From: Octadecabacter algicola
GTDB lineage: Bacteria; Pseudomonadota; Alphaproteobacteria; Rhodobacterales; Rhodobacteraceae
Length of the DNA stretch: 64,000 nt
Assembly (NCBI RefSeq): GCF_021532625.1
Contig: NZ_JAKGAR010000003.1
Span: 124,001-188,000, forward strand
Direction: 5' to 3'
Each line of letters starts with the position of its first letter. Position 1 is the first letter of the stretch. Of this stretch, positions 1 through 64,000 are shown piece after piece. Position numbers and translations under genes: made by a program. The notes beneath the pieces were generated by a model. The model saw nothing but the letters and a program-made list of their open reading frames with translations, did no database searches and was not told where the DNA came from.

Positions 1-707
1 GCCGGGAGTGCGTCAGTTCGCGCGTTCAGTGTCGCTACGGTGTTCTCAAACCGGCTCGAGCCGACCATTTTATGCAGTCCATCGCTGATCGGGGACATCA
101 ACATGCCCCACCAAATCAAAGCAGCGGCCAGTGCCCCAAGGTTTGCAACGATTGGACCCGCGAACTTGATCAGGATTTTATAAGCGATGACGGCGGCAAC
201 AAATCCAAAGGCTGCAAAGATCGGCAACCAGAAAGAACCGCCCCAAACCAACCACGCCGCGAGGAATGGATAAGCAAGGGAGAACCACATCAACTGACCC
301 GGCACCTTATCTGCAAACAAAATTGGCGCGAGGGCGACGAACAGTAATACAAACGCGAGGATCGGACGCCAGTAGAGTTCTGGCGGATAGAAGCCGAACA
401 ATATCTGCAACCATCGGTCTTCGATAACAGCCCAACACGCGCCATCATGGCTACCCTTGTAAAAGGAAAATAGCACTTCGCGACACTCGGTCAAAGAACC
501 GGCATTCCAAACACCGCCAAACGCCCATGGAAGAACCAATGACAGTACGGCGTAGATCACGTACAGCGACAGAACCGTCAAAAGGATGTTCAGCCAACCT
601 GAGAACAGGTTCTGACGGATCCACTTGATTGCACCTGTTTCCTTCGCAGGAGGCGCCTTCTCAGGTAGCATTTCGGTACGGACAAAGCTGATTTCTGAAT
701 TGCTCAT
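1..707 (-). CDS. aapM: General L-amino acid ABC transporter permease AapM (3' part beyond window)
   Basis: Inner-membrane permease subunit of the general L-amino acid importer (Aap/Bzt type), which pairs with AapQ to form the channel. The start is the ATG at 705-707, one base after the aapQ stop, with an AGGAG ribosome-binding site inside the end of aapQ. The visible 235 codons give an N-terminus beginning MSNSEISFVRTEM, a cytoplasmic stretch, a first membrane segment near residues 40-62, and several more hydrophobic segments. The C-terminal half, including the EAA loop that contacts the ATPase, lies left of position 1. Gene order J-Q-M is that of the aap operon; aapP should follow outside the window. 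The call rests on order and the visible N-terminal region. Confidence 0.85.
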   Translation of the reverse strand, partial: MSNSEISFVRTEMLPEKAPPAKETGAIKWIRQNLFSGWLNILLTVLSLYVIYAVLSLVLPWAFGGVWNAGSLTECREVLFSFYKGSHDGACWAVIEDRWLQILFGFYPPELYWRPILAFVLLFVALAPILFADKVPGQLMWFSLAYPFLAAWLVWGGSFWLPIFAAFGFVAAVIAYKILIKFAGPIVANLGALAAALIWWGMLMSPISDGLHKMVGSSRFENTVATLNARTDALP

Positions 708-708
708 A

Positions 709-1941
709 TCAACGCTCCTGCAACTGAGTGCGGTTGTTGTAGACGTTCATCACGCCTGAAATCACAAGGCTAAGGACAAGATAGAAGGCCGCCATAAGTA
801 GAATACCTTCAAGCTCCCGGCCTGTTTGGTTGATCGTGATGCCGCCCAATGTTGACCGGACATCCATATAACCAACCGCAATCGCCAGTGACGAGTTTTT
901 GGTCAGGTTCAAGAACTGTGAAATCAGTGGTGGAATGATAACCCGCATAGCCTGTGGCAGGATCACGAGGTTCATAGTGCGGCTAGGGCGCAAGCCCAAA
1001 GCGGCAGCTGCTTCTGACTGACCCTTGGAAATCGCAAGGATACCGGAACGGACAATCTCTGCGATGAATGCACCAGTATAAAGAGACAATGCCAACCAGA
1101 GGGCGATCAGAGAGTTTCGTAGGTGAACTCCATCTGTAAAGTTGAACCCTTTAAGGTAAGGAAACTGAAGTTGCGCGCCCATAAAGAATAGAACCAATCC
1201 AACTGGAATAACCAACAGCGCAAGCTGTTGATACCAAGTTGTCGGTCGGACACCTGTCGATTCCTGTATGTGATCGGCGCGGCGGCTAAGGAGGCGAATG
1301 CAAACGATGCTGGCAATTAAGACCGCTAGAATGAGCAGCCAGTTGAGGACAGCGAGGCCAAACAGCCCGTTCTCAAGAACAACCCCCGGCACATAGACAC
1401 CACGGTTTGTTACGGCAACGCTGTCGCCCAAGATCATGCTGGCGTCACCGCCAACTTTGAAATCACGCGGCTGCGACATGCCTTCTGTCATCAAAGCAAA
1501 AATCGCGATGATCCAAAGCAAAAGCGGCACGTTACGGAAGCCTTCAACATAGACCGCCATCATGCGGCTTACGATCCAGTTCTTTGAAAGGCGCAGAACC
1601 CCAACAACGACACCTAGGATGGTTGCAAGAATGCAGCCCAAGAACGCAATGAGAAGCGTATTAAGAATGCCGACAATCGCGGCGCGGCCATGGCTGGATT
1701 GCGAGGTGTACTCAATCAATCGCTGGTTGATGTCATAACCGGCAGGTTGCGACAGGAACCCAAAGTCAAAATCTTTACCCAAAGCAGAGAGGTTCTGAAT
1801 GGTGTTATTCACGAGCCAGAAAATGCCAAGCAGAACAAGGATCATCGCAATTACTTGAATGGTGATCGACCGGTACCGCGTGTCGTAAATAAGCTGGCTT
1901 AGCCGAAAGTTACCTTTCGGCGGATCAGTGAGCGTCGTCAT
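709..1941 (-). CDS. aapQ: General L-amino acid ABC transporter permease AapQ
   Basis: Permease of the periplasmic-binding-protein-dependent importer for L-amino acids (HAAT family), 410 aa, close to the family length of about 400. The long N-terminal half has a first membrane segment near residue 30. The C-terminal half has the permease EAA-type loop (AIVRSGILAISKGQSEAAAA followed by LGLRPSRTMNLVILPQA) that couples to the ATPase. I chose the ATG at 1939-1941, where GAGGGAG lies 7 nt upstream, over a TTG two codons earlier that sits too close to that ribosome-binding site. It follows aapJ after about 150 nt holding a stable hairpin, and aapM starts one base after its stop. Confidence 0.93.
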   Translation of the reverse strand: MTTLTDPPKGNFRLSQLIYDTRYRSITIQVIAMILVLLGIFWLVNNTIQNLSALGKDFDFGFLSQPAGYDINQRLIEYTSQSSHGRAAIVGILNTLLIAFLGCILATILGVVVGVLRLSKNWIVSRMMAVYVEGFRNVPLLLWIIAIFALMTEGMSQPRDFKVGGDASMILGDSVAVTNRGVYVPGVVLENGLFGLAVLNWLLILAVLIASIVCIRLLSRRADHIQESTGVRPTTWYQQLALLVIPVGLVLFFMGAQLQFPYLKGFNFTDGVHLRNSLIALWLALSLYTGAFIAEIVRSGILAISKGQSEAAAALGLRPSRTMNLVILPQAMRVIIPPLISQFLNLTKNSSLAIAVGYMDVRSTLGGITINQTGRELEGILLMAAFYLVLSLVISGVMNVYNNRTQLQER

Positions 1942-2052
1942 CCGCAAACTCCCTCGCCCCTGTTGGGCAAAATGTAAGACATCTACGGGTCGGTTGATCC
2001 CACCACTTGTGTCTTAGCTTTAATTTTTTTGTATGTCGTATTGGAAGTGAAA

Positions 2053-2076
2053 GGGCGCGATCCGAAGATCGCGCCC
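2053..2076 (-). terminator. Stable TTCG-loop hairpin between aapJ and aapQ
   Basis: A perfect 10-bp stem (2053-2062 with 2067-2076) closes a TTCG tetraloop on the minus strand with a C-G closing pair, the unusually stable cUUCGg type. It begins 13 nt after the aapJ stop and is followed by a short T stretch. Hairpins here in binding-protein operons usually protect the upstream mRNA or terminate partially, giving more binding protein than permease; that role is inferred. Confidence 0.6.
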
Positions 2077-2089
2077 AATACTTTAGAAC

Positions 2090-3106
2090 TTAGCGGAATG
2101 GTGGGGAGTAGATCAGACCACCTTCTGTCCACATGGCGTTCAAGCCACGTGCCAGACCGATTGGTGTGCTTTCACCGATGTTCGCTTCGAACAGCTCACC
2201 GTAGTTGCCGCCAGCCATCAGAGCGTTTTTCGCCCAGTCAGCTTCGAGGCCGAGCATCGCGCCCAGTTCACCTTCAGTGCCCAAGAGACGGTTGATCTCT
2301 GGGTTGTTAGTGCCTGCGGACAGCTCTTCGATGTTTGCAGATGTCACACCCAGCTCTTCAGCTGTGATCAGTGCGTTCAATGTCCAACGTGCAACGTCAG
2401 CCCATTCGTTGTCGCCGTGACGTACCAGTGGGCCGAGTGGCTCTTTGGATACGATTTCTGGCAGCAGAACGTGATCGCCTGGGTTTTCGAATGTCGCACG
2501 TGTCGCAGCAAGGCCGGATGCGTCAGTTGTGTAAACGTCACAAGCGCCAGCAAGGTACTGCTGCTGTGCTTCAGCGTTTGTTTCGATTGGCACTGGCTCA
2601 TAGGAGATGTCGTTGGAACGGAAGTAGTCCGCCAAGTTCAGCTCTGTTGTTGTGCCTGTCTGAATGCAAACAGTCGCGCCATCGAGATCTTGAGCGGAAG
2701 AAACGCCCAATTCACGTGGAACCATGAAGCCTTGGCCGTCATAGTAGTTCACGCCTACGAATTCGAACTTAAGGTCGACGTCGCGGGAGAATGTCCAAGT
2801 TGTGTTACGTGCCAGCAGGTCGATTTCGCCAGACGCAAGCGCTGTGAAACGTGTTTGACCAGTTGTTGGAACGAACTCGACAGCCATTGGGTCGCCAAGA
2901 ACAGCAGCAGCAACCGCGCGGCATACGCCAACATCGAAGCCATCCCAAACGCCATTGGCGTCAGGTGCCGCGAAGCCAACAAGACCAGTTGTAACACCAC
3001 AGTTAAGCGTGCCGCGTGCTTTGACATCGTCAAGCGTACCTGCAGCAGCTGCACCAGCAGCAAGACCAGCAACGGTCATCGCGCCGAGGAATACTGATTT
3101 TTTCAT
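2090..3106 (-). CDS. aapJ: General L-amino acid ABC transporter substrate-binding protein AapJ
   Basis: Periplasmic binding protein that captures amino acids and delivers them to AapQM. 338 aa. A classical Sec signal peptide begins MKKSVFLGAMTVAGLAAG, with likely cleavage around residues 21-22 before GTLDDVKARG. The mature part has the family-3 solute-binding pattern (LNCGVTTGLVGFAAPDANG near the N-terminus, then the DVGVCRAVAAA segment). Codons upstream of this ATG are in frame but untypical; the start at 3104-3106 has AGGAAGG 7 nt upstream. The leader holds three hairpins. It is first gene of the aapJQM operon, with a strong hairpin just after its stop. Confidence 0.95.
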   Translation of the reverse strand: MKKSVFLGAMTVAGLAAGAAAAGTLDDVKARGTLNCGVTTGLVGFAAPDANGVWDGFDVGVCRAVAAAVLGDPMAVEFVPTTGQTRFTALASGEIDLLARNTTWTFSRDVDLKFEFVGVNYYDGQGFMVPRELGVSSAQDLDGATVCIQTGTTTELNLADYFRSNDISYEPVPIETNAEAQQQYLAGACDVYTTDASGLAATRATFENPGDHVLLPEIVSKEPLGPLVRHGDNEWADVARWTLNALITAEELGVTSANIEELSAGTNNPEINRLLGTEGELGAMLGLEADWAKNALMAGGNYGELFEANIGESTPIGLARGLNAMWTEGGLIYSPPFR

Positions 3107-3327
3107 TAAATTACCTTCCTGAGTTTCCCTGCGTGAGCCACAGGGATTATTTTTGTCTGACCAAGCGGTCAGGGGCGATACACGCAAGGAAGCCTTGCGT
3201 CACCCGCTAGAGTTTGTCGAATAACGGGATGACGTCAAGAGGTCGATGACTTGAAATAGGCAATTCAATCCGTCAAATCGCCCTGTAAGAAGCACCTTGC
3301 ACAGTAAATGCGCTAAACAGCTCTGAT
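3107..3327 (-). promoter_or_regulatory. aapJ leader with three hairpins and possible promoter
   Basis: Gene-free. Three inverted repeats are visible: 3127-3145, 3158-3171 (TGACC/GGTCA) and 3182-3200 (8-bp stem ACGCAAGG/CCTTGCGT, 3-nt loop). A -35 TTGACG lies at 3233-3238 on the minus strand; the hexamer 17 bp downstream (AAACTC) is a weak -10. The hairpins fall in the presumed 5' untranslated region and may set mRNA stability or respond to amino acids, but nothing identifies a known riboswitch. Confidence 0.35.
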
Positions 3328-4032
3328 TTAAGCCATTCGATAGAATTTTTCGGCGTGAAAAAAGGCACTTCTTTTTATTTCAACAGCTTGGCGGGCGTCT
3401 TCGTCTTCACCCCACTGCTCAATTTGCCAATTTTCATCCACTCGGGACAAATCCCAAGCCGCTTGAGCGCTCAATTGACGTTGCGTCACAGCTAGCCCCA
3501 AAACCAGAGAGCCAGATAAAGCAATTAAATCGTGCAACGCCGTCAGTTCGAACGCGGTTGCTGCAAACAAGGGCGCACGGACCGCTGAAATCGCTTGCGA
3601 ATCTTGCTCGATCGGCATGATCCCTTCCGTTGGAACCAACCGTGCGCCAAATGTGTCCTCGGCCCATGCTAACAATGGGTCCCAACCAGCGCGTTGCCGA
3701 TCAACCAATTCCGTCGGCGTATCAGCGCGATAACAGAGCAGATCACTTCCGCCGTAGGCAGCTAGCATTTCGGCCACGGCATCAAACTGAACAGACACTT
3801 TATCAATCGCGGCATTGGCCGATCTGGTGAAAGGCATAACTTCTGGATCAATCTTTTCGTCGACCACGTCCCATTCCGCTGCGACCGCCTCGGCCATTTC
3901 ACGACTGGGCACGATCAACGCGGATTTCGCAGGTGTCTTAACCGAGCGCCCGTCGAGCCGAATCCCGAATCCATCCCCGTCTTCAACGACTGATACGTCC
4001 GTCCAAAAACGTTTCGCAGCCCATTCGCTCAT
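3328..4032 (-). CDS. ATP12-family chaperone for ATP synthase F1 assembly
   Basis: Alphaproteobacterial homologue of mitochondrial Atp12, the chaperone that binds free F1 alpha subunit before hexamer assembly. 234 aa from ATG 4030-4032. The N-terminus KRFWTDVSVV with LDGRSVKTPAK, the motif PFTRSANAAID, the segment DLLCYRAD, and the C-terminal EDEDARQA are Atp12 hallmarks. The ATG overlaps the stop of the pseudouridine synthase gene (ATGA), so the two are translationally coupled. An in-frame upstream extension was rejected because it would run inside that gene. It is last of the rarA-crcB-rluC-atp12 run. Confidence 0.9.
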   Translation of the reverse strand: MSEWAAKRFWTDVSVVEDGDGFGIRLDGRSVKTPAKSALIVPSREMAEAVAAEWDVVDEKIDPEVMPFTRSANAAIDKVSVQFDAVAEMLAAYGGSDLLCYRADTPTELVDRQRAGWDPLLAWAEDTFGARLVPTEGIMPIEQDSQAISAVRAPLFAATAFELTALHDLIALSGSLVLGLAVTQRQLSAQAAWDLSRVDENWQIEQWGEDEDARQAVEIKRSAFFHAEKFYRMA

Positions 4033-5072
4033 AGGAGACCCTCGAACGGGTTGTCTGGCGCATGGTTTTCGGCCCAGCCGAAAAACTTCCAAGAATTTTC
4101 CATATGTGGCGGTAGGGATGCTTTGATCCAAAGCTCTTTCCCAGTCGCAGGGTGTTCGATTCGCAAAGACCGTGCATGTAGATGCAACTTGCGCCCAATC
4201 TCTTCGCCCATACCAGCACCCCAACCATCGCCGGGGTTATCCTGCACGTTTGCGGTTCCGTATTTGCCGTCCCCAATAATCGGGTGACCTATCTCAGCCA
4301 TATGGGCGCGCAGCTGGTGTGTACGACCCGTCACGGGCGTCAGTGCGACCCATGCCGTGCGATCCGCTAGGGACGTCAGCACGGTGTAGTCCGTATGCGC
4401 ACGCTTCGCACCTGGCACTTTGTCGACGTCGCGCGGGTGCACGCACTTCATGCGTTCGTTGTCGCCCTTTGCACCATGGCCACCCTGCTTAACGAGGCCG
4501 TACTTGATTGAACCCAATTTCGGGATCGGAACACCGGCGACCAGCGCCCAATAGATCTTCTCAGTATTGCGGTGGCGAAATGCTTCGGTCAGGGATTTTG
4601 CGGCCATCCGGGTTCGCGCAAGAATCAAAACACCCGACGTGTCTTTGTCCAAGCGATGTACCAAACGGGGCTTTTCATCGTACCCGAATTTCAAAGCTTC
4701 CGCGAAACCATCAACGTGGCGTGTCTGTTTGCTGCCGCCTTGGGTCGGCAAGCCAGCAGGTTTGTTCAATGCGATCACGTGATCGTCTTTGTAGATCACG
4801 CAGCCTTGGATAAGTTCGATATCCGCTTTCTTCATATCGCGAGGGCGATCTTCGACCTGATTTGGATCAGGCAATGGCGGGATTCGCACCTTTTGGCCGA
4901 CCTCGACACGGGTATTCGATTTCACTCGGCCGCCATCAACGCGGATTTCACCCTTCCGGCACATCTTTTCGATGCCACCTTGTTGCAGGTGGGAAAAGCG
5001 GCGCTTCATCCAGCGATCAAGTCGCTGATCACCTTCGTCTGGACCAATGGTAAGTGTTTGAACGCGGCTCAT
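4029..5072 (-). CDS. RluC/RluD-type 23S rRNA pseudouridine synthase (RluA family)
   Basis: Isomerises uridine to pseudouridine, most likely in 23S rRNA. 347 aa. An N-terminal S4-like RNA-binding domain (about residues 15-65, RLDRWMKRRF) precedes the RluA catalytic domain. The catalytic motif HRLDKDTSG is at residues 139-147, with nucleophile Asp142. Downstream are PVTGRTHQLRAHM and GHPIIGDGKYG, the other family boxes. Its first codon overlaps the crcB stop and its stop overlaps the atp12 start, so all three are coupled. RluC versus RluD specificity cannot be settled from sequence by eye. Confidence 0.92.
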   Translation of the reverse strand: MSRVQTLTIGPDEGDQRLDRWMKRRFSHLQQGGIEKMCRKGEIRVDGGRVKSNTRVEVGQKVRIPPLPDPNQVEDRPRDMKKADIELIQGCVIYKDDHVIALNKPAGLPTQGGSKQTRHVDGFAEALKFGYDEKPRLVHRLDKDTSGVLILARTRMAAKSLTEAFRHRNTEKIYWALVAGVPIPKLGSIKYGLVKQGGHGAKGDNERMKCVHPRDVDKVPGAKRAHTDYTVLTSLADRTAWVALTPVTGRTHQLRAHMAEIGHPIIGDGKYGTANVQDNPGDGWGAGMGEEIGRKLHLHARSLRIEHPATGKELWIKASLPPHMENSWKFFGWAENHAPDNPFEGLL

Positions 5073-5443
5073 GCCAGCACTCCTCGCATGATGAAAACTC
5101 CCAGCACCAACGCGGCGATGGATAGGATGACCGAGAGGGCAACATAAAGGGCCGCAAGCCCCGCCTCGCCCCTCTCGAACAGTGTGTATGCCTCAAGCGA
5201 AAACGCCGAGAACGTCGTGAAGCCGCCAAGAACACCCGTCATTAACAACGGGTTCAGGTGTGTTAGCATTTTCTGCCCGAGATAAACCACGAGCAGCCCC
5301 ATCAGAAACGAGCCGATGATATTCACAGCCAAGACACCGAAAGGGAACCCGCCGGTCGGACGGAACAACGCCACGCCCACGCCATAGCGTGCTGCAGCGC
5401 CTATGGCGCCGCCCAAAGCAACATGAAAGACAGTTGGTATCAT
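5069..5443 (-). CDS. crcB: Fluoride channel CrcB/Fluc
   Basis: Small inner-membrane channel that exports fluoride as a dual-topology dimer. 124 aa with four hydrophobic segments. Family motifs are GGAIGAAARYGVG near the N-terminus and TGVLGGFTTFSAFSLE around residues 70-85, which includes the Na+/fluoride-lining GGxTTFS signature. Overlaps the rluC start by 4 nt and follows rarA by 30 nt. No fluoride riboswitch can fit in that gap, so expression is probably from the rarA side. Confidence 0.95.
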   Translation of the reverse strand: MIPTVFHVALGGAIGAAARYGVGVALFRPTGGFPFGVLAVNIIGSFLMGLLVVYLGQKMLTHLNPLLMTGVLGGFTTFSAFSLEAYTLFERGEAGLAALYVALSVILSIAALVLGVFIMRGVLA

Positions 5444-5473
5444 GGGCGCGTCATATGCCGATGACGCGTAGAG

Positions 5474-6781
5474 TCAACCGTTGCGCTTGTCGCGCAGCTT
5501 GGCGAAGTAGTCGACGCGTTTCTTCAACTCCCGTTCGAAACCGCGATCAACGGGCGTGTAGTAGACCCCGCGTTTCATCGTATCCGGGAAGTAATTAGCC
5601 CCACTAAACGCGTCCTCGGCGTCGTGGTCATATGCGTAACCTTCCCCATACCCGATATCTTTCATCAGGGATGTCGGCGCATTCAAGATATGTTTGGGCG
5701 GGGGTTCACTGCCTGTTTGGGTCGCCGCGTTCATCGCCGCCTTATAGGCCACATAAACCGCGTTCGATTTCGGCGCGAGCGCAAGGTAGGTCAGCGCCTG
5801 GGCCAGCGCGAGCTCCCCTTCAGGGGAACCGAGCCTCTCATAAGTTTGCCATGCTTGCAGGCACACATGTTGTGCCTGTGGATCGGCCAATCCTATGTCC
5901 TCGACAGCCATGCGCGTTATGCGCCGCGCCAGAAAGCGCGGGTCCTCGCCGCCCTTTAGCATGCGCGCAAACCAGTAAAGTGCAGCGTCAGGGTCAGAAC
6001 CACGCACGGATTTATGCAACGCAGAAATCAAATTGTAATGCTCATCGCCAGACTTGTCATAGCGCGTCGCTCGTTTCATCAACCGCGTCGTCAATGCATC
6101 CGTGTCGAGCTTTCCATCCACCTTCCAAGCAACGACCTGTTCAATCAGGTTCAACAGGGACCGCCCGTCACCGTCGGCCATTTCCAAAAGGTTTTCACGC
6201 GCATGACCGTCCAGCGGCAGTTTGCGATCTAGTTCCCGTTCCGCCCGCTGAGCAAGGCGCTCGAGATCGGCAAGATCGAGGCGTTCAAGAACCAACACCT
6301 GAGACCGCGATAAGACCGCTGCATTCAGCTCAAAACTTGGGTTCTCAGTCGTCGCCCCAACCAATAGAATGGTCCCGTCTTCCATGTAAGGCAGGAAACC
6401 ATCCTGTTGAGCTTTGTTGAAACGGTGGATCTCGTCGACAAACAACAAAGTGCCTTTGCCATTCTGGCGGCGCATCTTCGCGGCCTCAAACACCTTTCGC
6501 AATTCTGGAACGCCCGTGAAAATCGCGCTGATCTGGATGAAATGCAGGTCGGTCTCGTCCGCCAGAAGGCGCGCGATCGTCGTCTTCCCTACTCCCGGTG
6601 GACCCCAAAAAATCAACGACGAGAGCGAGCCGGAGGCGAGCATGACTCCAAGTGGCGCCTCAGGTCCAAGGACTTGCTCTTGGCCGATGACTTCGCCAAG
6701 GTTGCGCGGGCGCAAGCGGTCCGCCAACGGGCGAGGTGCGGTATCGGGCGTCGCGGCCCCAGAGTCGAATAAGTCAGCCAT
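5474..6781 (-). CDS. rarA: Replication-associated recombination protein A (RarA/MgsA)
   Basis: AAA+ ATPase of the clamp-loader/RuvB group that acts at stalled replication forks. 435 aa from ATG 6779-6781. Walker A GPPGVGKTT is at residues 60-68 and Walker B with DEIHRFNKAQQD at about 116-127. Sensor motifs (ATTENPSFE) follow, then the C-terminal tetramerisation domain with AMNAA and PVPLHLRN-like features in the family position (here PPKHILNAPTSLMKDIGYGEGY). In-frame codons upstream run into the divergent gene and lack a ribosome-binding site. First gene of the rarA-crcB-rluC-atp12 unit and divergent from the DUF4336-like gene, with 93 nt between starts. Confidence 0.95.
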   Translation of the reverse strand: MADLFDSGAATPDTAPRPLADRLRPRNLGEVIGQEQVLGPEAPLGVMLASGSLSSLIFWGPPGVGKTTIARLLADETDLHFIQISAIFTGVPELRKVFEAAKMRRQNGKGTLLFVDEIHRFNKAQQDGFLPYMEDGTILLVGATTENPSFELNAAVLSRSQVLVLERLDLADLERLAQRAERELDRKLPLDGHARENLLEMADGDGRSLLNLIEQVVAWKVDGKLDTDALTTRLMKRATRYDKSGDEHYNLISALHKSVRGSDPDAALYWFARMLKGGEDPRFLARRITRMAVEDIGLADPQAQHVCLQAWQTYERLGSPEGELALAQALTYLALAPKSNAVYVAYKAAMNAATQTGSEPPPKHILNAPTSLMKDIGYGEGYAYDHDAEDAFSGANYFPDTMKRGVYYTPVDRGFERELKKRVDYFAKLRDKRNG

Positions 6782-6874
6782 GTTGGGACAGTAAGATGAC
6801 CGTGCTCGAGAGGGAAGCAGCCTCTTGCGTTGGGAATGGCTCAAATCGACAGCATGTAACTTGAGGAGTTGATT

Positions 6875-7600
6875 TTGACGTACAACCCCGTTGATCAAGC
6901 AAAACTAATCGACACTAACATCTGGATTTTCGACGGCCCGCACATCAAGTTTTATGGGATACCCTTCCCGACACGCATGACGGTTGTACGCTTAAGGGAC
7001 GGCGGCCTTTGGATTCATTCGCCGATACACATGTCGGATGAAGTCCTCAGAAATGTAAATGCCTTGGGAGAGGTGAAGCACCTGATCGCGCCAAACTGGA
7101 TCCATTACGCTTCGGTTGGAACATGGTCGGATGCGTTTCCCGACGCGATCACGTGGGGCGCTCCTGGGGTTGAGGATCGCGCGCGAAGCCGTAACGTACC
7201 CCTTAGAATTGATAATACGTTCGGACCAAATGTTGTTCCGCCATGGGCGGATGAAATTGAGTGGCATCACGTTCAAGGGAGCACCACGCATCAAGAGGTC
7301 GTGTTTTTCCACAAAGCGTCGCGCACTCTAATCCTTACAGACTTGATTGAGAATTTTGAGAAGACCCAAGTGTCAGTCTGGATGTGGCCCCTATTGAGGC
7401 TCGCTGGAAACACGGACCCCGATGGAAAAATGCCGATTGATATGGCAAATACATTCCGAAAAGGGCGTGACCACCTTCGCAGGTCCGTCGAGCACATGAT
7501 CGCGTGGGCGCCTAGACGGGTGATTATTGCACACGGTCGGTGGTACCGAAAAAATGGCGTCGCTGAACTTCGGCGCGCCTTTCGCAAGGTCCTGAAATAG
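6875..7600 (+). CDS. DUF4336-like protein (metallo-hydrolase-like fold)
   Basis: 241 aa. The layout NIWIFDGPHIKFYGIPFPTR, then VVRLRDGGLWIHSPIHM, KHLIAPNWIHYASVGTW and ILTDLIENF resembles the DUF4336 family, which looks like a degenerate metallo-beta-lactamase fold. The residues aligned to the metal-binding HxHxDH box are only partly kept. Enzymatic function is unknown. I prefer the TTG at 6875 because GAGGAG lies 6 nt upstream, rather than a TTG two codons earlier that overlaps it. Slightly A+T-richer than the ribosomal genes. It faces rplQ and shares a bidirectional terminator with it. Confidence 0.75.
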   Translation: MTYNPVDQAKLIDTNIWIFDGPHIKFYGIPFPTRMTVVRLRDGGLWIHSPIHMSDEVLRNVNALGEVKHLIAPNWIHYASVGTWSDAFPDAITWGAPGVEDRARSRNVPLRIDNTFGPNVVPPWADEIEWHHVQGSTTHQEVVFFHKASRTLILTDLIENFEKTQVSVWMWPLLRLAGNTDPDGKMPIDMANTFRKGRDHLRRSVEHMIAWAPRRVIIAHGRWYRKNGVAELRRAFRKVLK

Positions 7601-7604
7601 GAAA

Positions 7605-7628
7605 GGGCCCCGCGTTTCCGCGAGGCCC
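7605..7628 (-). terminator. Bidirectional terminator of rplQ and the DUF4336-like gene
   Basis: A 10-bp stem (7605-7614 with 7619-7628, one G-U pair) closes a 4-nt loop (GAAA on the minus strand). Minus-strand reading continues into TTTCC. It lies between two convergent stops and ends the rpsM-rpsK-rpoA-rplQ unit. Confidence 0.75.
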
Positions 7629-7653
7629 CAAAATCAGTAAATCGTGGAACGAC

Positions 7654-8070
7654 TTATTCTGCGGCCTCTTCAGCAGCAACGCGAGCTTTGTCAGCTGCGC
7701 CTTTGGCATCAACATCGCGGTCAACGAATTCGATGATCGCCATTGGTGCCATGTCGCCGAAACGGAAGCCGGCTTTCAGAACGCGAACGTAACCACCTTG
7801 GCGGTCTTTGTAGCGTGGGCCAAGAACGTCGAACAATTTCGCTACGTACTGGTCCTGCTTAAGCTGCGCATTCGCCTGACGACGGGCGTGCAAGTCGCCA
7901 CGTTTCGCCAATGTGATCATCTTTTCGATGATTGGGCGCAGTTCTTTTGCTTTTGGCAAAGTTGTTTTGATTTGCTCATGTTCGATGAGCGAGCCAGCCA
8001 TGTTAGCCCACAAAGCCTTACGGTGTTCGTGGGTACGGTTCAGGCGGCGGTAACCTCGTGCGTGACGCAT
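7654..8070 (-). CDS. rplQ: 50S ribosomal protein bL17
   Basis: Large-subunit protein near the exit tunnel. 138 aa. Begins [20 protein letters not shown], the bL17 signature, followed by [20 protein letters not shown]. Compared with the E. coli protein (127 aa) it has a short Ala-rich C-terminal tail (AAEEAAE), common in alphaproteobacteria. Last gene of the rpsM-rpsK-rpoA-rplQ unit, 117 nt after the rpoA stop. Confidence 0.98.
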
Positions 8071-8187
8071 GTGATAGTCTCCATTTTGTATTAGGGTGGG
8101 CCATTGGTGATGCGTGTCACCGGCTCCGTTATTGGGGCAGAATTACCCAGGGTAGAAATGGGTGGGCTATGCGCCCACCCGAGTATC

Positions 8188-9204
8188 TTAGAAAGAGTCT
8201 TCGAATTTCTTCGCAAGATCTTCGATGTTGTCCGGTGGCCAGTCCTCAACGTCCATGCCGAGGTGCAGGCCCATGCCTGACAGCACTTCTTTGATCTCGT
8301 TCAAAGATTTGCGGCCGAAGTTAGGTGTGCGCAGCATTTCTGCTTCGGTTTTCTGGATCAGATCGCCGATGTAAACGATGTTGTCGTTCTTGAGACAGTT
8401 CGCGGAACGAACAGAAAGCTCAAGCTCATCAACCTTCTTCAACAGAAGCGGGTTGAATTCGAGGCCATCGTCGTCGTTCGCAGCTTGTGCCGACTCAGGC
8501 TCGTCGAAGTTCACGAAGATAGACAGTTGGTCCTGCAAGATACGTGCAGCGAATGCCACAGCGTCGTCCGGCGTGATGGAACCGTCTGTTTCGACTTTCA
8601 TCGTCAACTTGTCATAGTCCAGAACCTGACCTTCACGTGTCGGCTGAACGTCATAAGAGACTTTCTTGACAGGTGAATAGATCGCGTCGATGGCCATCAT
8701 GCCGATAGGCGCATCTTCTGGTTTGTTCTTGTCAGCGGACACGTAGCCTTTGCCAGTGTTAACTGTCAGTTCCATGTAAAGGTCAGCGCCGTCGTCGAGG
8801 TGACACAGGACGTGATCTTTGTTCAGGATTTCGATGCCAGCGGATTCCGAAATGTCACCAGCTGTTACAACGCCAGGGCCTTTGGCCTGGATCTGCAAAC
8901 GCTTAGGACCTTCGACTTCCATACGGATGGCGACGCCTTTGAGGTTCAGAACAACGTCAGTTACGTCTTCGCGAACACCAGCGATGCTGGAAAATTCGTG
9001 CAGAACGTTGTCAATCTGAACAGCCGTGATAGCCGCGCCCTGAAGCGAAGACATCAAAATGCGACGCAATGCGTTGCCGAGTGTCAGGCCAAAGCCACGC
9101 TCAAGCGGTTCAGCAACAACAGTTGCCTGACGCAGCGGGTCGTTGCCCGGTTTAACTTCCAATTGAGTTGGTTTGATCAACTCAGCCCAGTTCTTGTGGA
9201 TCAT
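8188..9204 (-). CDS. rpoA: DNA-directed RNA polymerase subunit alpha
   Basis: Alpha subunit, scaffold of RNA polymerase assembly; its C-terminal domain binds UP elements and activators. 338 aa, typical for Rhodobacteraceae. The N-terminal domain carries [18 protein letters not shown]. The C-terminal domain (about residues 255-330) carries [15 protein letters not shown] and [17 protein letters not shown]. The start is ATG 9202-9204, with GGAGGG 5-6 nt upstream; the ATG four codons earlier overlaps that ribosome-binding site. 109 nt after rpsK. Confidence 0.98.
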
Positions 9205-9313
9205 AAGTCCCTCCATACTTGTTTGCCTTCATGTCCAAAAAGGCAAACGCCCGAGGTTGAAATGACGGATTGGGGCCGCAGAAAAACTGCAGACCCCAAG
9301 GCGTTTGGATAGC

Positions 9314-9703
9314 TTAGACGCGGCGGCGCTTTGGTGGGCGGCAGCCGTTGTGCGCCATTGGTGTCACGTCACGAATAGATGTGATGTTGAAACCAGCGGC
9401 AGCAAGTGCGCGCAGCGCAGATTCACGACCGGAGCCAGGCCCCTGCACTTCGACTTCGAGTGTCTTAACACCGTGGTCTTGTGCTTTCTTGCCAGCATCT
9501 TCCGCAGCCATCTGAGCAGCGTAAGGTGTGGATTTACGGGAGCCCTTAAAGCCCATTGTACCAGCAGAGGACCAAGAGATCGCATTGCCCTGTACGTCGG
9601 AAATCAAGATTTTTGTGTTGTTGAAAGAAGAGTTCACGTGAGCAACGCCAGCGGCGATGTTCTTAGAGACCTTCTTTTTGGTGCGTTTAGGTTCGCGTGC
9701 CAT
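9314..9703 (-). CDS. rpsK: 30S ribosomal protein uS11
   Basis: Platform protein of the small subunit. 129 aa, normal length. Shows [19 protein letters not shown], the [14 protein letters not shown] core, and the end [18 protein letters not shown]. Starts 13 nt after the rpsM stop, so the pair is cotranscribed. Confidence 0.98.
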
Positions 9704-9716
9704 TCGTCAGGTCCCC

Positions 9717-10085
9717 TTATTTCTTCTTACCAGCAATGGCCTTTGCAGGGCCTTTGCGAGTACGTGCGTTAGTGGATGTACGCTGACCGCGAACGGGCAG
9801 ATTACGACGGTGACGCAGGCCTTTGTAAGAACCAAGGTCCATCATGCGTTTGATGTTCATCTGAACTTCGCGGCGCAGGTCGCCTTCGACTGTGTAAGTC
9901 GCGTCGATGTGCTCGCGGATTTTCAGAACTTCAGCGTCGGACAGTTCGTTGACGCGACGTGTGAGGTCGATGCCAACAGCTTCGCAGATAGCTTCTGCAG
10001 AAGTGTTACCGATACCGGTGATATATGTGAGGGCGATTGGAACCCGCTTTGCAGTCGGGATGTTTACGCCGGCAATACGTGCCAC
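9717..10085 (-). CDS. rpsM: 30S ribosomal protein uS13 (GTG start)
   Basis: Head protein of the small subunit that contacts the P-site tRNA. 122 aa when started at the GTG at 10083-10085, exactly the usual length, with N-terminus (M)[20 protein letters not shown] lies 9 nt upstream. An ATG 17 codons earlier would add an untypical tail. The end shows [20 protein letters not shown]. First gene of its unit, 146 nt downstream of a -10 element. Confidence 0.97.
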
Positions 10086-10225
10086 GTGTGCTATTCCTTT
10101 TCGTTGCGGGTCCGTAGTTCCGGACCCTTTTTTCACAACGTAAGCCCGAGGCGATAAACCGTCGGGCCTAAGTCATATCGAGGTGTTACGCCTAAGAGCG
10201 ACTCAGGCAAGTTCCCTGAGGGAAC
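10086..10225 (-). promoter_or_regulatory. rpsM leader with two hairpins
   Basis: The presumed 5' untranslated region. At its very start is GTTCCC/GGGAAC with a 3-nt loop (10211-10225). A second inverted repeat (10144-10168, AGCCCGA-type arms) lies nearer the start codon. No T tract follows either. In E. coli this operon is controlled by S4 binding its leader; rpsD is not in this window, and whether that applies here is unknown. Confidence 0.4.
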
Positions 10226-10230
10226 GGCGC

Positions 10231-10259
10231 TGTTTAGGAGGGTTAGGGTTGTGCGTCAA
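10231..10259 (-). promoter_or_regulatory. Promoter of rpsM-rpsK-rpoA-rplQ
   Basis: Minus strand: -35 TTGACG (10254-10259), 17-bp C-rich spacer, -10 TAAACA (10231-10236), then discriminator GCGCC. It lies between orf96 and rpsM and matches the architecture of the other ribosomal-unit promoters in this window. Confidence 0.7.
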
Positions 10260-10305
10260 GCCGTTTTGGAAATTGGCCGATGAAAGCCAGCCATAAGCAT
10301 GGGGT

Positions 10306-10596
10306 TTACTTTGAAGTCCGCACGCTGATGAGGTAAGCTAGGCCCAGAAGTGTGACTAAGATTGACGTGACCCACCAAGCTTCGGTACGCGCCTCGAGAA
10401 TTCGAGTGCAAAGATGGCTCGCCCCATATCCTGAAAGGTCAATCTGAACTCCCGCTGCACGAGACTCGTCAAAGTATTCTAGACAGTTTAGCCCAACGAG
10501 ATTTCTGAAGGGATTATAAAATATCCCGCCCAGAACAAGCCCAACTACCACCCAATCCAATAAAGAAAGAAGCTTTTGATTGGTCTTTAAGCCCAT
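10306..10596 (-). CDS. Small two-TM protein downstream of adk (unknown)
   Basis: 96 aa, not recognised. Two clear hydrophobic segments (about residues 13-30 and 75-92) flank a polar loop with two cysteines (GLNCLEYFDES and ASHLCTRILEA). The C-terminus is short and basic. The ATG is 10 nt after the adk stop with TGAGA just upstream, so it is probably cotranscribed with secY and adk. The reading frame and composition support a real gene. No function is implied beyond a small inner-membrane protein. Confidence 0.65.
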   Translation of the reverse strand: MGLKTNQKLLSLLDWVVVGLVLGGIFYNPFRNLVGLNCLEYFDESRAAGVQIDLSGYGASHLCTRILEARTEAWWVTSILVTLLGLAYLISVRTSK

Positions 10597-10606
10597 CTGG
10601 TCTCAC

Positions 10607-11188
10607 TTATGCCAATACGCCAGCAATCTCTGCCGCAACTTCGTCCATCGTACCCAGACCATCAACGCTGCTCAGGTCGCCTTTGGCGTGGTAGTAGCCG
10701 ATCAGCGGGGATGTCTGTTTGTAATAGGCCATCAAACGAATTTTCAGGCTTTCCTCGTTGTCGTCCGCGCGGGCAGTGCCGCCAGCAGCAACAGCGTCAG
10801 CAGCGCGACCAAGGATACGTTCAACAAGGATTTCATCGTTTACAGCCAGCTCGATCGCGTGGTCGAGCGTCTGACCTGTTTCCTGGAGCAATTCACCAAG
10901 CGCATCAGCCTGAGCCAATGTCCGTGGGAAACCGTCAAAGATAAACCCGCCGTGATCGCCGCCCGCTTCGAGTTTTTCGCGGATCAAACCGATGACAATC
11001 TCATCCGTAACCAGATCGCCACGATCCATGACTGCAGCAACCATTTTACCCATCTCGGTCCCCGAGGTCTTGGCTTCGCGCAGCATGTCGCCTGTGCTCA
11101 GTTGCACCATGTTACGTTCATCCACGAGCTTTTGTGCTTGTGTGCCTTTACCCGCTCCGGGTGGTCCAAGAAGAATAATATTGATCAT
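10607..11188 (-). CDS. adk: Adenylate kinase
   Basis: Cytosolic enzyme converting ATP + AMP to 2 ADP. 193 aa, the short form without the zinc/LID insertion. P-loop [12 protein letters not shown] is at residues 8-19. Also visible are STGDMLREA (AMP-binding region) and [13 protein letters not shown]. The short LID loop [19 protein letters not shown] replaces the longer LID of 214-aa enzymes. Its start overlaps the secY stop by 4 nt, the conserved secY-adk pair. Confidence 0.97.
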
Positions 11189-12543
11189 TTGCGCTGCGGG
11201 CTCCTTTTTTTGCCGCCGCGCTTACCGCGCAACTGCGATTTCTCAATCAGGCCCTCATATTGGTGGGCCAAGAGGTGGGATTGGATTTGCTGGATCGTGT
11301 CCATGCCAACGCTCACGATAATCAACACAGATGTGCCGCCAAAGTAGAACGGGATGGACAACTGGCTGCGCAGAATTTCCGGCAGCAGGCAGACCAAGGC
11401 AAGGTACGCAGAACCGAGGACCAAGATGCGTGTCACCACGTAATCGAGATATTCCTGAGTACGTTTGCCTGGGCGGATACCAGGAACAAAGCCGTTCTGG
11501 TTCTTCAGGTTGTCAGCAACTTCGTCAGTCTTGAACGCAACTTCACGCGTGTAGAAGAACGTAAAGAATACGATCATCGCCGTAAAGAAGATCAAGTACA
11601 GCGGTTGGCCTGGACCAAAGTAAGCCAAGATCGTGGACATAATCGGTCCTGCGCCATCACCACCAGAAAATGTCGAAAGAGTAGTCGGTAGCAACAGCAG
11701 CGCAGATGCGAAGATCGCAGGAATAACACCAGCTGGGTTAACTTTGATCGGCAGGTGGCTGGACCCACCATCATAGACCTTCATACCAACCTGACGGCGC
11801 GGGTACTGGATGTGGATTTTGCGCAAGGAGCGCTCCATGAATACCACAAAGGCAAAAATCGCGATGACCATCACAAAGACGCCGAGCACCAGACCCCAGT
11901 TATTTGTCTCCTGACCTTGGGCAAGGAAGCCAGCAAGGGCTGCTGGGACTTCGGCAATGATGCCTACGAAGATGATCAAAGAGATACCGTTACCGATGCC
12001 GCGTGCAGTGATCTGTTCACCCAGCCACATCAGGAACATGGTGCCACCAACAAGCGTGATTACGCAGGCAATCTTAAAATACAGGCCCGGATCGGTGACG
12101 AGGTTTCCCGCCTCAAGACCAGATGCCATGCCGTATGCTTGGAACGTTGCCAGCACCACGGTGCCGTAACGCGTGTATTGGTTCAGCTTTTTGCGGCCCT
12201 GTTCGCCCTCTTTTTTGAGGTTCTTCAAGGGTTCCCACATCGCACCCAACAACTGCACGATAATCGACGCAGAAATATAAGGCATGATGCCGAGGGCAAA
12301 GATGCCCATGCGACCCAACGCACCACCAGTGAACATCGACAGGATGCCACCGATACCGCTTGCGGCTTCGTCCATAAAGGCGCGCAACTGATCAGCATCG
12401 ATCCCCGGCACTGGGATATACGTCCCCACGCGGTAAACGATGAGAAGACCGAGCGTGAACATGATCCGCTGACGCAATTCTTTGGCTTGGCCAAAGGCGC
12501 TCCAGCTGGTGTTCGCGGCCATTTGCTCTGCTGCTGATGCCAT
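11185..12543 (-). CDS. secY: Preprotein translocase subunit SecY
   Basis: Channel subunit of the Sec translocon. 452 aa with ten hydrophobic segments. Family features: [12 protein letters not shown] after TM1, the plug region [40 protein letters not shown] in TM4-5, and the long FVPGIRPGK loop. The basic cytoplasmic tail ends [12 protein letters not shown]. The first ATG (12541-12543) gives a short N-terminus; an ATG seven codons later is also possible. Lies 134 nt after rplO and is coupled to adk. Confidence 0.97.
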
Positions 12544-12677
12544 GGATGTGCTGCCTATCTGTTCGCAGGCCCGAAAAGGGCGATAATGTTATGAAAACGC
12601 CGCCAGCAAGGGTGACCCAAGCGGCGGCGTTTAAGTCGATTAACGATGTAGTGGGCGAAAGCGCCCCTCACAAGGTG

Positions 12678-13151
12678 TTATTCTGTCGCTGCCGCAGCTG
12701 TGACAGTGAGTTTACCGCCAGCTTTTTCGACTGCTTCAACCGCACCTTTGGATGCGCCTGTCACTTCGATGCTGACTTTTGTTGTGATTTCGCCCTTTGC
12801 GAGAACGCGAATACCGTCCAGCTTGCGACGGATCAGACCGGATTCAACCAGTGAATCTTCTGTGATCGCTTTGCCATCCAATTTTTTCTCGTCGATGAAC
12901 TTTTGGATCAGACCAAGGTTCACAACTGCAAATTTCTTGCGGTTCGGCTTAGAGAAGCCGCGCTTTGGCAGGCGTTGATACAATGGCATTTGACCGCCCT
13001 CATAGCCGCCAATAGCCACACCCGAACGGGATTTTTGACCCTTGATACCACGGCCACCCATTTTACCGGTGCCGGAACCTGGACCACGGCCAACGCGTTT
13101 GCGTGGTTTTGTGGCGCCTGGATTGTCGTGAAGTTCGTTTAGTTTAACCAT
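12678..13151 (-). CDS. rplO: 50S ribosomal protein uL15
   Basis: 157 aa from ATG 13149-13151, beginning [23 protein letters not shown]. The glycine-rich stretch [20 protein letters not shown] and [11 protein letters not shown] are uL15 hallmarks. Normally follows rpmD directly; here the two are separated by ppk2, ilvA and the brnTA pair. First gene of the rplO-secY-adk-orf96 unit with its own promoter. Confidence 0.97.
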
Positions 13152-13242
13152 GTCGCTGTCTCCTTGCCGGAAGACCTGACCCAGCGACGGGACAGGCACG
13201 CGGCGTGTTTGATTCTATGGCCGGAAAGATGGCCACTGGCGG

Positions 13243-13271
13243 CGTATAGGACATGGGATTGGGGGTGGCAA
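13243..13271 (-). promoter_or_regulatory. Promoter of rplO-secY-adk
   Basis: Minus strand: -35 TTGCCA (13266-13271), 17-bp C-rich spacer, -10 TATACG (13243-13248), discriminator CCGCC. Sits between the brnA stop and rplO, at the junction where foreign genes separate rplO from rpmD. Confidence 0.7.
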
Positions 13272-13283
13272 GCGTTTGGTGCC

Positions 13284-13559
13284 TTAGCTGTGCAGCTTCT
13301 TGTGCGCATCGACGTAAGCGCGCAGCACAGCGTGCATCCGCGTTAGATGCCCATTACCTTGGCCCTTGAAGTATTCAAGCACATCAGGGTCGACCCGCAT
13401 ACTAATGGCGATCTTTGCTTTTGGCGTTTCGATTTCTGCGTTTGCCCAAAAGTCATCGGGCAAATCAACGGCCTCAGCGGACTCAGTTGGAGAGGCAATT
13501 TCGCCTCGGTCCTTCATGGCCCGCAATTCGTCAAGGGATGCGCGTTTTGTATTGCTCAT
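13284..13559 (-). CDS. brnA: BrnA-family antitoxin
   Basis: 91 aa. The C-terminal half (IAISMRVDPDVLEYFKGQG then LTRMHAVLRAYVDAHKK) is the BrnA pattern: a beta strand plus two helices of a ribbon-helix-helix DNA-binding domain. The N-terminal half (RASLDELRAMKDRGEIASP) is the toxin-wrapping part. Known BrnA neutralises BrnT and represses the operon. ATG 13557-13559 overlaps the end of brnT by 29 nt, so the pair is cotranscribed and coupled. Inserted between rpmD and rplO. Confidence 0.85.
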   Translation of the reverse strand: MSNTKRASLDELRAMKDRGEIASPTESAEAVDLPDDFWANAEIETPKAKIAISMRVDPDVLEYFKGQGNGHLTRMHAVLRAYVDAHKKLHS

Positions 13560-13800
13560 ACTCTTTACGGCCTCCTGGCCATGCTGAGATGATGCGGGTG
13601 GCCTCACCACGCATCGTGTAAGTTACGACATAGACAGTCTCATCCGTCATGCCGAGAGCGATCCTTCGCTCCTCTCCATAGTCTTTACGATCATCAATTC
13701 GGGTCAGGATTGGCCCTTCAAAGATCAATGCAGCATCAAGAAAGTCGGCGCCGTGTTTTGCGAGATTCTGCACTCGCTTCGCTTCGTTCCACTCGAACAT
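13531..13800 (-). CDS. brnT: BrnT-family toxin
   Basis: 89 aa from ATG 13798-13800; a GTG four codons earlier is possible. BrnT is a RelE-like-fold ribonuclease toxin. The family pattern is clear: FEWNEAKRVQNLAKHGADF at the N-terminus, FEGPILTRIDD, YGEERRIALGMTDETVYVVTYT, and RIISAW near the end. The usual Arg after RIISA is Trp here, followed by PGG before RKEYEQY, so catalytic competence is uncertain. Toxin precedes antitoxin, the normal brnTA order, and a near-consensus promoter lies upstream. Confidence 0.85.
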   Translation of the reverse strand: MFEWNEAKRVQNLAKHGADFLDAALIFEGPILTRIDDRKDYGEERRIALGMTDETVYVVTYTMRGEATRIISAWPGGRKEYEQYKTRIP

Positions 13801-13884
13801 CAAAAGTCTCACATATGGTAGTTAAAATAGTTTTTGCTTTCATCTTTACTCTCCATAGTTTGCGCTCTTACGGCACCTCTCTTG

Positions 13885-13913
13885 TATATACATAATGAAA
13901 TACGAGCTGTCAA
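13885..13913 (-). promoter_or_regulatory. brnTA promoter with palindrome over the -10
   Basis: Minus strand: -35 TTGACA (perfect, 13908-13913), 17-bp spacer, -10 TATATA (13885-13890). The -10 lies inside the 8-bp palindrome GTATATAC (13884-13891), a candidate operator for BrnA autorepression. No ribosomal-type G+C discriminator follows. Confidence 0.7.
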
Positions 13914-13922
13914 TAAATCAGT

Positions 13923-15134
13923 CTACACCCCACTATCCGTCCGCACCCTGAACCCCTGCCCTCGCAACGCACCGACAATCGCCTCCACATGTCCCATGTC
14001 ACGCGCTTCGATCACCACGTCCAACTCCGCCTGTTTCAGCGACACCGATTGCATCATGCGTTGGTGGATGACTTCGACCACGTTGGCGCCTGCGTCGCCG
14101 ATGATGCGGCTGATGGTGGCGAGTTGGCCTGGTGTGTCACCGATCTCGAATGTCAGGCGGGTGATGCGTCCGTCGCGGACCAACCCACGTAGGATCAAGG
14201 TTGAAAGCAACCGCGAGTCGATATTGCCGCCGCAGATAACCAACCCGACCTTTTTACCCTTATAGGCCTCAAGGTTGTTCTTGATGACGGCCAGCCCTGC
14301 CCCCGCGGCCCCCTCGGCCACGAGCTTTTCATTCGACAACAGATCAAACACCGCATCCTCGATGTCAGCCTCGCTCGCGCTATCCACGCGGGCCACGGTC
14401 TGTTTGATGATTTCGATGTTCGCCGCAGAAGGCGCCTTCACCGCGATTCCTTCGGCGAGGGTGGCGCCGTCAAAATGGGTCTCCCCACCATCATAGGCCG
14501 CCTTCACGGCATCAAACAACACAGCTTGCGCGCCGACGACTTCAATCTCGGGCTTCACTGATTTCGCCGCGACGGCCATGCCCGCGATTAACCCCCCGCC
14601 GCCAATCGGCACAACGATCACATCCAGATCAGGATCTTGTTCCAACATTTCCAGCGCAACCGTCCCCTGCCCTGCGGCCACGACTGGGTCATCGAATGGA
14701 TGAATAAACGTCAGCCCATCCTTGTCCGCCAAGTCCCATGTAAACTGCACACTTTCATCAAACCCATTGCCGTGCAGGATCACGGTCGCGCCGAATTCTT
14801 CGGTGCGTTTGACTTTGTTGAACGGAGTACCCTCGGGCATGACAATCGTGCTGGCGATGCCAAGGCGGGTGGCGTGATAAGCAACCCCTTGGGCGTGGTT
14901 GCCCGCACTACATGCGATCACACCAGCCTGCTTTTGCGCGTCGGTCAGCGTCAGCAGTTTTGCCAGCGCCCCTCGGGCCTTGAATGCGTTGGTGTGTTGC
15001 AGGTTTTCAAGCTTGAGCTGCAGATCGATGCCCATGTGCAACGACAGACGGGTCGCAGGGACCAGCGGTGTGCGAATGGTCGCAGACGAGATGACATCGC
15101 GGGTCTGGCGAATAAGATCAGGGGTCAGGGTCAC
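13923..15134 (-). CDS. ilvA: Threonine ammonia-lyase (threonine dehydratase)
   Basis: PLP enzyme that deaminates threonine to 2-oxobutyrate, the first step of isoleucine synthesis or threonine breakdown. 403 aa from the GTG at 15132-15134, with AAAGGA 8 nt upstream; an upstream TTG has poorer context. PLP-binding lysine 52 lies in NAFKARGA. The PLP phosphate loop is GGGGLIAGMA. A single ACT-like regulatory domain fills the last 75 residues (TRLTFEIGDTPGQLATISRI), matching the short catabolic/EutB-like class rather than the two-ACT IlvA. Lies downstream of ppk2; its role in this locus is not evident. Confidence 0.92.
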   Translation of the reverse strand: MTLTPDLIRQTRDVISSATIRTPLVPATRLSLHMGIDLQLKLENLQHTNAFKARGALAKLLTLTDAQKQAGVIACSAGNHAQGVAYHATRLGIASTIVMPEGTPFNKVKRTEEFGATVILHGNGFDESVQFTWDLADKDGLTFIHPFDDPVVAAGQGTVALEMLEQDPDLDVIVVPIGGGGLIAGMAVAAKSVKPEIEVVGAQAVLFDAVKAAYDGGETHFDGATLAEGIAVKAPSAANIEIIKQTVARVDSASEADIEDAVFDLLSNEKLVAEGAAGAGLAVIKNNLEAYKGKKVGLVICGGNIDSRLLSTLILRGLVRDGRITRLTFEIGDTPGQLATISRIIGDAGANVVEVIHQRMMQSVSLKQAELDVVIEARDMGHVEAIVGALRGQGFRVRTDSGV

Positions 15135-15200
15135 GGTGCGCGTCCTTTGCGAAAAGTCTGTCGGACTTTCGTTCCAGACGCGCGCCGTTGTCAACGCGTG

Positions 15201-16061
15201 TTAGGCGCGTCGCTGGTTCGGGTGCAACGAACTAGAAAGGATATGGTCGGATTGGTGCAGCACATGGCTTGCTTGTCCGACGATTAGATTGTCGGGGCTG
15301 CCGACAAGCTCATGGTCCTTTTCAGGGTAGTCCAAGGTCGACAGGAAATGTCGCATGCAAGCGAGCCGCGCACGTTTCTTGTCGTCAGATTTAACAACGG
15401 TCCAAGGCGCATCAGCGGTGTCGGTGTAAAAGAACATCGCTTCTTTCGCTTCAGTGTAGTCTTCCCATTTATCGAGGCTCGCCTTGTCAATCGGGCTTAG
15501 CTTCCAACGTTTAAGGGGATCGGTCTCACGGGACTTAAAGCGCTTGGCCTGCTCGTCTTGTGTGACCGAGAACCAGTACTTGTAGAGCTTAATACCCGAG
15601 CGGGTCAGCATCCGCTCGAATTCCGGGGTCTGGCGCATGAATTCCAGATACTCGGACGGTTCGCAGAACCCCATCACTCGTTCAACACCGGCACGGTTGT
15701 ACCAAGAACGGTCATAAAGAACGATCTCGCCCGAGCTTGGAAGGTGCTTCACGTAGCGTTGAAAGAACCATTGGCCGCGTTCTTCGTCTGTGGGTTTGTT
15801 CAAGGCGACTACACGTGCACTACGAGGATTGAGGTGCTCGGTGAAACGTTTGATCGCGCCCCCTTTGCCGGCAGCGTCGCGCCCCTCAAAGAGCATCACG
15901 AAACGCTGTTCGGTTTCAGCGGCCCAGTGCTGAACCTTCAAGAGCTCAGCCTGAAGGTCCGCCTTTTGCTTTTCGTATTCGCCGCGCTTCATGCGATCTT
16001 CGTAGGGGTATTTGCCTTTTTCAAAGCCGATCAGTTTATTTGTGTCTGCGTTTTCTGTCAT
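15201..16061 (-). CDS. ppk2: Polyphosphate kinase 2 (PPK2 class)
   Basis: Uses polyphosphate to phosphorylate nucleotides (NDP or NMP), or the reverse. 286 aa from ATG 16059-16061. Walker A-like FEGRDAAGKGGAIKR is at residues 59-72, and the lid/Walker B region LYDRSWYNRAGVERVMGFC at 115-133, both PPK2 signatures. ERGQWFFQRYVKHLP lies between. The single domain and length fit class I PPK2. It follows a terminator after rpmD and is not part of the ribosomal transcript. Confidence 0.92.
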   Translation of the reverse strand: MTENADTNKLIGFEKGKYPYEDRMKRGEYEKQKADLQAELLKVQHWAAETEQRFVMLFEGRDAAGKGGAIKRFTEHLNPRSARVVALNKPTDEERGQWFFQRYVKHLPSSGEIVLYDRSWYNRAGVERVMGFCEPSEYLEFMRQTPEFERMLTRSGIKLYKYWFSVTQDEQAKRFKSRETDPLKRWKLSPIDKASLDKWEDYTEAKEAMFFYTDTADAPWTVVKSDDKKRARLACMRHFLSTLDYPEKDHELVGSPDNLIVGQASHVLHQSDHILSSSLHPNQRRA

Positions 16062-16160
16062 GTCATGTCCCTCAGTTTCCCAAGTGTAGTGGCACACGAT
16101 CAATTCACCGTCTCTGACATGGATCAAATCCCTCTCTCAGATAACGCGACGCCCCAACGC

Positions 16161-16191
16161 AAAACGCCCCGCAATTGAATGCAGGGCGTTT
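16161..16191 (-). terminator. Terminator after rpmD
   Basis: Inverted repeat AAACGCCC/GGGCGTTT extended by GC/GC, around an 8-nt loop (16162-16172 with 16181-16191), followed on the minus strand by TTTTGCG. It closes the rpmC-to-rpmD unit before the accessory ppk2-ilvA-brnTA block. Confidence 0.7.
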
Positions 16192-16217
16192 AATTCTTTT
16201 AGACGATGGAAAAGGGC

Positions 16218-16406
16218 TTAGCCTTTTTCTTCGATGATCTCGACCATGTGAGGGATCTTAGCGACCATACCGCGGACGGAAGGTGTGTCTTCCAGTTCGC
16301 GTGTCTTGTGCATTTTGTTCAGGCCCAGACCGATCAGCGTTTGCTTTTGGTCTGCAGCGCGGCGGATCGGGGAACCGATCTGTTTTACAACGATTGTTTT
16401 AGCCAT
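16218..16406 (-). CDS. rpmD: 50S ribosomal protein uL30
   Basis: 62 aa, normal for bacterial uL30. Begins [20 protein letters not shown] and contains [19 protein letters not shown]. Three nt after rpsE. A terminator follows, ending the spc-type unit earlier than in the usual arrangement where rplO comes next. Confidence 0.97.
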
Positions 16407-16409
16407 GGT

Positions 16410-16973
16410 TTAGGCCTCCTCAGCTTCAGCTGCTGGCGCTTCGTCGCGCTTAGGCAGGATGTCAGCAACTTTTTTGCCGCGACGCTGAGCAACAGAACGA
16501 GGCGAAGCCTCTTTCTTGAGACCGTCAATCGTAGCGCGGATCATGTTATATGGGTTCTGGGAACCGATAGATTTCGCAACAACGTCTTGTACGCCGAGCA
16601 TCTCGAATACAGCACGCATTGGACCACCTGCGATGATACCAGTACCTTGCGGTGCTGTACGCATGACGACTTTGCCTGCGCCGTGACGACCGTTCATGTC
16701 GTGGTGCAACGTGCGGCCTTCTTTAAGCTGAACGCGGATCATTTGGCGCTTAGCTTGTTCAGTGGCTTTGCGGATCGCTTCAGGAACTTCCTTAGCTTTA
16801 CCCTTACCAAAGCCTACGCGGCCTTTTTGGTCGCCAACAACGACGAGTGCGGCAAAACCAAAGCGCTTACCACCCTTAACGGTTTTGGACACACGGTTGA
16901 TCGCGACAAGGCGATCTGCGAATTCTGGTGTTTCTTCACGACGGTTACCGCCGCGCTGGTTATCTCGAGCCAT
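16410..16973 (-). CDS. rpsE: 30S ribosomal protein uS5
   Basis: 187 aa. Shows [23 protein letters not shown] (S5 RNA-binding domain) and [20 protein letters not shown], then the second domain [21 protein letters not shown]. The N-terminal extension ([17 protein letters not shown]) is normal in alphaproteobacteria, and a short Ala/Glu tail ends the protein. 105 nt after rplR, an unusually wide gap holding a strong hairpin. Confidence 0.97.
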
Positions 16974-17046
16974 GTGGCCCTCCTAAATTTGGGTGGCGCG
17001 TTGCGCCGTGGATGTCGATCCTAGTGACAAATGCCCTGGATCATCG

Positions 17047-17071
17047 GAAGGGCCCCCACAGGGAGCCCTTC
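17047..17071 (-). promoter_or_regulatory. 11-bp hairpin between rplR and rpsE
   Basis: Stem 17047-17057 with 17061-17071 (GAAGGGC arms plus CCCC/GGGG, one G-U), loop of 3 nt, beginning 8 nt after the rplR stop. No T run follows on the minus strand, so it is better seen as a processing or stability element than a terminator. Confidence 0.5.
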
Positions 17072-17078
17072 ACAAGTC

Positions 17079-17438
17079 TTAGATTTTCAAACCGCCTTCA
17101 CGCGCAGCTTCGGCCAGAGCCTTGACCTTGCCGTGAAAGAGGAAACCGCCACGGTCGAAATAGGCTTCGGTTACACCGGCCTTTTTCGCACGTTCTGCGA
17201 TTGCTGCGCCAACTTTGGTCGCTGCTTCGACGTTGTTTTTGCCAACTACGCCCAGATCCTTCTCGAGAGAAGAAGCAGAAGCGACAGTTACGCCGTTCAC
17301 GTCGTCGATCAGCTGAACACTGATGTTCTTGTTGGAGCGGTGAACGCTGAGACGAGGACGTCCAGCATTGACCTTGCGAAGTTTGTTCCGAACGCGCAGG
17401 CGGCGTTTGATGAACAATTGACGTTTGGAGTTTGCCAT
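17079..17438 (-). CDS. rplR: 50S ribosomal protein uL18
   Basis: 119 aa, 5S rRNA-binding protein of the central protuberance. [35 protein letters not shown] and the end [26 protein letters not shown]-type motif (here [18 protein letters not shown]) are diagnostic. Follows rplF by 6 nt. Confidence 0.97.
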
Positions 17439-17444
17439 CTGTCC

Positions 17445-17975
17445 TTACCTCTTGCCTTCTTTGCGGAAGATATACTCGTCCACATATTTGATGCCTTTGC
17501 CTTTGTAAGGCTCTGGCTTGCGCCATTCGCGAATTTCGGCAGCAACCTGACCAACTTGCTGTTGGTCAGAGCCTTCGACGATCACGATTGTCGGTTTAGG
17601 TGCTGTCACAGTAACGCCAGCAGGAACTACGAAATCCACGTCGTGGGAGTAACCGAGGTTCAGCTTCAGGATATTGCCCTGCATAGCTGCACGATAACCA
17701 ACACCGTTGATTTCAAGCTCTTTTTTGAAGCCGTCAGTTACGCCAGTTACAAGGTTTTGAACCTGCGTACGAGACATCCCCCACTGCTGCTTAGCGCGTT
17801 TGGACTTGCCACGTGGAGTGACAGTCACTGCGTTTTCTTCAACAGCAAGCGTTACGTCGTCAGTTGCAGTGAAAGAACGTGTGCCCTTAGGGCCTTTCAC
17901 TTCAACAGTTTGGCCAGACACAGAGGCTGTTACGCCGCTGGGTAGGCCGACTGGTTTTTTACCAATACGAGACAT
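17445..17975 (-). CDS. rplF: 50S ribosomal protein uL6
   Basis: 176 aa from ATG 17973-17975 ([14 protein letters not shown]), the universal uL6 start; upstream in-frame codons belong to the rpsH end. Two alpha/beta repeats and the C-terminal signature [18 protein letters not shown] are present. Lies 10 nt after rpsH. Confidence 0.98.
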
Positions 17976-17985
17976 CTTGCTCTCC

Positions 17986-18378
17986 TTAGAATACGGTGCA
18001 GAGCACTTCGCCGCCAACATTGGCCGCACGTGCGTTTGCATCCGACATCACACCCTTAGGGGTGGAGACAATCGACACACCCAAGCCCTGACGGACCTGT
18101 GGGATGTCATTTGCGCCCATGTATACGCGGCGGCCAGGTGTCGAAACCCGCTTCACTTCGCGAATGACAGGAGTGCCCTCGTAGTATTTCAGGCTGATGT
18201 CGAAAGCCGGGTGGCCGTTGACGCCTGTGGTTGCTTCGTAGCCACGAATGTAGCCTTCGTCTGCCAGCACATCGAGTACCCAGCCGCGCAGTTTGGAAGC
18301 AGGTGTTGCCACCATGGACTTACCGCGCATTTGGCCATTACGGATGCGTGTCAGCATATCACCGATAGGATCGTTCAT
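17986..18378 (-). CDS. rpsH: 30S ribosomal protein uS8
   Basis: 130 aa. [17 protein letters not shown] at the N-terminus and the C-terminal loop [20 protein letters not shown] are diagnostic. In E. coli S8 is the repressor of the spc operon; any target in this rearranged unit would lie near rplE-rplX. 12 nt after rpsN. Confidence 0.98.
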
Positions 18379-18390
18379 AATAGTTGCTCC

Positions 18391-18696
18391 TTACCAGCTA
18401 GACTTGACCATACCGGGAATTTCGCCATTGGAACCAAGGTCCCGAAGAGCGATCCGGCTGATCTTAAGCTTACGGTAGTACGCGTGCGGACGACCTGTAA
18501 GCTGGCAACGGTTGTGCAAACGAACTGGCGCAGAGTTGCGTGGCAGTTTTGCAAGCTTAAGACGCGCGTTGAAACGCTCTTCCATTGGCTTGCTGTCATC
18601 GTTTGCGATTGCTTTGAGTTCGGCGCGCTTAGCTGCGTACTTTTTGACGAGCTTTTCACGCTTCACTTCGCGGGCGATCATGGATTTCTTAGCCAT
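18391..18696 (-). CDS. rpsN: 30S ribosomal protein uS14 (zinc-independent form)
   Basis: 101 aa from ATG 18694-18696 ([20 protein letters not shown]). The long form without the CxxC zinc ribbon: [19 protein letters not shown] keeps a single Cys. C-terminal [11 protein letters not shown] is typical. 14 nt after rplE. Confidence 0.98.
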
Positions 18697-18710
18697 CTTT
18701 AATCTTCCCC

Positions 18711-19274
18711 TTAGCTGTTGAACGGCATGTTGAAATGCTTCAACAGCGCTTTTGCTTCTGCATCGTTGTCTGCTGTTGTGCAAACGACGATATCCAAACC
18801 CCAAGCAACGTCGACTTTGTCGAAGTTGATTTCAGGGAAGACGATGTGTTCCTTCATGCCCATGGCGTAGTTGCCACGGCCATCGAACGACTTACCAGAG
18901 ATGCCGCGGAAGTCACGAATACGTGGCATGGCGATCGTTGTAAGGCGGTCAAGGAATTCAAACATGCGGTCGCCACGAAGAGTAACCTTCGCACCCAGCG
19001 GCATATCTTCACGAACGCGGAAACCAGCGATGGATTTCTTTGCTTTCGTGATGACAGCTTGCTGACCAGCGATTGCAGTCAAATCGGCCTGAGCAGATTT
19101 TGCTTTCTTGGTGTCGTTCACAGCTTCGGAACCGCAGCCAATGTTCAGAACAATTTTGTCCAAACGTGGTGTCTGCATTGCGTTCTTGTAGCCGAACTCT
19201 TCCATCATGGCAGCACGGATGCTGTCATTGTAAAGCGCCTTAAGACGAGGTGTGTAGTTTGCAGTATCGAGCAT
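18711..19274 (-). CDS. rplE: 50S ribosomal protein uL5
   Basis: 187 aa, 5S rRNA-binding. Motifs: [21 protein letters not shown], the [28 protein letters not shown] block and [17 protein letters not shown]. The ATG shares one base with the rplX stop (TAATG), a coupled junction. Confidence 0.98.
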
Positions 19275-19579
19275 TAGATCACATCCCCTGTTGTCTTGGC
19301 GAAGCGAACTTTTTTGTCGCCGTCCATTTTGAACCCGACGCGCGTTGCTTTGCCGTTCTTGTCTACAACCGCGAGATTGGAGAGTTCGATTGGCATCGCT
19401 TTAGGTGTGCGACCACCTTGCGTTGTCTGGGATTGCTTTACGTGGCGGATCGCGATGTTCACGCCATCAACAACGGCTTTGCCGGACTTTGGGTCAACGG
19501 ACGAAATCTCGCCTGTTTTGCCTTTGTCTTTGCCGGCCAGCACGATGACAGTGTCACCTTTGCGGAGTTTAGCAGCCAT
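19274..19579 (-). CDS. rplX: 50S ribosomal protein uL24
   Basis: 101 aa, assembly-initiator protein. The KOW motif is at the N-terminus ([20 protein letters not shown]), and [20 protein letters not shown] follows. One nt separates it from rplN and it overlaps rplE by one base. Confidence 0.98.
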
Positions 19580-19580
19580 C

Positions 19581-19949
19581 TTACAGCACCTCCGGAGCGA
19601 GCGAGATGATCTTCATGAAGTTCTTCGCGCGCAATTCACGAACCACTGGCCCAAAGATACGGGTGCCAACAGGCTCGTTTGCATTGTTGAGGATGACAGC
19701 GGCATTGCTGTCAAAACCGATTGCAGTGCCGTCTTCGCGACGAACCTGCTTACGTGTACGAACGACGACAGCCTTACGGACGTCACCTTTCTTTACGCGA
19801 CCACGTGGAATGGCCTCTTTTACCGATACGACGATGATATCGCCGACCGATGCGTAACGACGGTGGGAACCGCCGAGTACCTTGATACACTGAACACGGC
19901 GAGCGCCGCTGTTGTCAGCTACTTCAAGGTTGGTCTGCATCTGGATCAT
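19581..19949 (-). CDS. rplN: 50S ribosomal protein uL14
   Basis: 122 aa, exactly the conserved length. [27 protein letters not shown] and [19 protein letters not shown] are diagnostic. 80 nt after rpsQ, wider than the neighbouring gaps. Confidence 0.98.
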
Positions 19950-20029
19950 TTAGATTACTCCCGACCTATAGGGTTCACCCCGATTCTGACCGGGCCCCTA
20001 GGGTTTCGATTAAAGGAAACGATCGCGGC

Positions 20030-20260
20030 TTAAGCCGTGATCACTTCCCAGCGTTTCGTTTTGGACTTTGGCGCACATTCCTGAATGCGAACTTGGTCGC
20101 CTACGTTGAATGTGTTGGCCTCATCGTGCGCCCGGTATTTTTTGGACTTACGAATTGTCTTCTTAAGAACTGGGTGCGTAAAGCGACGCTCTACGGATAC
20201 AGTTACGGTCTGTTCGTTCTGGTTGCTTGTGACAACACCAGTCAGGATACGCTTAGGCAT
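20030..20260 (-). CDS. rpsQ: 30S ribosomal protein uS17
   Basis: 76 aa. [27 protein letters not shown] and [31 protein letters not shown] show the OB-fold S17 pattern. 3 nt after rpmC. Confidence 0.98.
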
Positions 20261-20263
20261 CTA

Positions 20264-20473
20264 TTAAGCCTCCGTCTTGGCGGCATCAGCCGCTTTTTCG
20301 TTCAGAATGGTCAACACACGGGCCGCGTCACGCTTAACTGTGCGCATACGTGCTGTGTTTTCCATGGAACCTGTCGCCTGCTGAAAACGCAGGTTGAAGG
20401 ATTCTTTTTTCAGGTTTGCCAGCTCTTCACGGAGCTGATCAGGGGTTTTCCCCCGCAGTTCGTTCGCGTCCAT
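20264..20473 (-). CDS. rpmC: 50S ribosomal protein uL29
   Basis: 69 aa of helical protein ([31 protein letters not shown]). In the standard order rplP lies directly upstream; here they are separated by about 3.9 kb of accessory genes. rpmC becomes first gene of an 11-gene unit running to rpmD, with its own promoter 113 nt upstream. Confidence 0.97.
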
Positions 20474-20585
20474 CGGACGACTCCTTATGTCAACATCATC
20501 GGCAGGCCGTGATTTTGTGTGAAATCCTTAAGGAGCGCACACGCCACGTGACCCGATTCTCCGATGGAGTGGGTTAGAAGCTGGC

Positions 20586-20614
20586 CGTATAGGGGGGATG
20601 GGGACGTGTGGCAA
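20586..20614 (-). promoter_or_regulatory. Promoter of the rpmC-rpmD unit
   Basis: Minus strand: -35 TTGCCA (20609-20614), 17-bp spacer ending CCCCCC, -10 TATACG (20586-20591), discriminator GCC. The spacer closely resembles that of the rplB promoter at 27149-27177 (shared CCCCATCCCCCC). Confidence 0.75.
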
Positions 20615-20714
20615 GTGCTCCATCTCACTTTTAACGCAGGTGCAGAAAGCCTGAATCTTGCCACTTTAAGTCAACAGGCTTTCTGTGATGTTTGTCTTTG
20701 TCTGTTAGGCCATT

Positions 20715-21050
20715 CTAGCCGGTCATCTCTCGGACCATACATTTTTCGGTGACAATAACGTTCTTAATACGACCATAGGCGGCTTTACGACCGGCCTTGT
20801 AGGTGTCCATCATCTTTTCAATCTCAATAAGACTGTCAGATTCAAGTACCTCGATCATGGTGTCTTCCGCTAGCCCAGTTCCTCTTAGCGAAACTAGAGA
20901 GACATATTTCAAATGTTCGGTTAGCTCTTTGATGTGGGGTGCGGTCAAATCAGCACGCTTCTTTTCGCCCAATTCGTAATAGTCTGGGTTCACATCTACA
21001 AAAACTAGAACAACATAACGCCTTTTCTCCGGTCTTTCTCTCGGGTCCAT
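20715..21050 (-). CDS. Unknown 111-aa protein between rpmC and rplP
   Basis: Not recognised. ATG 21048-21050 has AGAGGAG 8 nt upstream, better than an upstream in-frame start. Strand-helix-strand spacing (RYVVLVFVDVNPDYYELG, then HIKELTEHLKYVSLVSLRGTG, then DTMIEVLESDSLIEIEKMM) suggests a ferredoxin-like alpha/beta barrel, but this is inference. Visibly A+T-richer than the ribosomal genes around it, which fits transfer. Last in the accessory block, convergent to the TIGR02466-like gene upstream strand. Confidence 0.65.
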   Translation of the reverse strand: MDPRERPEKRRYVVLVFVDVNPDYYELGEKKRADLTAPHIKELTEHLKYVSLVSLRGTGLAEDTMIEVLESDSLIEIEKMMDTYKAGRKAAYGRIKNVIVTEKCMVREMTG

Positions 21051-21329
21051 AATAGTAACTCCTCTAATATAATGAAGTCCCTCCACCATACCATAAAGTT
21101 GCATTTACACCAAATTTAAGACCGCTTAGGTTGTGAGTTAGGGACTCGTGGCCAAAGGCGAATTTGTTAAAAACCGATTATTCCGTTCAAGATCGTGCAC
21201 TTGGACGGATAGCTCCCTACCAAGAGCTCGACATCGAAGGTGGCACTCATTTCCCAGCGCTAAGTTGTCATTGTTAAGACCGTTGATATACACGCAGAAA
21301 GCCATCAGGCCTCCAAGATAGGACTTGCA

Positions 21330-21938
21330 ATGACAAACATCCGCTCCCTTTTCGCTACTCGCCTCTATCAAGCCAAACTCGGCCCGATTGATGCGGATGA
21401 ACTTGAAACTTCCTGCTATTCCATCGCCGAGGATGATGAAGCTGGGCAGGATTGGTGTGAGGCCAATGATTTCCCTGGCTACACCTCCTACGCGTCCCTG
21501 ACGGATTTGCCGTGGCGGTTCCCGATCTTTGCCGATATCGTAACAGCTCTGGATCAGCACGTCGCAGCCTTTGCCGCGGACCTTGAATTTGAATTAGATG
21601 ATCGCAAGCTGGTCTTGGAAGATATCTGGATCAACATTCTGCCAGAGGGCGGCATCCATACGTCCCACATCCACCCGCATTCCGTCATTTCCGGCACGAC
21701 CTATGTGAAGATGCCCGAGGGTGCCTCTGCGCTGAAGTTAGAGGACCCGCGTTCCCAGATGATGATGGCCGCGCCCTCCCGTAAGAAAGACTGCCGCGAA
21801 GAGTTGAAGCAGTTCGTCTACGTTAGGCCCGCCGTAGGGGATGTTTTGCTCTGGGAAAGCTGGTTGCGCCACGAAGTCCCGATGAACATGTCCGAAGACG
21901 ACCGGATTTCCGTAAGTTTTAATTACAAATGGGAATAG
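21330..21938 (+). CDS. TIGR02466-family protein, putative 2OG-Fe(II) oxygenase
   Basis: 202 aa. The segment IHTSHIHPHSVISGTTYVKMP (residues 109-129) supplies His110, His113, His115 and His117, and WLRHEVPMN supplies His181, with DDRISVSFNYKWE at the end. This is the HxH-distal His-Arg layout of prolyl-hydroxylase-like oxygenases that TIGR02466 proteins share. Substrate unknown; many family members lie in phage-rich or marine genomes. Plus-strand gene inside the gap between rpmC and rplP. Confidence 0.8.
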   Translation: MTNIRSLFATRLYQAKLGPIDADELETSCYSIAEDDEAGQDWCEANDFPGYTSYASLTDLPWRFPIFADIVTALDQHVAAFAADLEFELDDRKLVLEDIWINILPEGGIHTSHIHPHSVISGTTYVKMPEGASALKLEDPRSQMMMAAPSRKKDCREELKQFVYVRPAVGDVLLWESWLRHEVPMNMSEDDRISVSFNYKWE

Positions 21939-22013
21939 ATTGGCGGACGGGATGAAACCTGTCGTCAACGATTAGCCCGCATAAGCACCCTGATCTCAGA
22001 AGGGGTGCTTACG

Positions 22014-22700
22014 ATGGTTCGGATTTGGTTGGCTGTGGCGATGTTGTGTTGTGCGGGAGGCGTGCGGGCAGAATTGCAATCCCTGTTCCCCAGCGGCCCG
22101 TCACAAGACACCAAAGTCATACGCGCCAGCCTTTTTTCTCCTGACCCGCAAATTGGCTTCTTTGCCCCGCTGCCCGAACGCGCCGCGCGCCCTGAGGCGC
22201 CGGCAATCACCGCAACAGGCACAACGCCCGTCGATAGATTACTTAGTCTCATTGCCAGCGCCGAAGCTGGTGCGGCGGGCTACAATGCAGTTCAGCACGG
22301 CGCGCGCATTCGGCCGACGAAACCGCCGACCCAAATGACCCTTGGCGAGATTTACCAATGGATCAGGGCGACCCCCGGCCAACCTCATGCCATTGGGCGG
22401 TATCAATTCATACCATCGACCCTACGCCGCGTAGCCGCTGAGCGCGGTTTCGGGCCGGAGACGCAGTTTACTGCGGGGGTCCAAGATGCGCTGGCTGTGG
22501 TTTTGTTAGAAGACGCAGGGCTTTCGAGTTTCCAGCGTGGCGATCTTGGCCAACGCCAATTTATGCATAACCTTGCACAGATATGGGCGGGCCTTCCGCT
22601 CCCCAACGGGCGGTCCTATTACGAGGGGCATGCTGGAAATAGTGCAACGATGACCTGGGCTGCGTTTGATGGGGGGATGGCGCGGATTTGGGGCGGGTAA
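22014..22700 (+). CDS. Secreted lysozyme-like/muramidase protein
   Basis: 228 aa with a Sec signal peptide (MVRIWLAVAMLCCAGGVRAE) from ATG 22014; a GTG three codons earlier is less likely. The catalytic part (about residues 80-228) has VDRLLSLIASAEAGAAGYNA with a candidate catalytic Glu, then AIGRYQFIPSTLRRVAAERGF and FDGGMARIWGG. This resembles lysozyme-fold glycoside hydrolases related to phage endolysins (GH24/GH104-like). Probably cuts peptidoglycan in the periplasm. Downstream of the TIGR02466 gene on the same strand. Confidence 0.7.
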   Translation: MVRIWLAVAMLCCAGGVRAELQSLFPSGPSQDTKVIRASLFSPDPQIGFFAPLPERAARPEAPAITATGTTPVDRLLSLIASAEAGAAGYNAVQHGARIRPTKPPTQMTLGEIYQWIRATPGQPHAIGRYQFIPSTLRRVAAERGFGPETQFTAGVQDALAVVLLEDAGLSSFQRGDLGQRQFMHNLAQIWAGLPLPNGRSYYEGHAGNSATMTWAAFDGGMARIWGG

Positions 22701-22795
22701 AGGAACGATAAATAGTCGCAGATTTGGTGGCTAGATAGCAACGACAGAGGCCGCCCTGAATAGACGGCCTCGAAATGCTACACTTTGTTTTGCAG

Positions 22796-23953
22796 CTAAG
22801 CCGCCTTGCGTCGACCAGCGAAACCGAAGGCAGCAAAACCGCTCAGCAAGAGGACTGCTCCTGCTGGCAGCGGCACAGGCGAAATGTTTGCCGCTGGCAT
22901 TGCCGTTGTGCGAAGTGTGAACGACCCAGTTGGGACGTAATCCGCCAAGTTGATGGCAAAATTCACATTTAGGTTTGCAAGGTCTTCAATGTCGTCTTCG
23001 AACAGACTTGTTCCTAGCCCAAGCTGTGCAACAACGTCGTCAAACGTGTCAAAAAACAAGGGACTGGTTAGGCTGTTCGCAATGCCATTGGCAAAGTCTT
23101 CAACATCGCGACGGACTTCCCATTGCCCGTCGCCATTCATCCATGCCATGAGCAGCGCATCCGTAAGCGGATCGTTGTCATTGTCCCAGAACGCACCGGT
23201 TGGAACGTCTGCCTGAGACAGCCATGACGGAAAGAGGTCGGTGTACGGACCAACAAAATCAGTACTTGCGATGTTTGTCAGTCCTTGATCAAGCGCTAGG
23301 CTTGCTCGTTCGGCCGCAAAAAATCCGTCTAATTCAAAGTTATCATTGGTACTGGCATCCCCAAATAGCCCGAACGGGAATTGGGTTGTGGACGATGCAG
23401 CAGCATCAGCTGGTTGTGCCCGAAACGCCGTCGAAAATGAAATGCCATCCGCGGCCGTCGCTTCTACGAAATCGTTTCCAACACCAAACCCCAATTCAAG
23501 AGCGAAGCCAGCAAGTGATTGGGTGGTCTGGTTAATAAGTCGGTAAAACACTTGATAGTTCGATTCCGCGCCTTCTGTTACGTCAAATACCAAGTCTATC
23601 GGATCTGTGCCTGTCATTTGCGTCTTGATCCGCTTCCCGCTCTGGAATGCACCAGTACACGTGTTACCCGGATTTGACGTCATAACGCATCCGTCGAGCG
23701 TTAGCCCGTTTGGGCCACCCTGAGTATAGGTTTCTTGGACGACCTGAATTCCGGGAGCAATTGCCTCGGGTGGCGCATAGGCGATTTGCCCACTGCTAGC
23801 GCCACTTCCGTTGTCAACTACACTTGCGCTTGGTGTGCCATTGGTTGCTCCAACTGTCACATTATCTAGGTTCCAGCTGTCGAGCGTTGCGGACGAGGCC
23901 GGTATGGCCGTCGACATTCCGGCAATTGCCGTCGTCAAAAGAATTTTTCTCAT
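22796..23953 (-). CDS. VPLPA-CTERM sorting domain surface protein
   Basis: 385 aa from ATG 23951-23953 with GGGAGG upstream. N-terminal signal peptide (MRKILLTTAIAGMSTAIP). The C-terminal 28 residues are VPLPAG followed by a hydrophobic helix and the basic tail AGRRKAA, the VPLPA-CTERM tripartite sorting signal processed by an exosortase. The middle looks like a secreted beta-rich domain with many Asn, Asp and Gly. Function not recognised. The upstream region holds a perfect FNR-type box. Confidence 0.85.
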   Translation of the reverse strand: MRKILLTTAIAGMSTAIPASSATLDSWNLDNVTVGATNGTPSASVVDNGSGASSGQIAYAPPEAIAPGIQVVQETYTQGGPNGLTLDGCVMTSNPGNTCTGAFQSGKRIKTQMTGTDPIDLVFDVTEGAESNYQVFYRLINQTTQSLAGFALELGFGVGNDFVEATAADGISFSTAFRAQPADAAASSTTQFPFGLFGDASTNDNFELDGFFAAERASLALDQGLTNIASTDFVGPYTDLFPSWLSQADVPTGAFWDNDNDPLTDALLMAWMNGDGQWEVRRDVEDFANGIANSLTSPLFFDTFDDVVAQLGLGTSLFEDDIEDLANLNVNFAINLADYVPTGSFTLRTTAMPAANISPVPLPAGAVLLLSGFAAFGFAGRRKAA

Positions 23954-24285
23954 GGGTCCTCCCTGATCAATTTGCGTCTTGAATGCTGCTTCACCGACTC
24001 GCAGGATCAATGACTTGTTACGATGTGAATTGGCTAAGATTCGGCGCACGCCAACACACATTCAAAAATAGCATTATTAGACTTTGACGGATTTGATCGA
24101 AATCAACTGGGGATTGAACGCATATCACCGAAGAGTAACTGATCGGCAAAGTAACAACCTAATTGGGCGATGTAGTTGGGGTAATTTTGGGCAGGCAAGA
24201 ACAGCCGCCTTTCTGAACCGAGGCCAATTAATACAGCCGGAATTCGGCGCAGAGTGACACATCGGCGAAGGGCCGACGTTCAGAT
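23954..24285 (-). promoter_or_regulatory. Gene-free upstream region of the VPLPA-CTERM gene with FNR-type box
   Basis: Holds TTGAT-N4-ATCAA (24093-24106), a perfect FNR/FnrL palindrome. A -10-like TATTTT lies at 24065-24070 on the minus strand, which would put the box centre at about -41.5, the class II activator position. An alternative -10 (TAATAA, 24074-24079) would put it near -33. The rest of the stretch shows nothing I can name. Confidence 0.55.
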
Positions 24286-24329
24286 GAACGAAAAGCCCCC
24301 GCCGAATACTCGACGGGGGCTTTTCGTTC
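24286..24329 (-). terminator. Terminator after rplP
   Basis: 16-bp stem (24286-24301 with 24314-24329) with G+C core CCCCCG/CGGGGG and an AAAA/TTTT section, loop of 12 nt. Ends the rplB-rpsS-rplV-rpsC-rplP unit 29 nt after the rplP stop. Confidence 0.85.
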
Positions 24330-24358
24330 GTTTCAAATCCCAGCAGGGAAGATTGGGC

Positions 24359-24772
24359 TTACCAGTCTTCGCGAACCACTGTGCGTGTTTTCACAGGCAG
24401 TTTCATCGCAGCAAGGCGCAGGGCCTCACGAGCGACGCTTTCGTCCACGCCATCGATTTCAAACATGACACGGCCAGGTTTGACCTTACATGCCCAATAA
24501 TCAACGGAACCTTTACCTTTACCCATACGAACTTCGACAGGCTTAGAGGTGACAGGTACATCTGGGAAGATGCGGATCCAAACACGACCTTGACGTTTCA
24601 TGTGACGTGTCATCGCGCGGCGTGCTGCCTCGATCTGACGTGCTGTCACACGTTCCGGTGTAGTCGCCTTGAGGCCAAATGTGCCGAAGTTCAGGTCAGA
24701 GCCACCTTTGGCTTCGCCCTTGATGCGGCCTTTGTGCATCTTGCGGAATTTAGTGCGTTTTGGCTGAAGCAT
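24359..24772 (-). CDS. rplP: 50S ribosomal protein uL16
   Basis: 137 aa. [24 protein letters not shown] and the C-terminal [29 protein letters not shown] are diagnostic. 12 nt after rpsC; followed by a terminator instead of rpmC. Confidence 0.98.
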
Positions 24773-24784
24773 TGTTTAATCCTT

Positions 24785-25501
24785 TCAGCGATCACGGCCA
24801 CCAGGACGTGCGCCGCGTGGTGCGGGGCCATCCTGAAGCTCTTGAAGTTTACGGTCACGCGCAGCTGGATCGTGCTCCATGATCTCACCTTTGAAGATCC
24901 AAGTCTTGATCCCGATGATACCATAAGCGGTCATTGCTTCGACGTGTGCGTAATCGATGTCAGCACGAAGGGTGTGGAGTGGCACGCGGCCCTCACGATA
25001 CCATTCAGTACGCGCGATCTCTGCACCGCCAAGACGGCCAGCAAGGTTCACACGAATACCAAGGGCACCCATACGCATTGCGTTCTGTACCGCACGCTTC
25101 ATAGCGCGACGGAAAGAAACACGACGCTCAAGCTGCTGTGCAATGCTCTCACCAACAAGCTGAGCATCAAGCTCAGGCTTGCGTACTTCAACGATGTTGA
25201 GGTGCAGCTCGGAGTCAGTCATGGAAGCAAGTTTCTGACGCAGAGTTTCGATGTCTGCACCTTTCTTGCCGATGATGACGCCCGGGCGCGCAGTGTGAAC
25301 AGTTACGCGGCACTTCTTGTGCGGACGTTCGATGATAACGCGGCTAACACCGGCTTGCTTGCAGTCTTCTTTGATGAAGGCTTTGATCTTCAAGTCTTCA
25401 AGAAGAAGGTCACCGTAGTCTTTGGTGTCAGCGTACCAGCGGCTGTCCCAAGTACGGTTCACCTGAAGACGCATGCCGATAGGATTTACTTTGTTACCCA
25501 T
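24785..25501 (-). CDS. rpsC: 30S ribosomal protein uS3
   Basis: 238 aa. [22 protein letters not shown], the KH domain [20 protein letters not shown] and [17 protein letters not shown] are diagnostic; C-terminal tail GGRDR. Its first base overlaps the rplV stop (TAATG). Confidence 0.98.
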
Positions 25502-25887
25502 TATGCTTGCTCCTCAGCTTGAACTTGGCGCACTTTGATTGTCAGCTCTGCGAACGGCTTCATGATCTTGCCGAAGCGACCACGGGCACGAGGGCGACCG
25601 CGTTTCATCGTCAAGTTCTTGCCCACATAAGCCTCAGCAACGATGAGTTCATCAACGTCGAGGTTGTGGTTGTTCTCAGCATTGGCAATCGCGGACTGAA
25701 GGCATTTCTTCACATCCAGAGCGATCCGCTTTTTGGAGAACGTCAGGTCCGTGAGGGCCTTGTCTACCGATTTGCCGCGGATCATGCCGGCCAGAAGGTT
25801 CAGTTTTTGCGGGGACGTCTTCAGCATGCGCAGTTTTGCCATTGCTTCGTCGTCTGCCACGCGGCGGGGATTCTTATCCTTGCTCAT
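25501..25887 (-). CDS. rplV: 50S ribosomal protein uL22
   Basis: 128 aa. The core [23 protein letters not shown] and the tunnel-lining hairpin [23 protein letters not shown] are clear. A start 15 codons later would lose the family N-terminus. Macrolide-relevant loop residues look ordinary. Confidence 0.97.
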
Positions 25888-25890
25888 GAC

Positions 25891-26169
25891 TTATTTCCGC
25901 TTCGCTTTTTTATCAGCCGCGTGACCGTAATAGGTGCGAGTTGGTGAATATTCACCAAACTTCTGACCGATCATGTCTTCGGTGATAGATACAGGGATGT
26001 GCTTCCGGCCATTGTAGACACCAAATGTCAAACCAACGAACTGAGGCAAGATTGTAGAACGACGGGACCAGATTTTGATAACGTCATTGCGGCCGGAATC
26101 TTTGGCGGCTGCGGCTTTCTTAAGCACGTAGCTGTCAACGAATGGACCTTTCCATACAGAACGAGACAT
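25891..26169 (-). CDS. rpsS: 30S ribosomal protein uS19
   Basis: 92 aa. [40 protein letters not shown] and LGEFSPTR-type end ([12 protein letters not shown]) are diagnostic. 3 nt on each side from rplB and rplV. Confidence 0.98.
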
Positions 26170-26172
26170 ATA

Positions 26173-27015
26173 TTAACGCCCCTTTTTCTTGGCGTGCCGG
26201 GACCGAACGATAAGACGGTTGGACGCTTTTTTCTTGTTACGTGTCTTGGCACCCTTCGTCGGCTTACCCCAAGGAGTAACCGGGTGACGACCACCAGACG
26301 TGCGACCTTCACCACCACCGTGTGGGTGATCGACAGGGTTCATTACGACACCACGAACGGATGGACGTTTGCCATAGTGGCGCATACGGCCGGCTTTACC
26401 CATGTTCTGGTTGGAGTTGTCAGGGTTGGACACGGCACCAACGGTGGCCATGCATTCCTGACGCACGAGGCGCAATTCACCAGAGCTCAGACGGATCTGA
26501 GCGTAACCACCGTCACGACCTACGAACTGTGCGTAAGTACCAGCTGCACGGGCGATCTGACCGCCTTTGCCTGGCTTCATTTCGATGTTGTGAATGATTG
26601 TACCGATTGGCATGCCAGAGAACGGCATTGCGTTGCCCGGCTTGATGTCTGCCTTAGCAGAAGCAATAACCTTATCGCCAACAGCCAAACGCTGTGGTGC
26701 GATGATGTAGGCTTGCTCGCCATCTGTGTACTGAACGAGCGCGATGAACGCGGTGCGGTTCGGGTCATATTCGATCCGAGCAACAACAGCTTCCATGTCG
26801 AGCTTGTTACGTTTGAAATCTACGATGCGGTAAAGGCGTTTTGCCCCACCACCACGACGACGTGATGTGATCCGTCCGGTGTTGTTCCGTCCGCCCGATT
26901 TCGTCAGACCCTCTGTGAGGGACTTAACTGGGCGACCTTTCCAAAGCTCCGAACGGTCAATCAGCACCAACCCACGTTGGCCAGGCGTCGTCGGCTTATA
27001 CGACTTAAGTGCCAT
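26173..27015 (-). CDS. rplB: 50S ribosomal protein uL2
   Basis: 280 aa. Core peptidyl-transferase-centre protein with [20 protein letters not shown], the central [19 protein letters not shown] and the C-terminal [14 protein letters not shown] signature. Normally follows rplW; here about 1.9 kb of accessory DNA intervenes and the gene has its own promoter and leader hairpin. Confidence 0.98.
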
Positions 27016-27101
27016 GTTTGCTACTTCCGTTTGCTTGGCGGACCTCTTGCGAAGCCCTGATGTTTATAGGCCCCCGTAGGTGCCCGATGATATGTTCTCG
27101 C

Positions 27102-27135
27102 GAACAACAACAAAGCCCCAGACGAATCTGGGGCT
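27102..27135 (-). promoter_or_regulatory. Terminator-like hairpin in the rplB leader (candidate attenuator)
   Basis: 9-bp perfect stem AGCCCCAGA/TCTGGGGCT (27114-27122 with 27127-27135) closing a TTCG loop on the minus strand, followed by TTTGTTGTTGTT. It begins only about 7-10 nt after the predicted transcription start and 87 nt before rplB, so premature termination could set expression of the rplB-rplP unit. Confidence 0.6.
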
Positions 27136-27148
27136 GTGCCGATGGGGT

Positions 27149-27177
27149 CTGATAGGGGGGATGGGGCGATGGGTCAA
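27149..27177 (-). promoter_or_regulatory. Promoter of rplB-rpsS-rplV-rpsC-rplP
   Basis: Minus strand: -35 TTGACC (27172-27177), 17-bp spacer of mostly C, -10 TATCAG (27149-27154), discriminator ACCCC. The -35 environment CTTGACCCAT is the same as at the rpsJ promoter. Confidence 0.75.
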
Positions 27178-27431
27178 GCAATACCAACGTTATTTCGCTT
27201 ACACAAAGAAAGGTCCTTACGTTTCCACAGGCGCTTCTTTCATTTTCAGCCGTAAACGTCCCCTTATTGACCAGCGCTCATTTCAAATTGTGTTGCTTCC
27301 CTAGAAGATCACATAGACCTGCTTCCCGTCTCTTCGTGCCGCTGGCTAGCCCCTCAAGACTTGCAGTACGCCACCCCTATGCTTAAGACGCGTAAAGCTT
27401 AAATCTCAACTTGGAAATCAGGGGATACGCC
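27178..27431. other. Gene-free region upstream of the 157-aa gene
   Basis: I see no gene, tRNA or strong terminator here. It lies behind the rplB promoter (minus) and in front of the NTF2-like gene (plus), whose promoter must be in it, but no convincing -35/-10 pair stands out. Confidence 0.4.
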
Positions 27432-27905
27432 ATGCCTATGACGCAAGACGACCTTATCGCTGCACGCACCGCTTGGGGCGATGCATTGGTCGCCATTTCC
27501 AAAGCCTTTGAAGACGGAGGCATCGATGCCGCGCGCGTGTTGGCGGGGGATGTTTTGGATGCAGCCTATGGCTATGACCTTGGCCCTGTGTTGTTCAAAC
27601 CCACGCTCAGTGGCGGGGCCCAGACATTCCGGACCACTAAGGAAGGCGCGTTGTCCTACTTTGTGGGGCATGACGACACCTACCCCGACGATGCCGGCTT
27701 CGCGATACGTGAATGGCACGATGTCCGGTATGAGGAAGCCGCAAGTTTCGTTGATGGTGACGTCGGCATGTGGATGGGCTGGGCGTTTTTCACCGACAAG
27801 GACGGAAACGTTACGCAGGCGGACAAGACGTTCGGCTACAAGAAAGACGCCGGCGGCAACGTGAAGGTTGTGTTGCATCATTCATCTCTGCCTTACGCTG
27901 GCTAA
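27432..27905 (+). CDS. Small conserved protein, possibly NTF2/SnoaL-like
   Basis: 157 aa from ATG 27432 with AGGGG upstream. Pattern: helical N-terminus (LIAARTAWGDALVAISKAFEDGG), AAYGYDLGPVLFKPTLSGG, AIREWHDVRY, DVGMWMGWAFFTDKDGNVT, DKTFGYKKDAGG and HHSSLPYAG. Order and the final HHSSLPY resemble NTF2-like small-molecule-binding proteins sometimes labelled phosphoribosyl-AMP cyclohydrolase in roseobacter genomes; it lacks the real HisI metal motifs, so that label is doubtful. Cytosolic, no signal peptide. First of three plus-strand genes inside the rplW-rplB junction. Confidence 0.7.
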   Translation: MPMTQDDLIAARTAWGDALVAISKAFEDGGIDAARVLAGDVLDAAYGYDLGPVLFKPTLSGGAQTFRTTKEGALSYFVGHDDTYPDDAGFAIREWHDVRYEEAASFVDGDVGMWMGWAFFTDKDGNVTQADKTFGYKKDAGGNVKVVLHHSSLPYAG

Positions 27906-28099
27906 GCCGCCTCACAGATCAGAAACACAAAAGCTTTCTTTTTGTAGTGACGCGCGCCGCAGGGGTCGCGTGTCACCGCCCTACCCCTTTGGATAGTTCC
28001 CATACTCCAACGCTTCGTTAACTACCCTGTGTAGCGCACCACCCCCGCGCTACCACCTGTCATAACTGTTTTAGATTATGATTTAGACGGGAGACGAAG

Positions 28100-28300
28100 A
28101 TGATGGATCAACCACTGTTAATGAAAGCACGCGCTGGCCGAGTTACTGCACTGTCGCACCTTATTCGGCACCGCCGCACCAACAACGCCAAAGCGTTGTC
28201 CAATACGGTTAGCGGTCGGCGCTTCAATCAAGACACTGATATTGTTGATCGGCTATTTTCCAACCTGGAATTCACATTCAATACCGGTCAGTCAGCCTAA
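28100..28300 (+). CDS. Small basic 66-aa protein with its own terminator (unknown)
   Basis: Begins with two ATG codons behind GGGAGA. Sequence is Arg/Asn-rich in the first half (RAGRVTALSHLIRHRRTNN) then acidic (DTDIVDRLF). No membrane segment or signal. A -10-like TATGAT lies at 28077-28082. A strong intrinsic terminator follows 31 nt after the stop. The transcript seems real; it could also act as a small RNA. Confidence 0.5.
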   Translation: MMDQPLLMKARAGRVTALSHLIRHRRTNNAKALSNTVSGRRFNQDTDIVDRLFSNLEFTFNTGQSA

Positions 28301-28330
28301 CATTCCCCGATAGCCACCACTCCGATTTGA

Positions 28331-28366
28331 AACTCAGCGCTCACCTTTTAGGCGCTGAGTTTTTTT
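28331..28366 (+). terminator. Strong plus-strand terminator after orf66
   Basis: 10-bp perfect stem AACTCAGCGC/GCGCTGAGTT (28331-28340 with 28352-28361) followed by a run of seven T. Ends the 66-aa unit. Confidence 0.88.
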
Positions 28367-28517
28367 GTGTCTTAAGCTCCCACACAACAGCCCCACGGCA
28401 CCTACCCCATCGTATAGCCGCCCACCCTTAAGCGCGCCCAGCTATCCCATTGCACGCAGGACCAACCCGCCGCTTCATGCGAAACATAGATCGAACAGAA
28501 GCTCAGGAGGAGAAGGC

Positions 28518-28763
28518 ATGAACAAACACTCAGAGAATGCGGAGACATCGCCGCAGGTTCTGATGACCGTTCTAAAACCCAGTGCCAATCTACATGTCGG
28601 CTTCACTCCCCGATATGCGGCTCCGCCCCCGTCCCCCAATCCTATGCAGTTACATGCGACGGGTGCTTCTGTTCCATCGACCCATGGCCTCTTCGGGTTG
28701 ATGTCTATCCAAAGCACGTCCCTACTCAGTGCCGCGTGGTGTGACACCCTTTCCCCCAGTTAG
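28518..28763 (+). CDS. Small 81-aa protein (unknown)
   Basis: ATG 28518 is preceded by a near-perfect AGGAGG ribosome-binding site with 7-8 nt spacing, which argues for translation despite no recognised domain. Sequence is Pro/Ser-rich in the middle (YAAPPPSPNP), with a mildly hydrophobic stretch near the end (LFGLMSIQSTSLLSAAW). A longer in-frame version beginning at 28365 lacks a ribosome-binding site. A hairpin follows 31 nt after the stop. Confidence 0.4.
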   Translation: MNKHSENAETSPQVLMTVLKPSANLHVGFTPRYAAPPPSPNPMQLHATGASVPSTHGLFGLMSIQSTSLLSAAWCDTLSPS

Positions 28764-28794
28764 GATCACGCCTAAACGCAAACCACTCTCAGTT

Positions 28795-28820
28795 GGCCCG
28801 TCGTAGCAATACGGCGGGCC
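28795..28820 (+). terminator. Weak hairpin after orf81
   Basis: 9-bp stem with one G-U pair (28795-28803 with 28812-28820), loop of 8 nt, then TTAT. Plausible weak terminator of the 81-aa gene. Confidence 0.45.
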
Positions 28821-28860
28821 TTATCTGGTTTGATGCGGCGGATCAGGCCAGCCCCAACGG

Positions 28861-28896
28861 AACAAGGCCCCTCGCTTTTCAGCAAGGGGCCTTGTT
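28861..28896 (-). terminator. Terminator after rplW
   Basis: Long inverted repeat AACAAGGCCCCT.../...GGGGCCTTGTT (28861-28896), G+C core, with TTGTT after the stem on the minus strand. Lies 43 nt after the rplW stop and ends the rpsJ-rplC-rplD-rplW unit; may work in both directions. Confidence 0.7.
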
Positions 28897-28938
28897 AATT
28901 CTCAATCGTAAATCCTAACCCTTACGGGTCAGATCTAA

Positions 28939-29235
28939 TTAAAGACCAGTGGATACGTCGATTGTGTTGCCTTCTTCGAGCGTCACATAGGCTTTCTTGA
29001 CGTCTTTACGTGTACCAAGCTGGCCACGGAAACGCTTTACTTTACCTTTAGTGATCGTCGTGTTGACCGCTTTAACCTTCACACCAAAGAGAGCTTCAAC
29101 AGCTTCTTTGATCATTGGCTTGTTGCTGTCGATTGCCACTTCGAAAACGACGGCGTTGTTTTCAGACGCCATTGTTGCTTTCTCAGTGATGATCGGCTTG
29201 CGGATCACATCGTAGTGTTCTGCCTTAGCGTTCAT
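28939..29235 (-). CDS. rplW: 50S ribosomal protein uL23
   Basis: 98 aa. [19 protein letters not shown] and [19 protein letters not shown] are the uL23 pattern; tunnel-exit protein. ATG overlaps the rplD stop by 4 nt. A terminator, not rplB, follows. Confidence 0.97.
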
Positions 29236-29849
29236 GACAAACGAGCCTCCAGAGCTTCGACGCCTGCTTTCGTCAACACGAGTGTATCGGACTTCAGGAT
29301 GTCGTAGACGTTCGCGCCCATAGATGGGAGCACGTCAATGGAAGTGATGTTGCGCGCGGCAACGGCGAAGTTTTCGTTCACGGCTGCGTCGATCACGAGT
29401 GTACGCTTCCAACCCAATGCGCCGACCTGTTTAGCCAATGCAGAAGTTTTCGCGTCCTTCATGTCAACTGTGTCCACGATAACCAATTCACCTGCTGCTG
29501 CTTTTGCAGACAGTGCGTGACGAAGACCCAATTTGCGGAACTTCTTGGTCAGCTCGTGGCCGTGGCTGCGTGGTGTTGGACCTTTGTAGATACCACCACC
29601 GCGGAAGATAGGCGCAGAACGTGCACCGTGACGCGCGCCGCCAGTACCTTTCTGACGATAGATCTTCTTAGTGGAGTACTTAACTTCGGACCGTGTTTTC
29701 ACCTTGTGTGTGCCAGCCTGCGCATTGTTGCGCTGCCAACGGACCACACGGTGAAGGATGTCCACACGTGGCTCAAGACCAAAGATTTCGTCGTTCAAGT
29801 CGACGGAACCAGCGGCTTTGCCGTCAAGTTTGATTGCTTCAGCTTTCAT
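29232..29849 (-). CDS. rplD: 50S ribosomal protein uL4
   Basis: 205 aa. [20 protein letters not shown], the tunnel-loop [22 protein letters not shown] and the globular end. In E. coli L4 represses the S10 operon through a leader structure; here the first gene of that unit, rpsJ, has a terminator-like leader hairpin. Overlaps rplC by 11 nt. Confidence 0.97.
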
Positions 29850-30576
29850 CGGAGGAATCTCCCTCTGCTGGGGCTTCTGCGGCTGGGGCTTCTTTCACTG
29901 CGGACGCGAGCGCCGCTGGGAAAACAACCTGCTCGGACTGTGGTTTCTTAACCGCATCCTTGACAGTGACCCAACCACCTTTGGAGCCAGGAACGGCGCC
30001 CTTGACCATGATCAGACCACGGTCGTCGTCAGTTTTGACAACAACGAGGTTCTGAGTCGTGATCTTGGCGGCACCCATGTGACCGGCCATTTTCTTGCCT
30101 TTGAAAACCTTACCAGGATCCTGACACTGACCTGTGGAACCGTGGGAACGGTGAGAGATGGACACACCGTGTGTCGCACGCAGACCGCCAAAGTTCCAAC
30201 GCTTCATCGCACCAGCGAAACCTTTACCGATGGACGTACCAGATACGTCTACGAATTGGCCTTCGAAGTAGTGAGAAGCGATGATCTGTTCACCAACTGG
30301 GATCAGGTTTTCTTCTGCAACGCGGAATTCAGCAACTTTGCGCTTTGGTTCAACGCCAGCTTTGGCGAAGTGACCACGCATAGGAGCGGATGTGCGTTTG
30401 GCTTTGGCAGTACCAGCACCGAGCTGAACAGCAGAATAGCCGTCCTTTTCAGTGGTGCGTTGTGCCACAACCTGCAGGTTTTCGAGTTGAAGAACGGTTA
30501 CAGGAATCTGACGACCGTCTTCTTGGAAAAGGCGGGTCATACCAACCTTTTTCGCGATTACACCGGAACGTAACAT
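29839..30576 (-). CDS. rplC: 50S ribosomal protein uL3 with Ala/Glu tail
   Basis: 245 aa, longer than the 209 aa of E. coli L3. Core motifs [28 protein letters not shown], and [18 protein letters not shown]. The extra C-terminal tail ([22 protein letters not shown]) is low-complexity and acidic, as in other Rhodobacteraceae L3. 12 nt after rpsJ. Confidence 0.97.
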
Positions 30577-30588
30577 ATGCAGCGCTCC

Positions 30589-30900
30589 TTAAACTTTGAT
30601 CTCGACGTCAACGCCAGCAGCGAGGTCGAGCTTCATCAGCGCGTCCACAGTCTGTGGTGTTGGGTCGACGATATCCAGCAGACGCTTGTGCGTGCGGATT
30701 TCGAATTGATCACGAGATTTTTTGTCGATGTGCGGTCCACGAAGAACTGTGAACTTTTCGATCTTGTTCGGAAGCGGAATTGGACCGCGAACCGATGCGC
30801 CTGTGCGCTTGGCTGTATTTACGATTTCCTGTGTGGATGCGTCCAGCACACGGTAATCAAAAGCCTTCAGACGGATGCGAATATTCTGGCTAGCTGCCAT
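30589..30900 (-). CDS. rpsJ: 30S ribosomal protein uS10
   Basis: 103 aa. [44 protein letters not shown] and [20 protein letters not shown]. Also NusE, the antitermination factor that joins RNA polymerase with NusG. Leads its unit; tuf copy 1 lies upstream but is separated by a terminator, a 150-aa gene and this gene's own promoter. Confidence 0.98.
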
Positions 30901-31006
30901 GATGCATATCCCTTGTCTTTGGGATGTTAACGGATTGGACGAATGCCGCTCATCGGCACCCCTCGTCGCGTCTTAGCGTATCGAATTGTTCGATACTTAT
31001 GGTCCA

Positions 31007-31034
31007 ACAAAAACGGGCACGCCGCGGCGCACCC
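31007..31034 (-). promoter_or_regulatory. Terminator-like hairpin in the rpsJ leader (candidate attenuator)
   Basis: Nearly complete 9-bp inverted repeat GGGTGCGCC/GGCGTGCCC (31015-31023 with 31026-31034, two G-U pairs) then GTTTTTGTT on the minus strand. Starts about 10 nt after the predicted transcription start and 115 nt before rpsJ. A second hairpin, TATCGAA/TTCGATA, follows at 30979-30995. Confidence 0.55.
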
Positions 31035-31048
31035 AATTGGATATGGCG

Positions 31049-31077
31049 CGTTTAGGGGGAGTCGAAGCATGGGTCAA
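31049..31077 (-). promoter_or_regulatory. Promoter of rpsJ-rplC-rplD-rplW
   Basis: Minus strand: -35 TTGACC (31072-31077), 17-bp spacer ending CCCCC, -10 TAAACG (31049-31054), discriminator CGCC. Lies between the 150-aa gene and rpsJ. Confidence 0.75.
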
Positions 31078-31193
31078 GAGGGTTGTCGCGAACGACGCGA
31101 TTTACTTAAAGCTATTGTACACCCGCTTTGCGGGACAGAGCTGCCGTTGAGTTATTTGATTTCAATGTCGGCTTGTTGTGGGCGACCGAGAAA

Positions 31194-31646
31194 TCACTGA
31201 AAGCTCTCAACAACTTTCCAGAACTCGGCCCACGCTGCTCTTTGTTCAGTAGGAACCCCATCTTCATCATCATTGACTAACTGCTCAGGAGTTACCCAAG
31301 CAACGCTTAGAGGTCGCGCAGCAGCGCACAATTGTTCCGCTTGTTGGTTCGTAACCTCGCTACCTAAGACTTGTGTTAAGCTTTCGTAACCCGTCGAAAT
31401 TTGCTGCAAAGCGTCGATATGAGCTCGCAATTCGGCGCTCCTTGCATCTTCTGGGAACGCAGCAATAAGCGTCTCAAAAGTAGTCAAATCTTGCTCGCGC
31501 GATCCCTGGCACGCCCATTTGATAGCGATTGGGTGCAAGACGAAATCAAAGCCGAAAAAAACGTTGATTGCCGGATTTGACTGGGCGGATGCAACCGAAG
31601 ACATCATGCCGAGGGAGAAAGCTATTCGTCTTGTTGCTCTAGTCAT
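31194..31646 (-). CDS. Secreted/periplasmic protein of unknown function
   Basis: 150 aa from ATG 31644-31646. N-terminal signal peptide MTRATRRIAFSLGMMSSVASA with AxA cleavage before QSNPA. Mature part is mostly helical with two Cys (KWACQGS and AEQLCAAA). Not recognised. A+T-richer than its ribosomal neighbours. Sits in the tuf-rpsJ junction, where these genes are normally adjacent. Confidence 0.65.
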   Translation of the reverse strand: MTRATRRIAFSLGMMSSVASAQSNPAINVFFGFDFVLHPIAIKWACQGSREQDLTTFETLIAAFPEDARSAELRAHIDALQQISTGYESLTQVLGSEVTNQQAEQLCAAARPLSVAWVTPEQLVNDDEDGVPTEQRAAWAEFWKVVESFQ

Positions 31647-31800
31647 CAGAAAACCGCTCAGGAATGAATATTGGCTGCACCTTGCTGCCACGGAAGCACA
31701 TTGGCAATCCCCGGACGCGCAAGTCGAGACGGTCAAAGCCGACGTTCGCGACGAGCGCAGCATCCGGTAAAATGGGCTCGAAGCGGACATTCAGCAACAC

Positions 31801-31829
31801 AAAAAGGCCCCCGCATTTCTGCGGGGGCC
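31801..31829 (-). terminator. Terminator of tuf copy 1
   Basis: 9-bp perfect G+C stem (31806-31814 with 31821-31829), 6-nt loop, then TTTTT on the minus strand. Preceded by about 110 nt of conserved 3' untranslated region with further hairpins. Confidence 0.9.
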
Positions 31830-31940
31830 TTCTTTATTCGTTCAACCGTTCGCGGTCATCCACTCTCGTGAACTTTCTTACAGAAAGGCACTGCGTGGGT
31901 ACCCGCTGAGGTGCGTTCGGGCCGAGGCCCGAGCCGCCCC

Positions 31941-33116
31941 TTAGTCGAGGATTTTGGATACAACGCCGGAACCGACTGTGCGGCCGCCTTCGCGGATCGC
32001 AAAGCGCAGGCCTTCTTCCATCGCGATTGGTGCGATGAGCTCAGCGGAGAACTTCAGGTTGTCGCCTGGCATAACCATTTCTGTGCCCTCAGGAAGAACA
32101 ACAGTGCCTGTTACGTCAGTTGTGCGGAAGTAGAACTGTGGACGGTAGTTCGCGAAGAATGGCGTGTGACGGCCGCCTTCGTCTTTGGTCAAGATGTAGA
32201 CCTCAGCTTCGAACTTTGTGTGTGGGTTCACGGAACCTGGCTTACACAGAACCTGACCACGCTCAACGCCTTCACGGTCAACGCCGCGCAGCAATGCGCC
32301 GATGTTGTCACCAGCTTCACCGCGGTCAAGCAGCTTGCGGAACATTTCAACACCAGTACAGGTTGTTTTGGATGTGTCGCGGATACCAACGATTTCGATT
32401 TCGTCGCCAACGTTGATCACGCCACGCTCAACACGGCCTGTTACAACTGTACCACGGCCAGAGATCGAGAACACGTCCTCAACTGGCATCAGGAACGGCT
32501 GGTCAACAGCACGTGCAGGTGTCGGGATGAACTCGTCAACAGCAGCCATCAAAGCGCGGATGGAGTTTTCGCCGATTTCTGGGTCACGGTCTTCCATAGC
32601 AGCCAGAGCAGAGCCCGGGATCACTGGAATGTCGTCGCCGTTGTAGTCGTAAGAAGACAACAGTTCACGGATTTCCATTTCGACGAGCTCAAGAAGCTCT
32701 TCGTCGTCAACCTGGTCAACTTTGTTCATGTAGACAACCATCTCAGGAATACCAACCTGACGGCCAAGCAGGATGTGCTCGCGTGTCTGTGGCATTGGGC
32801 CGTCAGCTGCGTTCACAACCAAGATCGCGCCGTCCATCTGAGCAGCACCAGTGATCATGTTTTTCACGTAGTCAGCGTGACCTGGGCAGTCAACGTGCGC
32901 GTAGTGGCGGTTCTCTGTTTCGTACTCAACGTGCGCTGTGGAAATCGTGATACCACGTGCTTTTTCTTCTGGCGCGCCGTCAATCTGGTCGTACGCTTGG
33001 AAGTCACCGAAATACTTGGTGATCGCCGCTGTCAGTGTCGTCTTGCCGTGGTCAACGTGGCCGATTGTGCCGATGTTAACGTGCGGTTTATTACGTTCAA
33101 ACTTTTCCTTAGCCAT
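31941..33116 (-). CDS. tuf: Elongation factor Tu (copy 1, str operon)
   Basis: 391 aa GTPase carrying aminoacyl-tRNA to the ribosome. G1 [11 protein letters not shown] at residues 18-28, G3 [12 protein letters not shown]4 NKVDQVDD. Last gene of rpsL-rpsG-fusA-tuf. Predicted protein is identical to copy 2. The two copies differ in context: this one is behind fusA, 75 nt after its stop. Confidence 0.98.
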
Positions 33117-33191
33117 GATGGCCTCCTTGGTATGTAACCGATGCAGTGCATCGTATTGTGGGGGTGCGGTGGGCCCGAAGGCCCACCGGAC

Positions 33192-35309
33192 TTATGCGAA
33201 TTTTGCCTGAATCTCGTCAGAGATGTTGCTTGGAACCGGATCGTAGTGACCGAACTGCATAGTGAAGTTCGCACGACCAGAGGACATGGAGCGCAACGTG
33301 TTGATGTAGCCGAACATGTTGGCCAATGGCACATAGGCGTCGATTGCAATCGCGTTACCGCGAGTGTCTTGACCCTGAACCTGACCGCGACGTGATGTCA
33401 GGTCACCAATGATACCACCTGTGTATTCTTCAGGTGTTACAACTTCGACCTTCATGATTGGCTCGAGAAGTTTCGCGCCCGCTTTGCGCATACCTTCACG
33501 CATACACATACGAGCAGCGATTTCGAATGCCATGATGGACGAGTCAACGTCGTGGAACTTACCGTCAAGCAGCTGAACCTTGAAGTCGATCACAGGGAAG
33601 CCAGCCAAAGGTCCGTTGTCCATAACGGACAGGATGCCTTTTTCGACGCCTGGGATGTATTCCTTCGGAACAGCACCACCAACGATCTTGGATTCGAAGG
33701 AGTAACCTTCGCCAGCTTCGGTTGGAGAAATGAGCATTTTCACTTCGCCGTACTGACCGGAACCACCAGATTGTTTCTTGTGCGTGTAAGTGTGCTCGAC
33801 TTCGTGACCAATGGTCTCGCGGTAAGCAACTTGTGGTGCACCGATGTTCGCTTCGACTTTGAATTCGCGCTTAAGGCGGTCAATCAAGATGTCGAGGTGA
33901 AGTTCGCCCATGCCTTTCATGATGGTCTGACCGGATTCGAGGTCAGTTTCCACGCGGAAGGATGGATCTTCGGCAGCCAGACGCTGCAGGCCGAGAGACA
34001 TTTTCTCTTGGTCGGCTTTTGTCTTTGGCTCAACAGCGATCTCGATAACTGGATCCGGGAACGTCATCGTTTCCAGAACCACTTGTTCTTTATCGTCGGA
34101 CAGCGTGTCACCAGTTGTAGTGTCTTTCAGACCCGCAAGCGCGATGATGTCACCTGCAAATGCTTCGGTGATTTCGTCTTGCTTGTTGGAGTGCATCATA
34201 ACCATACGGCCGATGCGTTCTTTGCGGCCCTTAGTTGTGTTCATCAACGTGTCGCCCTTCTCCAGCTTGCCGGAGTAGATGCGTGTGAACGTCAATGTAC
34301 CCATGTAAGGGTCGTTCATGATTTTGAACGCGAGGCCAGAGAACGGCATGTCGTCATCCGCACGACGTGCGATGTTACGTTCTTCCGTTTCGTCGCCTGG
34401 TGCAAAGCCCATGTAGTCGACAACATCCAGTGGGGATGGGAGATAGTCGATAACCGCGTTGAGCAGAGGCTGAACGCCTTTGTTCTTGAACGCAGAACCA
34501 CCGAGAACTGGAACGAATTTCAACTCAAGGCAGCCCTTACGGAGCAACTTGCGCAGTGTTGGAACGTCAGGCTCGTTGCCTTCCAGGTATTCCATCATTG
34601 CTTCGTCGTCCATTTCGACGGCCGCTTCGACCATCTTGCCACGCCATTCGTCAGCTTGCGCCTTCAAATCGTCGCGGATCGGAGCTTTGATCCAAGATGC
34701 ACCAAGGTCTTCGCCCTGCCACAGCCACTCTTCCATGGTCACGAGGTCGATCAGACCTTCGAGCTCAGTTTCGGCACCAATTGGGATACCGACTGGAATT
34801 GCAGTCGCGCCTGTACGGTCTTCGATCATGTGAACGCAGTTAAAGAAGTCCGCACCGATCTTGTCCATTTTGTTAACGAACACGATACGTGGAACTTTAT
34901 AACGGTCAGCCTGACGCCAAACTGTTTCAGTCTGTGGTTCAACACCGGCGTTACCGTCGAGAACGGTTACAGCACCATCGAGAACAGCCAAGGAACGCTC
35001 AACTTCAATTGTGAAGTCAACGTGGCCTGGTGTGTCGATGATGTTCATGCGGTGCTTTTCAGAATCTGGCGTAGCGCCGTCTTCTGTGCGTTCCCAGAAT
35101 GTCGTTGTCGCAGCGGAAGTAATCGTAATACCCCGTTCCTGCTCCTGCTCCATCCAGTCCATTGTCGCAGCGCCGTCGTGGACTTCGCCGATGTTGTGGG
35201 ATTTGCCTGTGTAAAACAGGATACGCTCGGAACATGTGGTTTTACCCGCATCGATGTGCGCGATGATACCAAAGTTACGGTAGCGGTCGAGTGGATAGTC
35301 GCGTGCCAT
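33192..35309 (-). CDS. fusA: Elongation factor G
   Basis: 705 aa translocation GTPase. G1 [20 protein letters not shown]2/G3 [17 protein letters not shown]4 [11 protein letters not shown]. Domains IV-V are complete to the end. 15 nt after rpsG. A very long antisense open frame across this gene is a codon-bias artefact. Confidence 0.98.
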
Positions 35310-35324
35310 ATTGGTTGCTTCCTA

Positions 35325-35795
35325 TTACCAGCGGTAGTGGCTGAATGCTTTGTTAGCATCGGCCATTTTGTGGGTGTCTTCGCGTTTCTTAACGGCTGTG
35401 CCGCGGCCTTGCACCGCATCCACAAGCTCGCCTGCGAGGCGCTCTTCCATAGTTTTCTCGTTGCGGCCTTTGGCAGCAGCGATCAACCAGCGAATTGCCA
35501 ATGCCTCACGGCGCTCAGGGCGAACTTCGACTGGAACCTGGTAAGTAGCACCACCAACACGGCGGGAGCGAACTTCGAGGTTTGGTTTGATGTTGTCGAG
35601 AGCTTCGTGGAACACTTCCACAGGAGCTTTCTTCAACTTGTCTTCAACACGATCAAACGCGTTGTAAACGATACGCTCAGCGACGGATTTTTTACCGTCG
35701 ATCATGAGGTTGTTCATGAACTTAGAGAGAACCTTATCACCGAACTTTGCATCGGGAAGGATCTGGCGCTTTTCAGCGGCGTGACGACGTGACAT
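35325..35795 (-). CDS. rpsG: 30S ribosomal protein uS7
   Basis: 156 aa. [41 protein letters not shown] and the C-terminal [20 protein letters not shown] are diagnostic. In E. coli S7 represses the str operon at the rpsL-rpsG junction; here that junction is only 12 nt, leaving no room for the E. coli-type site. Confidence 0.98.
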
Positions 35796-35807
35796 ATTCT
35801 GTTTCCC

Positions 35808-36179
35808 TTACTTCGGCTTCTTGGCGCCATACTTCGAACGGCGCTGCTTACGATCCTTAACGCCTTGCGTATCGAGTACGCCGCGCAGGATGTGGTAGCG
35901 AACGCCGGGAAGGTCTTTTACACGACCGCCGCGGATCAGAACCACAGAGTGCTCCTGAAGGTTGTGGCTTTCACCACCGATGTACGAAATAACTTCGAAC
36001 CCGTTTGTCAGGCGCACTTTGGCAACCTTACGCATCGCGGAGTTCGGTTTTTTCGGGGTAGTTGTATAAACCCGTGTGCAAACGCCGCGCTTTTGCGGGT
36101 TGCCTTCTAGGTGGAGTGATTTCGACACTCGACGTTTTGGCTGCCGGGGTTTCCGGATCAACTGCTGAATCGTTGGCAT
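35808..36179 (-). CDS. rpsL: 30S ribosomal protein uS12
   Basis: 123 aa. [18 protein letters not shown] and [16 protein letters not shown] include lysines at both positions whose change gives streptomycin resistance, so the allele is the sensitive type. First gene of the str operon, 250 nt upstream region with promoter and terminator-like leader hairpin. Confidence 0.98.
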
Positions 36180-36268
36180 TAGGTTTTGTCCTACTTCCTA
36201 CACATGTGTAGCGAACCCTGTGGTCCGCCGGTTTAAATTCTCAAGCGCCTCTTGCGTCCAAAAAGCGC

Positions 36269-36309
36269 AAAAAACCCGCTGGCGTTGCCTTACCGGAGCA
36301 ACGGAGCGG
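36269..36309 (-). promoter_or_regulatory. Terminator-like hairpin in the rpsL leader (candidate attenuator)
   Basis: On the minus strand two stacked stems (CCGCT/AGCGG and CGTTGC/GCAACG, small internal loop) close a loop of about 9 nt and are followed by GTTTTTT (T run complements 36269-36274). This is a complete intrinsic terminator 90 nt before rpsL and about 87 nt after the predicted start of transcription. Confidence 0.65.
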
Positions 36310-36402
36310 TTGGGTTACAGAGGATCGGACCAATAGTAGGCCGGATCTTGACCACGACGATTATGATGCCTGACACGGGAAAACCCTCAGCCAAGTGAGC
36401 GC

Positions 36403-36431
36403 TCTATAGGTTGACTCGTTTTTACTGTCAA
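36403..36431 (-). promoter_or_regulatory. Promoter of rpsL-rpsG-fusA-tuf
   Basis: Minus strand: -35 TTGACA (perfect, 36426-36431), 17-bp spacer ending ACC, -10 TATAGA (36403-36408), discriminator GCGC. Ends 7 nt before the stop of the DMT transporter gene. Confidence 0.8.
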
Positions 36432-36437
36432 CAGCGC

Positions 36438-37340
36438 CTAGCGGATGCGAAGACCCGTTGGTGTCGCTGGCAATGTCTTTCGCTCTCTGTATAGGGTGAA
36501 AAGACCCATCGCGACCACGATACCCGCGCCAAGCAACGTCCATCCATCTGGCCACTCCTTGAAGACAATCAGCCCCAGCAGCAGCGCAACGATCAAAGAC
36601 GTATACCGAAATGGTGCGACAAATCCGATCTCACCAATGCGCATCGCGGCAACCGAAGCCGTATAACCGATCATCAAGCACAGCGCCGCACCAACAATCA
36701 GTTTCCATGTACGAAAGTCCGGCATAACCCATTGCTCACCCGTTGCTGCGGACCCGATCGCCGCCATCACTGTCACCCCAATTGCGGCAACCAATGCAAC
36801 GCGGCTAGAGGGGACAGATTTGGACAGCCTGCGAGACGTTAGATCACGGACAGTCACGCCAATCACCGCCGCGACACCATACAGGGAATAGACGGTAAAC
36901 CCCTCCATGCCGGGGCGAATAATGATCGTGACCCCTATTAACCCGACAGCGATTGCGAGCATGCGCCGCCACCCCACCGGTTCTCGGAAAAACAAGGCTG
37001 CGGCAAGCGTCACCGTCAATGGAAGCGCCTGTAGGATCGCGGCGAGGTTGGCGATAGGCATCCGCAAAAGGGCTGTCAGAAAAAAAACAGTGCTGACAAC
37101 CTCTGCCAATGTCCGCAAGGCGGTCAATGCACGGTCTTTCGGGCTAAGCTGGTAATGTAATTGCCCCCACATGGCGGCTAGAACAAACAATCCGACAGTG
37201 ATTAAGACCCCGCGCAAGAATATCTGCTCAAAGAAAGGCATATCAGGCGCGGCGAGCTTCATAAGCGCATCATTGAGTGTGAAAGCGGCCATAGAAGCCG
37301 ACATCATGATAGCTGCACGCGTATTGTCTGAAAGGGTCAT
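36438..37340 (-). CDS. DMT-superfamily EamA-type transporter
   Basis: 300 aa from ATG 37338-37340, ten hydrophobic segments in two EamA repeats (about 10-140 and 150-290). Repeat 2 contains GEIGFVAPFRYTSLIVALLLGLIVFKEWP, the EamA signature; repeat 1 has the matching PIANLAAILQALPLTVTLAAALFFREP. Inner-membrane exporter/importer of unknown metabolite. Lies 57 nt after the cupin gene and may share its transcript. Part of the insertion between rpoC and rpsL. Confidence 0.88.
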   Translation of the reverse strand: MTLSDNTRAAIMMSASMAAFTLNDALMKLAAPDMPFFEQIFLRGVLITVGLFVLAAMWGQLHYQLSPKDRALTALRTLAEVVSTVFFLTALLRMPIANLAAILQALPLTVTLAAALFFREPVGWRRMLAIAVGLIGVTIIIRPGMEGFTVYSLYGVAAVIGVTVRDLTSRRLSKSVPSSRVALVAAIGVTVMAAIGSAATGEQWVMPDFRTWKLIVGAALCLMIGYTASVAAMRIGEIGFVAPFRYTSLIVALLLGLIVFKEWPDGWTLLGAGIVVAMGLFTLYRERKTLPATPTGLRIR

Positions 37341-37397
37341 GGGAATGGTGTGGCACTCCGCGTCCCTTCGGTCCATCCCTTTAAGCGGCAAGTGATA

Positions 37398-37880
37398 CTA
37401 AATCTTCTTGGGACGATCTTTTAAGTCTGCGTAATCAACGACCTTCCAGGCAAGATCGGGGCCCCGAAACATACGCTTTTTCTGATCAGGAAAATCAACG
37501 ACGTCGCTTTCCTGTCTCTGCCCCACCACAATACAACGCATTGTAGTGTTGCCTGTATTTGTGATCGTGTGGGCCTCACCTCCGCGGCGGTAACCGATGA
37601 AATCCCCATCCGAAACCATATACGTCTCGTCCCCACATCGCGCGCGGCCCTGTCCTGATAAGATGAAGACACACTCGTCTTCAATGTGGTGGAAATGAAA
37701 TTCGGTAGTATCACGGCCCGGTTCGACCTCGAGGATATGAAAGCCAAAACCCGTAATGCCCGCCAGATCACCCAACGACCTGTTCGTCACCTGAGCATTC
37801 TCATTGAGGAAGTGGATCTTCCGCTCGGCGGGGATCTCCTCGATCTCGCCTCTCGTGATCAGGTTTCGAGTATCTGACAT
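37398..37880 (-). CDS. Cupin-domain protein
   Basis: 160 aa from ATG 37878-37880. Cupin motif 1 (GRDTTEFHFHHIEDECVFILSG, two His and Glu of the metal site) and motif 2 (GDFIGYRRGGEAHTITNTG, the fourth ligand His) are both present around residues 60-115. Single-domain cytosolic cupin, enzyme or sensor; substrate unknown. Directly upstream of the DMT transporter. Confidence 0.85.
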   Translation of the reverse strand: MSDTRNLITRGEIEEIPAERKIHFLNENAQVTNRSLGDLAGITGFGFHILEVEPGRDTTEFHFHHIEDECVFILSGQGRARCGDETYMVSDGDFIGYRRGGEAHTITNTGNTTMRCIVVGQRQESDVVDFPDQKKRMFRGPDLAWKVVDYADLKDRPKKI

Positions 37881-37940
37881 GGTATGGCCTCTTGATTTTG
37901 GAGATAGATCGTAACTGAATTGGTGATGTGCATACGATAG

Positions 37941-37974
37941 AAAAAAGGTGGCGCGGGCAAGCCGCACCACCTTA
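37941..37974 (-). terminator. Terminator after the 110-aa secreted protein gene
   Basis: Imperfect inverted repeat with AAGGTGG/CCACCTT arms (37945-37973), G+C interior, and six T on the minus strand (37941-37946). Confidence 0.75.
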
Positions 37975-38024
37975 TTCGGGGTTACCCCCCTTAGGTCAGT
38001 TCCGTGAGTATCGTGACCTATGAT

Positions 38025-38357
38025 TTAGCCGCGCTGTGGGCGTTCTGGCGCGTGGCTTTGAAGAACAGTGTCAACTTGTGCCTGCGTCAGGCTTGCGCCG
38101 GCGTCGTGAAGGCAGGACGCGATGGCTGCGGCATCTGGTGCCGCTGGACGCACTTGTTGTGATCGTTGGGAGCCTGGTTCCGGGCGCGGCATGCATGTTT
38201 GCAGTGCGGCCTCTGTAACACCGAGATCAGACGCCATTGCAGCGATGTCAGGCCCGCGTTGGGGGCGATCTTGGTTTTGCGCTGTGGCCGCAAACGGAGC
38301 TGCGATGATGCCCGCGGCAAGCGCGAGAGTGATGATTGAACCTGTCGTGCGTGTCAT
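38025..38357 (-). CDS. Small secreted protein, unknown
   Basis: 110 aa. Signal peptide MTRTTGSIITLALAAGIIAAPFAATA with cleavage before QNQDRPQ. Mature part has two Cys (LQTCMPRPE and IASCLHDAGA) set symmetrically in two short helical repeats (MASDLGVTEAALQTCM and ASCLHDAGASLTQAQVDTVL), flanked by RPQRG at both ends. Not recognised; probably periplasmic. Single-gene unit with its own terminator, downstream of rpoC. Confidence 0.7.
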   Translation of the reverse strand: MTRTTGSIITLALAAGIIAAPFAATAQNQDRPQRGPDIAAMASDLGVTEAALQTCMPRPEPGSQRSQQVRPAAPDAAAIASCLHDAGASLTQAQVDTVLQSHAPERPQRG

Positions 38358-38471
38358 ATTTTTTTCCTGTATCGCACCGCCTCATTTTGGGATGCACAGG
38401 TGATACGCTTTGAAGCCAACGCTCCGTCGGAAACTTTATGGTGCCGTAAGGTCAACCACCGGATCGCATAC

Positions 38472-38505
38472 AAAAAAGGCCGCCGGAAAGTCCGGCGGCC
38501 TTTTT
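38472..38505 (-). terminator. Terminator after rpoC
   Basis: 12-bp stem AGGCCGCCGGA/TCCGGCGGCCT-type with an AAAG/CTTT loop, followed on the minus strand by six T. Begins 20 nt after the rpoC stop. Confidence 0.9.
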
Positions 38506-38525
38506 CAATTCATGCTGAGACGATC

Positions 38526-41500
38526 TTATTCGTCGCGGCTTTCAGGTGTGTCTACGACGATCGTGTCAAACGCGTCCCCACCTACAACATCGTCAGATGT
38601 TGCAGCTGGCGCCGCCAATGCAGCGGCTTGTTCAGCCTCTTCACGGCGTGCCTGAATGACCACGTTGTCACGCTCTCCGGCGATACGTGTGACGCGCTGT
38701 GTTGCGCCACCTGTACCGGCAGGGATCAGGCGACCAACGATGACGTTCTCTTTGAGGCCGACCAGTTTGTCGCGCTTACCCTGTACGGATGCTTCCGTAA
38801 GAACCCGCGTGGTCTCCTGGAAAGATGCCGCAGAGATGAAGGAACGTGTCTGCAAGGACGCCTTAGTGATCCCAAGAAGGATCGGCTCACCCTGTGCAGG
38901 ACGACCACCACGGGCAATCGCCTTAGCGTTTGCTTCGTCAAACTCGGCCTTGTCTACGTTTTCACCTTTAAGCAGTGTCGTTTCACCACTGTCAGAGATC
39001 TCCCACTTCTGGAGCATCTGACGAACGATAACTTCGATGTGCTTATCGTTAATCTTAACACCCTGTAGGCGGTAAACGTCTTGGACTTCGTCGATCATGT
39101 AATCAGCCAAGGCTTCGACACCCATAATGGCGAGAATGTCATGCGGCGCAGGGTTGCCGTCCATGATGTAATCGCCCTTTTGCACGAAGTCGCCTTCTTG
39201 CACTGGGATGTGTTTGCCCTTCGGCACCATGTACTCGACCTTGATATCCGGATCTTCAGCGGACTCAATCGCGATACGACGCTTGTTTTTGTAGTCCTTA
39301 CCAAAGCGAACATAACCGTCGTTTTCTGCAATGATCGCGTGGTCTTTAGGGCGACGTGCCTCAAAGAGTTCCGCAACCCGTGGCAGACCACCGGTAATAT
39401 CCTTGGTCTTGGCACCTTCACGCGGAATACGCGCCACAACGTCACCAGCTTTGATCTCTTGCTGATCTTCGATCGAGAGAACCGCGTCGACAGACATAGG
39501 GTAGGTCACAGGGTTGCCTGCTTCGTTGCGAACAGGTTCGCCGTCGGCACCAACGATCAGGATTTCCGGCTTCAGCTCGTTGCCTTTTGGCGCAGAACGC
39601 CAATCAGTCACGATCTTCTGCGTCATGCCTGTTGCTTCATCGGTGTCTTCGCGGATTGCGATACCATTGATGAGGTCAACAAACTTAACCGTACCGGCCT
39701 TCTCTGCGATGATTGGCAGTGTGAAGGGGTCCCATTCGAACATCTTGTCGCCGCGTGCGATTTTCGCGCCGTCTTTGACGAAGACTTTGGAACCGTAGCC
39801 GACCTTGTGGTTGGCAAGCTCTTCACCGTTTTCGTCCATGATCGCGAGAACCATGTTCCGGCCCATAACAACCTGCTCACCAAACTCGTTTGCGAGAAGC
39901 GTTGCATTGCGGAACTCGACCTTACCGTCGGCGGATGCTTCGAGGAAGGACTGTTGGCCACCCTGCGCAACACCACCAATGTGGAATGTACGCATTGTCA
40001 GCTGTGTACCAGGCTCACCGATGGACTGCGCAGCAATAATGCCGACAGCTTCGCCGATGTTGACGCGTGTACCGCGTGCAAGGTCACGACCGTAACACAT
40101 TGCACAAACGCCATCTTCGGCCTCACATGTCAGTGGGCTGCGGATGCGCATCTTGGAAACGCCAGCGGTCTCGATCGCATCAGCAGAACGTTCGTCGATC
40201 AGCTCACCGGCTTTGACGATTACGTCTTCCGTACCCGGAACCAGAACATCGTCAGCGGACACACGGCCCAAGACCCGTTCGGACAAGGACGCAACGACCT
40301 CACCATCGTTGACAGCTGCTTCTGCGGTAATCGCAGTCTCAGTGCCACAATCAACTTCGCGAACGATACAATCCTGTGCAACGTCAACCAAACGACGTGT
40401 CAGGTATCCGGAGTTCGCTGTCTTAAGCGCGGTATCGGACAGACCCTTACGAGCACCGTGTGTCGAGTTGAAGTACTCGAGAACGGTCAGGCCTTCTTTA
40501 AAGTTCGAGATGATCGGCGTTTCGATGATTTCACCGTTCGGCTTGGCCATCAGACCACGCATACCGCCCAGCTGTTTCATCTGAGTAACGGAACCACGCG
40601 CACCGGAGTGAGCCATCATGTAAACAGAGTTTGGTTCATTCTCGGAACCGTCTTCTGCACGACCAGTGGTCGAGATTGTGGACATCATCGCTTCGGTCAC
40701 TTTGTCGTTCGACTTTGACCAAGCATCGACAACTTTGTTGTACTTCTCGCCCTGAGTAATCAGGCCGTCCATGTACTGCTGTTCAAAGTCTTTAACTTGA
40801 TCGCGTGTGTCGTTGACCAGTTCCCACTTGGTATCAGGGATAACCATGTCATCCTTACCGAACGAGATACCTGCCTTGAACGCTTCTTTGAAGCCCATGG
40901 TCATGATCTGGTCACAGAAGATGACAGATTCTTTCTGACCACAGTAACGGTAGACCGTATCGATAACCTGCTGAACTTCCTTCTTACGCAGAAGACGGTT
41001 CACCAACTCAAACGGAGCTTTGTTGTTCAACGGCAGAAGTGCGCCAAGACGGACGCGGCCAGGCGTTGTTTCGAAACGCTGCATGACCTCATTGCCTTCC
41101 GCGTCGATCTGCGGAATGCGGGCTTGAATCTTTGCGTGCAGGTGAACTTCACCCGCCGCCAAAGCGTGCTCGACTTCTTCGATGTCGCCGAAGACCATGC
41201 CTTCACCAACCATGCCTTCGCGCTCAATGGTCGTGTAGTACAGACCCAAAATCATATCCTGTGACGGAACAATGATCGGCGCGCCGTTCGCAGGCGACAG
41301 AACGTTGTTCGTGGACATCATCAGAACGCGCGCTTCCAGCTGTGCCTCAAGGGACAGCGGAACGTGCACAGCCATTTGGTCACCGTCGAAGTCAGCGTTG
41401 AACGCGGAACATACAAGCGGGTGCAGCTGGATGGCTTTACCTTCGATCAGAACCGGTTCGAACGCCTGAATACCAAGACGGTGCAATGTAGGGGCACGGT

Positions 41501-42779
41501 TCAGCATGACAGGGTGTTCACGGATCACTTCGTCCAAGATGTCCCAAACTTCAGGACGTTCTTTTTCAACGAGCTTCTTAGCTTGCTTCACTGTGGAAGA
41601 CAGGCCCTTAGCTTCGAGGCGGGAGTAGATGAACGGTTTGAACAGCTCCAACGCCATCTTCTTGGGAAGACCACATTGATGCAGTTTTAATTCCGGACCG
41701 GTCACAATCACCGAACGGCCGGAGAAGTCGACGCGCTTACCCAAAAGGTTTTGACGGAAACGACCCTGTTTACCTTTCAGCATGTCGGACAGCGATTTCA
41801 ACGGACGCTTGTTGGCGCCAGTGATCACGCGGCCACGACGGCCGTTGTCGAACAATGCGTCGACAGATTCCTGCAACATCCGCTTTTCGTTACGAACAAT
41901 GATGTCAGGTGCGCGCAGTTCGATCAGACGCTTGAGACGGTTGTTCCGGTTGATCACACGACGGTAAAGGTCGTTCAAATCGGACGTCGCAAAGCGGCCA
42001 CCATCCAGCGGCACCAGTGGGCGCAGCTCTGGCGGGATCACAGGCACAACGGTCAGGATCATCCATTCAGGACGGTTGCCGGACTCGATGAAGCTTTCAA
42101 CGATCTTCAAACGTTTGATGATCTTTTTGGGCTTCAATTCGCCAGTCGCAACTTTCAGCTCTTCGCGCAGCATTTCTGCTTCGCCTTCGAGGTCGATTGC
42201 AGCCAGCATTTCGCGGATCGCTTCAGCACCGATGTTGGCTGTGAACGCGTCCATGCCGTAAGCGTCTTGTGCGTCAAGGAATTCTTCCTCTGTCATCAAG
42301 GCACCGTATGTCAGGTCTGTAAGGCCCGGCTCGATAACAACGTAGTTTTCGAAATACAGGATGCGTTCCAGATCGCGCAGCGTCATGTCCAGCATCAAGC
42401 CAATGCGGGATGGCAGGGACTTCAGGAACCAGATGTGCGCAACAGGCGCAGCCAGTTCGATGTGGCCCATACGCTCACGGCGTACTTTTTGCAGCGTAAC
42501 TTCAACACCGCATTTCTCGCAGACAACGCCGCGATACTTCATGCGCTTATATTTGCCGCACAGACATTCGTAGTCTTTGATTGGCCCAAAGATACGTGCG
42601 CAGAACAGACCGTCGCGTTCAGGTTTGAACGTACGGTAGTTGATGGTTTCTGGCTTCTTGATCTCACCAAAGGACCACGAGAGGATCCGTTCTGGAGAGG
42701 CCAAAGAGACCTTGATTTCGTCGAACGTTTTCGCCGGTGTGAGCGGGTTAAACGGGTTGTTTGTCAGTTCCTGGTTCAT
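38526..42779 (-). CDS. rpoC: DNA-directed RNA polymerase subunit beta'
   Basis: 1417 aa from ATG 42777-42779 ([17 protein letters not shown]) with AAGGAG upstream. Zinc-binding [20 protein letters not shown] near residue 70. Catalytic [16 protein letters not shown] and the trigger-loop region [21 protein letters not shown] are intact. Ala-rich acidic C-terminal tail. Normally follows rpoB directly; here a 68-codon ORF lies between. Confidence 0.98.
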
Positions 42780-42803
42780 ATCAGGCTCCTTCAAGAGCAG
42801 TGA

Positions 42804-43010
42804 TCAAAAAGGCATTTCGCTGAGGCCGTTGATCAAGAAAATTATGAATGCGATGTGAGCTGCGAGCGCGAGGATTGTGAGAGCAAGAAGAAAACCAGCT
42901 ATCTTTGGTGATTGAGATTTTCGAGTCTTCCATACTTTCCAAGCGAACCACGCCCCGATGAAGGGGAGAACGACGATGGCGAGCAAAAATAGTGTATCAC
43001 CGTATGCCAA
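42804..43010 (-). CDS. Small two-TM protein between rpoB and rpoC (unknown)
   Basis: 68 aa from a TTG start (43008-43010) with GGAGA 6 nt upstream. Two strong hydrophobic segments (about residues 6-24 and 37-60) join through the basic turn WKVWKTRKSQSPK, a textbook two-helix inner-membrane hairpin. Lies 24 nt after rpoB and 24 nt before rpoC, so it must be cotranscribed with the two polymerase genes. No function recognised. Confidence 0.65.
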   Translation of the reverse strand: MAYGDTLFLLAIVVLPFIGAWFAWKVWKTRKSQSPKIAGFLLALTILALAAHIAFIIFLINGLSEMPF

Positions 43011-43034
43011 TATCGTTCTCCATATTCATCGGAC

Positions 43035-46000
43035 TTATTCATCATCCTCCGCAGCATCCAAGAGTTCCATATTAAGGCCAAGGCCTCGGACTTCTTTCAC
43101 GAGAACGTTGAACGATTCTGGCACGCCAGCTTCAAAGTTGTCTTCGCCCTTAACGATGCTTTCGTAGACTTTCGTCCGGCCAGCCACGTCATCGGATTTC
43201 ACAGTCAGCATCTCTTGCAGCGTGTATGCCGCGCCATATGCTTCGAGTGCCCAGACTTCCATTTCCCCGAAACGCTGACCACCGAACTGGGCTTTACCAC
43301 CCAGCGGCTGTTGCGTGACCAAGGAGTATGGTCCTGTGGAACGTGCGTGGATCTTGTCATCGACAAGGTGGTGCAGTTTCAGCAGGTACTTAACGCCTAC
43401 TGTAACCTTACGGGAGAATTGTTCACCCGTGCGGCCGTCAAACAGCACCGATTGACCAGATGTATCGAACCCTGCGCGTGTCAGCGCATCGTTGACGTCA
43501 GCTTCTTTCGCGCCGTCAAAGACTGGCGTTGCGATTGGAACACCACGTGTGACGTTGCCCGCGGCTTCGATCAGTTCATCGTCGGTCATGTCAGCCACGC
43601 CCTCAGAATAAACATCTTCACCGTAAGCAATCTTCATCGCTTCTTTCACAGGTGTCAGATCACCGTTGCGACGGTATTCACCGAGCGCTTCGTCAATCTC
43701 AAGGCCCAGACCGCGAGCGGCCCAACCCATGTGAGTTTCCAGAATCTGACCAACGTTCATACGTGATGGAACGCCGAGTGGGTTCAGACAGAAGTCGACA
43801 GGTGTGCCGTCTTGCAAGAACGGCATGTCTTCCATTGGGACTACCTTGGAAATAACACCTTTGTTCCCGTGACGACCCGCCATCTTATCGCCCGGCTGAA
43901 GCTTACGCTTCACCGCAACGAAGACTTTAACCATCTTCATCACGCCCGGTGGCAGATCATCGCCGCGGCGCACTTTTTCGACCTTATCTTCGAACCGTGC
44001 GTCGAGCAGTTTCTTCTGCGCTTCGTACTGTTCGTTCAGGGCTTCTACGATCTGTGCGTCGTCTTCTTCTTTCAGAGCCAGCTGCCACCAGTGGCTGCGT
44101 GGAAGCTCTTCGAGCATCGCGCCGTCGATTGTTGCGCCGGTTTTGATGCCTTTCGGGCCCTTCGCAACAGTCTTGCCTTCGATCATAGAACGCAGACGCG
44201 CGTAGATGTTACGATCAAGGATCGTCATCTCATCGTCGCGGTCACGTGCAAGACGTTCGACTTCTTCACGTTCGATCTGAAGCGCACGTTCGTCTTTTTC
44301 AACGCCGTGGCGGTTGAACACACGAACCTCAACGACCGTACCAAAATCACCCGGCTTAACGCGCAGGGATGTGTCACGAACGTCAGATGCTTTCTCACCA
44401 AAGATGGCGCGGAGAAGCTTTTCTTCCGGCGTCATCGGGCTTTCGCCCTTCGGTGTGATCTTACCAACGAGGATGTCACCCGGCTCAACTTCGGCGCCGA
44501 TGTAAACGATACCTGCTTCGTCGAGGTTGCGCAGGGCTTCCTCACCGACGTTTGGAATATCGCGTGTGATTTCCTCTGGCCCAAGCTTGGTGTCACGTGC
44601 AGCGACTTCGAACTCTTCGATGTGGATCGAAGTGAAGACGTCGTCACGCACGATACGCTCGGAGATCAGAATGGAGTCTTCGTAGTTGTAGCCGTTCCAA
44701 GGCATAAACGCGACGACCACGTTTTTACCGAGAGCCAATTCACCGATGTCCGTGGATGGACCGTCAGCAATAACTTCGCCCTTAAGAACCGTGTCACCAA
44801 CCTTCACCAATGGGCGCTGGTTGATACATGTGTTCTGGTTGGAACGCTGGAACTTGCGCATGCGGTAGATGTCAACGCCTGGATCACCAACCTCAAGGTC
44901 GGATGTAGCGCGAACAACGATACGTGTCGCATCAACTTGGTCGATGATACCGCCGCGTTTCGCCATGATCGCAGCGCCGGAATCCCGTGCGACCACTTCT
45001 TCGATACCGGTACCAACAAGCGGAGCTTCTGCCTGAAGCAGCGGAACCGCCTGACGCATCATGTTCGAACCCATCAAGGCACGGTTGGCGTCATCGTTTT
45101 CAAGGAACGGGATCAAGGAGGCCGCAACGGAGACCAACTGCTTTGGTGAAACGTCGATCAGATCAACAGATGAGTTCTGAGCGAGTGTGTATTCACCGTT
45201 CTGACGTGTGGACACGAGGTCGTTCACGAAAGACATGTCTTCGTTCAGGTTCGCGTTGGCCTGCGCCACTGTGTGACGCATTTCTTCGGTCGCGGACATG
45301 TAGTGAACTTCGTCCGTTACCTTGCCATCTGTGACAACGCGGTATGGTGTTTCGATGAAGCCATACTTGTTGACGCGGGCAAATGTTGCGAGCGAGTTGA
45401 TCAGACCAATGTTCGGGCCTTCCGGTGTCTCAATCGGACACATACGACCGTAGTGCGTTGGGTGAACGTCACGAACCTCAAAGCCTGCACGTTCACGTGT
45501 CAGACCACCTGGCCCAAGCGCGGACAAGCGGCGCTTGTGCGTGACTTCGGACAACGGGTTGGTTTGGTCCATGAACTGAGACAGCTGCGAGGAACCGAAG
45601 AATTCACGAACCGCAGCAGCAGCTGGCTTCGCGTTGATCAGGTCCTGAGGCATCACTGTGTCGATTTCGACGCTGGACATACGCTCCTTGATGGCGCGCT
45701 CCATGCGAAGCAGACCAACACGGTACTGGTTTTCCATCAGCTCGCCAACGGAACGCACACGACGGTTACCAAGGTGGTCAATGTCGTCCACGTCGCCCTT
45801 GCCGTCGCGCAGTTCAACCAGCGCTTTGATGCAGGAAACGATGTCTTCTTTGCGCAATGTGCGCATTGTGTCTTCGGCATCCAAGGCAAGACGCATGTTC
45901 ATCTTAACGCGACCAACTGCGGACAGGTCGTAACGCTCAGAGTCGAAGAACAGGCTGTCAAACAATGTGGAAGCGGCATCAACGGTGGGCGGCTCGCCCG

Positions 46001-47177
46001 GGCGCATAACGCGGTAGATGTCCATAAGCGCAGTTTCGCGACCCATGTTTTTGTCTGCCGCCATTGTGTTACGCATGTATGGGCCAACATTGACGTTATC
46101 GATGTCCAGAACTGGGATCGTTTTAACGCCAGCATCAACGAGTTCTTTCAGCGTACCGCCGATCAATTCGTCTGCTTTGTCGTACTCTAGCGTCAACTCG
46201 TCACCGGCTTCGACGTAAATCGCACCGGTTTCTTCGTTGATGATGTCTTCGGCTGCGAATTTGCCGACGATCTGCTCATAAGGAACGAGCAGCTCAGTGA
46301 CCTCACCGGCGTCAATCAGAGCCTTAACGGCACGTGGAGTGACTTTCTTACCGGCTTCAGCAATCACTTCACCAGTCTTCGCATCGACAAGATCGAACGT
46401 CGGGCGCGTACCGCGCACGCGCTCTGGGAAGAACTTGGTTTTCCAAGCTTTCGCCTTCTTGTCGAATGTATAGTCAACCGTATCGTAGTAGGCGTTCATG
46501 ATCGCCTCTTGGTCGAGACCAAGCGCGTACAGAAGCGTCGTTACCGGCAATTTGCGGCGACGGTCGATGCGGCAGAACACGAGGTCTTTGGCGTCGAATT
46601 CGAAATCCAACCAAGAGCCACGGTAAGGAATGATACGACATGCGAACAACAGCTTACCCGAGCTGTGTGTTTTACCCTTGTCGTGGTCAAAGAAAACGCC
46701 AGGTGAGCGGTGCATCTGGGAAACGATTACACGCTCAGTACCGTTCACAACGAACGTGCCGTTTGGCGTCATCAAAGGCATGTCGCCCATGAAAACGTCT
46801 TGTTCCTTGATGTCCTTAACCGACTTCGCGCCAGTGTCTTCATCCACATCAAACACGATCAGACGGAGAGTAACCTTAAGCGGTGCGGCATATGTCATGT
46901 CGCGCTGCTGGCACTCTTCAACGTCATACTTCGGCTTTTCGAGCTCGTACTTTACGAATTCGAGAACGGAAGTTTCGTTAAAGTCTTTAATTGGGAAGAC
47001 CGACTGAAAAACACCTTTGATGCCTTCGCCGTCAAGCGGCGTGTCACTGTCGCCTGAGCGCAGGAACAGATCATAGGATGATTTCTGAACCTCAATGAGG
47101 TTCGGCATGTCGAGGACTTCGCGGATTTTTCCGTAGTATTTACGGAGACGTTTCTGACCGAGGAACGTTTGCGCCAT
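43035..47177 (-). CDS. rpoB: DNA-directed RNA polymerase subunit beta
   Basis: 1380 aa from ATG 47175-47177 ([18 protein letters not shown]); an upstream GTG lies inside the AAAGGTG ribosome-binding site. The rifampicin region [20 protein letters not shown] with [10 protein letters not shown] following carries wild-type residues. C-terminal [21 protein letters not shown] is complete. Promoter and terminator-like region lie about 380 nt upstream. Separated from rplL by the VapBC45 pair and an orphan BrnA-like gene. Confidence 0.98.
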
Positions 47178-47552
47178 TTGGTTGGACACCTTTCAAATTC
47201 TCACCGGCGCACGAACAGTTGGGCGACTGCACGGGCGACCATACGAGACGACAAAAAAGGGGTCCATTCTCGCCACGCGACCCATTGCGCAGCTCTCGAC
47301 CCCATATCCTGCCTTGGAAAACACCCCGAAACTTCAGGAGGCTTACCAAGGTAGGCCTGCTCAAAACGCTTTGCCGGCCCCTGAAAACAAACGGTTTTTA
47401 GGGGGTGAAGTGGCTCCATGCTTCAAGACAGAAAGAGCGGCCCCGAATCAATCGAAGCCGCGTGAACCTGCTAAATAGGTTGTGATTAAGGAAATGACAA
47501 GAGGCCGAACGCCATCGTGCGCCAGACATCGTGCGCCGATTTCCTTCTCCTA
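47178..47552 (-). other. rpoB leader (gene-free)
   Basis: About 370 nt upstream of rpoB without a gene I can support. Short open frames in both strands have no ribosome-binding site or family match. Long leaders in front of rpoB are unusual; it may hold a regulatory RNA structure, but I cannot name one. Confidence 0.4.
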
Positions 47553-47581
47553 ATCTTGGGACAAAGAGCACCCAAGGTCAA
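47553..47581 (-). promoter_or_regulatory. Possible promoter of rpoB
   Basis: Minus strand: -35 TTGACC (47576-47581), 17-bp spacer, -10 CAAGAT (47553-47558), a poor -10 with three matches. Same spacing as the ribosomal-unit promoters but no strong C tract. Directly upstream of the -35 lie four 11-bp repeats. Confidence 0.4.
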
Positions 47582-47592
47582 GAAAAAGCGCA

Positions 47593-47636
47593 TATGGGAC
47601 CAGTATGGGTCCGGTATGGTTACGATATGGTTATGA
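47593..47636. repeat. Four tandem 11-bp repeats between rpoB promoter and orphan brnA
   Basis: Units at 47593, 47604, 47615 and 47626, each beginning TATGG (consensus TATGGKTMCGA; first two TATGGG, last two TATGGTTA). The 11-bp period keeps each unit on about the same helix face. They end 71 nt before the BrnA-like start on the plus strand and begin 11 nt upstream of the rpoB -35, so they could be operators for either side. Confidence 0.7.
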
Positions 47637-47707
47637 GCCGGAACGCCTGTTTTGGGGCTGATTAACCCGCTGACGTCACGATGGCACCCTCAAGACAGGA
47701 GAGCACC

Positions 47708-48115
47708 ATGCGTGAAGCGAACCCAAAACAGATGACAAAAACAGACCTCAAACATTGGGGGCTGGGCGTCGATGCCATGAAGATGATGGACTACGAGCTG
47801 ATGGGGTTCCTGCACGAAACCCGCGCCCTGCCCCGCGACTGGGACAAGATTTGGGAGGATCAGGACAAACGAGACCCCAAACGCAAGAAGGTGACGATTT
47901 CACTGGATGATGACGTGGTGCGGTTCTTCAAAGGCCTCGGCCCCGGGTATCAACCCCGCATGAACCGCGTGCTGCGGGCGTTCATGCATTTCCGGCTGGC
48001 GAAGCTGATCGAAGGGCCGGACACGATGGATTACATTTTGCGCCCCGACGCGGTGCTGGAAAAAGCCCGGATGCAACCGAAGTGGGGCGATACGCAGGTG
48101 ATGTTGGAGGAGTGA
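47708..48115 (+). CDS. Orphan BrnA-like antitoxin/regulator
   Basis: 135 aa from ATG 47708 with AGGAG 7 nt upstream. The C-terminal two-thirds has the BrnA pattern (KKVTISLDDDVVRFFKGLG then GYQPRMNRVLRAFM), a ribbon-helix-helix fold, with an extra C-terminal extension (YILRPDAVLEKARMQPKWGD). No BrnT partner is adjacent. Plausibly a stand-alone DNA-binding regulator. Tandem repeats lie in its upstream region. Confidence 0.75.
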   Translation: MREANPKQMTKTDLKHWGLGVDAMKMMDYELMGFLHETRALPRDWDKIWEDQDKRDPKRKKVTISLDDDVVRFFKGLGPGYQPRMNRVLRAFMHFRLAKLIEGPDTMDYILRPDAVLEKARMQPKWGDTQVMLEE

Positions 48116-48131
48116 AGGGGGAGCTCGAGAT

Positions 48132-48530
48132 TCAGGCCGAGGTAAATTTAGTGCCCTTGCCGATCGGCAAAATAAACATACCATTTGCATTATTTTGACG
48201 CTGGAGCACGATCTTGTCCCACTGCCACAGAATAGTTGCCGCTTGCTCGTTTATCTTTTGCTTCTGGACCGTTTTGGCAAGGTAAAACGCAACAACCCCA
48301 GATCGCAAGATCGCTGCTTTTTCAGGAGGCCGTTTAGCGTTCCTCAGGTCTTTACTTATTACTACCCAGTCTTCTTCTTTTGCCAGTTCAGAAAAATACT
48401 CGACATCCCCGATATTTACAGGGAACTTGTCTTTCAGCGCGAACGCTTCATGGCCTGATCTAGCAATCACTTCGTTTAAAGCTCTTGCGATTGCAGGCGG
48501 CATGTTATGATCAAACAGAACTTTTACCAC
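48132..48530 (-). CDS. VapC45-type PIN-like toxin
   Basis: 132 aa. VKVLFDHNMPPAIARAL gives the DxN start (Asp7, Asn9), then GDVEYFSELAKEEDWVVISKD gives further acidic residues (Asp42, Glu48, Asp61), the PIN-like nuclease pattern of VapC45/DUF5615 proteins. Family members are ribonuclease toxins. Start overlaps the antitoxin end by 20 nt. A+T-rich, unlike the ribosomal genes. Confidence 0.78.
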   Translation of the reverse strand: MVKVLFDHNMPPAIARALNEVIARSGHEAFALKDKFPVNIGDVEYFSELAKEEDWVVISKDLRNAKRPPEKAAILRSGVVAFYLAKTVQKQKINEQAATILWQWDKIVLQRQNNANGMFILPIGKGTKFTSA

Positions 48531-49254
48531 TGGCCTGATCTAATTGCCTCTCATAATTGATTGCGTCTTTAATTAGTGCTTTCGGTACCTCGTAAATTTC
48601 CGAAAGATAGGAAAAGTTCTCAAATGACTGAAATTCAGAGTATAGGGTTTCGGTTGAAACACCATATTCATCCAAAATAGGTGTTCCAAACTGCCGTTTT
48701 GGGTCAATAACAATAGTATCTGTGCGAGCCGGCCGCCAGCGCGCAACATGGCCGCGATCATATTCTAGGTTTTTCAATGAAGGCAAAACTACCTTGGCGA
48801 AAACTTTTTGCCCAGGGTACCTTTTTGACAGACTGACTAACTCACCGTCATTCTCGATTGCTTGCATCAATATCTGCGAGCCGTCCGTTTGAAATTTCTT
48901 CGATGAAAGCGGTTTTTCAATATCAAACGTCTCTTGAGCAAAGGCAATCGCATAGCGGATAGCCTGCATTGTAATTCCCGCCCGACGCAAAGCCCTCACA
49001 ACACGTAGTTCTACCAGATCCGCAAAACTAAGTTCGGCTGTGTCATCTATTTCCTGATAGTATGCATTCCACAATGGTTCAGATGGCCCACTTCCTCGCG
49101 TCCAGCGCCTCACGTCTTGGGGCGAACCGCCAATCAGTCTGGCAGCTTGCCGCGGCGTGTAAATGCCTCGGCCTAGAATTTCAAAGTCTAATGGCAAGGG
49201 ACCTCCGATAGAGCGCTTTTCCTCTTTAAGGAAATTCTTACGCGAGTTCCGCAT
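48511..49254 (-). CDS. VapB45-type antitoxin (MerR-like HTH + DUF433)
   Basis: 247 aa. HTH near residues 30-52 (IYTPRQAARLIGGSPQDVRRW). Middle helical region. C-terminal DUF433-type part (about 175-240: IVIDPKRQFGTPILDEYGV, VPKALIKDAINYERQL). Size and order match VapB45, which pairs with a 130-140-aa VapC45. Antitoxin first, toxin second. ATG 49252-49254 has no clear ribosome-binding site, so the mRNA may be leaderless or start elsewhere. Two inverted repeats lie just upstream. Confidence 0.75.
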   Translation of the reverse strand: MRNSRKNFLKEEKRSIGGPLPLDFEILGRGIYTPRQAARLIGGSPQDVRRWTRGSGPSEPLWNAYYQEIDDTAELSFADLVELRVVRALRRAGITMQAIRYAIAFAQETFDIEKPLSSKKFQTDGSQILMQAIENDGELVSLSKRYPGQKVFAKVVLPSLKNLEYDRGHVARWRPARTDTIVIDPKRQFGTPILDEYGVSTETLYSEFQSFENFSYLSEIYEVPKALIKDAINYERQLDQASGKSSV

Positions 49255-49606
49255 CGAAGAAATTCGAATTGGTCACCAGTGTTGTACGAACTCACACAAA
49301 AAAAATACATGGCGAATTTCAGGAAACCATATTTTTTTGAACGGCTCGCTTGAAGTCCGAAGAACCACGCCCTTAATAAGCCGCGCCATCGCTGCCCCGA
49401 ACGGAAACACCAGTCGTTTCAGTCTCGCAGTTTATGGTTGCCACGATTCTCTTTGATTTTAAGACAGAGCACGGGCGGCAAAATCGCTGCACCGTCAAAC
49501 CGAAGGTTTGCTTCTAGCAAAACGGGGCGGGTTAGCAATGGGTCGGCGGCTAGGCTTTGTCTCCGGCCTTGTTGCGGCGGCCGACAAATGGGGGGCAACC
49601 CAAACA
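49255..49606. other. Gene-free region between VapB45 and the rplL terminator
   Basis: Holds two adjacent inverted repeats just upstream of the antitoxin start: AATTCGAATT (49261-49270) and TGGT-C-ACCA (49270-49278), possible operator for VapB45 autorepression, plus a hairpin CAAACC/GGTTTG (49497-49511). The rest shows nothing I can support. Confidence 0.4.
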
Positions 49607-49607
49607 A

Positions 49608-49636
49608 AAAACGGCGGCCCCGAAGGACCGCCGTTT
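49608..49636 (-). terminator. Terminator after rplL
   Basis: Stem AAACGGCGG/CCGCCGTTT with a small interior bulge and CGAAG-type loop (49609-49636), followed on the minus strand by TTTTTTG. Ends the rplJ-rplL unit. Confidence 0.85.
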
Positions 49637-49672
49637 CCGTATACCAAAAAGGTATGCTCCGAAGAGAAGGGC

Positions 49673-50047
49673 TTAGGCCACTTCGACTTCGGCGCCAGCT
49701 GCTTCCAGCTTGCCTTTGATGTCTTCTGCTTCAGCTTTATCAACGCCTTCTTTGATCTTGCCGCCAGCTTCTACGAGGTCTTTAGCTTCTTTCAAGCCAA
49801 GACCAGTGATGCCGCGAACTTCTTTGATCACGTTGATTTTGGACGCGCCTGCGTTCTTGAGAACGACGTCAAATTCAGTCTTCTCTTCTGCTGCTGCGCC
49901 GCCAGCGTCGCCGCCGCCAGCAACCATTACTGCGCCACCGGCAGCTGGTTCGATGCCATACTCGTCTTTGAGGATGGTTTTCAGTTCTTGTGCTTCGAGA
50001 AGTGTCAGACCGACGATCTCTTCAGCAAGTTTTTTCAGATCAGCCAT
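49673..50047 (-). CDS. rplL: 50S ribosomal protein bL12 (L7/L12)
   Basis: 124 aa from ATG 50045-50047 ([23 protein letters not shown]). N-terminal dimer domain, Ala/Gly hinge ([21 protein letters not shown]), and C-terminal factor-binding domain ([20 protein letters not shown]). 70 nt after rplJ. Upstream in-frame codons were rejected since family members begin MADL. Confidence 0.97.
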
Positions 50048-50117
50048 TTGCTTTTCCATTTCTAAGTTTGTGTTCCAACGACAGGGGGTATTCCCTACGT
50101 CAGCCATTCAAGTTGCT

Positions 50118-50630
50118 TCAGGCAGCTTTCTCTTCGATCGTTGAGAGAACGCTCGCGATGTTGGAAGCAGGCGCGCCAATTGCGCCGGCGATGTTGGAGG
50201 CAGGTGCACCGATGCAGCCCACGATGGAAGCAATAAGCTCCTCACGGGATGGCATTTCGGACACTGCTTTAACACCAGCGACGTCAAGTGCCGTCTCACC
50301 CATAGCGCCGCCAAGGATAACGAGCTTGTCGTTTTCTTTGGCAAACGTCTGAGCAACCTTGGCCGCAGCCACAGGATCCTCAGAATAAGTAAGAACGGTC
50401 ATGCCTGTCAGGTGATCCGCGATGCTTGCGCATGGCTTACCTTCAAGGGCAATTTTGGCGAGCTTGTTTTTGGCAACGCGTACAGATGCGTCGACTTCAC
50501 GTGCACGGGCACGCAGGTCTTGCATCTCAGCAACTGTCAGGCCTTCGTAGTGGGATACCACAACGACGCCAGAGCTTTCAAAGATTTGGCCGAGATCTTC
50601 GACCAATTGTTCTTTTTGTGCTCTATCCAC
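50118..50630 (-). CDS. rplJ: 50S ribosomal protein uL10
   Basis: 170 aa from a GTG start (50628-50630). [39 protein letters not shown] and [10 protein letters not shown] are uL10 features. The C-terminus has a near-perfect tandem duplication of 11 residues ([11 protein letters not shown] then [11 protein letters not shown]), encoded by two 33-bp units at 50157-50189 and 50190-50222. Base of the L7/L12 stalk. Follows an L10-type leader. Confidence 0.97.
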
Positions 50631-50872
50631 AGTTTCACTCCAAATATGGGGCTTGGGAAGAATTCCGGCCCCGGCTCAAGTTTGCTTGACCCTTGCGGGC
50701 CAAACGTAGAAGTCCTCGAATTTAACGGGGTTGAGCCGATCAGGAGTGGAACTCATAGAGAGCGCCAGTAAATCTCGGTCTTTCCCGCCTCAGGCAGGAT
50801 TTATGGTCTAGGACCACCCACCGTCTCGGACGAATGCACGCCCCGACGAATCAAGGCATATGTGCAGGAGTG
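50631..50872 (-). promoter_or_regulatory. L10 (rplJ) mRNA leader
   Basis: A 240-nt structured leader. The segment around 50780-50815 (CCTGCCTGAGGCGGGAAAGA then CCGAGATTTAC) has the kink-turn-like layout of L10 leader RNAs bound by the L10-L12 complex for autoregulation in many bacteria. By-eye assignment; a covariance-model search would settle it. Confidence 0.55.
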
Positions 50873-50901
50873 CGTTTAGAGAGGTTGAGCCCGTTTGTGA
50901 A
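50873..50901 (-). promoter_or_regulatory. Promoter of rplJ-rplL
   Basis: Minus strand: -35 TTCACA (50896-50901), 17-bp spacer, -10 TAAACG (50873-50878), then CACTCC. Lies after the six-TM gene, so rplJL no longer depends on rplKA transcription. Confidence 0.6.
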
Positions 50902-50914
50902 GAGGCTTCAAAGA

Positions 50915-51613
50915 TTACGTCTGCACAATTTCCTTGGGGAGACGAGACATAAATACCGCCACAACCAAAAGAACTGACGCAACCATCATTTCCCCACCAT
51001 CTTCAAGAATCGCGACGACTTCCAACAAGTTCCAACTCCCTCCACGTCCTGATTGGCGCACAATCCCGTGGAGCAGGTCCATTACGACACCAAAAAAGGC
51101 CAAACTTAGGATCAAGTATACCAGACGGCGTGGCCAGATCCGTGCTTTGGGCGGTGACGATTGATGGCTGAGGGCGAGCGTCCCAAAAACCAGAAAGGCC
51201 AGCAACGCCATCCCGATTAGCGATGCATAGTCTTGAGCCCGAAGGTAGTACGCATTTTCGAAAGGTAGAAGCGGCCCAATGGCCCGTCCTATGCTTTCGT
51301 GAATCTCACCGGAATCGTCTATTAACAAAATTAGGAATACGAGGGCTGCCAAACCTAACCATTTTTCGCCATGTTTTCTTGCCGCGATCGCCAACACAAG
51401 GCTCGCAACGACCCATTTCAAATAGATATAGATACTTGGGATACTCCAAGGTGGGCCAAGCGCGAAGGCAGATTTGCCCGCCAGTTGATCGGGGTTCCGC
51501 CAAATGACCGACAGTACAATAAGCAAAACGTCAAAGGCCAACAGCACGACCAAAAGCCAATATGCCATACGTCGACAGGCGGTTTCTTGGCTCTGTTCTG
51601 TCACCTTCTTCAC
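50915..51613 (-). CDS. Six-TM protein with conserved acidic/His motifs (unknown)
   Basis: 232 aa with about six hydrophobic segments (17-37, 58-79, 85-98, 128-148, 163-178, 209-226). Membrane-adjacent polar motifs stand out: DDSGEIHE (99-106), DLLH (179-182) and LEDGGE (203-208), which could coordinate a metal and resemble intramembrane hydrolase chemistry. Family not recognised. A GTG three codons downstream of this GTG has a better ribosome-binding site (GAGG), so the start may be 51604. Inserted between rplA and rplJ, which are normally adjacent. Confidence 0.7.
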   Translation of the reverse strand: MKKVTEQSQETACRRMAYWLLVVLLAFDVLLIVLSVIWRNPDQLAGKSAFALGPPWSIPSIYIYLKWVVASLVLAIAARKHGEKWLGLAALVFLILLIDDSGEIHESIGRAIGPLLPFENAYYLRAQDYASLIGMALLAFLVFGTLALSHQSSPPKARIWPRRLVYLILSLAFFGVVMDLLHGIVRQSGRGGSWNLLEVVAILEDGGEMMVASVLLVVAVFMSRLPKEIVQT

Positions 51614-51714
51614 CTCGGCATTTCGTGATCCATTCTCTCAAGCCGTGGTCGAACGACTAAAAATTCAATCTTTCCCTATCACGATGACATGGCAAAACTT
51701 GGGTAGGTTCGCCC

Positions 51715-51746
51715 AAAGAAAAAGGCGCCCCATGCGAGGCGCCTTT
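51715..51746 (-). terminator. Terminator after rplA
   Basis: 9-bp stem AAAGGCGCC/GGCGCCTTT (51721-51729 with 51738-51746), 8-nt loop, with a T-rich minus-strand tail (TTTTTCTTT). Separates rplKA from the downstream six-TM gene. Confidence 0.88.
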
Positions 51747-51779
51747 CTTATAGTGCAATAGACCTTGCAGGTCTTGGGA

Positions 51780-52478
51780 TTAGTTCCCAGTCGCGTTGTC
51801 GACGTTCAGTGTAACACCTGGGCCCATTGTCGAAGTCAAAGAGATCTTCTTCATGTATGTGCCTTTGGTGCCAGATGGCTTTGCCTTCTGGACCGCATCA
51901 ACGAAGGCCAGAACGTTCTCTTCGAGCTTTGCAGCAGTGAAGGACGCTTTGCCAACACCGGCGTGAACCACACCGGCTTTTTCGACTTTGAACTGAACTT
52001 CGCCGCCCTTAGCAGCTTCAACAGCGTCTTTGACGTCCATTGTCACTGTGCCAACTTTTGGGTTTGGCATCAGGTTGCGTGGGCCCAGAACCTTACCAAG
52101 ACGACCAACGATTGGCATCATGTCAGGTGTCGCGATGCAGCGATCGAATTCGATCTTGCCGGACTGAACTGTTTCCATCAGGTCTTCTGCGCCAACGATG
52201 TCAGCGCCTGCAGCCTTAGCTTCGTCAGCTTTGTCACCACGAGCGAAGACAGCAACGCGCATAGTTTTGCCTGTGCCGTTTGGCAGAGCAACTTTGCCGC
52301 GAACCATCTGGTCTGCGTGACGTGGGTCAACACCAAGAACAACTGCGATTTCGATAGTTTCATCGAATTTCGCTTTTGCGTTGTCTTTAACCAAAGCAAC
52401 AGCTTCGGATACAGTGACGAGCTCTTTGCCTGCGAATGCTTCGCGGGCGGCGGTTGTGCGTTTTCCGAGTTTTGCCAT
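51780..52478 (-). CDS. rplA: 50S ribosomal protein uL1
   Basis: 232 aa. [44 protein letters not shown] and [21 protein letters not shown]-type core are diagnostic. In E. coli L1 represses the rplKA mRNA at its leader. Overlap-free, 2 nt after rplK. Confidence 0.98.
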
Positions 52479-52479
52479 C

Positions 52480-52905
52480 TTACTTAACCTCGATGCCCAT
52501 TGACCGAGCGGAGCCCAGAATGATTTTCATTGCGCCTTCGATGTCGTTTGCGTTGAGGTCCTTCATTTTGGCCTCTGCAATTTCACGAACTTGCTTGGTT
52601 GTGACAGTACCAACAGTTTCACGGGACGGAGTTTTCGCGCCGGATTTCACTTTGGCAGCCTTCTTGAGGAAATAGGACGCTGGTGGCGTCTTGATATCCA
52701 TAGAGAAGGATTTGTCTTGGTAATATGTGATTACCGTTGGGCATGGGGCACCTGGCTCAAGGTCAGCTGTCTTAGCGTTGAACGCTTTACAGAATTCCAT
52801 GATGTTGATGCCGCGTTGACCCAATGCAGGGCCAACAGGTGGGGATGGGTTGGCTTGGCCAGCTGCAACTTGCAGCTTCATAGTGCCAGCGACTTTTTTA
52901 GCCAT
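52480..52905 (-). CDS. rplK: 50S ribosomal protein uL11
   Basis: 141 aa. [32 protein letters not shown] and [17 protein letters not shown] are diagnostic; GTPase-centre protein and thiostrepton target, also needed for RelA-dependent stringent response. Leads the rplKA unit with a palindrome-rich leader. Confidence 0.98.
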
Positions 52906-52970
52906 GAGGCTTCTCCTTTTGTCCGGTTACGGGACGCGTTCCAGTAACCTTTGTGGATGTGGTCTGGTCT

Positions 52971-53019
52971 GTCGCACGCGTGCGACTCGCCTCCCACATG
53001 GGATGTCGGATATCCGACA
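52971..53019 (-). promoter_or_regulatory. rplK leader with two 16-bp perfect palindromes
   Basis: GTCGCACG/CGTGCGAC at 52971-52986 and TGTCGGAT/ATCCGACA at 53004-53019, plus CCCA/TGGG between (52993-53002). They lie within the first 60 nt of the predicted rplK transcript. Candidate L1-binding or other regulatory structures; the tRNA-like precision is unusual for untranslated leader. Confidence 0.55.
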
Positions 53020-53026
53020 AGCTGCT

Positions 53027-53055
53027 CCATTAGCGGGGGTTAGAGATTCTTGCAA
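53027..53055 (-). promoter_or_regulatory. Promoter of rplK-rplA
   Basis: Minus strand: -35 TTGCAA (53050-53055), 17-bp spacer with CCCCCGC, -10 TAATGG (53027-53032), then AGCAGC. Sits 122 nt upstream of rplK, beyond the leader palindromes. Confidence 0.65.
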
Positions 53056-53215
53056 GAGAGATGTCGACAAGTGCGGTGTCAGACCCGCAAATGCTGCGGC
53101 AAAACGCCCTCTGACCGCCGTAGAGGTAACTAAAGTGACAAAATTCCCATTTAGCTATCTCCAAACCCGTGCTCTTTCTGTATGGCACTAGGCAGAAAAC
53201 AACATAAGCAGGCAT

Positions 53216-54250
53216 ATGGACAAGAATTCAGAGGGGCTTAGCCCCGCAACGCCCCCCCGCTCCGGTCAGGAATGGGTTAGAACCCTCGCACTCTACCGCA
53301 CGCCCAACGCCTTGCGCAGCTGGTTCGAGCTCGCGGTCACGATTGGTCCTTTCATTGCCCTTTGGGCCCTCGCATGGTGGAGCCTATCTTATAGTTACTG
53401 GGCAGCCTTTGCGATTTCGATGATAAACGGGGCGTTCTTGTTGCGCCTATTTTGCATCCAGCACGATTGCGGACACGGTGCGTTTTTTAACAGCCGAAGC
53501 CTAAGTGACTGGACTGGCCGCGTGTTGGGTGTGTTGACGTTGACGCCTTATGACGTTTGGCGCCGGACCCATTCCATACACCACGGCGCATCTGGCAACC
53601 TTGATCGCCGTGGGATTGGCGACGTCTACACAATGACAGTCGCTGAATACGCTGCGTTGTCCCCAATGGGAAAGCTGCAGTACCGTATGTACCGGAACCC
53701 CGTCGTTTTGTTTGGCTTGGCTCCGGGCTACCTTTTCCTGCTGCAGAACCGCCTGCCATTTGGTTTGATGAACAGCGTTAAATACTGGATCAGCGCAATG
53801 GCGACCAATGCGGCGTCCATCGTGGCGCTCGGCATCATCCTGTATTTCGGTGGCTTGGCTCCGATCCTTCTTGTGTTCCTGCCTTCGACGCTGTTGGCAG
53901 CGACGGCAGGCATGTGGCTGTTTTACGTACAGCACCAGTTTGAAGATACCCACTGGGACGTCGAAGAAGACTGGCAAGTTCATGACGCCGCCCTGCAAGG
54001 AAGCTCCCACTACGTGATGCCGTCCGTGCTACAATGGTTGAGCGCCAACATCGGTATCCACCACGTGCATCACATCTACGCACGTATTCCGTTCTACCGC
54101 TTGCCCGAAGTGCTGCGCGACCACAAAGAACTCGCAGAGGGCAACCGCATGACCATTGGCGAAAGTTTTCGCAATGCCCGCCTGAAACTGTGGGACGAGA
54201 AAACAAAGCAACTCATTTCGTTTTCACAAGTGCGTACCCTAGAACGCTAG
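53216..54250 (+). CDS. Membrane fatty acid desaturase
   Basis: 344 aa di-iron desaturase with all three His boxes: HDCGH (83-87), HSIHH (119-123) and HHVHH (282-286). Four to five hydrophobic segments. Resembles acyl-lipid delta-12/omega-6-type desaturases. Would add double bonds to membrane lipids, relevant to cold adaptation. Plus-strand gene in the nusG-rplK junction, divergent from rplK and convergent with nusG. Confidence 0.88.
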   Translation: MDKNSEGLSPATPPRSGQEWVRTLALYRTPNALRSWFELAVTIGPFIALWALAWWSLSYSYWAAFAISMINGAFLLRLFCIQHDCGHGAFFNSRSLSDWTGRVLGVLTLTPYDVWRRTHSIHHGASGNLDRRGIGDVYTMTVAEYAALSPMGKLQYRMYRNPVVLFGLAPGYLFLLQNRLPFGLMNSVKYWISAMATNAASIVALGIILYFGGLAPILLVFLPSTLLAATAGMWLFYVQHQFEDTHWDVEEDWQVHDAALQGSSHYVMPSVLQWLSANIGIHHVHHIYARIPFYRLPEVLRDHKELAEGNRMTIGESFRNARLKLWDEKTKQLISFSQVRTLER

Positions 54251-54271
54251 GAATAACTTAACGGTTAACGC

Positions 54272-54301
54272 AAAACGCCGCCCCAATTGGGGCGGCGTTT
54301 T
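54272..54301. terminator. Bidirectional terminator between desaturase and nusG
   Basis: 13-bp perfect stem AAAACGCCGCCCC/GGGGCGGCGTTTT (54272-54284 with 54289-54301) around AATT, with T tracts in both directions. Confidence 0.92.
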
Positions 54302-54328
54302 TCATTCGACAATTAAGGTTTCGCAGAT

Positions 54329-54862
54329 TTAGCCCTGCTTCGTAACCTGCGTGAATTCCAACTCGACCGGTGTTTCGCGGCCAAAGATGGACACTGTAAC
54401 CTTAAGACGCTGGTTCTCGTCATCGACCTCTTCGACCATACCGTCGAAGTCTTCGAACGGACCGTCGTTGACTTTGATCTTCTCGCCGATCTCGAAGTTG
54501 ATAAGCGTACGTGGCGCTTCCTGACCTTCTTCAACACGACCGAGGATCTGCTGGACTTCGGCATCCCGCATCGGCATCGGACGACCCTGTGGGCCCAAGA
54601 AACCAGTAACGCGGTTGATGGAGTTGATCAGGTGGTAGCCCTCATCGGACATTTCCATGTGAACCAGAACGTAACCAGGCATGAAGCGGCGCTCAGCGGT
54701 GACTTTCTTACCGCGGCGAACCTCGATGACTTCTTCAGTTGGCACCAGAACTTCTGTGATCTGATCGTCCAAACCTTGCTCTTCGGCTGTCGTGCGGATC
54801 GTTTCCGCAATCTTCTTTTCGAAGTTCGACAACACGGAAACCGAATACCAACGCTGTGCCAT
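54329..54862 (-). CDS. nusG: Transcription termination/antitermination factor NusG
   Basis: 177 aa. NGN domain starts MAQRWYSVSVLSNFEKKIAE and contains FMPGYVLVHMEMSDEGYHLI. C-terminal KOW domain has GEKIKVNDGPFEDFDGMVEEV. Couples RNA polymerase to Rho and to the ribosome through S10. Convergent to the desaturase. Confidence 0.97.
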   Translation of the reverse strand: MAQRWYSVSVLSNFEKKIAETIRTTAEEQGLDDQITEVLVPTEEVIEVRRGKKVTAERRFMPGYVLVHMEMSDEGYHLINSINRVTGFLGPQGRPMPMRDAEVQQILGRVEEGQEAPRTLINFEIGEKIKVNDGPFEDFDGMVEEVDDENQRLKVTVSIFGRETPVELEFTQVTKQG

Positions 54863-54918
54863 TTTATCTGTCCTTTTTGATCCGAACGAGACCGCTGAAG
54901 AGTCCCGGAAATAAAAGC

Positions 54919-54944
54919 GGCGTGCAACTCATCCGTTGCACGCC
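54919..54944 (-). terminator. Hairpin between secE and nusG
   Basis: 9-bp perfect stem GGCGTGCAA/TTGCACGCC (54919-54927 with 54936-54944), 8-nt loop, then GCTTTTATTT on the minus strand. Probably a partial terminator after secE, as nusG has no obvious promoter of its own. Confidence 0.6.
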
Positions 54945-55010
54945 ATCTAAACTTGGGGATTCTCTACCGCGCAGAGCGCGACACTTCAAGGGGCAGCAAC
55001 GATTTGCGCC

Positions 55011-55205
55011 CTAGAAAGCGTTGAGCACGCCTTCGAGGCCAGACCGGATGATCAGGTCAACCAGCGTAAAGAACAACGCCATAACGGCAGCCATGATCAA
55101 CACCATCACAGTGGTCAACACCACTTCGCGGCGGCTGGGCCACACAACTTTGCCGATTTCGGCACGGGTCTGCTGAATAAATTGAACTGGATTGGTTCGG
55201 GCCAT
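55011..55205 (-). CDS. secE: Preprotein translocase subunit SecE
   Basis: 64 aa, the short single-TM form. NPVQFIQQTRAEIGKVVWPSRREVVLTT then one hydrophobic segment (33-57). RBS AAAGGAC. Adjacent nusG and tRNA-Trp complete the usual tuf-trnW-secE-nusG order. Confidence 0.95.
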   Translation of the reverse strand: MARTNPVQFIQQTRAEIGKVVWPSRREVVLTTVMVLIMAAVMALFFTLVDLIIRSGLEGVLNAF

Positions 55206-55276
55206 GGTCTGTCCTTTTAAGGCGGAAACGCCAATTTCTTAGCTGGATAGGCAGGTAACCGTCTTTGCCAGTCGTT

Positions 55277-56185
55277 TCAACCCTTCAGAGGGTCCGCCGG
55301 CGGATGCAACACTGTCACACCGTCTAATTGTTCGATCCGTGCCATTTGGGTGGCATAAACTTCGGCCGCGCGGCGTAGGATCGACGCATTATACAGCTGG
55401 AACTGCTTGTGGTGATCACCCACGGGATAAGCACGACGTGCATCGCGCGCCAAGTTACCGACTTGCCCTTCGCTTGCGGCCTCAATCGTCTTTTGGACTG
55501 CGGTCACAGACAGCCCCTGATGCACGCGATTGTGGATTGGTTCAATCCGACTGCTATCGTCCCACCGCAACATGCGGCAAAGCACCTGCGGTAAGACCTG
55601 CTCATAGTCTTCCTGACGCCAAATATAGATCTGGCCAACTCTCGTAACGCTGCGCAACCGTTCTACATATTCTGCCCAATCGATCTCACGCCAATCATTG
55701 CGCAACCGATATTGTCGTGGGCGCACATGGACCCCTCCGAACATCGCCTGTGAATAGGCAGACGCGAGATATGCAGCAGGATCACGCACAGCTAGAAACA
55801 GGTCTACAGGAATTGGCGACCACTTCTCGACCACCTCAGTGAGACGTTGGGCCGCTGCAGGATAGAGCGGCCTAACAACCCGTCCCCGACTATCGGCGAG
55901 ATTGCCGACAAAGTTCTCTTCGCTCAGCAAAAGGTGTTTTCGGGTCTTGGTCAAAAACTGCAGTTGTTGTTTCGGTGTCCGGCGTGGTGTCGGGCTTTCT
56001 GACCACGATGTGTCGAACATCGCCGCAAGATTTCGCCCCCGCATGCGTAAATATCGCGGGCCGAACAATCGGATGCCTTCGTCCGCCAAAAGACCGCGAT
56101 TCTTATACAGGACATTCTGGAGGTGGGACGAGGCGGTTTTATGCGCGCCAATATGAAACGAGATCGTTTGCGGTAAAGTGTGCAA
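55277..56185 (-). CDS. Sulfotransferase-like protein
   Basis: 302 aa. N-terminal FHIGAHKTASSHLQNVL resembles the 5'-phosphosulfate-binding loop of PAPS-dependent sulfotransferases (KTxSS), and LFLAVRDPAAYLASAYSQ resembles the 3'-phosphate-binding RDP box. Central part has many basic residues. Substrate unknown; could sulfate a surface glycan. Accessory gene between secE and tRNA-Trp. Confidence 0.65.
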   Translation of the reverse strand: MHTLPQTISFHIGAHKTASSHLQNVLYKNRGLLADEGIRLFGPRYLRMRGRNLAAMFDTSWSESPTPRRTPKQQLQFLTKTRKHLLLSEENFVGNLADSRGRVVRPLYPAAAQRLTEVVEKWSPIPVDLFLAVRDPAAYLASAYSQAMFGGVHVRPRQYRLRNDWREIDWAEYVERLRSVTRVGQIYIWRQEDYEQVLPQVLCRMLRWDDSSRIEPIHNRVHQGLSVTAVQKTIEAASEGQVGNLARDARRAYPVGDHHKQFQLYNASILRRAAEVYATQMARIEQLDGVTVLHPPADPLKG

Positions 56186-56234
56186 GGTTTTCTCCCGTTT
56201 AACGCATCTTTAGCGCGCGAAATCGGCGGTGGCT

Positions 56235-56310
56235 TGGCAGGGGCTGAGGGTCTCGAACCCACGACCTACGGTTTTGGAGACCGTCGCTCTACCAACTGAG
56301 CTAAACCCCT
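56235..56310 (-). tRNA. trnW: tRNA-Trp (CCA anticodon)
   Basis: 76-nt tRNA on the minus strand with encoded CCA. Acceptor AGGGGTT/AGCCCCT (one G-U), D-loop AGCTCAGTTGGTAGAGC, anticodon loop CTCCAAA (anticodon CCA), T-arm GTGGGTTCGAGACCC. Discriminator G. Sits between the sulfotransferase-like gene and the membrane protein, the normal place upstream of secE. Confidence 0.97.
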
Positions 56311-56360
56311 AAGCCGAGCGTTGAAATAGCGAGGCCTTCCGCACTTGGCAACAGCAAACG

Positions 56361-57353
56361 TCACTCATTGTCATGCTTTGCGCCAGTCAATGTGCTGAGT
56401 GTGCCAAAAGACTGCCGAATAATCTCATCCGTTGTCTTGAAGCGAAAGCCAGATCCGCCGCCCGGAAACACGCTTTCGAAGGGCAGTTCGACGGCGATAT
56501 CCACGTCATCCGGCTTTGACGGCCTTGGACTAGGGCGCTGCGTTGTAGCCGCAATAGCTGTGGTGCCTTGGGGCTTGAAGGTCCCCCATGGCGATACTTC
56601 GGTAGGTTGTGATACCGGTGATGCCTTCTGGCTCGGTTGTTGTGCTTGCGCTGCGGCCCGTTCACGGTTCTTCGCTTGCGCGGCATTGCGTTTCGCAGCG
56701 TCCGCCTTACCAAGAAACATCCGCAAGCCTCCGATCAAGGCAAGAAATGCAGCAATTCCCGCGAGCGCTACCGCCACGGCCATCGTTTCATCTGCACGCT
56801 CAAAGATGTAACCTCGCCGGTTCCCCATGAACGGCTCGATTACAAGGACACCCGTCGATCGCGGTACGCCCATACGCGCAAGCCCCGCATCGACATCAGC
56901 TGCCCAAACTTGGTTACGGCTTAGCTGCCCATTGATTGCGACGGAAATGTTTTCACCCGTCGTTTGGGCGGCCAAGTAGCGTTCCAACTGTTGAAGCGAG
57001 TCGGGCTCGACGACCAGCACAGCCGCAACTCCCTGCCCTTCGTCGTCGGCAAGCAGGACAAACAAGCGCTCTGACCCGCCCACATCAATTTGACCGATAG
57101 GGAGATCGGAAAAATAAAGTCCTTCGATATGAACCTCGCCATAAGACGTCACGTCTTGCGGGGTCCAATCTGACAGCCGTGTCGCAGCCGGCACGTTGTC
57201 AGAACCTTGGTTTTCCGCTTCCAATCTGGCGAAAAGGTGATTTTCATATTCACTGTAAGCGAGGCTTCCGACCCATATCGCGAGCGCGATGTAGACAACC
57301 CACGGCAATTTAAACAGCCAGCGTAAATACCAAGGTAGAAACATCTTAAGCAT
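56361..57353 (-). CDS. Two-TM protein with extracytoplasmic domain (unknown)
   Basis: 330 aa. A membrane segment near 16-34, an extracytoplasmic domain (about 40-205), a second membrane segment (about 207-229), then an Ala/Gln/Pro-rich cytoplasmic tail to the end. Not recognised as a known family. Its ATG shares a base with the stop of the acyltransferase gene (1-nt overlap), so the two are coupled. May take part in envelope or polysaccharide biology with the acyltransferase. Confidence 0.6.
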   Translation of the reverse strand: MLKMFLPWYLRWLFKLPWVVYIALAIWVGSLAYSEYENHLFARLEAENQGSDNVPAATRLSDWTPQDVTSYGEVHIEGLYFSDLPIGQIDVGGSERLFVLLADDEGQGVAAVLVVEPDSLQQLERYLAAQTTGENISVAINGQLSRNQVWAADVDAGLARMGVPRSTGVLVIEPFMGNRRGYIFERADETMAVAVALAGIAAFLALIGGLRMFLGKADAAKRNAAQAKNRERAAAQAQQPSQKASPVSQPTEVSPWGTFKPQGTTAIAATTQRPSPRPSKPDDVDIAVELPFESVFPGGGSGFRFKTTDEIIRQSFGTLSTLTGAKHDNE

Positions 57354-58024
57354 TACAAGTCAGTCCGTTGCGCATGAAGAAGCACCTTTAGATCACCGCC
57401 GCAAATGGCGGCTTCGTTTTGGACAATGACATCAATTGGCCAGTCCCACCAAGCGATTTCCAGAAGCTTTGCACAAGTCGCATCATCAAAGCGCCGACGG
57501 AGCGGTTTGGCGGGGTTTCCCGCAACAATCGTGTAGGGTGGGATGTGTCCCGACACGACCGACTTCGCGCCGATGATACAACCTGACCCAATATCGGCAC
57601 CGGGCAATATCGTCGCCCCCTGCCCGATCCAAACGTCGTCTCCGATAGATGTATCCGGCCCTGCGTCAGGCATCGATGGGCGTTTGCGATCCATATCAAG
57701 GAAGACTGCAAACGGAAAACTGCTGAACCCGTCGTAACGATGATTGGCCGAGGAAGTGATGAACGTCACACCATCCGCGATCTGACAAAACTTACCGATG
57801 CGCAACACCTCGGGGCTTTGCGGATAGAGGTAGGGTGCCAGATGAAAGGCCCAATCCTGCGGAGGCACGTGGGCGCTGGCATATGTGTAATCGCCGACCT
57901 GTATGTTCGGGTTGGTAATGGCCGCACTTAAAAAGACGGTACCTTTGTGCAGCGTACCGTCGGGCAGGATGACAGGATAAAGCGTATCAGGAGATGGAAA
58001 CGGGCGTGGAGGAAGTGGGGCCAT
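57353..58024 (-). CDS. CatB-type hexapeptide O-acetyltransferase
   Basis: 223 aa. Left-handed beta-helix repeats (IGDDVWIGQGATILPGADIG then SGCIIGAKSVVSGHIPPYTI) and catalytic-loop SSANHRYDGFSSFPF, the xenobiotic/streptogramin acetyltransferase layout. Acetyl-CoA-dependent O-acetylation, substrate unknown. Strong RBS (AAAGGAGG). First of a two-gene unit after the tuf terminator. Confidence 0.82.
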   Translation of the reverse strand: MAPLPPRPFPSPDTLYPVILPDGTLHKGTVFLSAAITNPNIQVGDYTYASAHVPPQDWAFHLAPYLYPQSPEVLRIGKFCQIADGVTFITSSANHRYDGFSSFPFAVFLDMDRKRPSMPDAGPDTSIGDDVWIGQGATILPGADIGSGCIIGAKSVVSGHIPPYTIVAGNPAKPLRRRFDDATCAKLLEIAWWDWPIDVIVQNEAAICGGDLKVLLHAQRTDL

Positions 58025-58145
58025 GATGGGCCTCCTTTGTTCAATGTTGAAATAGGAACATGGATCAAAGGTGAATTGTCATCGCTGCCTCCTGTCGCTC
58101 GACCAAAGGATAGCGACAGGTCGCGATAAATCAAAGCCCCCACAC

Positions 58146-58174
58146 AAAAAGGCCCCCGCATTTCTGCGGGGGCC
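58146..58174 (-). terminator. Terminator of tuf copy 2
   Basis: Same 9-bp stem as copy 1 (58151-58159 with 58166-58174) with five T on the minus strand. Confidence 0.9.
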
Positions 58175-58285
58175 TTCTTTATTCGTTCAACCGTTCGCGG
58201 TCATCCACTCTCGTGAACTTTCTTACAGAAAGGCACTGCGTGGGTACCCGCTGAGGTGCGTTCGGGCCGAGGCCCGAGCCGCCCC

Positions 58286-59461
58286 TTAGTCGAGGATTTT
58301 GGATACAACGCCGGAACCGACTGTGCGGCCGCCTTCGCGGATCGCAAAGCGCAGGCCTTCTTCCATCGCGATTGGTGCGATGAGCTCAGCGGAGAACTTC
58401 AGGTTGTCGCCTGGCATAACCATTTCTGTGCCCTCAGGAAGAACAACAGTGCCTGTTACGTCAGTTGTGCGGAAGTAGAACTGTGGACGGTAGTTCGCGA
58501 AGAATGGCGTGTGACGGCCGCCTTCGTCTTTGGTCAAGATGTAGACCTCAGCTTCGAACTTTGTGTGTGGGTTCACGGAACCTGGCTTACACAGAACCTG
58601 ACCACGCTCAACGCCTTCACGGTCAACGCCGCGCAGCAATGCGCCGATGTTGTCACCAGCTTCACCGCGGTCAAGCAGCTTGCGGAACATTTCAACACCA
58701 GTACAGGTTGTTTTGGATGTGTCGCGGATACCAACGATTTCGATTTCGTCGCCAACGTTGATCACGCCACGCTCAACACGGCCTGTTACAACTGTACCAC
58801 GGCCAGAGATCGAGAACACGTCCTCAACTGGCATCAGGAACGGCTGGTCAACAGCACGTGCAGGTGTCGGGATGAACTCGTCAACAGCAGCCATCAAAGC
58901 GCGGATGGAGTTTTCGCCGATTTCTGGGTCACGGTCTTCCATAGCAGCCAGAGCAGAGCCCGGGATCACTGGAATGTCGTCGCCGTTGTAGTCGTAAGAA
59001 GACAACAGTTCACGGATTTCCATTTCGACGAGCTCAAGAAGCTCTTCGTCGTCAACCTGGTCAACTTTGTTCATGTAGACAACCATCTCAGGAATACCAA
59101 CCTGACGGCCAAGCAGGATGTGCTCGCGTGTCTGTGGCATTGGGCCGTCAGCTGCGTTCACAACCAAGATCGCGCCGTCCATCTGAGCAGCACCAGTGAT
59201 CATGTTTTTCACGTAGTCAGCGTGACCTGGGCAGTCAACGTGCGCGTAGTGGCGGTTCTCTGTTTCGTACTCAACGTGCGCTGTGGAAATCGTGATACCA
59301 CGTGCTTTTTCTTCTGGCGCGCCGTCAATCTGGTCGTACGCTTGGAAGTCACCGAAATACTTGGTGATCGCCGCTGTCAGTGTCGTCTTGCCGTGGTCAA
59401 CGTGGCCGATTGTGCCGATGTTAACGTGCGGTTTATTACGTTCAAACTTTTCCTTAGCCAT
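58286..59461 (-). CDS. tuf: Elongation factor Tu (copy 2)
   Basis: 391 aa, predicted protein identical to copy 1. Here tuf is a single-gene unit behind its own promoter, with parC and a lipoprotein upstream and the acyltransferase downstream after a terminator. Two copies are normal in alphaproteobacteria. Confidence 0.98.
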
Positions 59462-59519
59462 GATCTAGGCGCCTTGTCATTCGGGGGCACATAAGCGTGC
59501 CCTGTTCAACATCGCGGGC

Positions 59520-59548
59520 GATGTAATTCGGAATGACTGGGAAATCAA
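59520..59548 (-). promoter_or_regulatory. Probable promoter of tuf copy 2
   Basis: Minus strand: -35 TTGATT (59543-59548), 17-bp spacer, -10 TACATC (59520-59525), discriminator GCCCGCG. Fits the ribosomal-unit style in spacing and discriminator but lacks the C-rich spacer. Confidence 0.5.
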
Positions 59549-59567
59549 GTGTGAGTTACAAAGCGGC

Positions 59568-60215
59568 CTAATTCACAACCAAGTCTGCGGGTGGTTCCTG
59601 CTCAGGCACGATGAGCTCCGGATTGTCCTCAAGCACGTTGCCCTGGATGATCGTCGCGTCCTCTTCCAGAACCTCAGGAACGCCACCGAACCAATCCGCA
59701 TTTTCGCGCATGGTGCGTTCGATTGCGCGGGCTGCATTGAATGACAAGCCTTCCATCTGAGCCTCAGCGTCCCGCGTAAAACCGGACCCCAGCAAAGGAA
59801 CCGTGCAGCACGGTTCAAATACCGTGATCTGAATGGCTTCGTCATTAAGCTTTGTCTGGGTGGAATCCTCAAAGAAGTTCACGGAGAAGATCAGGACGGA
59901 TTTTGGAGAATAGACAAGCGGCACTCCGGGGTAAGCCAATACATAGGCTTCTACGGCAACGCCAATATGGAAGTACTTATCGCCGAAATAGCGCGCCTCT
60001 CCGAAACGATCATCAACGGCAGCAACCATAGCCGCTTGCCATTCATCGTCCGTGATCGTGCGCGAAAACGGGCCAAGCACAGGTTCATTTACGACTGCGA
60101 TGTTGTGGCCAAGGCGAAAGGTGCCGATTGGATCGGGAGTTTCAGTCAGGTCGTCACGAATACCACCACAGGCTGTCAAAACGATCAGCCCCATCAAAGC
60201 CACAAAAATCCGCAT
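59568..60215 (-). CDS. Putative lipoprotein
   Basis: 215 aa from ATG 60213-60215. Signal peptide II MRIFVALMGLIVLTACGG with lipobox LTAC, Cys16 lipidated. Mature part ends with an acidic tail (EEDATIIQGNVLEDNPEL). Family not recognised. Follows parC by about 98 nt and may be cotranscribed with it. Confidence 0.75.
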   Translation of the reverse strand: MRIFVALMGLIVLTACGGIRDDLTETPDPIGTFRLGHNIAVVNEPVLGPFSRTITDDEWQAAMVAAVDDRFGEARYFGDKYFHIGVAVEAYVLAYPGVPLVYSPKSVLIFSVNFFEDSTQTKLNDEAIQITVFEPCCTVPLLGSGFTRDAEAQMEGLSFNAARAIERTMRENADWFGGVPEVLEEDATIIQGNVLEDNPELIVPEQEPPADLVVN

Positions 60216-60312
60216 GCCATTCCCTTTGGTTAATAGCTTATGCCTATCGCAAGGACCGCGATCTCGCAATCAATTGCAGATGATAGCCAAGTTTGCCCCA
60301 GCGATAGACCGC

Positions 60313-62721
60313 TTATGTAAACGTGTTGTCCCTTGGGAAGCCGCGCGGCGCCATACGGCCCGTGCCCGCGCGTTTTGCGGTCCACTCGGCCAGTTCGGTT
60401 TCGGTGCGGGTACGTCCCGCTGGGTCAAGCCAGCTGAGACCATCCTCGAGAGTGAACGTTGTCGCGTCTGACAATCCGCCGTCTTTGTATTTCTGAAGAC
60501 GGACACCCTTGCCGCGGCCCATTTCAGGCAATTCTTCGAGAGGGAACAACAGAACCTTGCGGTTTTCACCGACGCAAGCAACGTGATCACCATTTACCGT
60601 TGAACAGACTTTAGCCCGCACGTCGCCTTTGACGTTCAAGACCTGTTTGCCTGCACGCGTCTGTGCGATCACGTCATTTTCAGGCACGACGAAACCATCA
60701 CCTGCGGAAGACGCCACGAGAAGTTTATTACCCGGCTGGTGAATGAACAGCGCCGTGATTTCAGCCTCATTCGGCAGATCCACCATCAAACGCAACGGTT
60801 CGCCCATGCCGCGCCCCCCCGGAAGAGTGGAAGCGCCGAGGGTGTAGAACCGCCCGTTGCTGCCAAACACCAGCAAGCGGTCGGTGGTTTGGGCGTGGAA
60901 GATGAAACGGCCCTCGTCGCCGTCTTTGAATTTCAACTCGCGGGACAGATCGATGTGACCTGTCATTGCGCGAATCCAACCCATCTTGGAACAGACAACT
61001 GTGATCGGTTCTTTGTCGATCATCGCCTCAAGTGGAACGTCCTCGACTTCGCCGGCTTCGGCAAAAGTCGTGCGGCGTGCCCCGCCTTCCACGCCGGACC
61101 CGAACAATTTGCGAGTTTCGCGCAATTGTTCTGCGATGGATTTCCACTGCAGGTCTTCGCTGTCCAGCAAGTCCTCTAGCCCAGCGCGTTCGAGCATCAA
61201 CTCGTCCCGTTCTTTTACGAGAGCTTCTTCCTCAAGGCGGCGCAAGCTACGCAAACGCATGTTAAGGATGGCTTCAGCTTGCACGTCAGACAAGCCGTTT
61301 TCACGACCAGCATATGACGACGGAACTTTGCGTTCGCTGTCTTCTGCCCATGTCGGGGCGATCGCATCTTCGTCTACAAGCAGTGACAGGCTAGACACAT
61401 CAACACCCGCAAGTGGTGACTTATAATCAGCCTCGGTCATGGCGCGCGGGATAGCAGATTGGTGCGCTGTGCTCCAATCCTCATACATCAGTGCCGCCTT
61501 TGGGTCGTCATCATAACGAATGATGTCGATCACGCGGTCCAGATTTAGGAAGGCGGTGATCAGGCCGGACAGAACCTCAAGGCGGTTGTCGATCTTGGCG
61601 ACACGGTACCGAGAACGGCGGATCAACACATCGCGACGGTGATCAAGGAAGGCGCGCAGTACTTCTTTGAGGCTACAGACCTTAGGCGTCAGACCGTCGA
61701 TCAGCACGTTCATGTTGAGGCTAAACCGCGTTTCCAGATCAGAGTTACGGTAGAGCATGCCCATCAGGACTTCCACATCGACGTTCTTGGATTTCGGTTC
61801 CAGAACGATGCGAATGTCATCGGCGGATTCATCACGCACATCTGCTAGAATCGGAATCTTTTTGGTCTGGATAACCTCGGCCAGCTTTTCGATCAGCTTG
61901 GATTTTTGCACCTGATAGGGAATCTCGGTGACGATGACCTGCCACTGCCCACGACCCAGGTCCTCAACCTCATACTTACACCGCAGACGAAAGCCGCCTT
62001 TACCGGTGCGGTAAGCCTCGGCGATGTTTTCTTTTGGTTCGACGATTACGCCGCCCGTCGGAAAATCCGGGCCCGGAATGTATTCGAGCAGCGTTTCATC
62101 CCGTGCATTTGGCGCTTTGATCAGATGTAAACACGCGCCGATCAGTTCTTCGAGGTTATGGGGCGGGATGTTCGTTGCCATCCCTACGGCAATCCCGCTT
62201 GAGCCATTCGCCAAGAGGTTCGGGAAGGTTGCAGGCAGAACGGAAGGTTCTTCAAGGCGGCCATCGTAGTTAGGGCGAAAATCGACAACATTTTCGCCAA
62301 GCCCCTCAAGCATCGCCTCTGCGGCAGCTGTCATCCGTGCTTCTGTATATCGCGCGGCCGCAGGGTTATCGCCATCGATGTTACCAAAGTTACCTTGGCC
62401 ATCAACCAGCGGATAGCGCACGTTAAAGTCCTGCGCGAGACGCGCCATCGCGTCGTAAATCGCAGCATCACCGTGAGGGTGGAAATCCCCCATCGTGTCG
62501 CCGCTGATCTTGGCTGACTTCAGAAAACCGCCCTTCGGCGAAAGCTTCAGTCGTGACATGGCATAAAGAATTCTGCGGTGAACGGGCTTTAGCCCATCCC
62601 GTGCATCTGGCAGCGCGCGGTGCATAATTGTCGACAGCGCGTAAGTTAGATACCTCTCACCCAGCGCGCGGCGCAGGGTTTCGGTCGGGTTCATCTTGGG
62701 GTCAATCGTGTCATCGCTCAT
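60313..62721 (-). CDS. parC: DNA topoisomerase IV subunit A
   Basis: 802 aa from ATG 62719-62721 (MSDDTIDPKMNPTETLRRALG). Breakage-reunion domain: PDARDGLKPVHRRILYAM and the DNA gate with AAARYTEARMTAAAEAML, catalytic Tyr in this Tyr-Thr-Glu segment. The quinolone pocket reads FHPHGDAAIYDAM, with Ala at the E. coli Ser80 position and Asp at Glu84. C-terminal beta-propeller lacks the GyrA box, supporting parC rather than gyrA. Confidence 0.95.
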   Translation of the reverse strand: MSDDTIDPKMNPTETLRRALGERYLTYALSTIMHRALPDARDGLKPVHRRILYAMSRLKLSPKGGFLKSAKISGDTMGDFHPHGDAAIYDAMARLAQDFNVRYPLVDGQGNFGNIDGDNPAAARYTEARMTAAAEAMLEGLGENVVDFRPNYDGRLEEPSVLPATFPNLLANGSSGIAVGMATNIPPHNLEELIGACLHLIKAPNARDETLLEYIPGPDFPTGGVIVEPKENIAEAYRTGKGGFRLRCKYEVEDLGRGQWQVIVTEIPYQVQKSKLIEKLAEVIQTKKIPILADVRDESADDIRIVLEPKSKNVDVEVLMGMLYRNSDLETRFSLNMNVLIDGLTPKVCSLKEVLRAFLDHRRDVLIRRSRYRVAKIDNRLEVLSGLITAFLNLDRVIDIIRYDDDPKAALMYEDWSTAHQSAIPRAMTEADYKSPLAGVDVSSLSLLVDEDAIAPTWAEDSERKVPSSYAGRENGLSDVQAEAILNMRLRSLRRLEEEALVKERDELMLERAGLEDLLDSEDLQWKSIAEQLRETRKLFGSGVEGGARRTTFAEAGEVEDVPLEAMIDKEPITVVCSKMGWIRAMTGHIDLSRELKFKDGDEGRFIFHAQTTDRLLVFGSNGRFYTLGASTLPGGRGMGEPLRLMVDLPNEAEITALFIHQPGNKLLVASSAGDGFVVPENDVIAQTRAGKQVLNVKGDVRAKVCSTVNGDHVACVGENRKVLLFPLEELPEMGRGKGVRLQKYKDGGLSDATTFTLEDGLSWLDPAGRTRTETELAEWTAKRAGTGRMAPRGFPRDNTFT

Positions 62722-62885
62722 AGATCGTGTGTACCTAAGCCGCATATGCGCGACAACGGTGAAATAAGACGCGGTTGCGGAATTTTTCCCCGCAATATTC
62801 CCAAATAAGCCCATGACGAATCCATCACGAATTTGTTAACGTGCCTTCAGTGAATGGTACTCATGAATCTCTGGGGGGTTCTTTT

Positions 62886-63386
62886 ATGAAAAGCTATGTA
62901 TGGCTGACGTTCGGGTTTATGGGCTGGGCCTATTACGAAATGTCTGGCGGATCAGAATTTTTACCGGTCGAAATCGAAACTGCGGCGACTGTGATCCAAG
63001 AGGACCAAGGTCCTGAGATCGTTACCCGTTCAAACAGCCCGACATTGCTGGCTGTGTCTACCTCGAACATTTCTTCATCTATCGAAGTTAACGAAGCCGT
63101 TGCTGCCGCCACTGCTTTGGACGCTACTGAGGACGATCAACCAACAGTGGTTCTTGCTGCGGCGCCCGTTTTTGAACCAAAACTCGACATCCGGGAAGTT
63201 ATGGGATCACGCGTGAATATGCGTATGGGGCCTGGGACTGACTTTGACGTCATCACAACATTGAACCCCGGCACCGAGCTGGAAGTTCTAGAAGTGAACG
63301 CAGACGGATGGGCCAACGTAGCGACGGTTGGTCTAGGCATCGAGGGTTGGATGGCAGCACGCCTGCTGACCGAGCCAAAAATCTAA
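62886..63386 (+). CDS. SH3-domain envelope protein
   Basis: 166 aa from ATG 62886 with GGGGGG upstream. N-terminal membrane/signal segment (KSYVWLTFGFMGWAYYEM), low-complexity middle, and a C-terminal bacterial SH3 domain (GSRVNMRMGPGTDFDVITTL then GTELEVLEVNADGWANV and GWMAARLL). SH3b domains bind cell-wall peptides. Divergent from parC with 164 nt between starts. Confidence 0.85.
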   Translation: MKSYVWLTFGFMGWAYYEMSGGSEFLPVEIETAATVIQEDQGPEIVTRSNSPTLLAVSTSNISSSIEVNEAVAAATALDATEDDQPTVVLAAAPVFEPKLDIREVMGSRVNMRMGPGTDFDVITTLNPGTELEVLEVNADGWANVATVGLGIEGWMAARLLTEPKI

Positions 63387-63421
63387 TTGCCGCTGGCGTC
63401 CGCACAATGCATGACGTCAGC

Positions 63422-64000
63422 ATGACAAAATCTATTCTTATCACCGGTTGCTCATCTGGCATTGGGTATGACGCGGCGCACGGGATGCGCGACGCGGGTT
63501 GGCGTGTCTTTGCGTCCTGCCGCCAACAGGCCGATTGTGCCCGCTTGATCGCGGAAGGGTTTGAAAGCCCCCTGTTAGATTACAACGACTCCGCAACTTT
63601 GGAATCCGGCCTAGCTGAAGTTTTGGCAGCAACGGGCGGAACGTTGGATGCGTTGTTCAACAACGGCGGGTTCGGAACCCCTGGTGCAGCCGAAGATTTG
63701 CCGCGAGACGCGCTGCGGGCCAACTTTGAGACCAATGTTTTCGGTGTCCACGATCTGACCACTCGGGTCATTCCAGTCATGCGCGCCCAAGGACATGGAC
63801 GGATCGTCAACCACTCCTCTGTGCTGGGGCTCGTCGCGATGCGATGGCGGTCTGCCTATAACGCGACAAAATTTGCGCTTGAAGGCCTGACCGACACGCT
63901 GCGCCTTGAGATGGCGGACACCGACATCAAGATCGTGACGATGAACACGGGACCGGTGACATCTGACATTCGCAAGAAGTCCATTCCGCATTTCGAAAAG
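63422..64000 (+). CDS. Short-chain dehydrogenase/reductase (SDR), 3' end beyond window
   Basis: 193 codons visible. N-terminal TGCSSGIG (cofactor loop, TGxxxGIG type), NNGG motif, then HSSV and catalytic YNATK. Classical SDR with NAD(P)-binding Rossmann fold. Substrate unknown. Start ATG 63422 lies 36 nt after the SH3 gene stop, so probably cotranscribed; a weak ribosome-binding site. C-terminal substrate-binding part is cut off. Confidence 0.85.
   Translation, partial: MTKSILITGCSSGIGYDAAHGMRDAGWRVFASCRQQADCARLIAEGFESPLLDYNDSATLESGLAEVLAATGGTLDALFNNGGFGTPGAAEDLPRDALRANFETNVFGVHDLTTRVIPVMRAQGHGRIVNHSSVLGLVAMRWRSAYNATKFALEGLTDTLRLEMADTDIKIVTMNTGPVTSDIRKKSIPHFEK

Follow-up and report, generated by a model that had tools for sequence, protein, structure and literature searches.

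A phased four-unit repeat array upstream of an orphan brnA-like gene in Octadecabacter algicola and its counterparts across related chromosomes

Four phased 11-bp units precede an orphan brnA-like gene

The array lies between rpoB and a gene for a BrnA-like ribbon-helix-helix (RHH) protein in Octadecabacter algicola, within a 64,000-nucleotide stretch of DNA that was analysed as a whole and is called the window here. The features of this region are as follows.

43035..47189, minus strand: rpoB, named from sequence; open reading frame from GTG 47189, with an internal ATG at 47177 that gives MAQTFLGQ
47208..47302, minus strand: Rhodo-rpoB leader RNA (RF03074; passes the gathering score), located between rpoB and its candidate promoter
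47576..47581, minus strand: TTGACC, candidate rpoB -35 hexamer, with 11 bases between hexamer and array
47593..47636, plus strand: array of four 11-bp units (TATGGGACCAG TATGGGTCCGG TATGGTTACGA TATGGTTATGA), probably the brnA-like gene's operator; eight arrays of this kind are present in the genome, this one included
47708..48115, plus strand: BrnA-like RHH protein of 135 aa, Pfam BrnA_antitoxin (PF14384), E 1.7e-13

The word TATGG starts at 47593, 47604, 47615 and 47626 on the plus strand, and direct reading confirmed a spacing of exactly 11 bp, as described in the initial annotation. Tandem Repeats Finder reported the array as two overlapping rows with a period of 11. It is the sole place in the 64-kb window with an exact four-fold 5-mer at any fixed period from 8 to 15; a repeat of this kind occurred in one of 300 first-order Markov sequences of equal length. 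Searching for three TATGG words at 11-bp spacing resulted in two zero-mismatch matches in the window, both inside the array, and one further overlapping match with three mismatches (chance mean: 0.40 matches at three or fewer mismatches).

The brnA-like gene starts 115 bp downstream of the first base of the array, which is probably its operator. The encoded protein carries N- and C-terminal regions outside the BrnA domain, and its predicted DNA-facing strand reads K61-V-T-I-S65. The monomer model from AlphaFold2 was of poor quality (pLDDT 65), and a PDB fold search with this model gave no match at E 0.001 or better. A sequence search against solved structures yielded one match only (E 0.37), and the NCBIfam search returned no family.

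Describing the gene as an orphan was correct: no brnT lies beside it, and the next genes, both on the minus strand, encode a PIN_10 protein and a MerR/DUF433-like protein. The label antitoxin-like holds only in part, since homology to BrnA (PF14384) is clear, but BrnT is not adjacent and a canonical brnT-brnA pair is encoded elsewhere in the window. This pair (13284-13812, minus strand; BrnT 6.4e-22, BrnA 8.3e-12) stands in contrast to the orphan gene. The PIN_10 and MerR/DUF433-like genes (48132-49254, minus strand), which share a strand and overlap at their ends, are located between the rplL-like and the brnA-like gene and are a possible toxin-antitoxin-like pair.

The rpoB neighbourhood is special to some Octadecabacter

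The array had been placed directly upstream of the rpoB -35 element. A fitting hexamer is indeed present 11 bases away, but a promoter scan near TTGACC 47576-47581 found nothing above threshold, which leaves an rpoB promoter beside the array no more than plausible. Besides the rpoB leader, an L2-Alphaproteobacteria ribosomal protein leader (RF03142) was detected at 27018-27085 on the minus strand.

Homologous loci across the Rhodobacteraceae were collected by protein searches in relatives and in named genomes; from the named genomes, 80 of 99 confirmed places were kept. Within flanks of up to 3 kb (shorter in about ten of the 80 loci), rpoB was found near the brnA-like gene in only four (L230, L232-L234), all of them Octadecabacter, indicating that the rpoB neighbourhood is special to some members of this genus. 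A downstream gene on the opposite strand belongs to one cluster in 43/80 loci; the cluster representative is a carbamoyl-phosphate synthase large chain, and in other genera the neighbour cluster named is carB-like.

We also inspected rpoB itself in the genus, including the window's own genome (G000), O. dasysiphoniae (G016), Pseudooctadecabacter jejudonensis (G011), O. ascidiaceicola (G001) and Octadecabacter sp. B2R22 (G005). These five genomes and G010 have an array at a similar position upstream of rpoB, and P. jejudonensis keeps it there even though its brnA-like gene is encoded on another contig. This conserved placement would fit direct regulation of rpoB by the BrnA-like protein, as the initial annotation had proposed. 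Among the ten rpoB loci of the genus with a located start, however, four have no upstream array (G003, G004, G008, G018); seven further loci, in which the rpoB start was not located, stand outside this count. Together with the 4/80 neighbourhoods and the presence of arrays elsewhere, this makes a direct link quite improbable. The proposed connection between an antitoxin-like regulator and RNA polymerase expression found no support, and rpoB-specific regulation was set aside as the main role.

The upstream array is conserved and its unit tracks residues 61 and 65

Conservation in relatives, which the initial annotation had suggested checking, was analysed in the 220 bp before the gene for 71 named or window loci of alignment A2, using periods from 7 to 20. 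A period of 11 was uniquely best in 59/71 loci and tied in three, while another period was best in nine. For held-out loci, it was uniquely best in 14 of 16 non-duplicates and tied in one. The upstream array is therefore retained across the family, with a unit that varies by species, and all 71 homologues match PF14384. Unit forms among the 65 loci used for the comparison below were GTACAC (18), GTATGG (10), ATGCAC (8), GTGCAC (6) and rarer ones. In many operators, e.g. L235, L246 and L248, the last unit is near-palindromic (GTGCGCAC, GTACGTAC, GTATGTAC).

Protein columns were ranked by their excess mutual information with the unit, using 65 of the 71 loci (six were dropped because of low unit agreement). 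Residues 61 and 65 ranked first and second of 128 columns. Residue 61 came first for bases 4-5 and 5-6 and residue 65 for base 1; for base 3 they ranked 6th and 44th, respectively. In RHH proteins, alternating residues of the strand contact the major groove. Residue 63, which is also expected to face the DNA, is a nearly invariant T and ranked 68th against the complete unit. Broadly, CAC accompanies R61, TGG accompanies K61, CA(G/T) accompanies P61 or S61, and GTAG accompanies Q61; G at base 1 is seen with R65, and ATGCAC with R61 plus a small residue at 65. The distant protein L284 (K61/S65) also has GTATGG. Exceptions include L264, L267, L268, L273, L274 and L304; for L253 and L255, the unit was parsed in a shifted register.

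For the held-out test of this code, 28 loci were read, of which 16 were left after dropping 12 duplicates. The unit was predicted exactly in 7/11 loci with a parsed strand and a clear array. In L365 (K61), an eighth match, the TATGG units were parsed out of register by the script; L372 and L383 were off by one base and L385 was wrong. Shared ancestry inflates the association between residue and unit, and the control for this is the ranking against other columns of the same proteins. Across the family, the unit sequence tracks residues 61 and 65.

The earlier suggestion that the repeats are protein-binding sites, perhaps for the adjacent gene product, is well supported by this covariation, by the held-out loci and by the match of gene and array within the genus (see below). 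Because unit and residues change together, we infer that the BrnA-like protein probably binds the array. The array would then be a multi-dimer site with four binding positions on about one face of the helix, probably with one RHH dimer per 11-bp unit in the manner of ParR on parC, and could act as the gene's own operator in an autoregulatory loop.

Gene type matches array type within genomes

In the 11 genomes of the genus that are at least 90% complete, gene type matches array type. G000, G005, G011 and G016 have only a K61 gene and only TATGG arrays, while G006 and G014 have only an R61 gene, together with GTACAC arrays; in G014 the gene is read as two pieces in different frames, and two single-mismatch TATGG matches were found. 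Three genomes (G001, G013, G015) encode both K61- and R61-type genes and carry both array types, and are possible intermediates of a specificity switch. G003 (A61) has mainly GTATAG-type arrays, along with two GTACAC-type sites and three TATGG matches. G008, with an estimated completeness of 100%, has neither the gene nor either of the searched array types, indicating that the system can be lost. Among less complete genomes, arrays were seen and the gene was not found in G002, G017 and G018; gene and arrays are present in G004, G009 and G010, the last with GTACAC matches and no R61 gene found; neither was found in G007 and G012.

Family-wide, a GTACAC-array match was detected in 10/296 genomes. 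Six of the eight genomes with at least two such matches have a BrnA-like hit at 1e-12, compared to 95/296 overall. The other two, G260 (17 matches) and G169 (2 matches), gave no hit at this cut-off; a missed gene or another reader protein is possible for G260.

A backward-read TATGG pattern served as control and gave 43+20 matches against 58+25 for TATGG itself in G016, 31+16 against 29+12 in G013, and 22+16 against 25+19 in G015. The high control count in the G016 arrays is explained by units that read GGTATGG. In the 35 neighbourhoods of G016, the genome for which placement was determined, every one of the 63 control matches and 83 TATGG matches lies within an array.

Arrays of the same kind are dispersed and occupy orthologous positions

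Clustering of hits resulted in 35 arrays in G016, about 40 in G011, 32 in G006 and 8 in G000, where seven places besides the brnA-like upstream region carry the same kind of array. Sequence logos show four units per array, the outer two being degenerate in G006. The flanks share almost no sequence, apart from faint signals, for example a run rich in A that precedes unit 1 in G011, and the non-core bases of the units differ from array to array. The lack of common flanks argues against recent copies of a larger mobile element.

To compare neighbourhoods, the proteins within 4 kb of each array were used, and a pair was counted on one consistent gene. Neighbourhoods shared with matching side and relative orientation amounted to 22 pairs for G006-G016 (covering 21/32 G006 sites; the brnA-like gene is the sole basis of one pair), 16 for G011-G016 (from 25 G011 sites), 10 for G006-G011 and 7 for G000-G016 (7 of the 8 G000 sites). 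With stricter matching, 21/21, 16/17, 10/11 and 6/7 shared pairs, in the same order, were mostly consistent in side and orientation, and the nearest shared gene was at the same distance within 100 bp in 19, 15, 10 and 6 pairs. Units at these shared positions are GTACAC, TATGG or GTATGG(C). Orthologous positions with different units indicate that the specificity changed at many places together.

One orthologous site is empty in the window:

8154..8187, no strand assigned: gap between the rplQ-like and the rpoA-like gene; an array is present there in G016 (L202) and G011 (L216) and absent in the window

Array orientation follows GC skew rather than gene direction

The strand of each array was compared with the sign of the GC skew in neighbourhoods of about 20 kb. 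Both agreed for 35/35 arrays in G016 (all sites), for 23/25 in G011 (out of about 40 sites; both exceptions with |skew| <=0.005) and for 29/32 in G006 (exceptions with skew +0.006, +0.043 and +0.028). Agreement was 7/8 in G003 (8 of 13 sites), 4/5 for loci of G001, G010 and G015 (5.8-10 kb) and 5/8 in G000 (10-kb loci and the window). The window array itself, on the plus strand in a region with a skew of about -0.03, runs against the local polarity. All nine G011 sites without a G016 counterpart agree with the skew. Where G006 arrays matched on both strands, the chosen strand was the one reading GTACAC, on which the first unit resembles GGCACA and the last resembles GTATG.

Replichores of G006 were defined by taking parS as the marker of ori and the skew switch as that of ter. 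The right arm has 12 plus and 4 minus arrays and the left arm 2 plus and 14 minus (Fisher P 0.001). In some cases an array runs against its replichore while agreeing with the local skew; the polarity may therefore be historical. Furthermore, many positions are orthologous and the polarity across species is therefore largely one inherited fact. Composition bias as its cause was ruled out: the strand that carries a GTACAC array has a slight excess of C within the array (skew -0.078) but lies on the G-rich side.

The arrays lie about 80-145 kb apart on average. Spacing was more regular than random in G016 (CV 0.50 vs 0.90, P 1e-4; 28 gaps, single-array contigs left out) and G011 (CV 0.56 vs 0.93, P 8e-4; 29 gaps, contigs C11 and C13 left out), and not regular in G006 (CV 1.14 vs 0.96). 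A nucleoid-occlusion factor of the SlmA/Noc type, for which exclusion from ter is typical, was considered and rejected, as G006 arrays lie close to the skew switch (2.42-2.75 Mb).

Gene context was determined for 60 arrays of G016 and G011 with gene calls from a simple script; intergenic gaps are short. Forty arrays are in tandem gaps, eight in convergent and four in divergent ones, and eight are wholly inside a called gene. A gene 5' end is within 150 bp of 44/60 arrays and a gene 3' end within 50 bp of 37/60; judged by position, a promoter role is thus conceivable.

These data bear on the main rival explanation, an ordinary regulon in which the BrnA-like protein represses or activates transcription and every array is the operator of its neighbours, rpoB included. 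It draws on the promoter-like distance of the array to the brnA-like gene, on the 52/60 arrays that are not wholly within a called gene, on the frequent nearby 5' ends and on positions conserved along with their neighbours. However, orientation follows GC skew and not gene direction (the array strand agrees with the local majority gene strand in 24/60 cases), the divergent gaps expected for promoters hold only 4/60 arrays, with the others in tandem or convergent gaps or gene interiors, 3' ends are as close as described above, and spacing is regular in two genomes. We regard a regulon as unlikely.

A mobile or self-copying REP-like repeat, inserted with a replication-strand bias, would account for the strand preference, the proximity to 3' ends and the absence at one orthologous site. 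Such an element is hard to reconcile with non-core bases that vary between arrays and with orthologous positions that hold different units per species, in step with the protein; it was set aside owing to the flanks, which have almost no sequence in common, and is highly improbable.

What the data favour instead, with rather better than even confidence, is an autoregulated RHH protein together with chromosome-wide oriented landmark arrays, the set being small and perhaps decaying in O. algicola. This reading, in which we infer binding, autoregulation and the chromosomal role of the arrays, is consistent with three observations: array polarity, even spacing in two of the genomes, and orientation that takes no account of gene direction. 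In related Octadecabacter, the BrnA-like protein would read about 30-40 equivalent arrays, nearly all pointing from ori to ter with the leading strand, and the window array would be the local copy of this chromosome-wide set. Chromosome organisation or segregation, with the arrays as oriented landmarks or anchors, would be their most likely role, in preference to promoter function in a regulon.

For O. algicola, the safest statement is that it has a brnA-like operator and a small set of arrays that may be a remnant or decaying. It is somewhat unlikely, though conceivable, that only this operator matters and that the other arrays in the genome are relics of a fading chromosomal system. Eight arrays against 35 in G016, the missing array at the rplQ-like/rpoA-like gap and a polarity of just 5/8 point in this direction, but all four TATGG cores are still perfect in five of the eight, which speaks against prolonged neglect.

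Comparison with known systems

The closest parallels are RHH proteins of DNA segregation. In type II plasmid partition, ParR dimers bind short direct repeats upstream of their operon, one dimer per iteron, and ParR on parC represses the operon while forming the segregation complex (PMC5016525). By analogy with ParR on parC, the phased units suggest RHH dimers side by side (PMC5016525). An RHH protein with phased direct repeats upstream of its own gene is present here too, binding being predicted. ParR/parC differs in comprising one plasmid locus and a ParM motor, as opposed to many chromosomal arrays of four units. No ParM-type motor gene is found in an operon with the brnA-like gene in the window, where convergent PIN_10 and MerR-like genes follow, and no ParA-type partner gene lies beside it. 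In plasmid R1, the parC repeat is 11 bp long.

SegB, an RHH protein for chromosome segregation in Sulfolobales, binds upstream of the operon that encodes it, and ChIP-seq in two species gave 32 or 39 scattered peaks (PMC12284271). An RHH protein that reads tens of scattered chromosomal sites, its own upstream region among them, would thus have a precedent in SegB. Predicted sites of this kind number in the tens in G016, G011 and G006, and G000 has 8. SegB sites are 13-bp palindromes and mostly intragenic, and SegB has a ParA-like partner, SegA (PMC12284271); the arrays here are phased four-unit direct repeats, mostly intergenic and replication-oriented.

KOPS are oriented from origin to ter (PMC2680272) and AIMS lie on leading strands (PMC5993296). 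Orientation with replication is common to these motifs and our arrays: the leading-strand bias is strong in G016, G011, G006 and G003, and 5/8 in G000. KOPS and AIMS are 8-bp words that become more abundant towards ter, in contrast to rare 44-bp arrays that are tied to a dedicated, covarying protein. Both motifs occur at high copy number. The BrnA antitoxin of BrnTA shares the PF14384 domain, but the protein described here has no adjacent BrnT and differs by its extra N- and C-terminal regions, the upstream array and the dispersed sites.

Neither such arrays nor an orphan BrnA-like protein appeared in titles and abstract openings of the open literature, among the matches listed. There is nearly, if not quite, an even chance that replication-oriented four-iteron arrays and a BrnA-family RHH reader, with protein and dozens of sites switched together several times, constitute an undescribed bacterial landmark or segregation system. 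If true, roseobacters would use an oriented chromosome landmark system built from an antitoxin-family protein, and these genomes would preserve, as a natural record, the joint change of specificity in a DNA-binding protein and some 30-40 sites. Purified protein would allow a direct test of the code that links residues 61 and 65 to bases, and array polarity offers a way into the question of what senses chromosome direction in these bacteria. As regards array structure, many arrays in G011 are followed by an inverted half (TGGC...GCCA).
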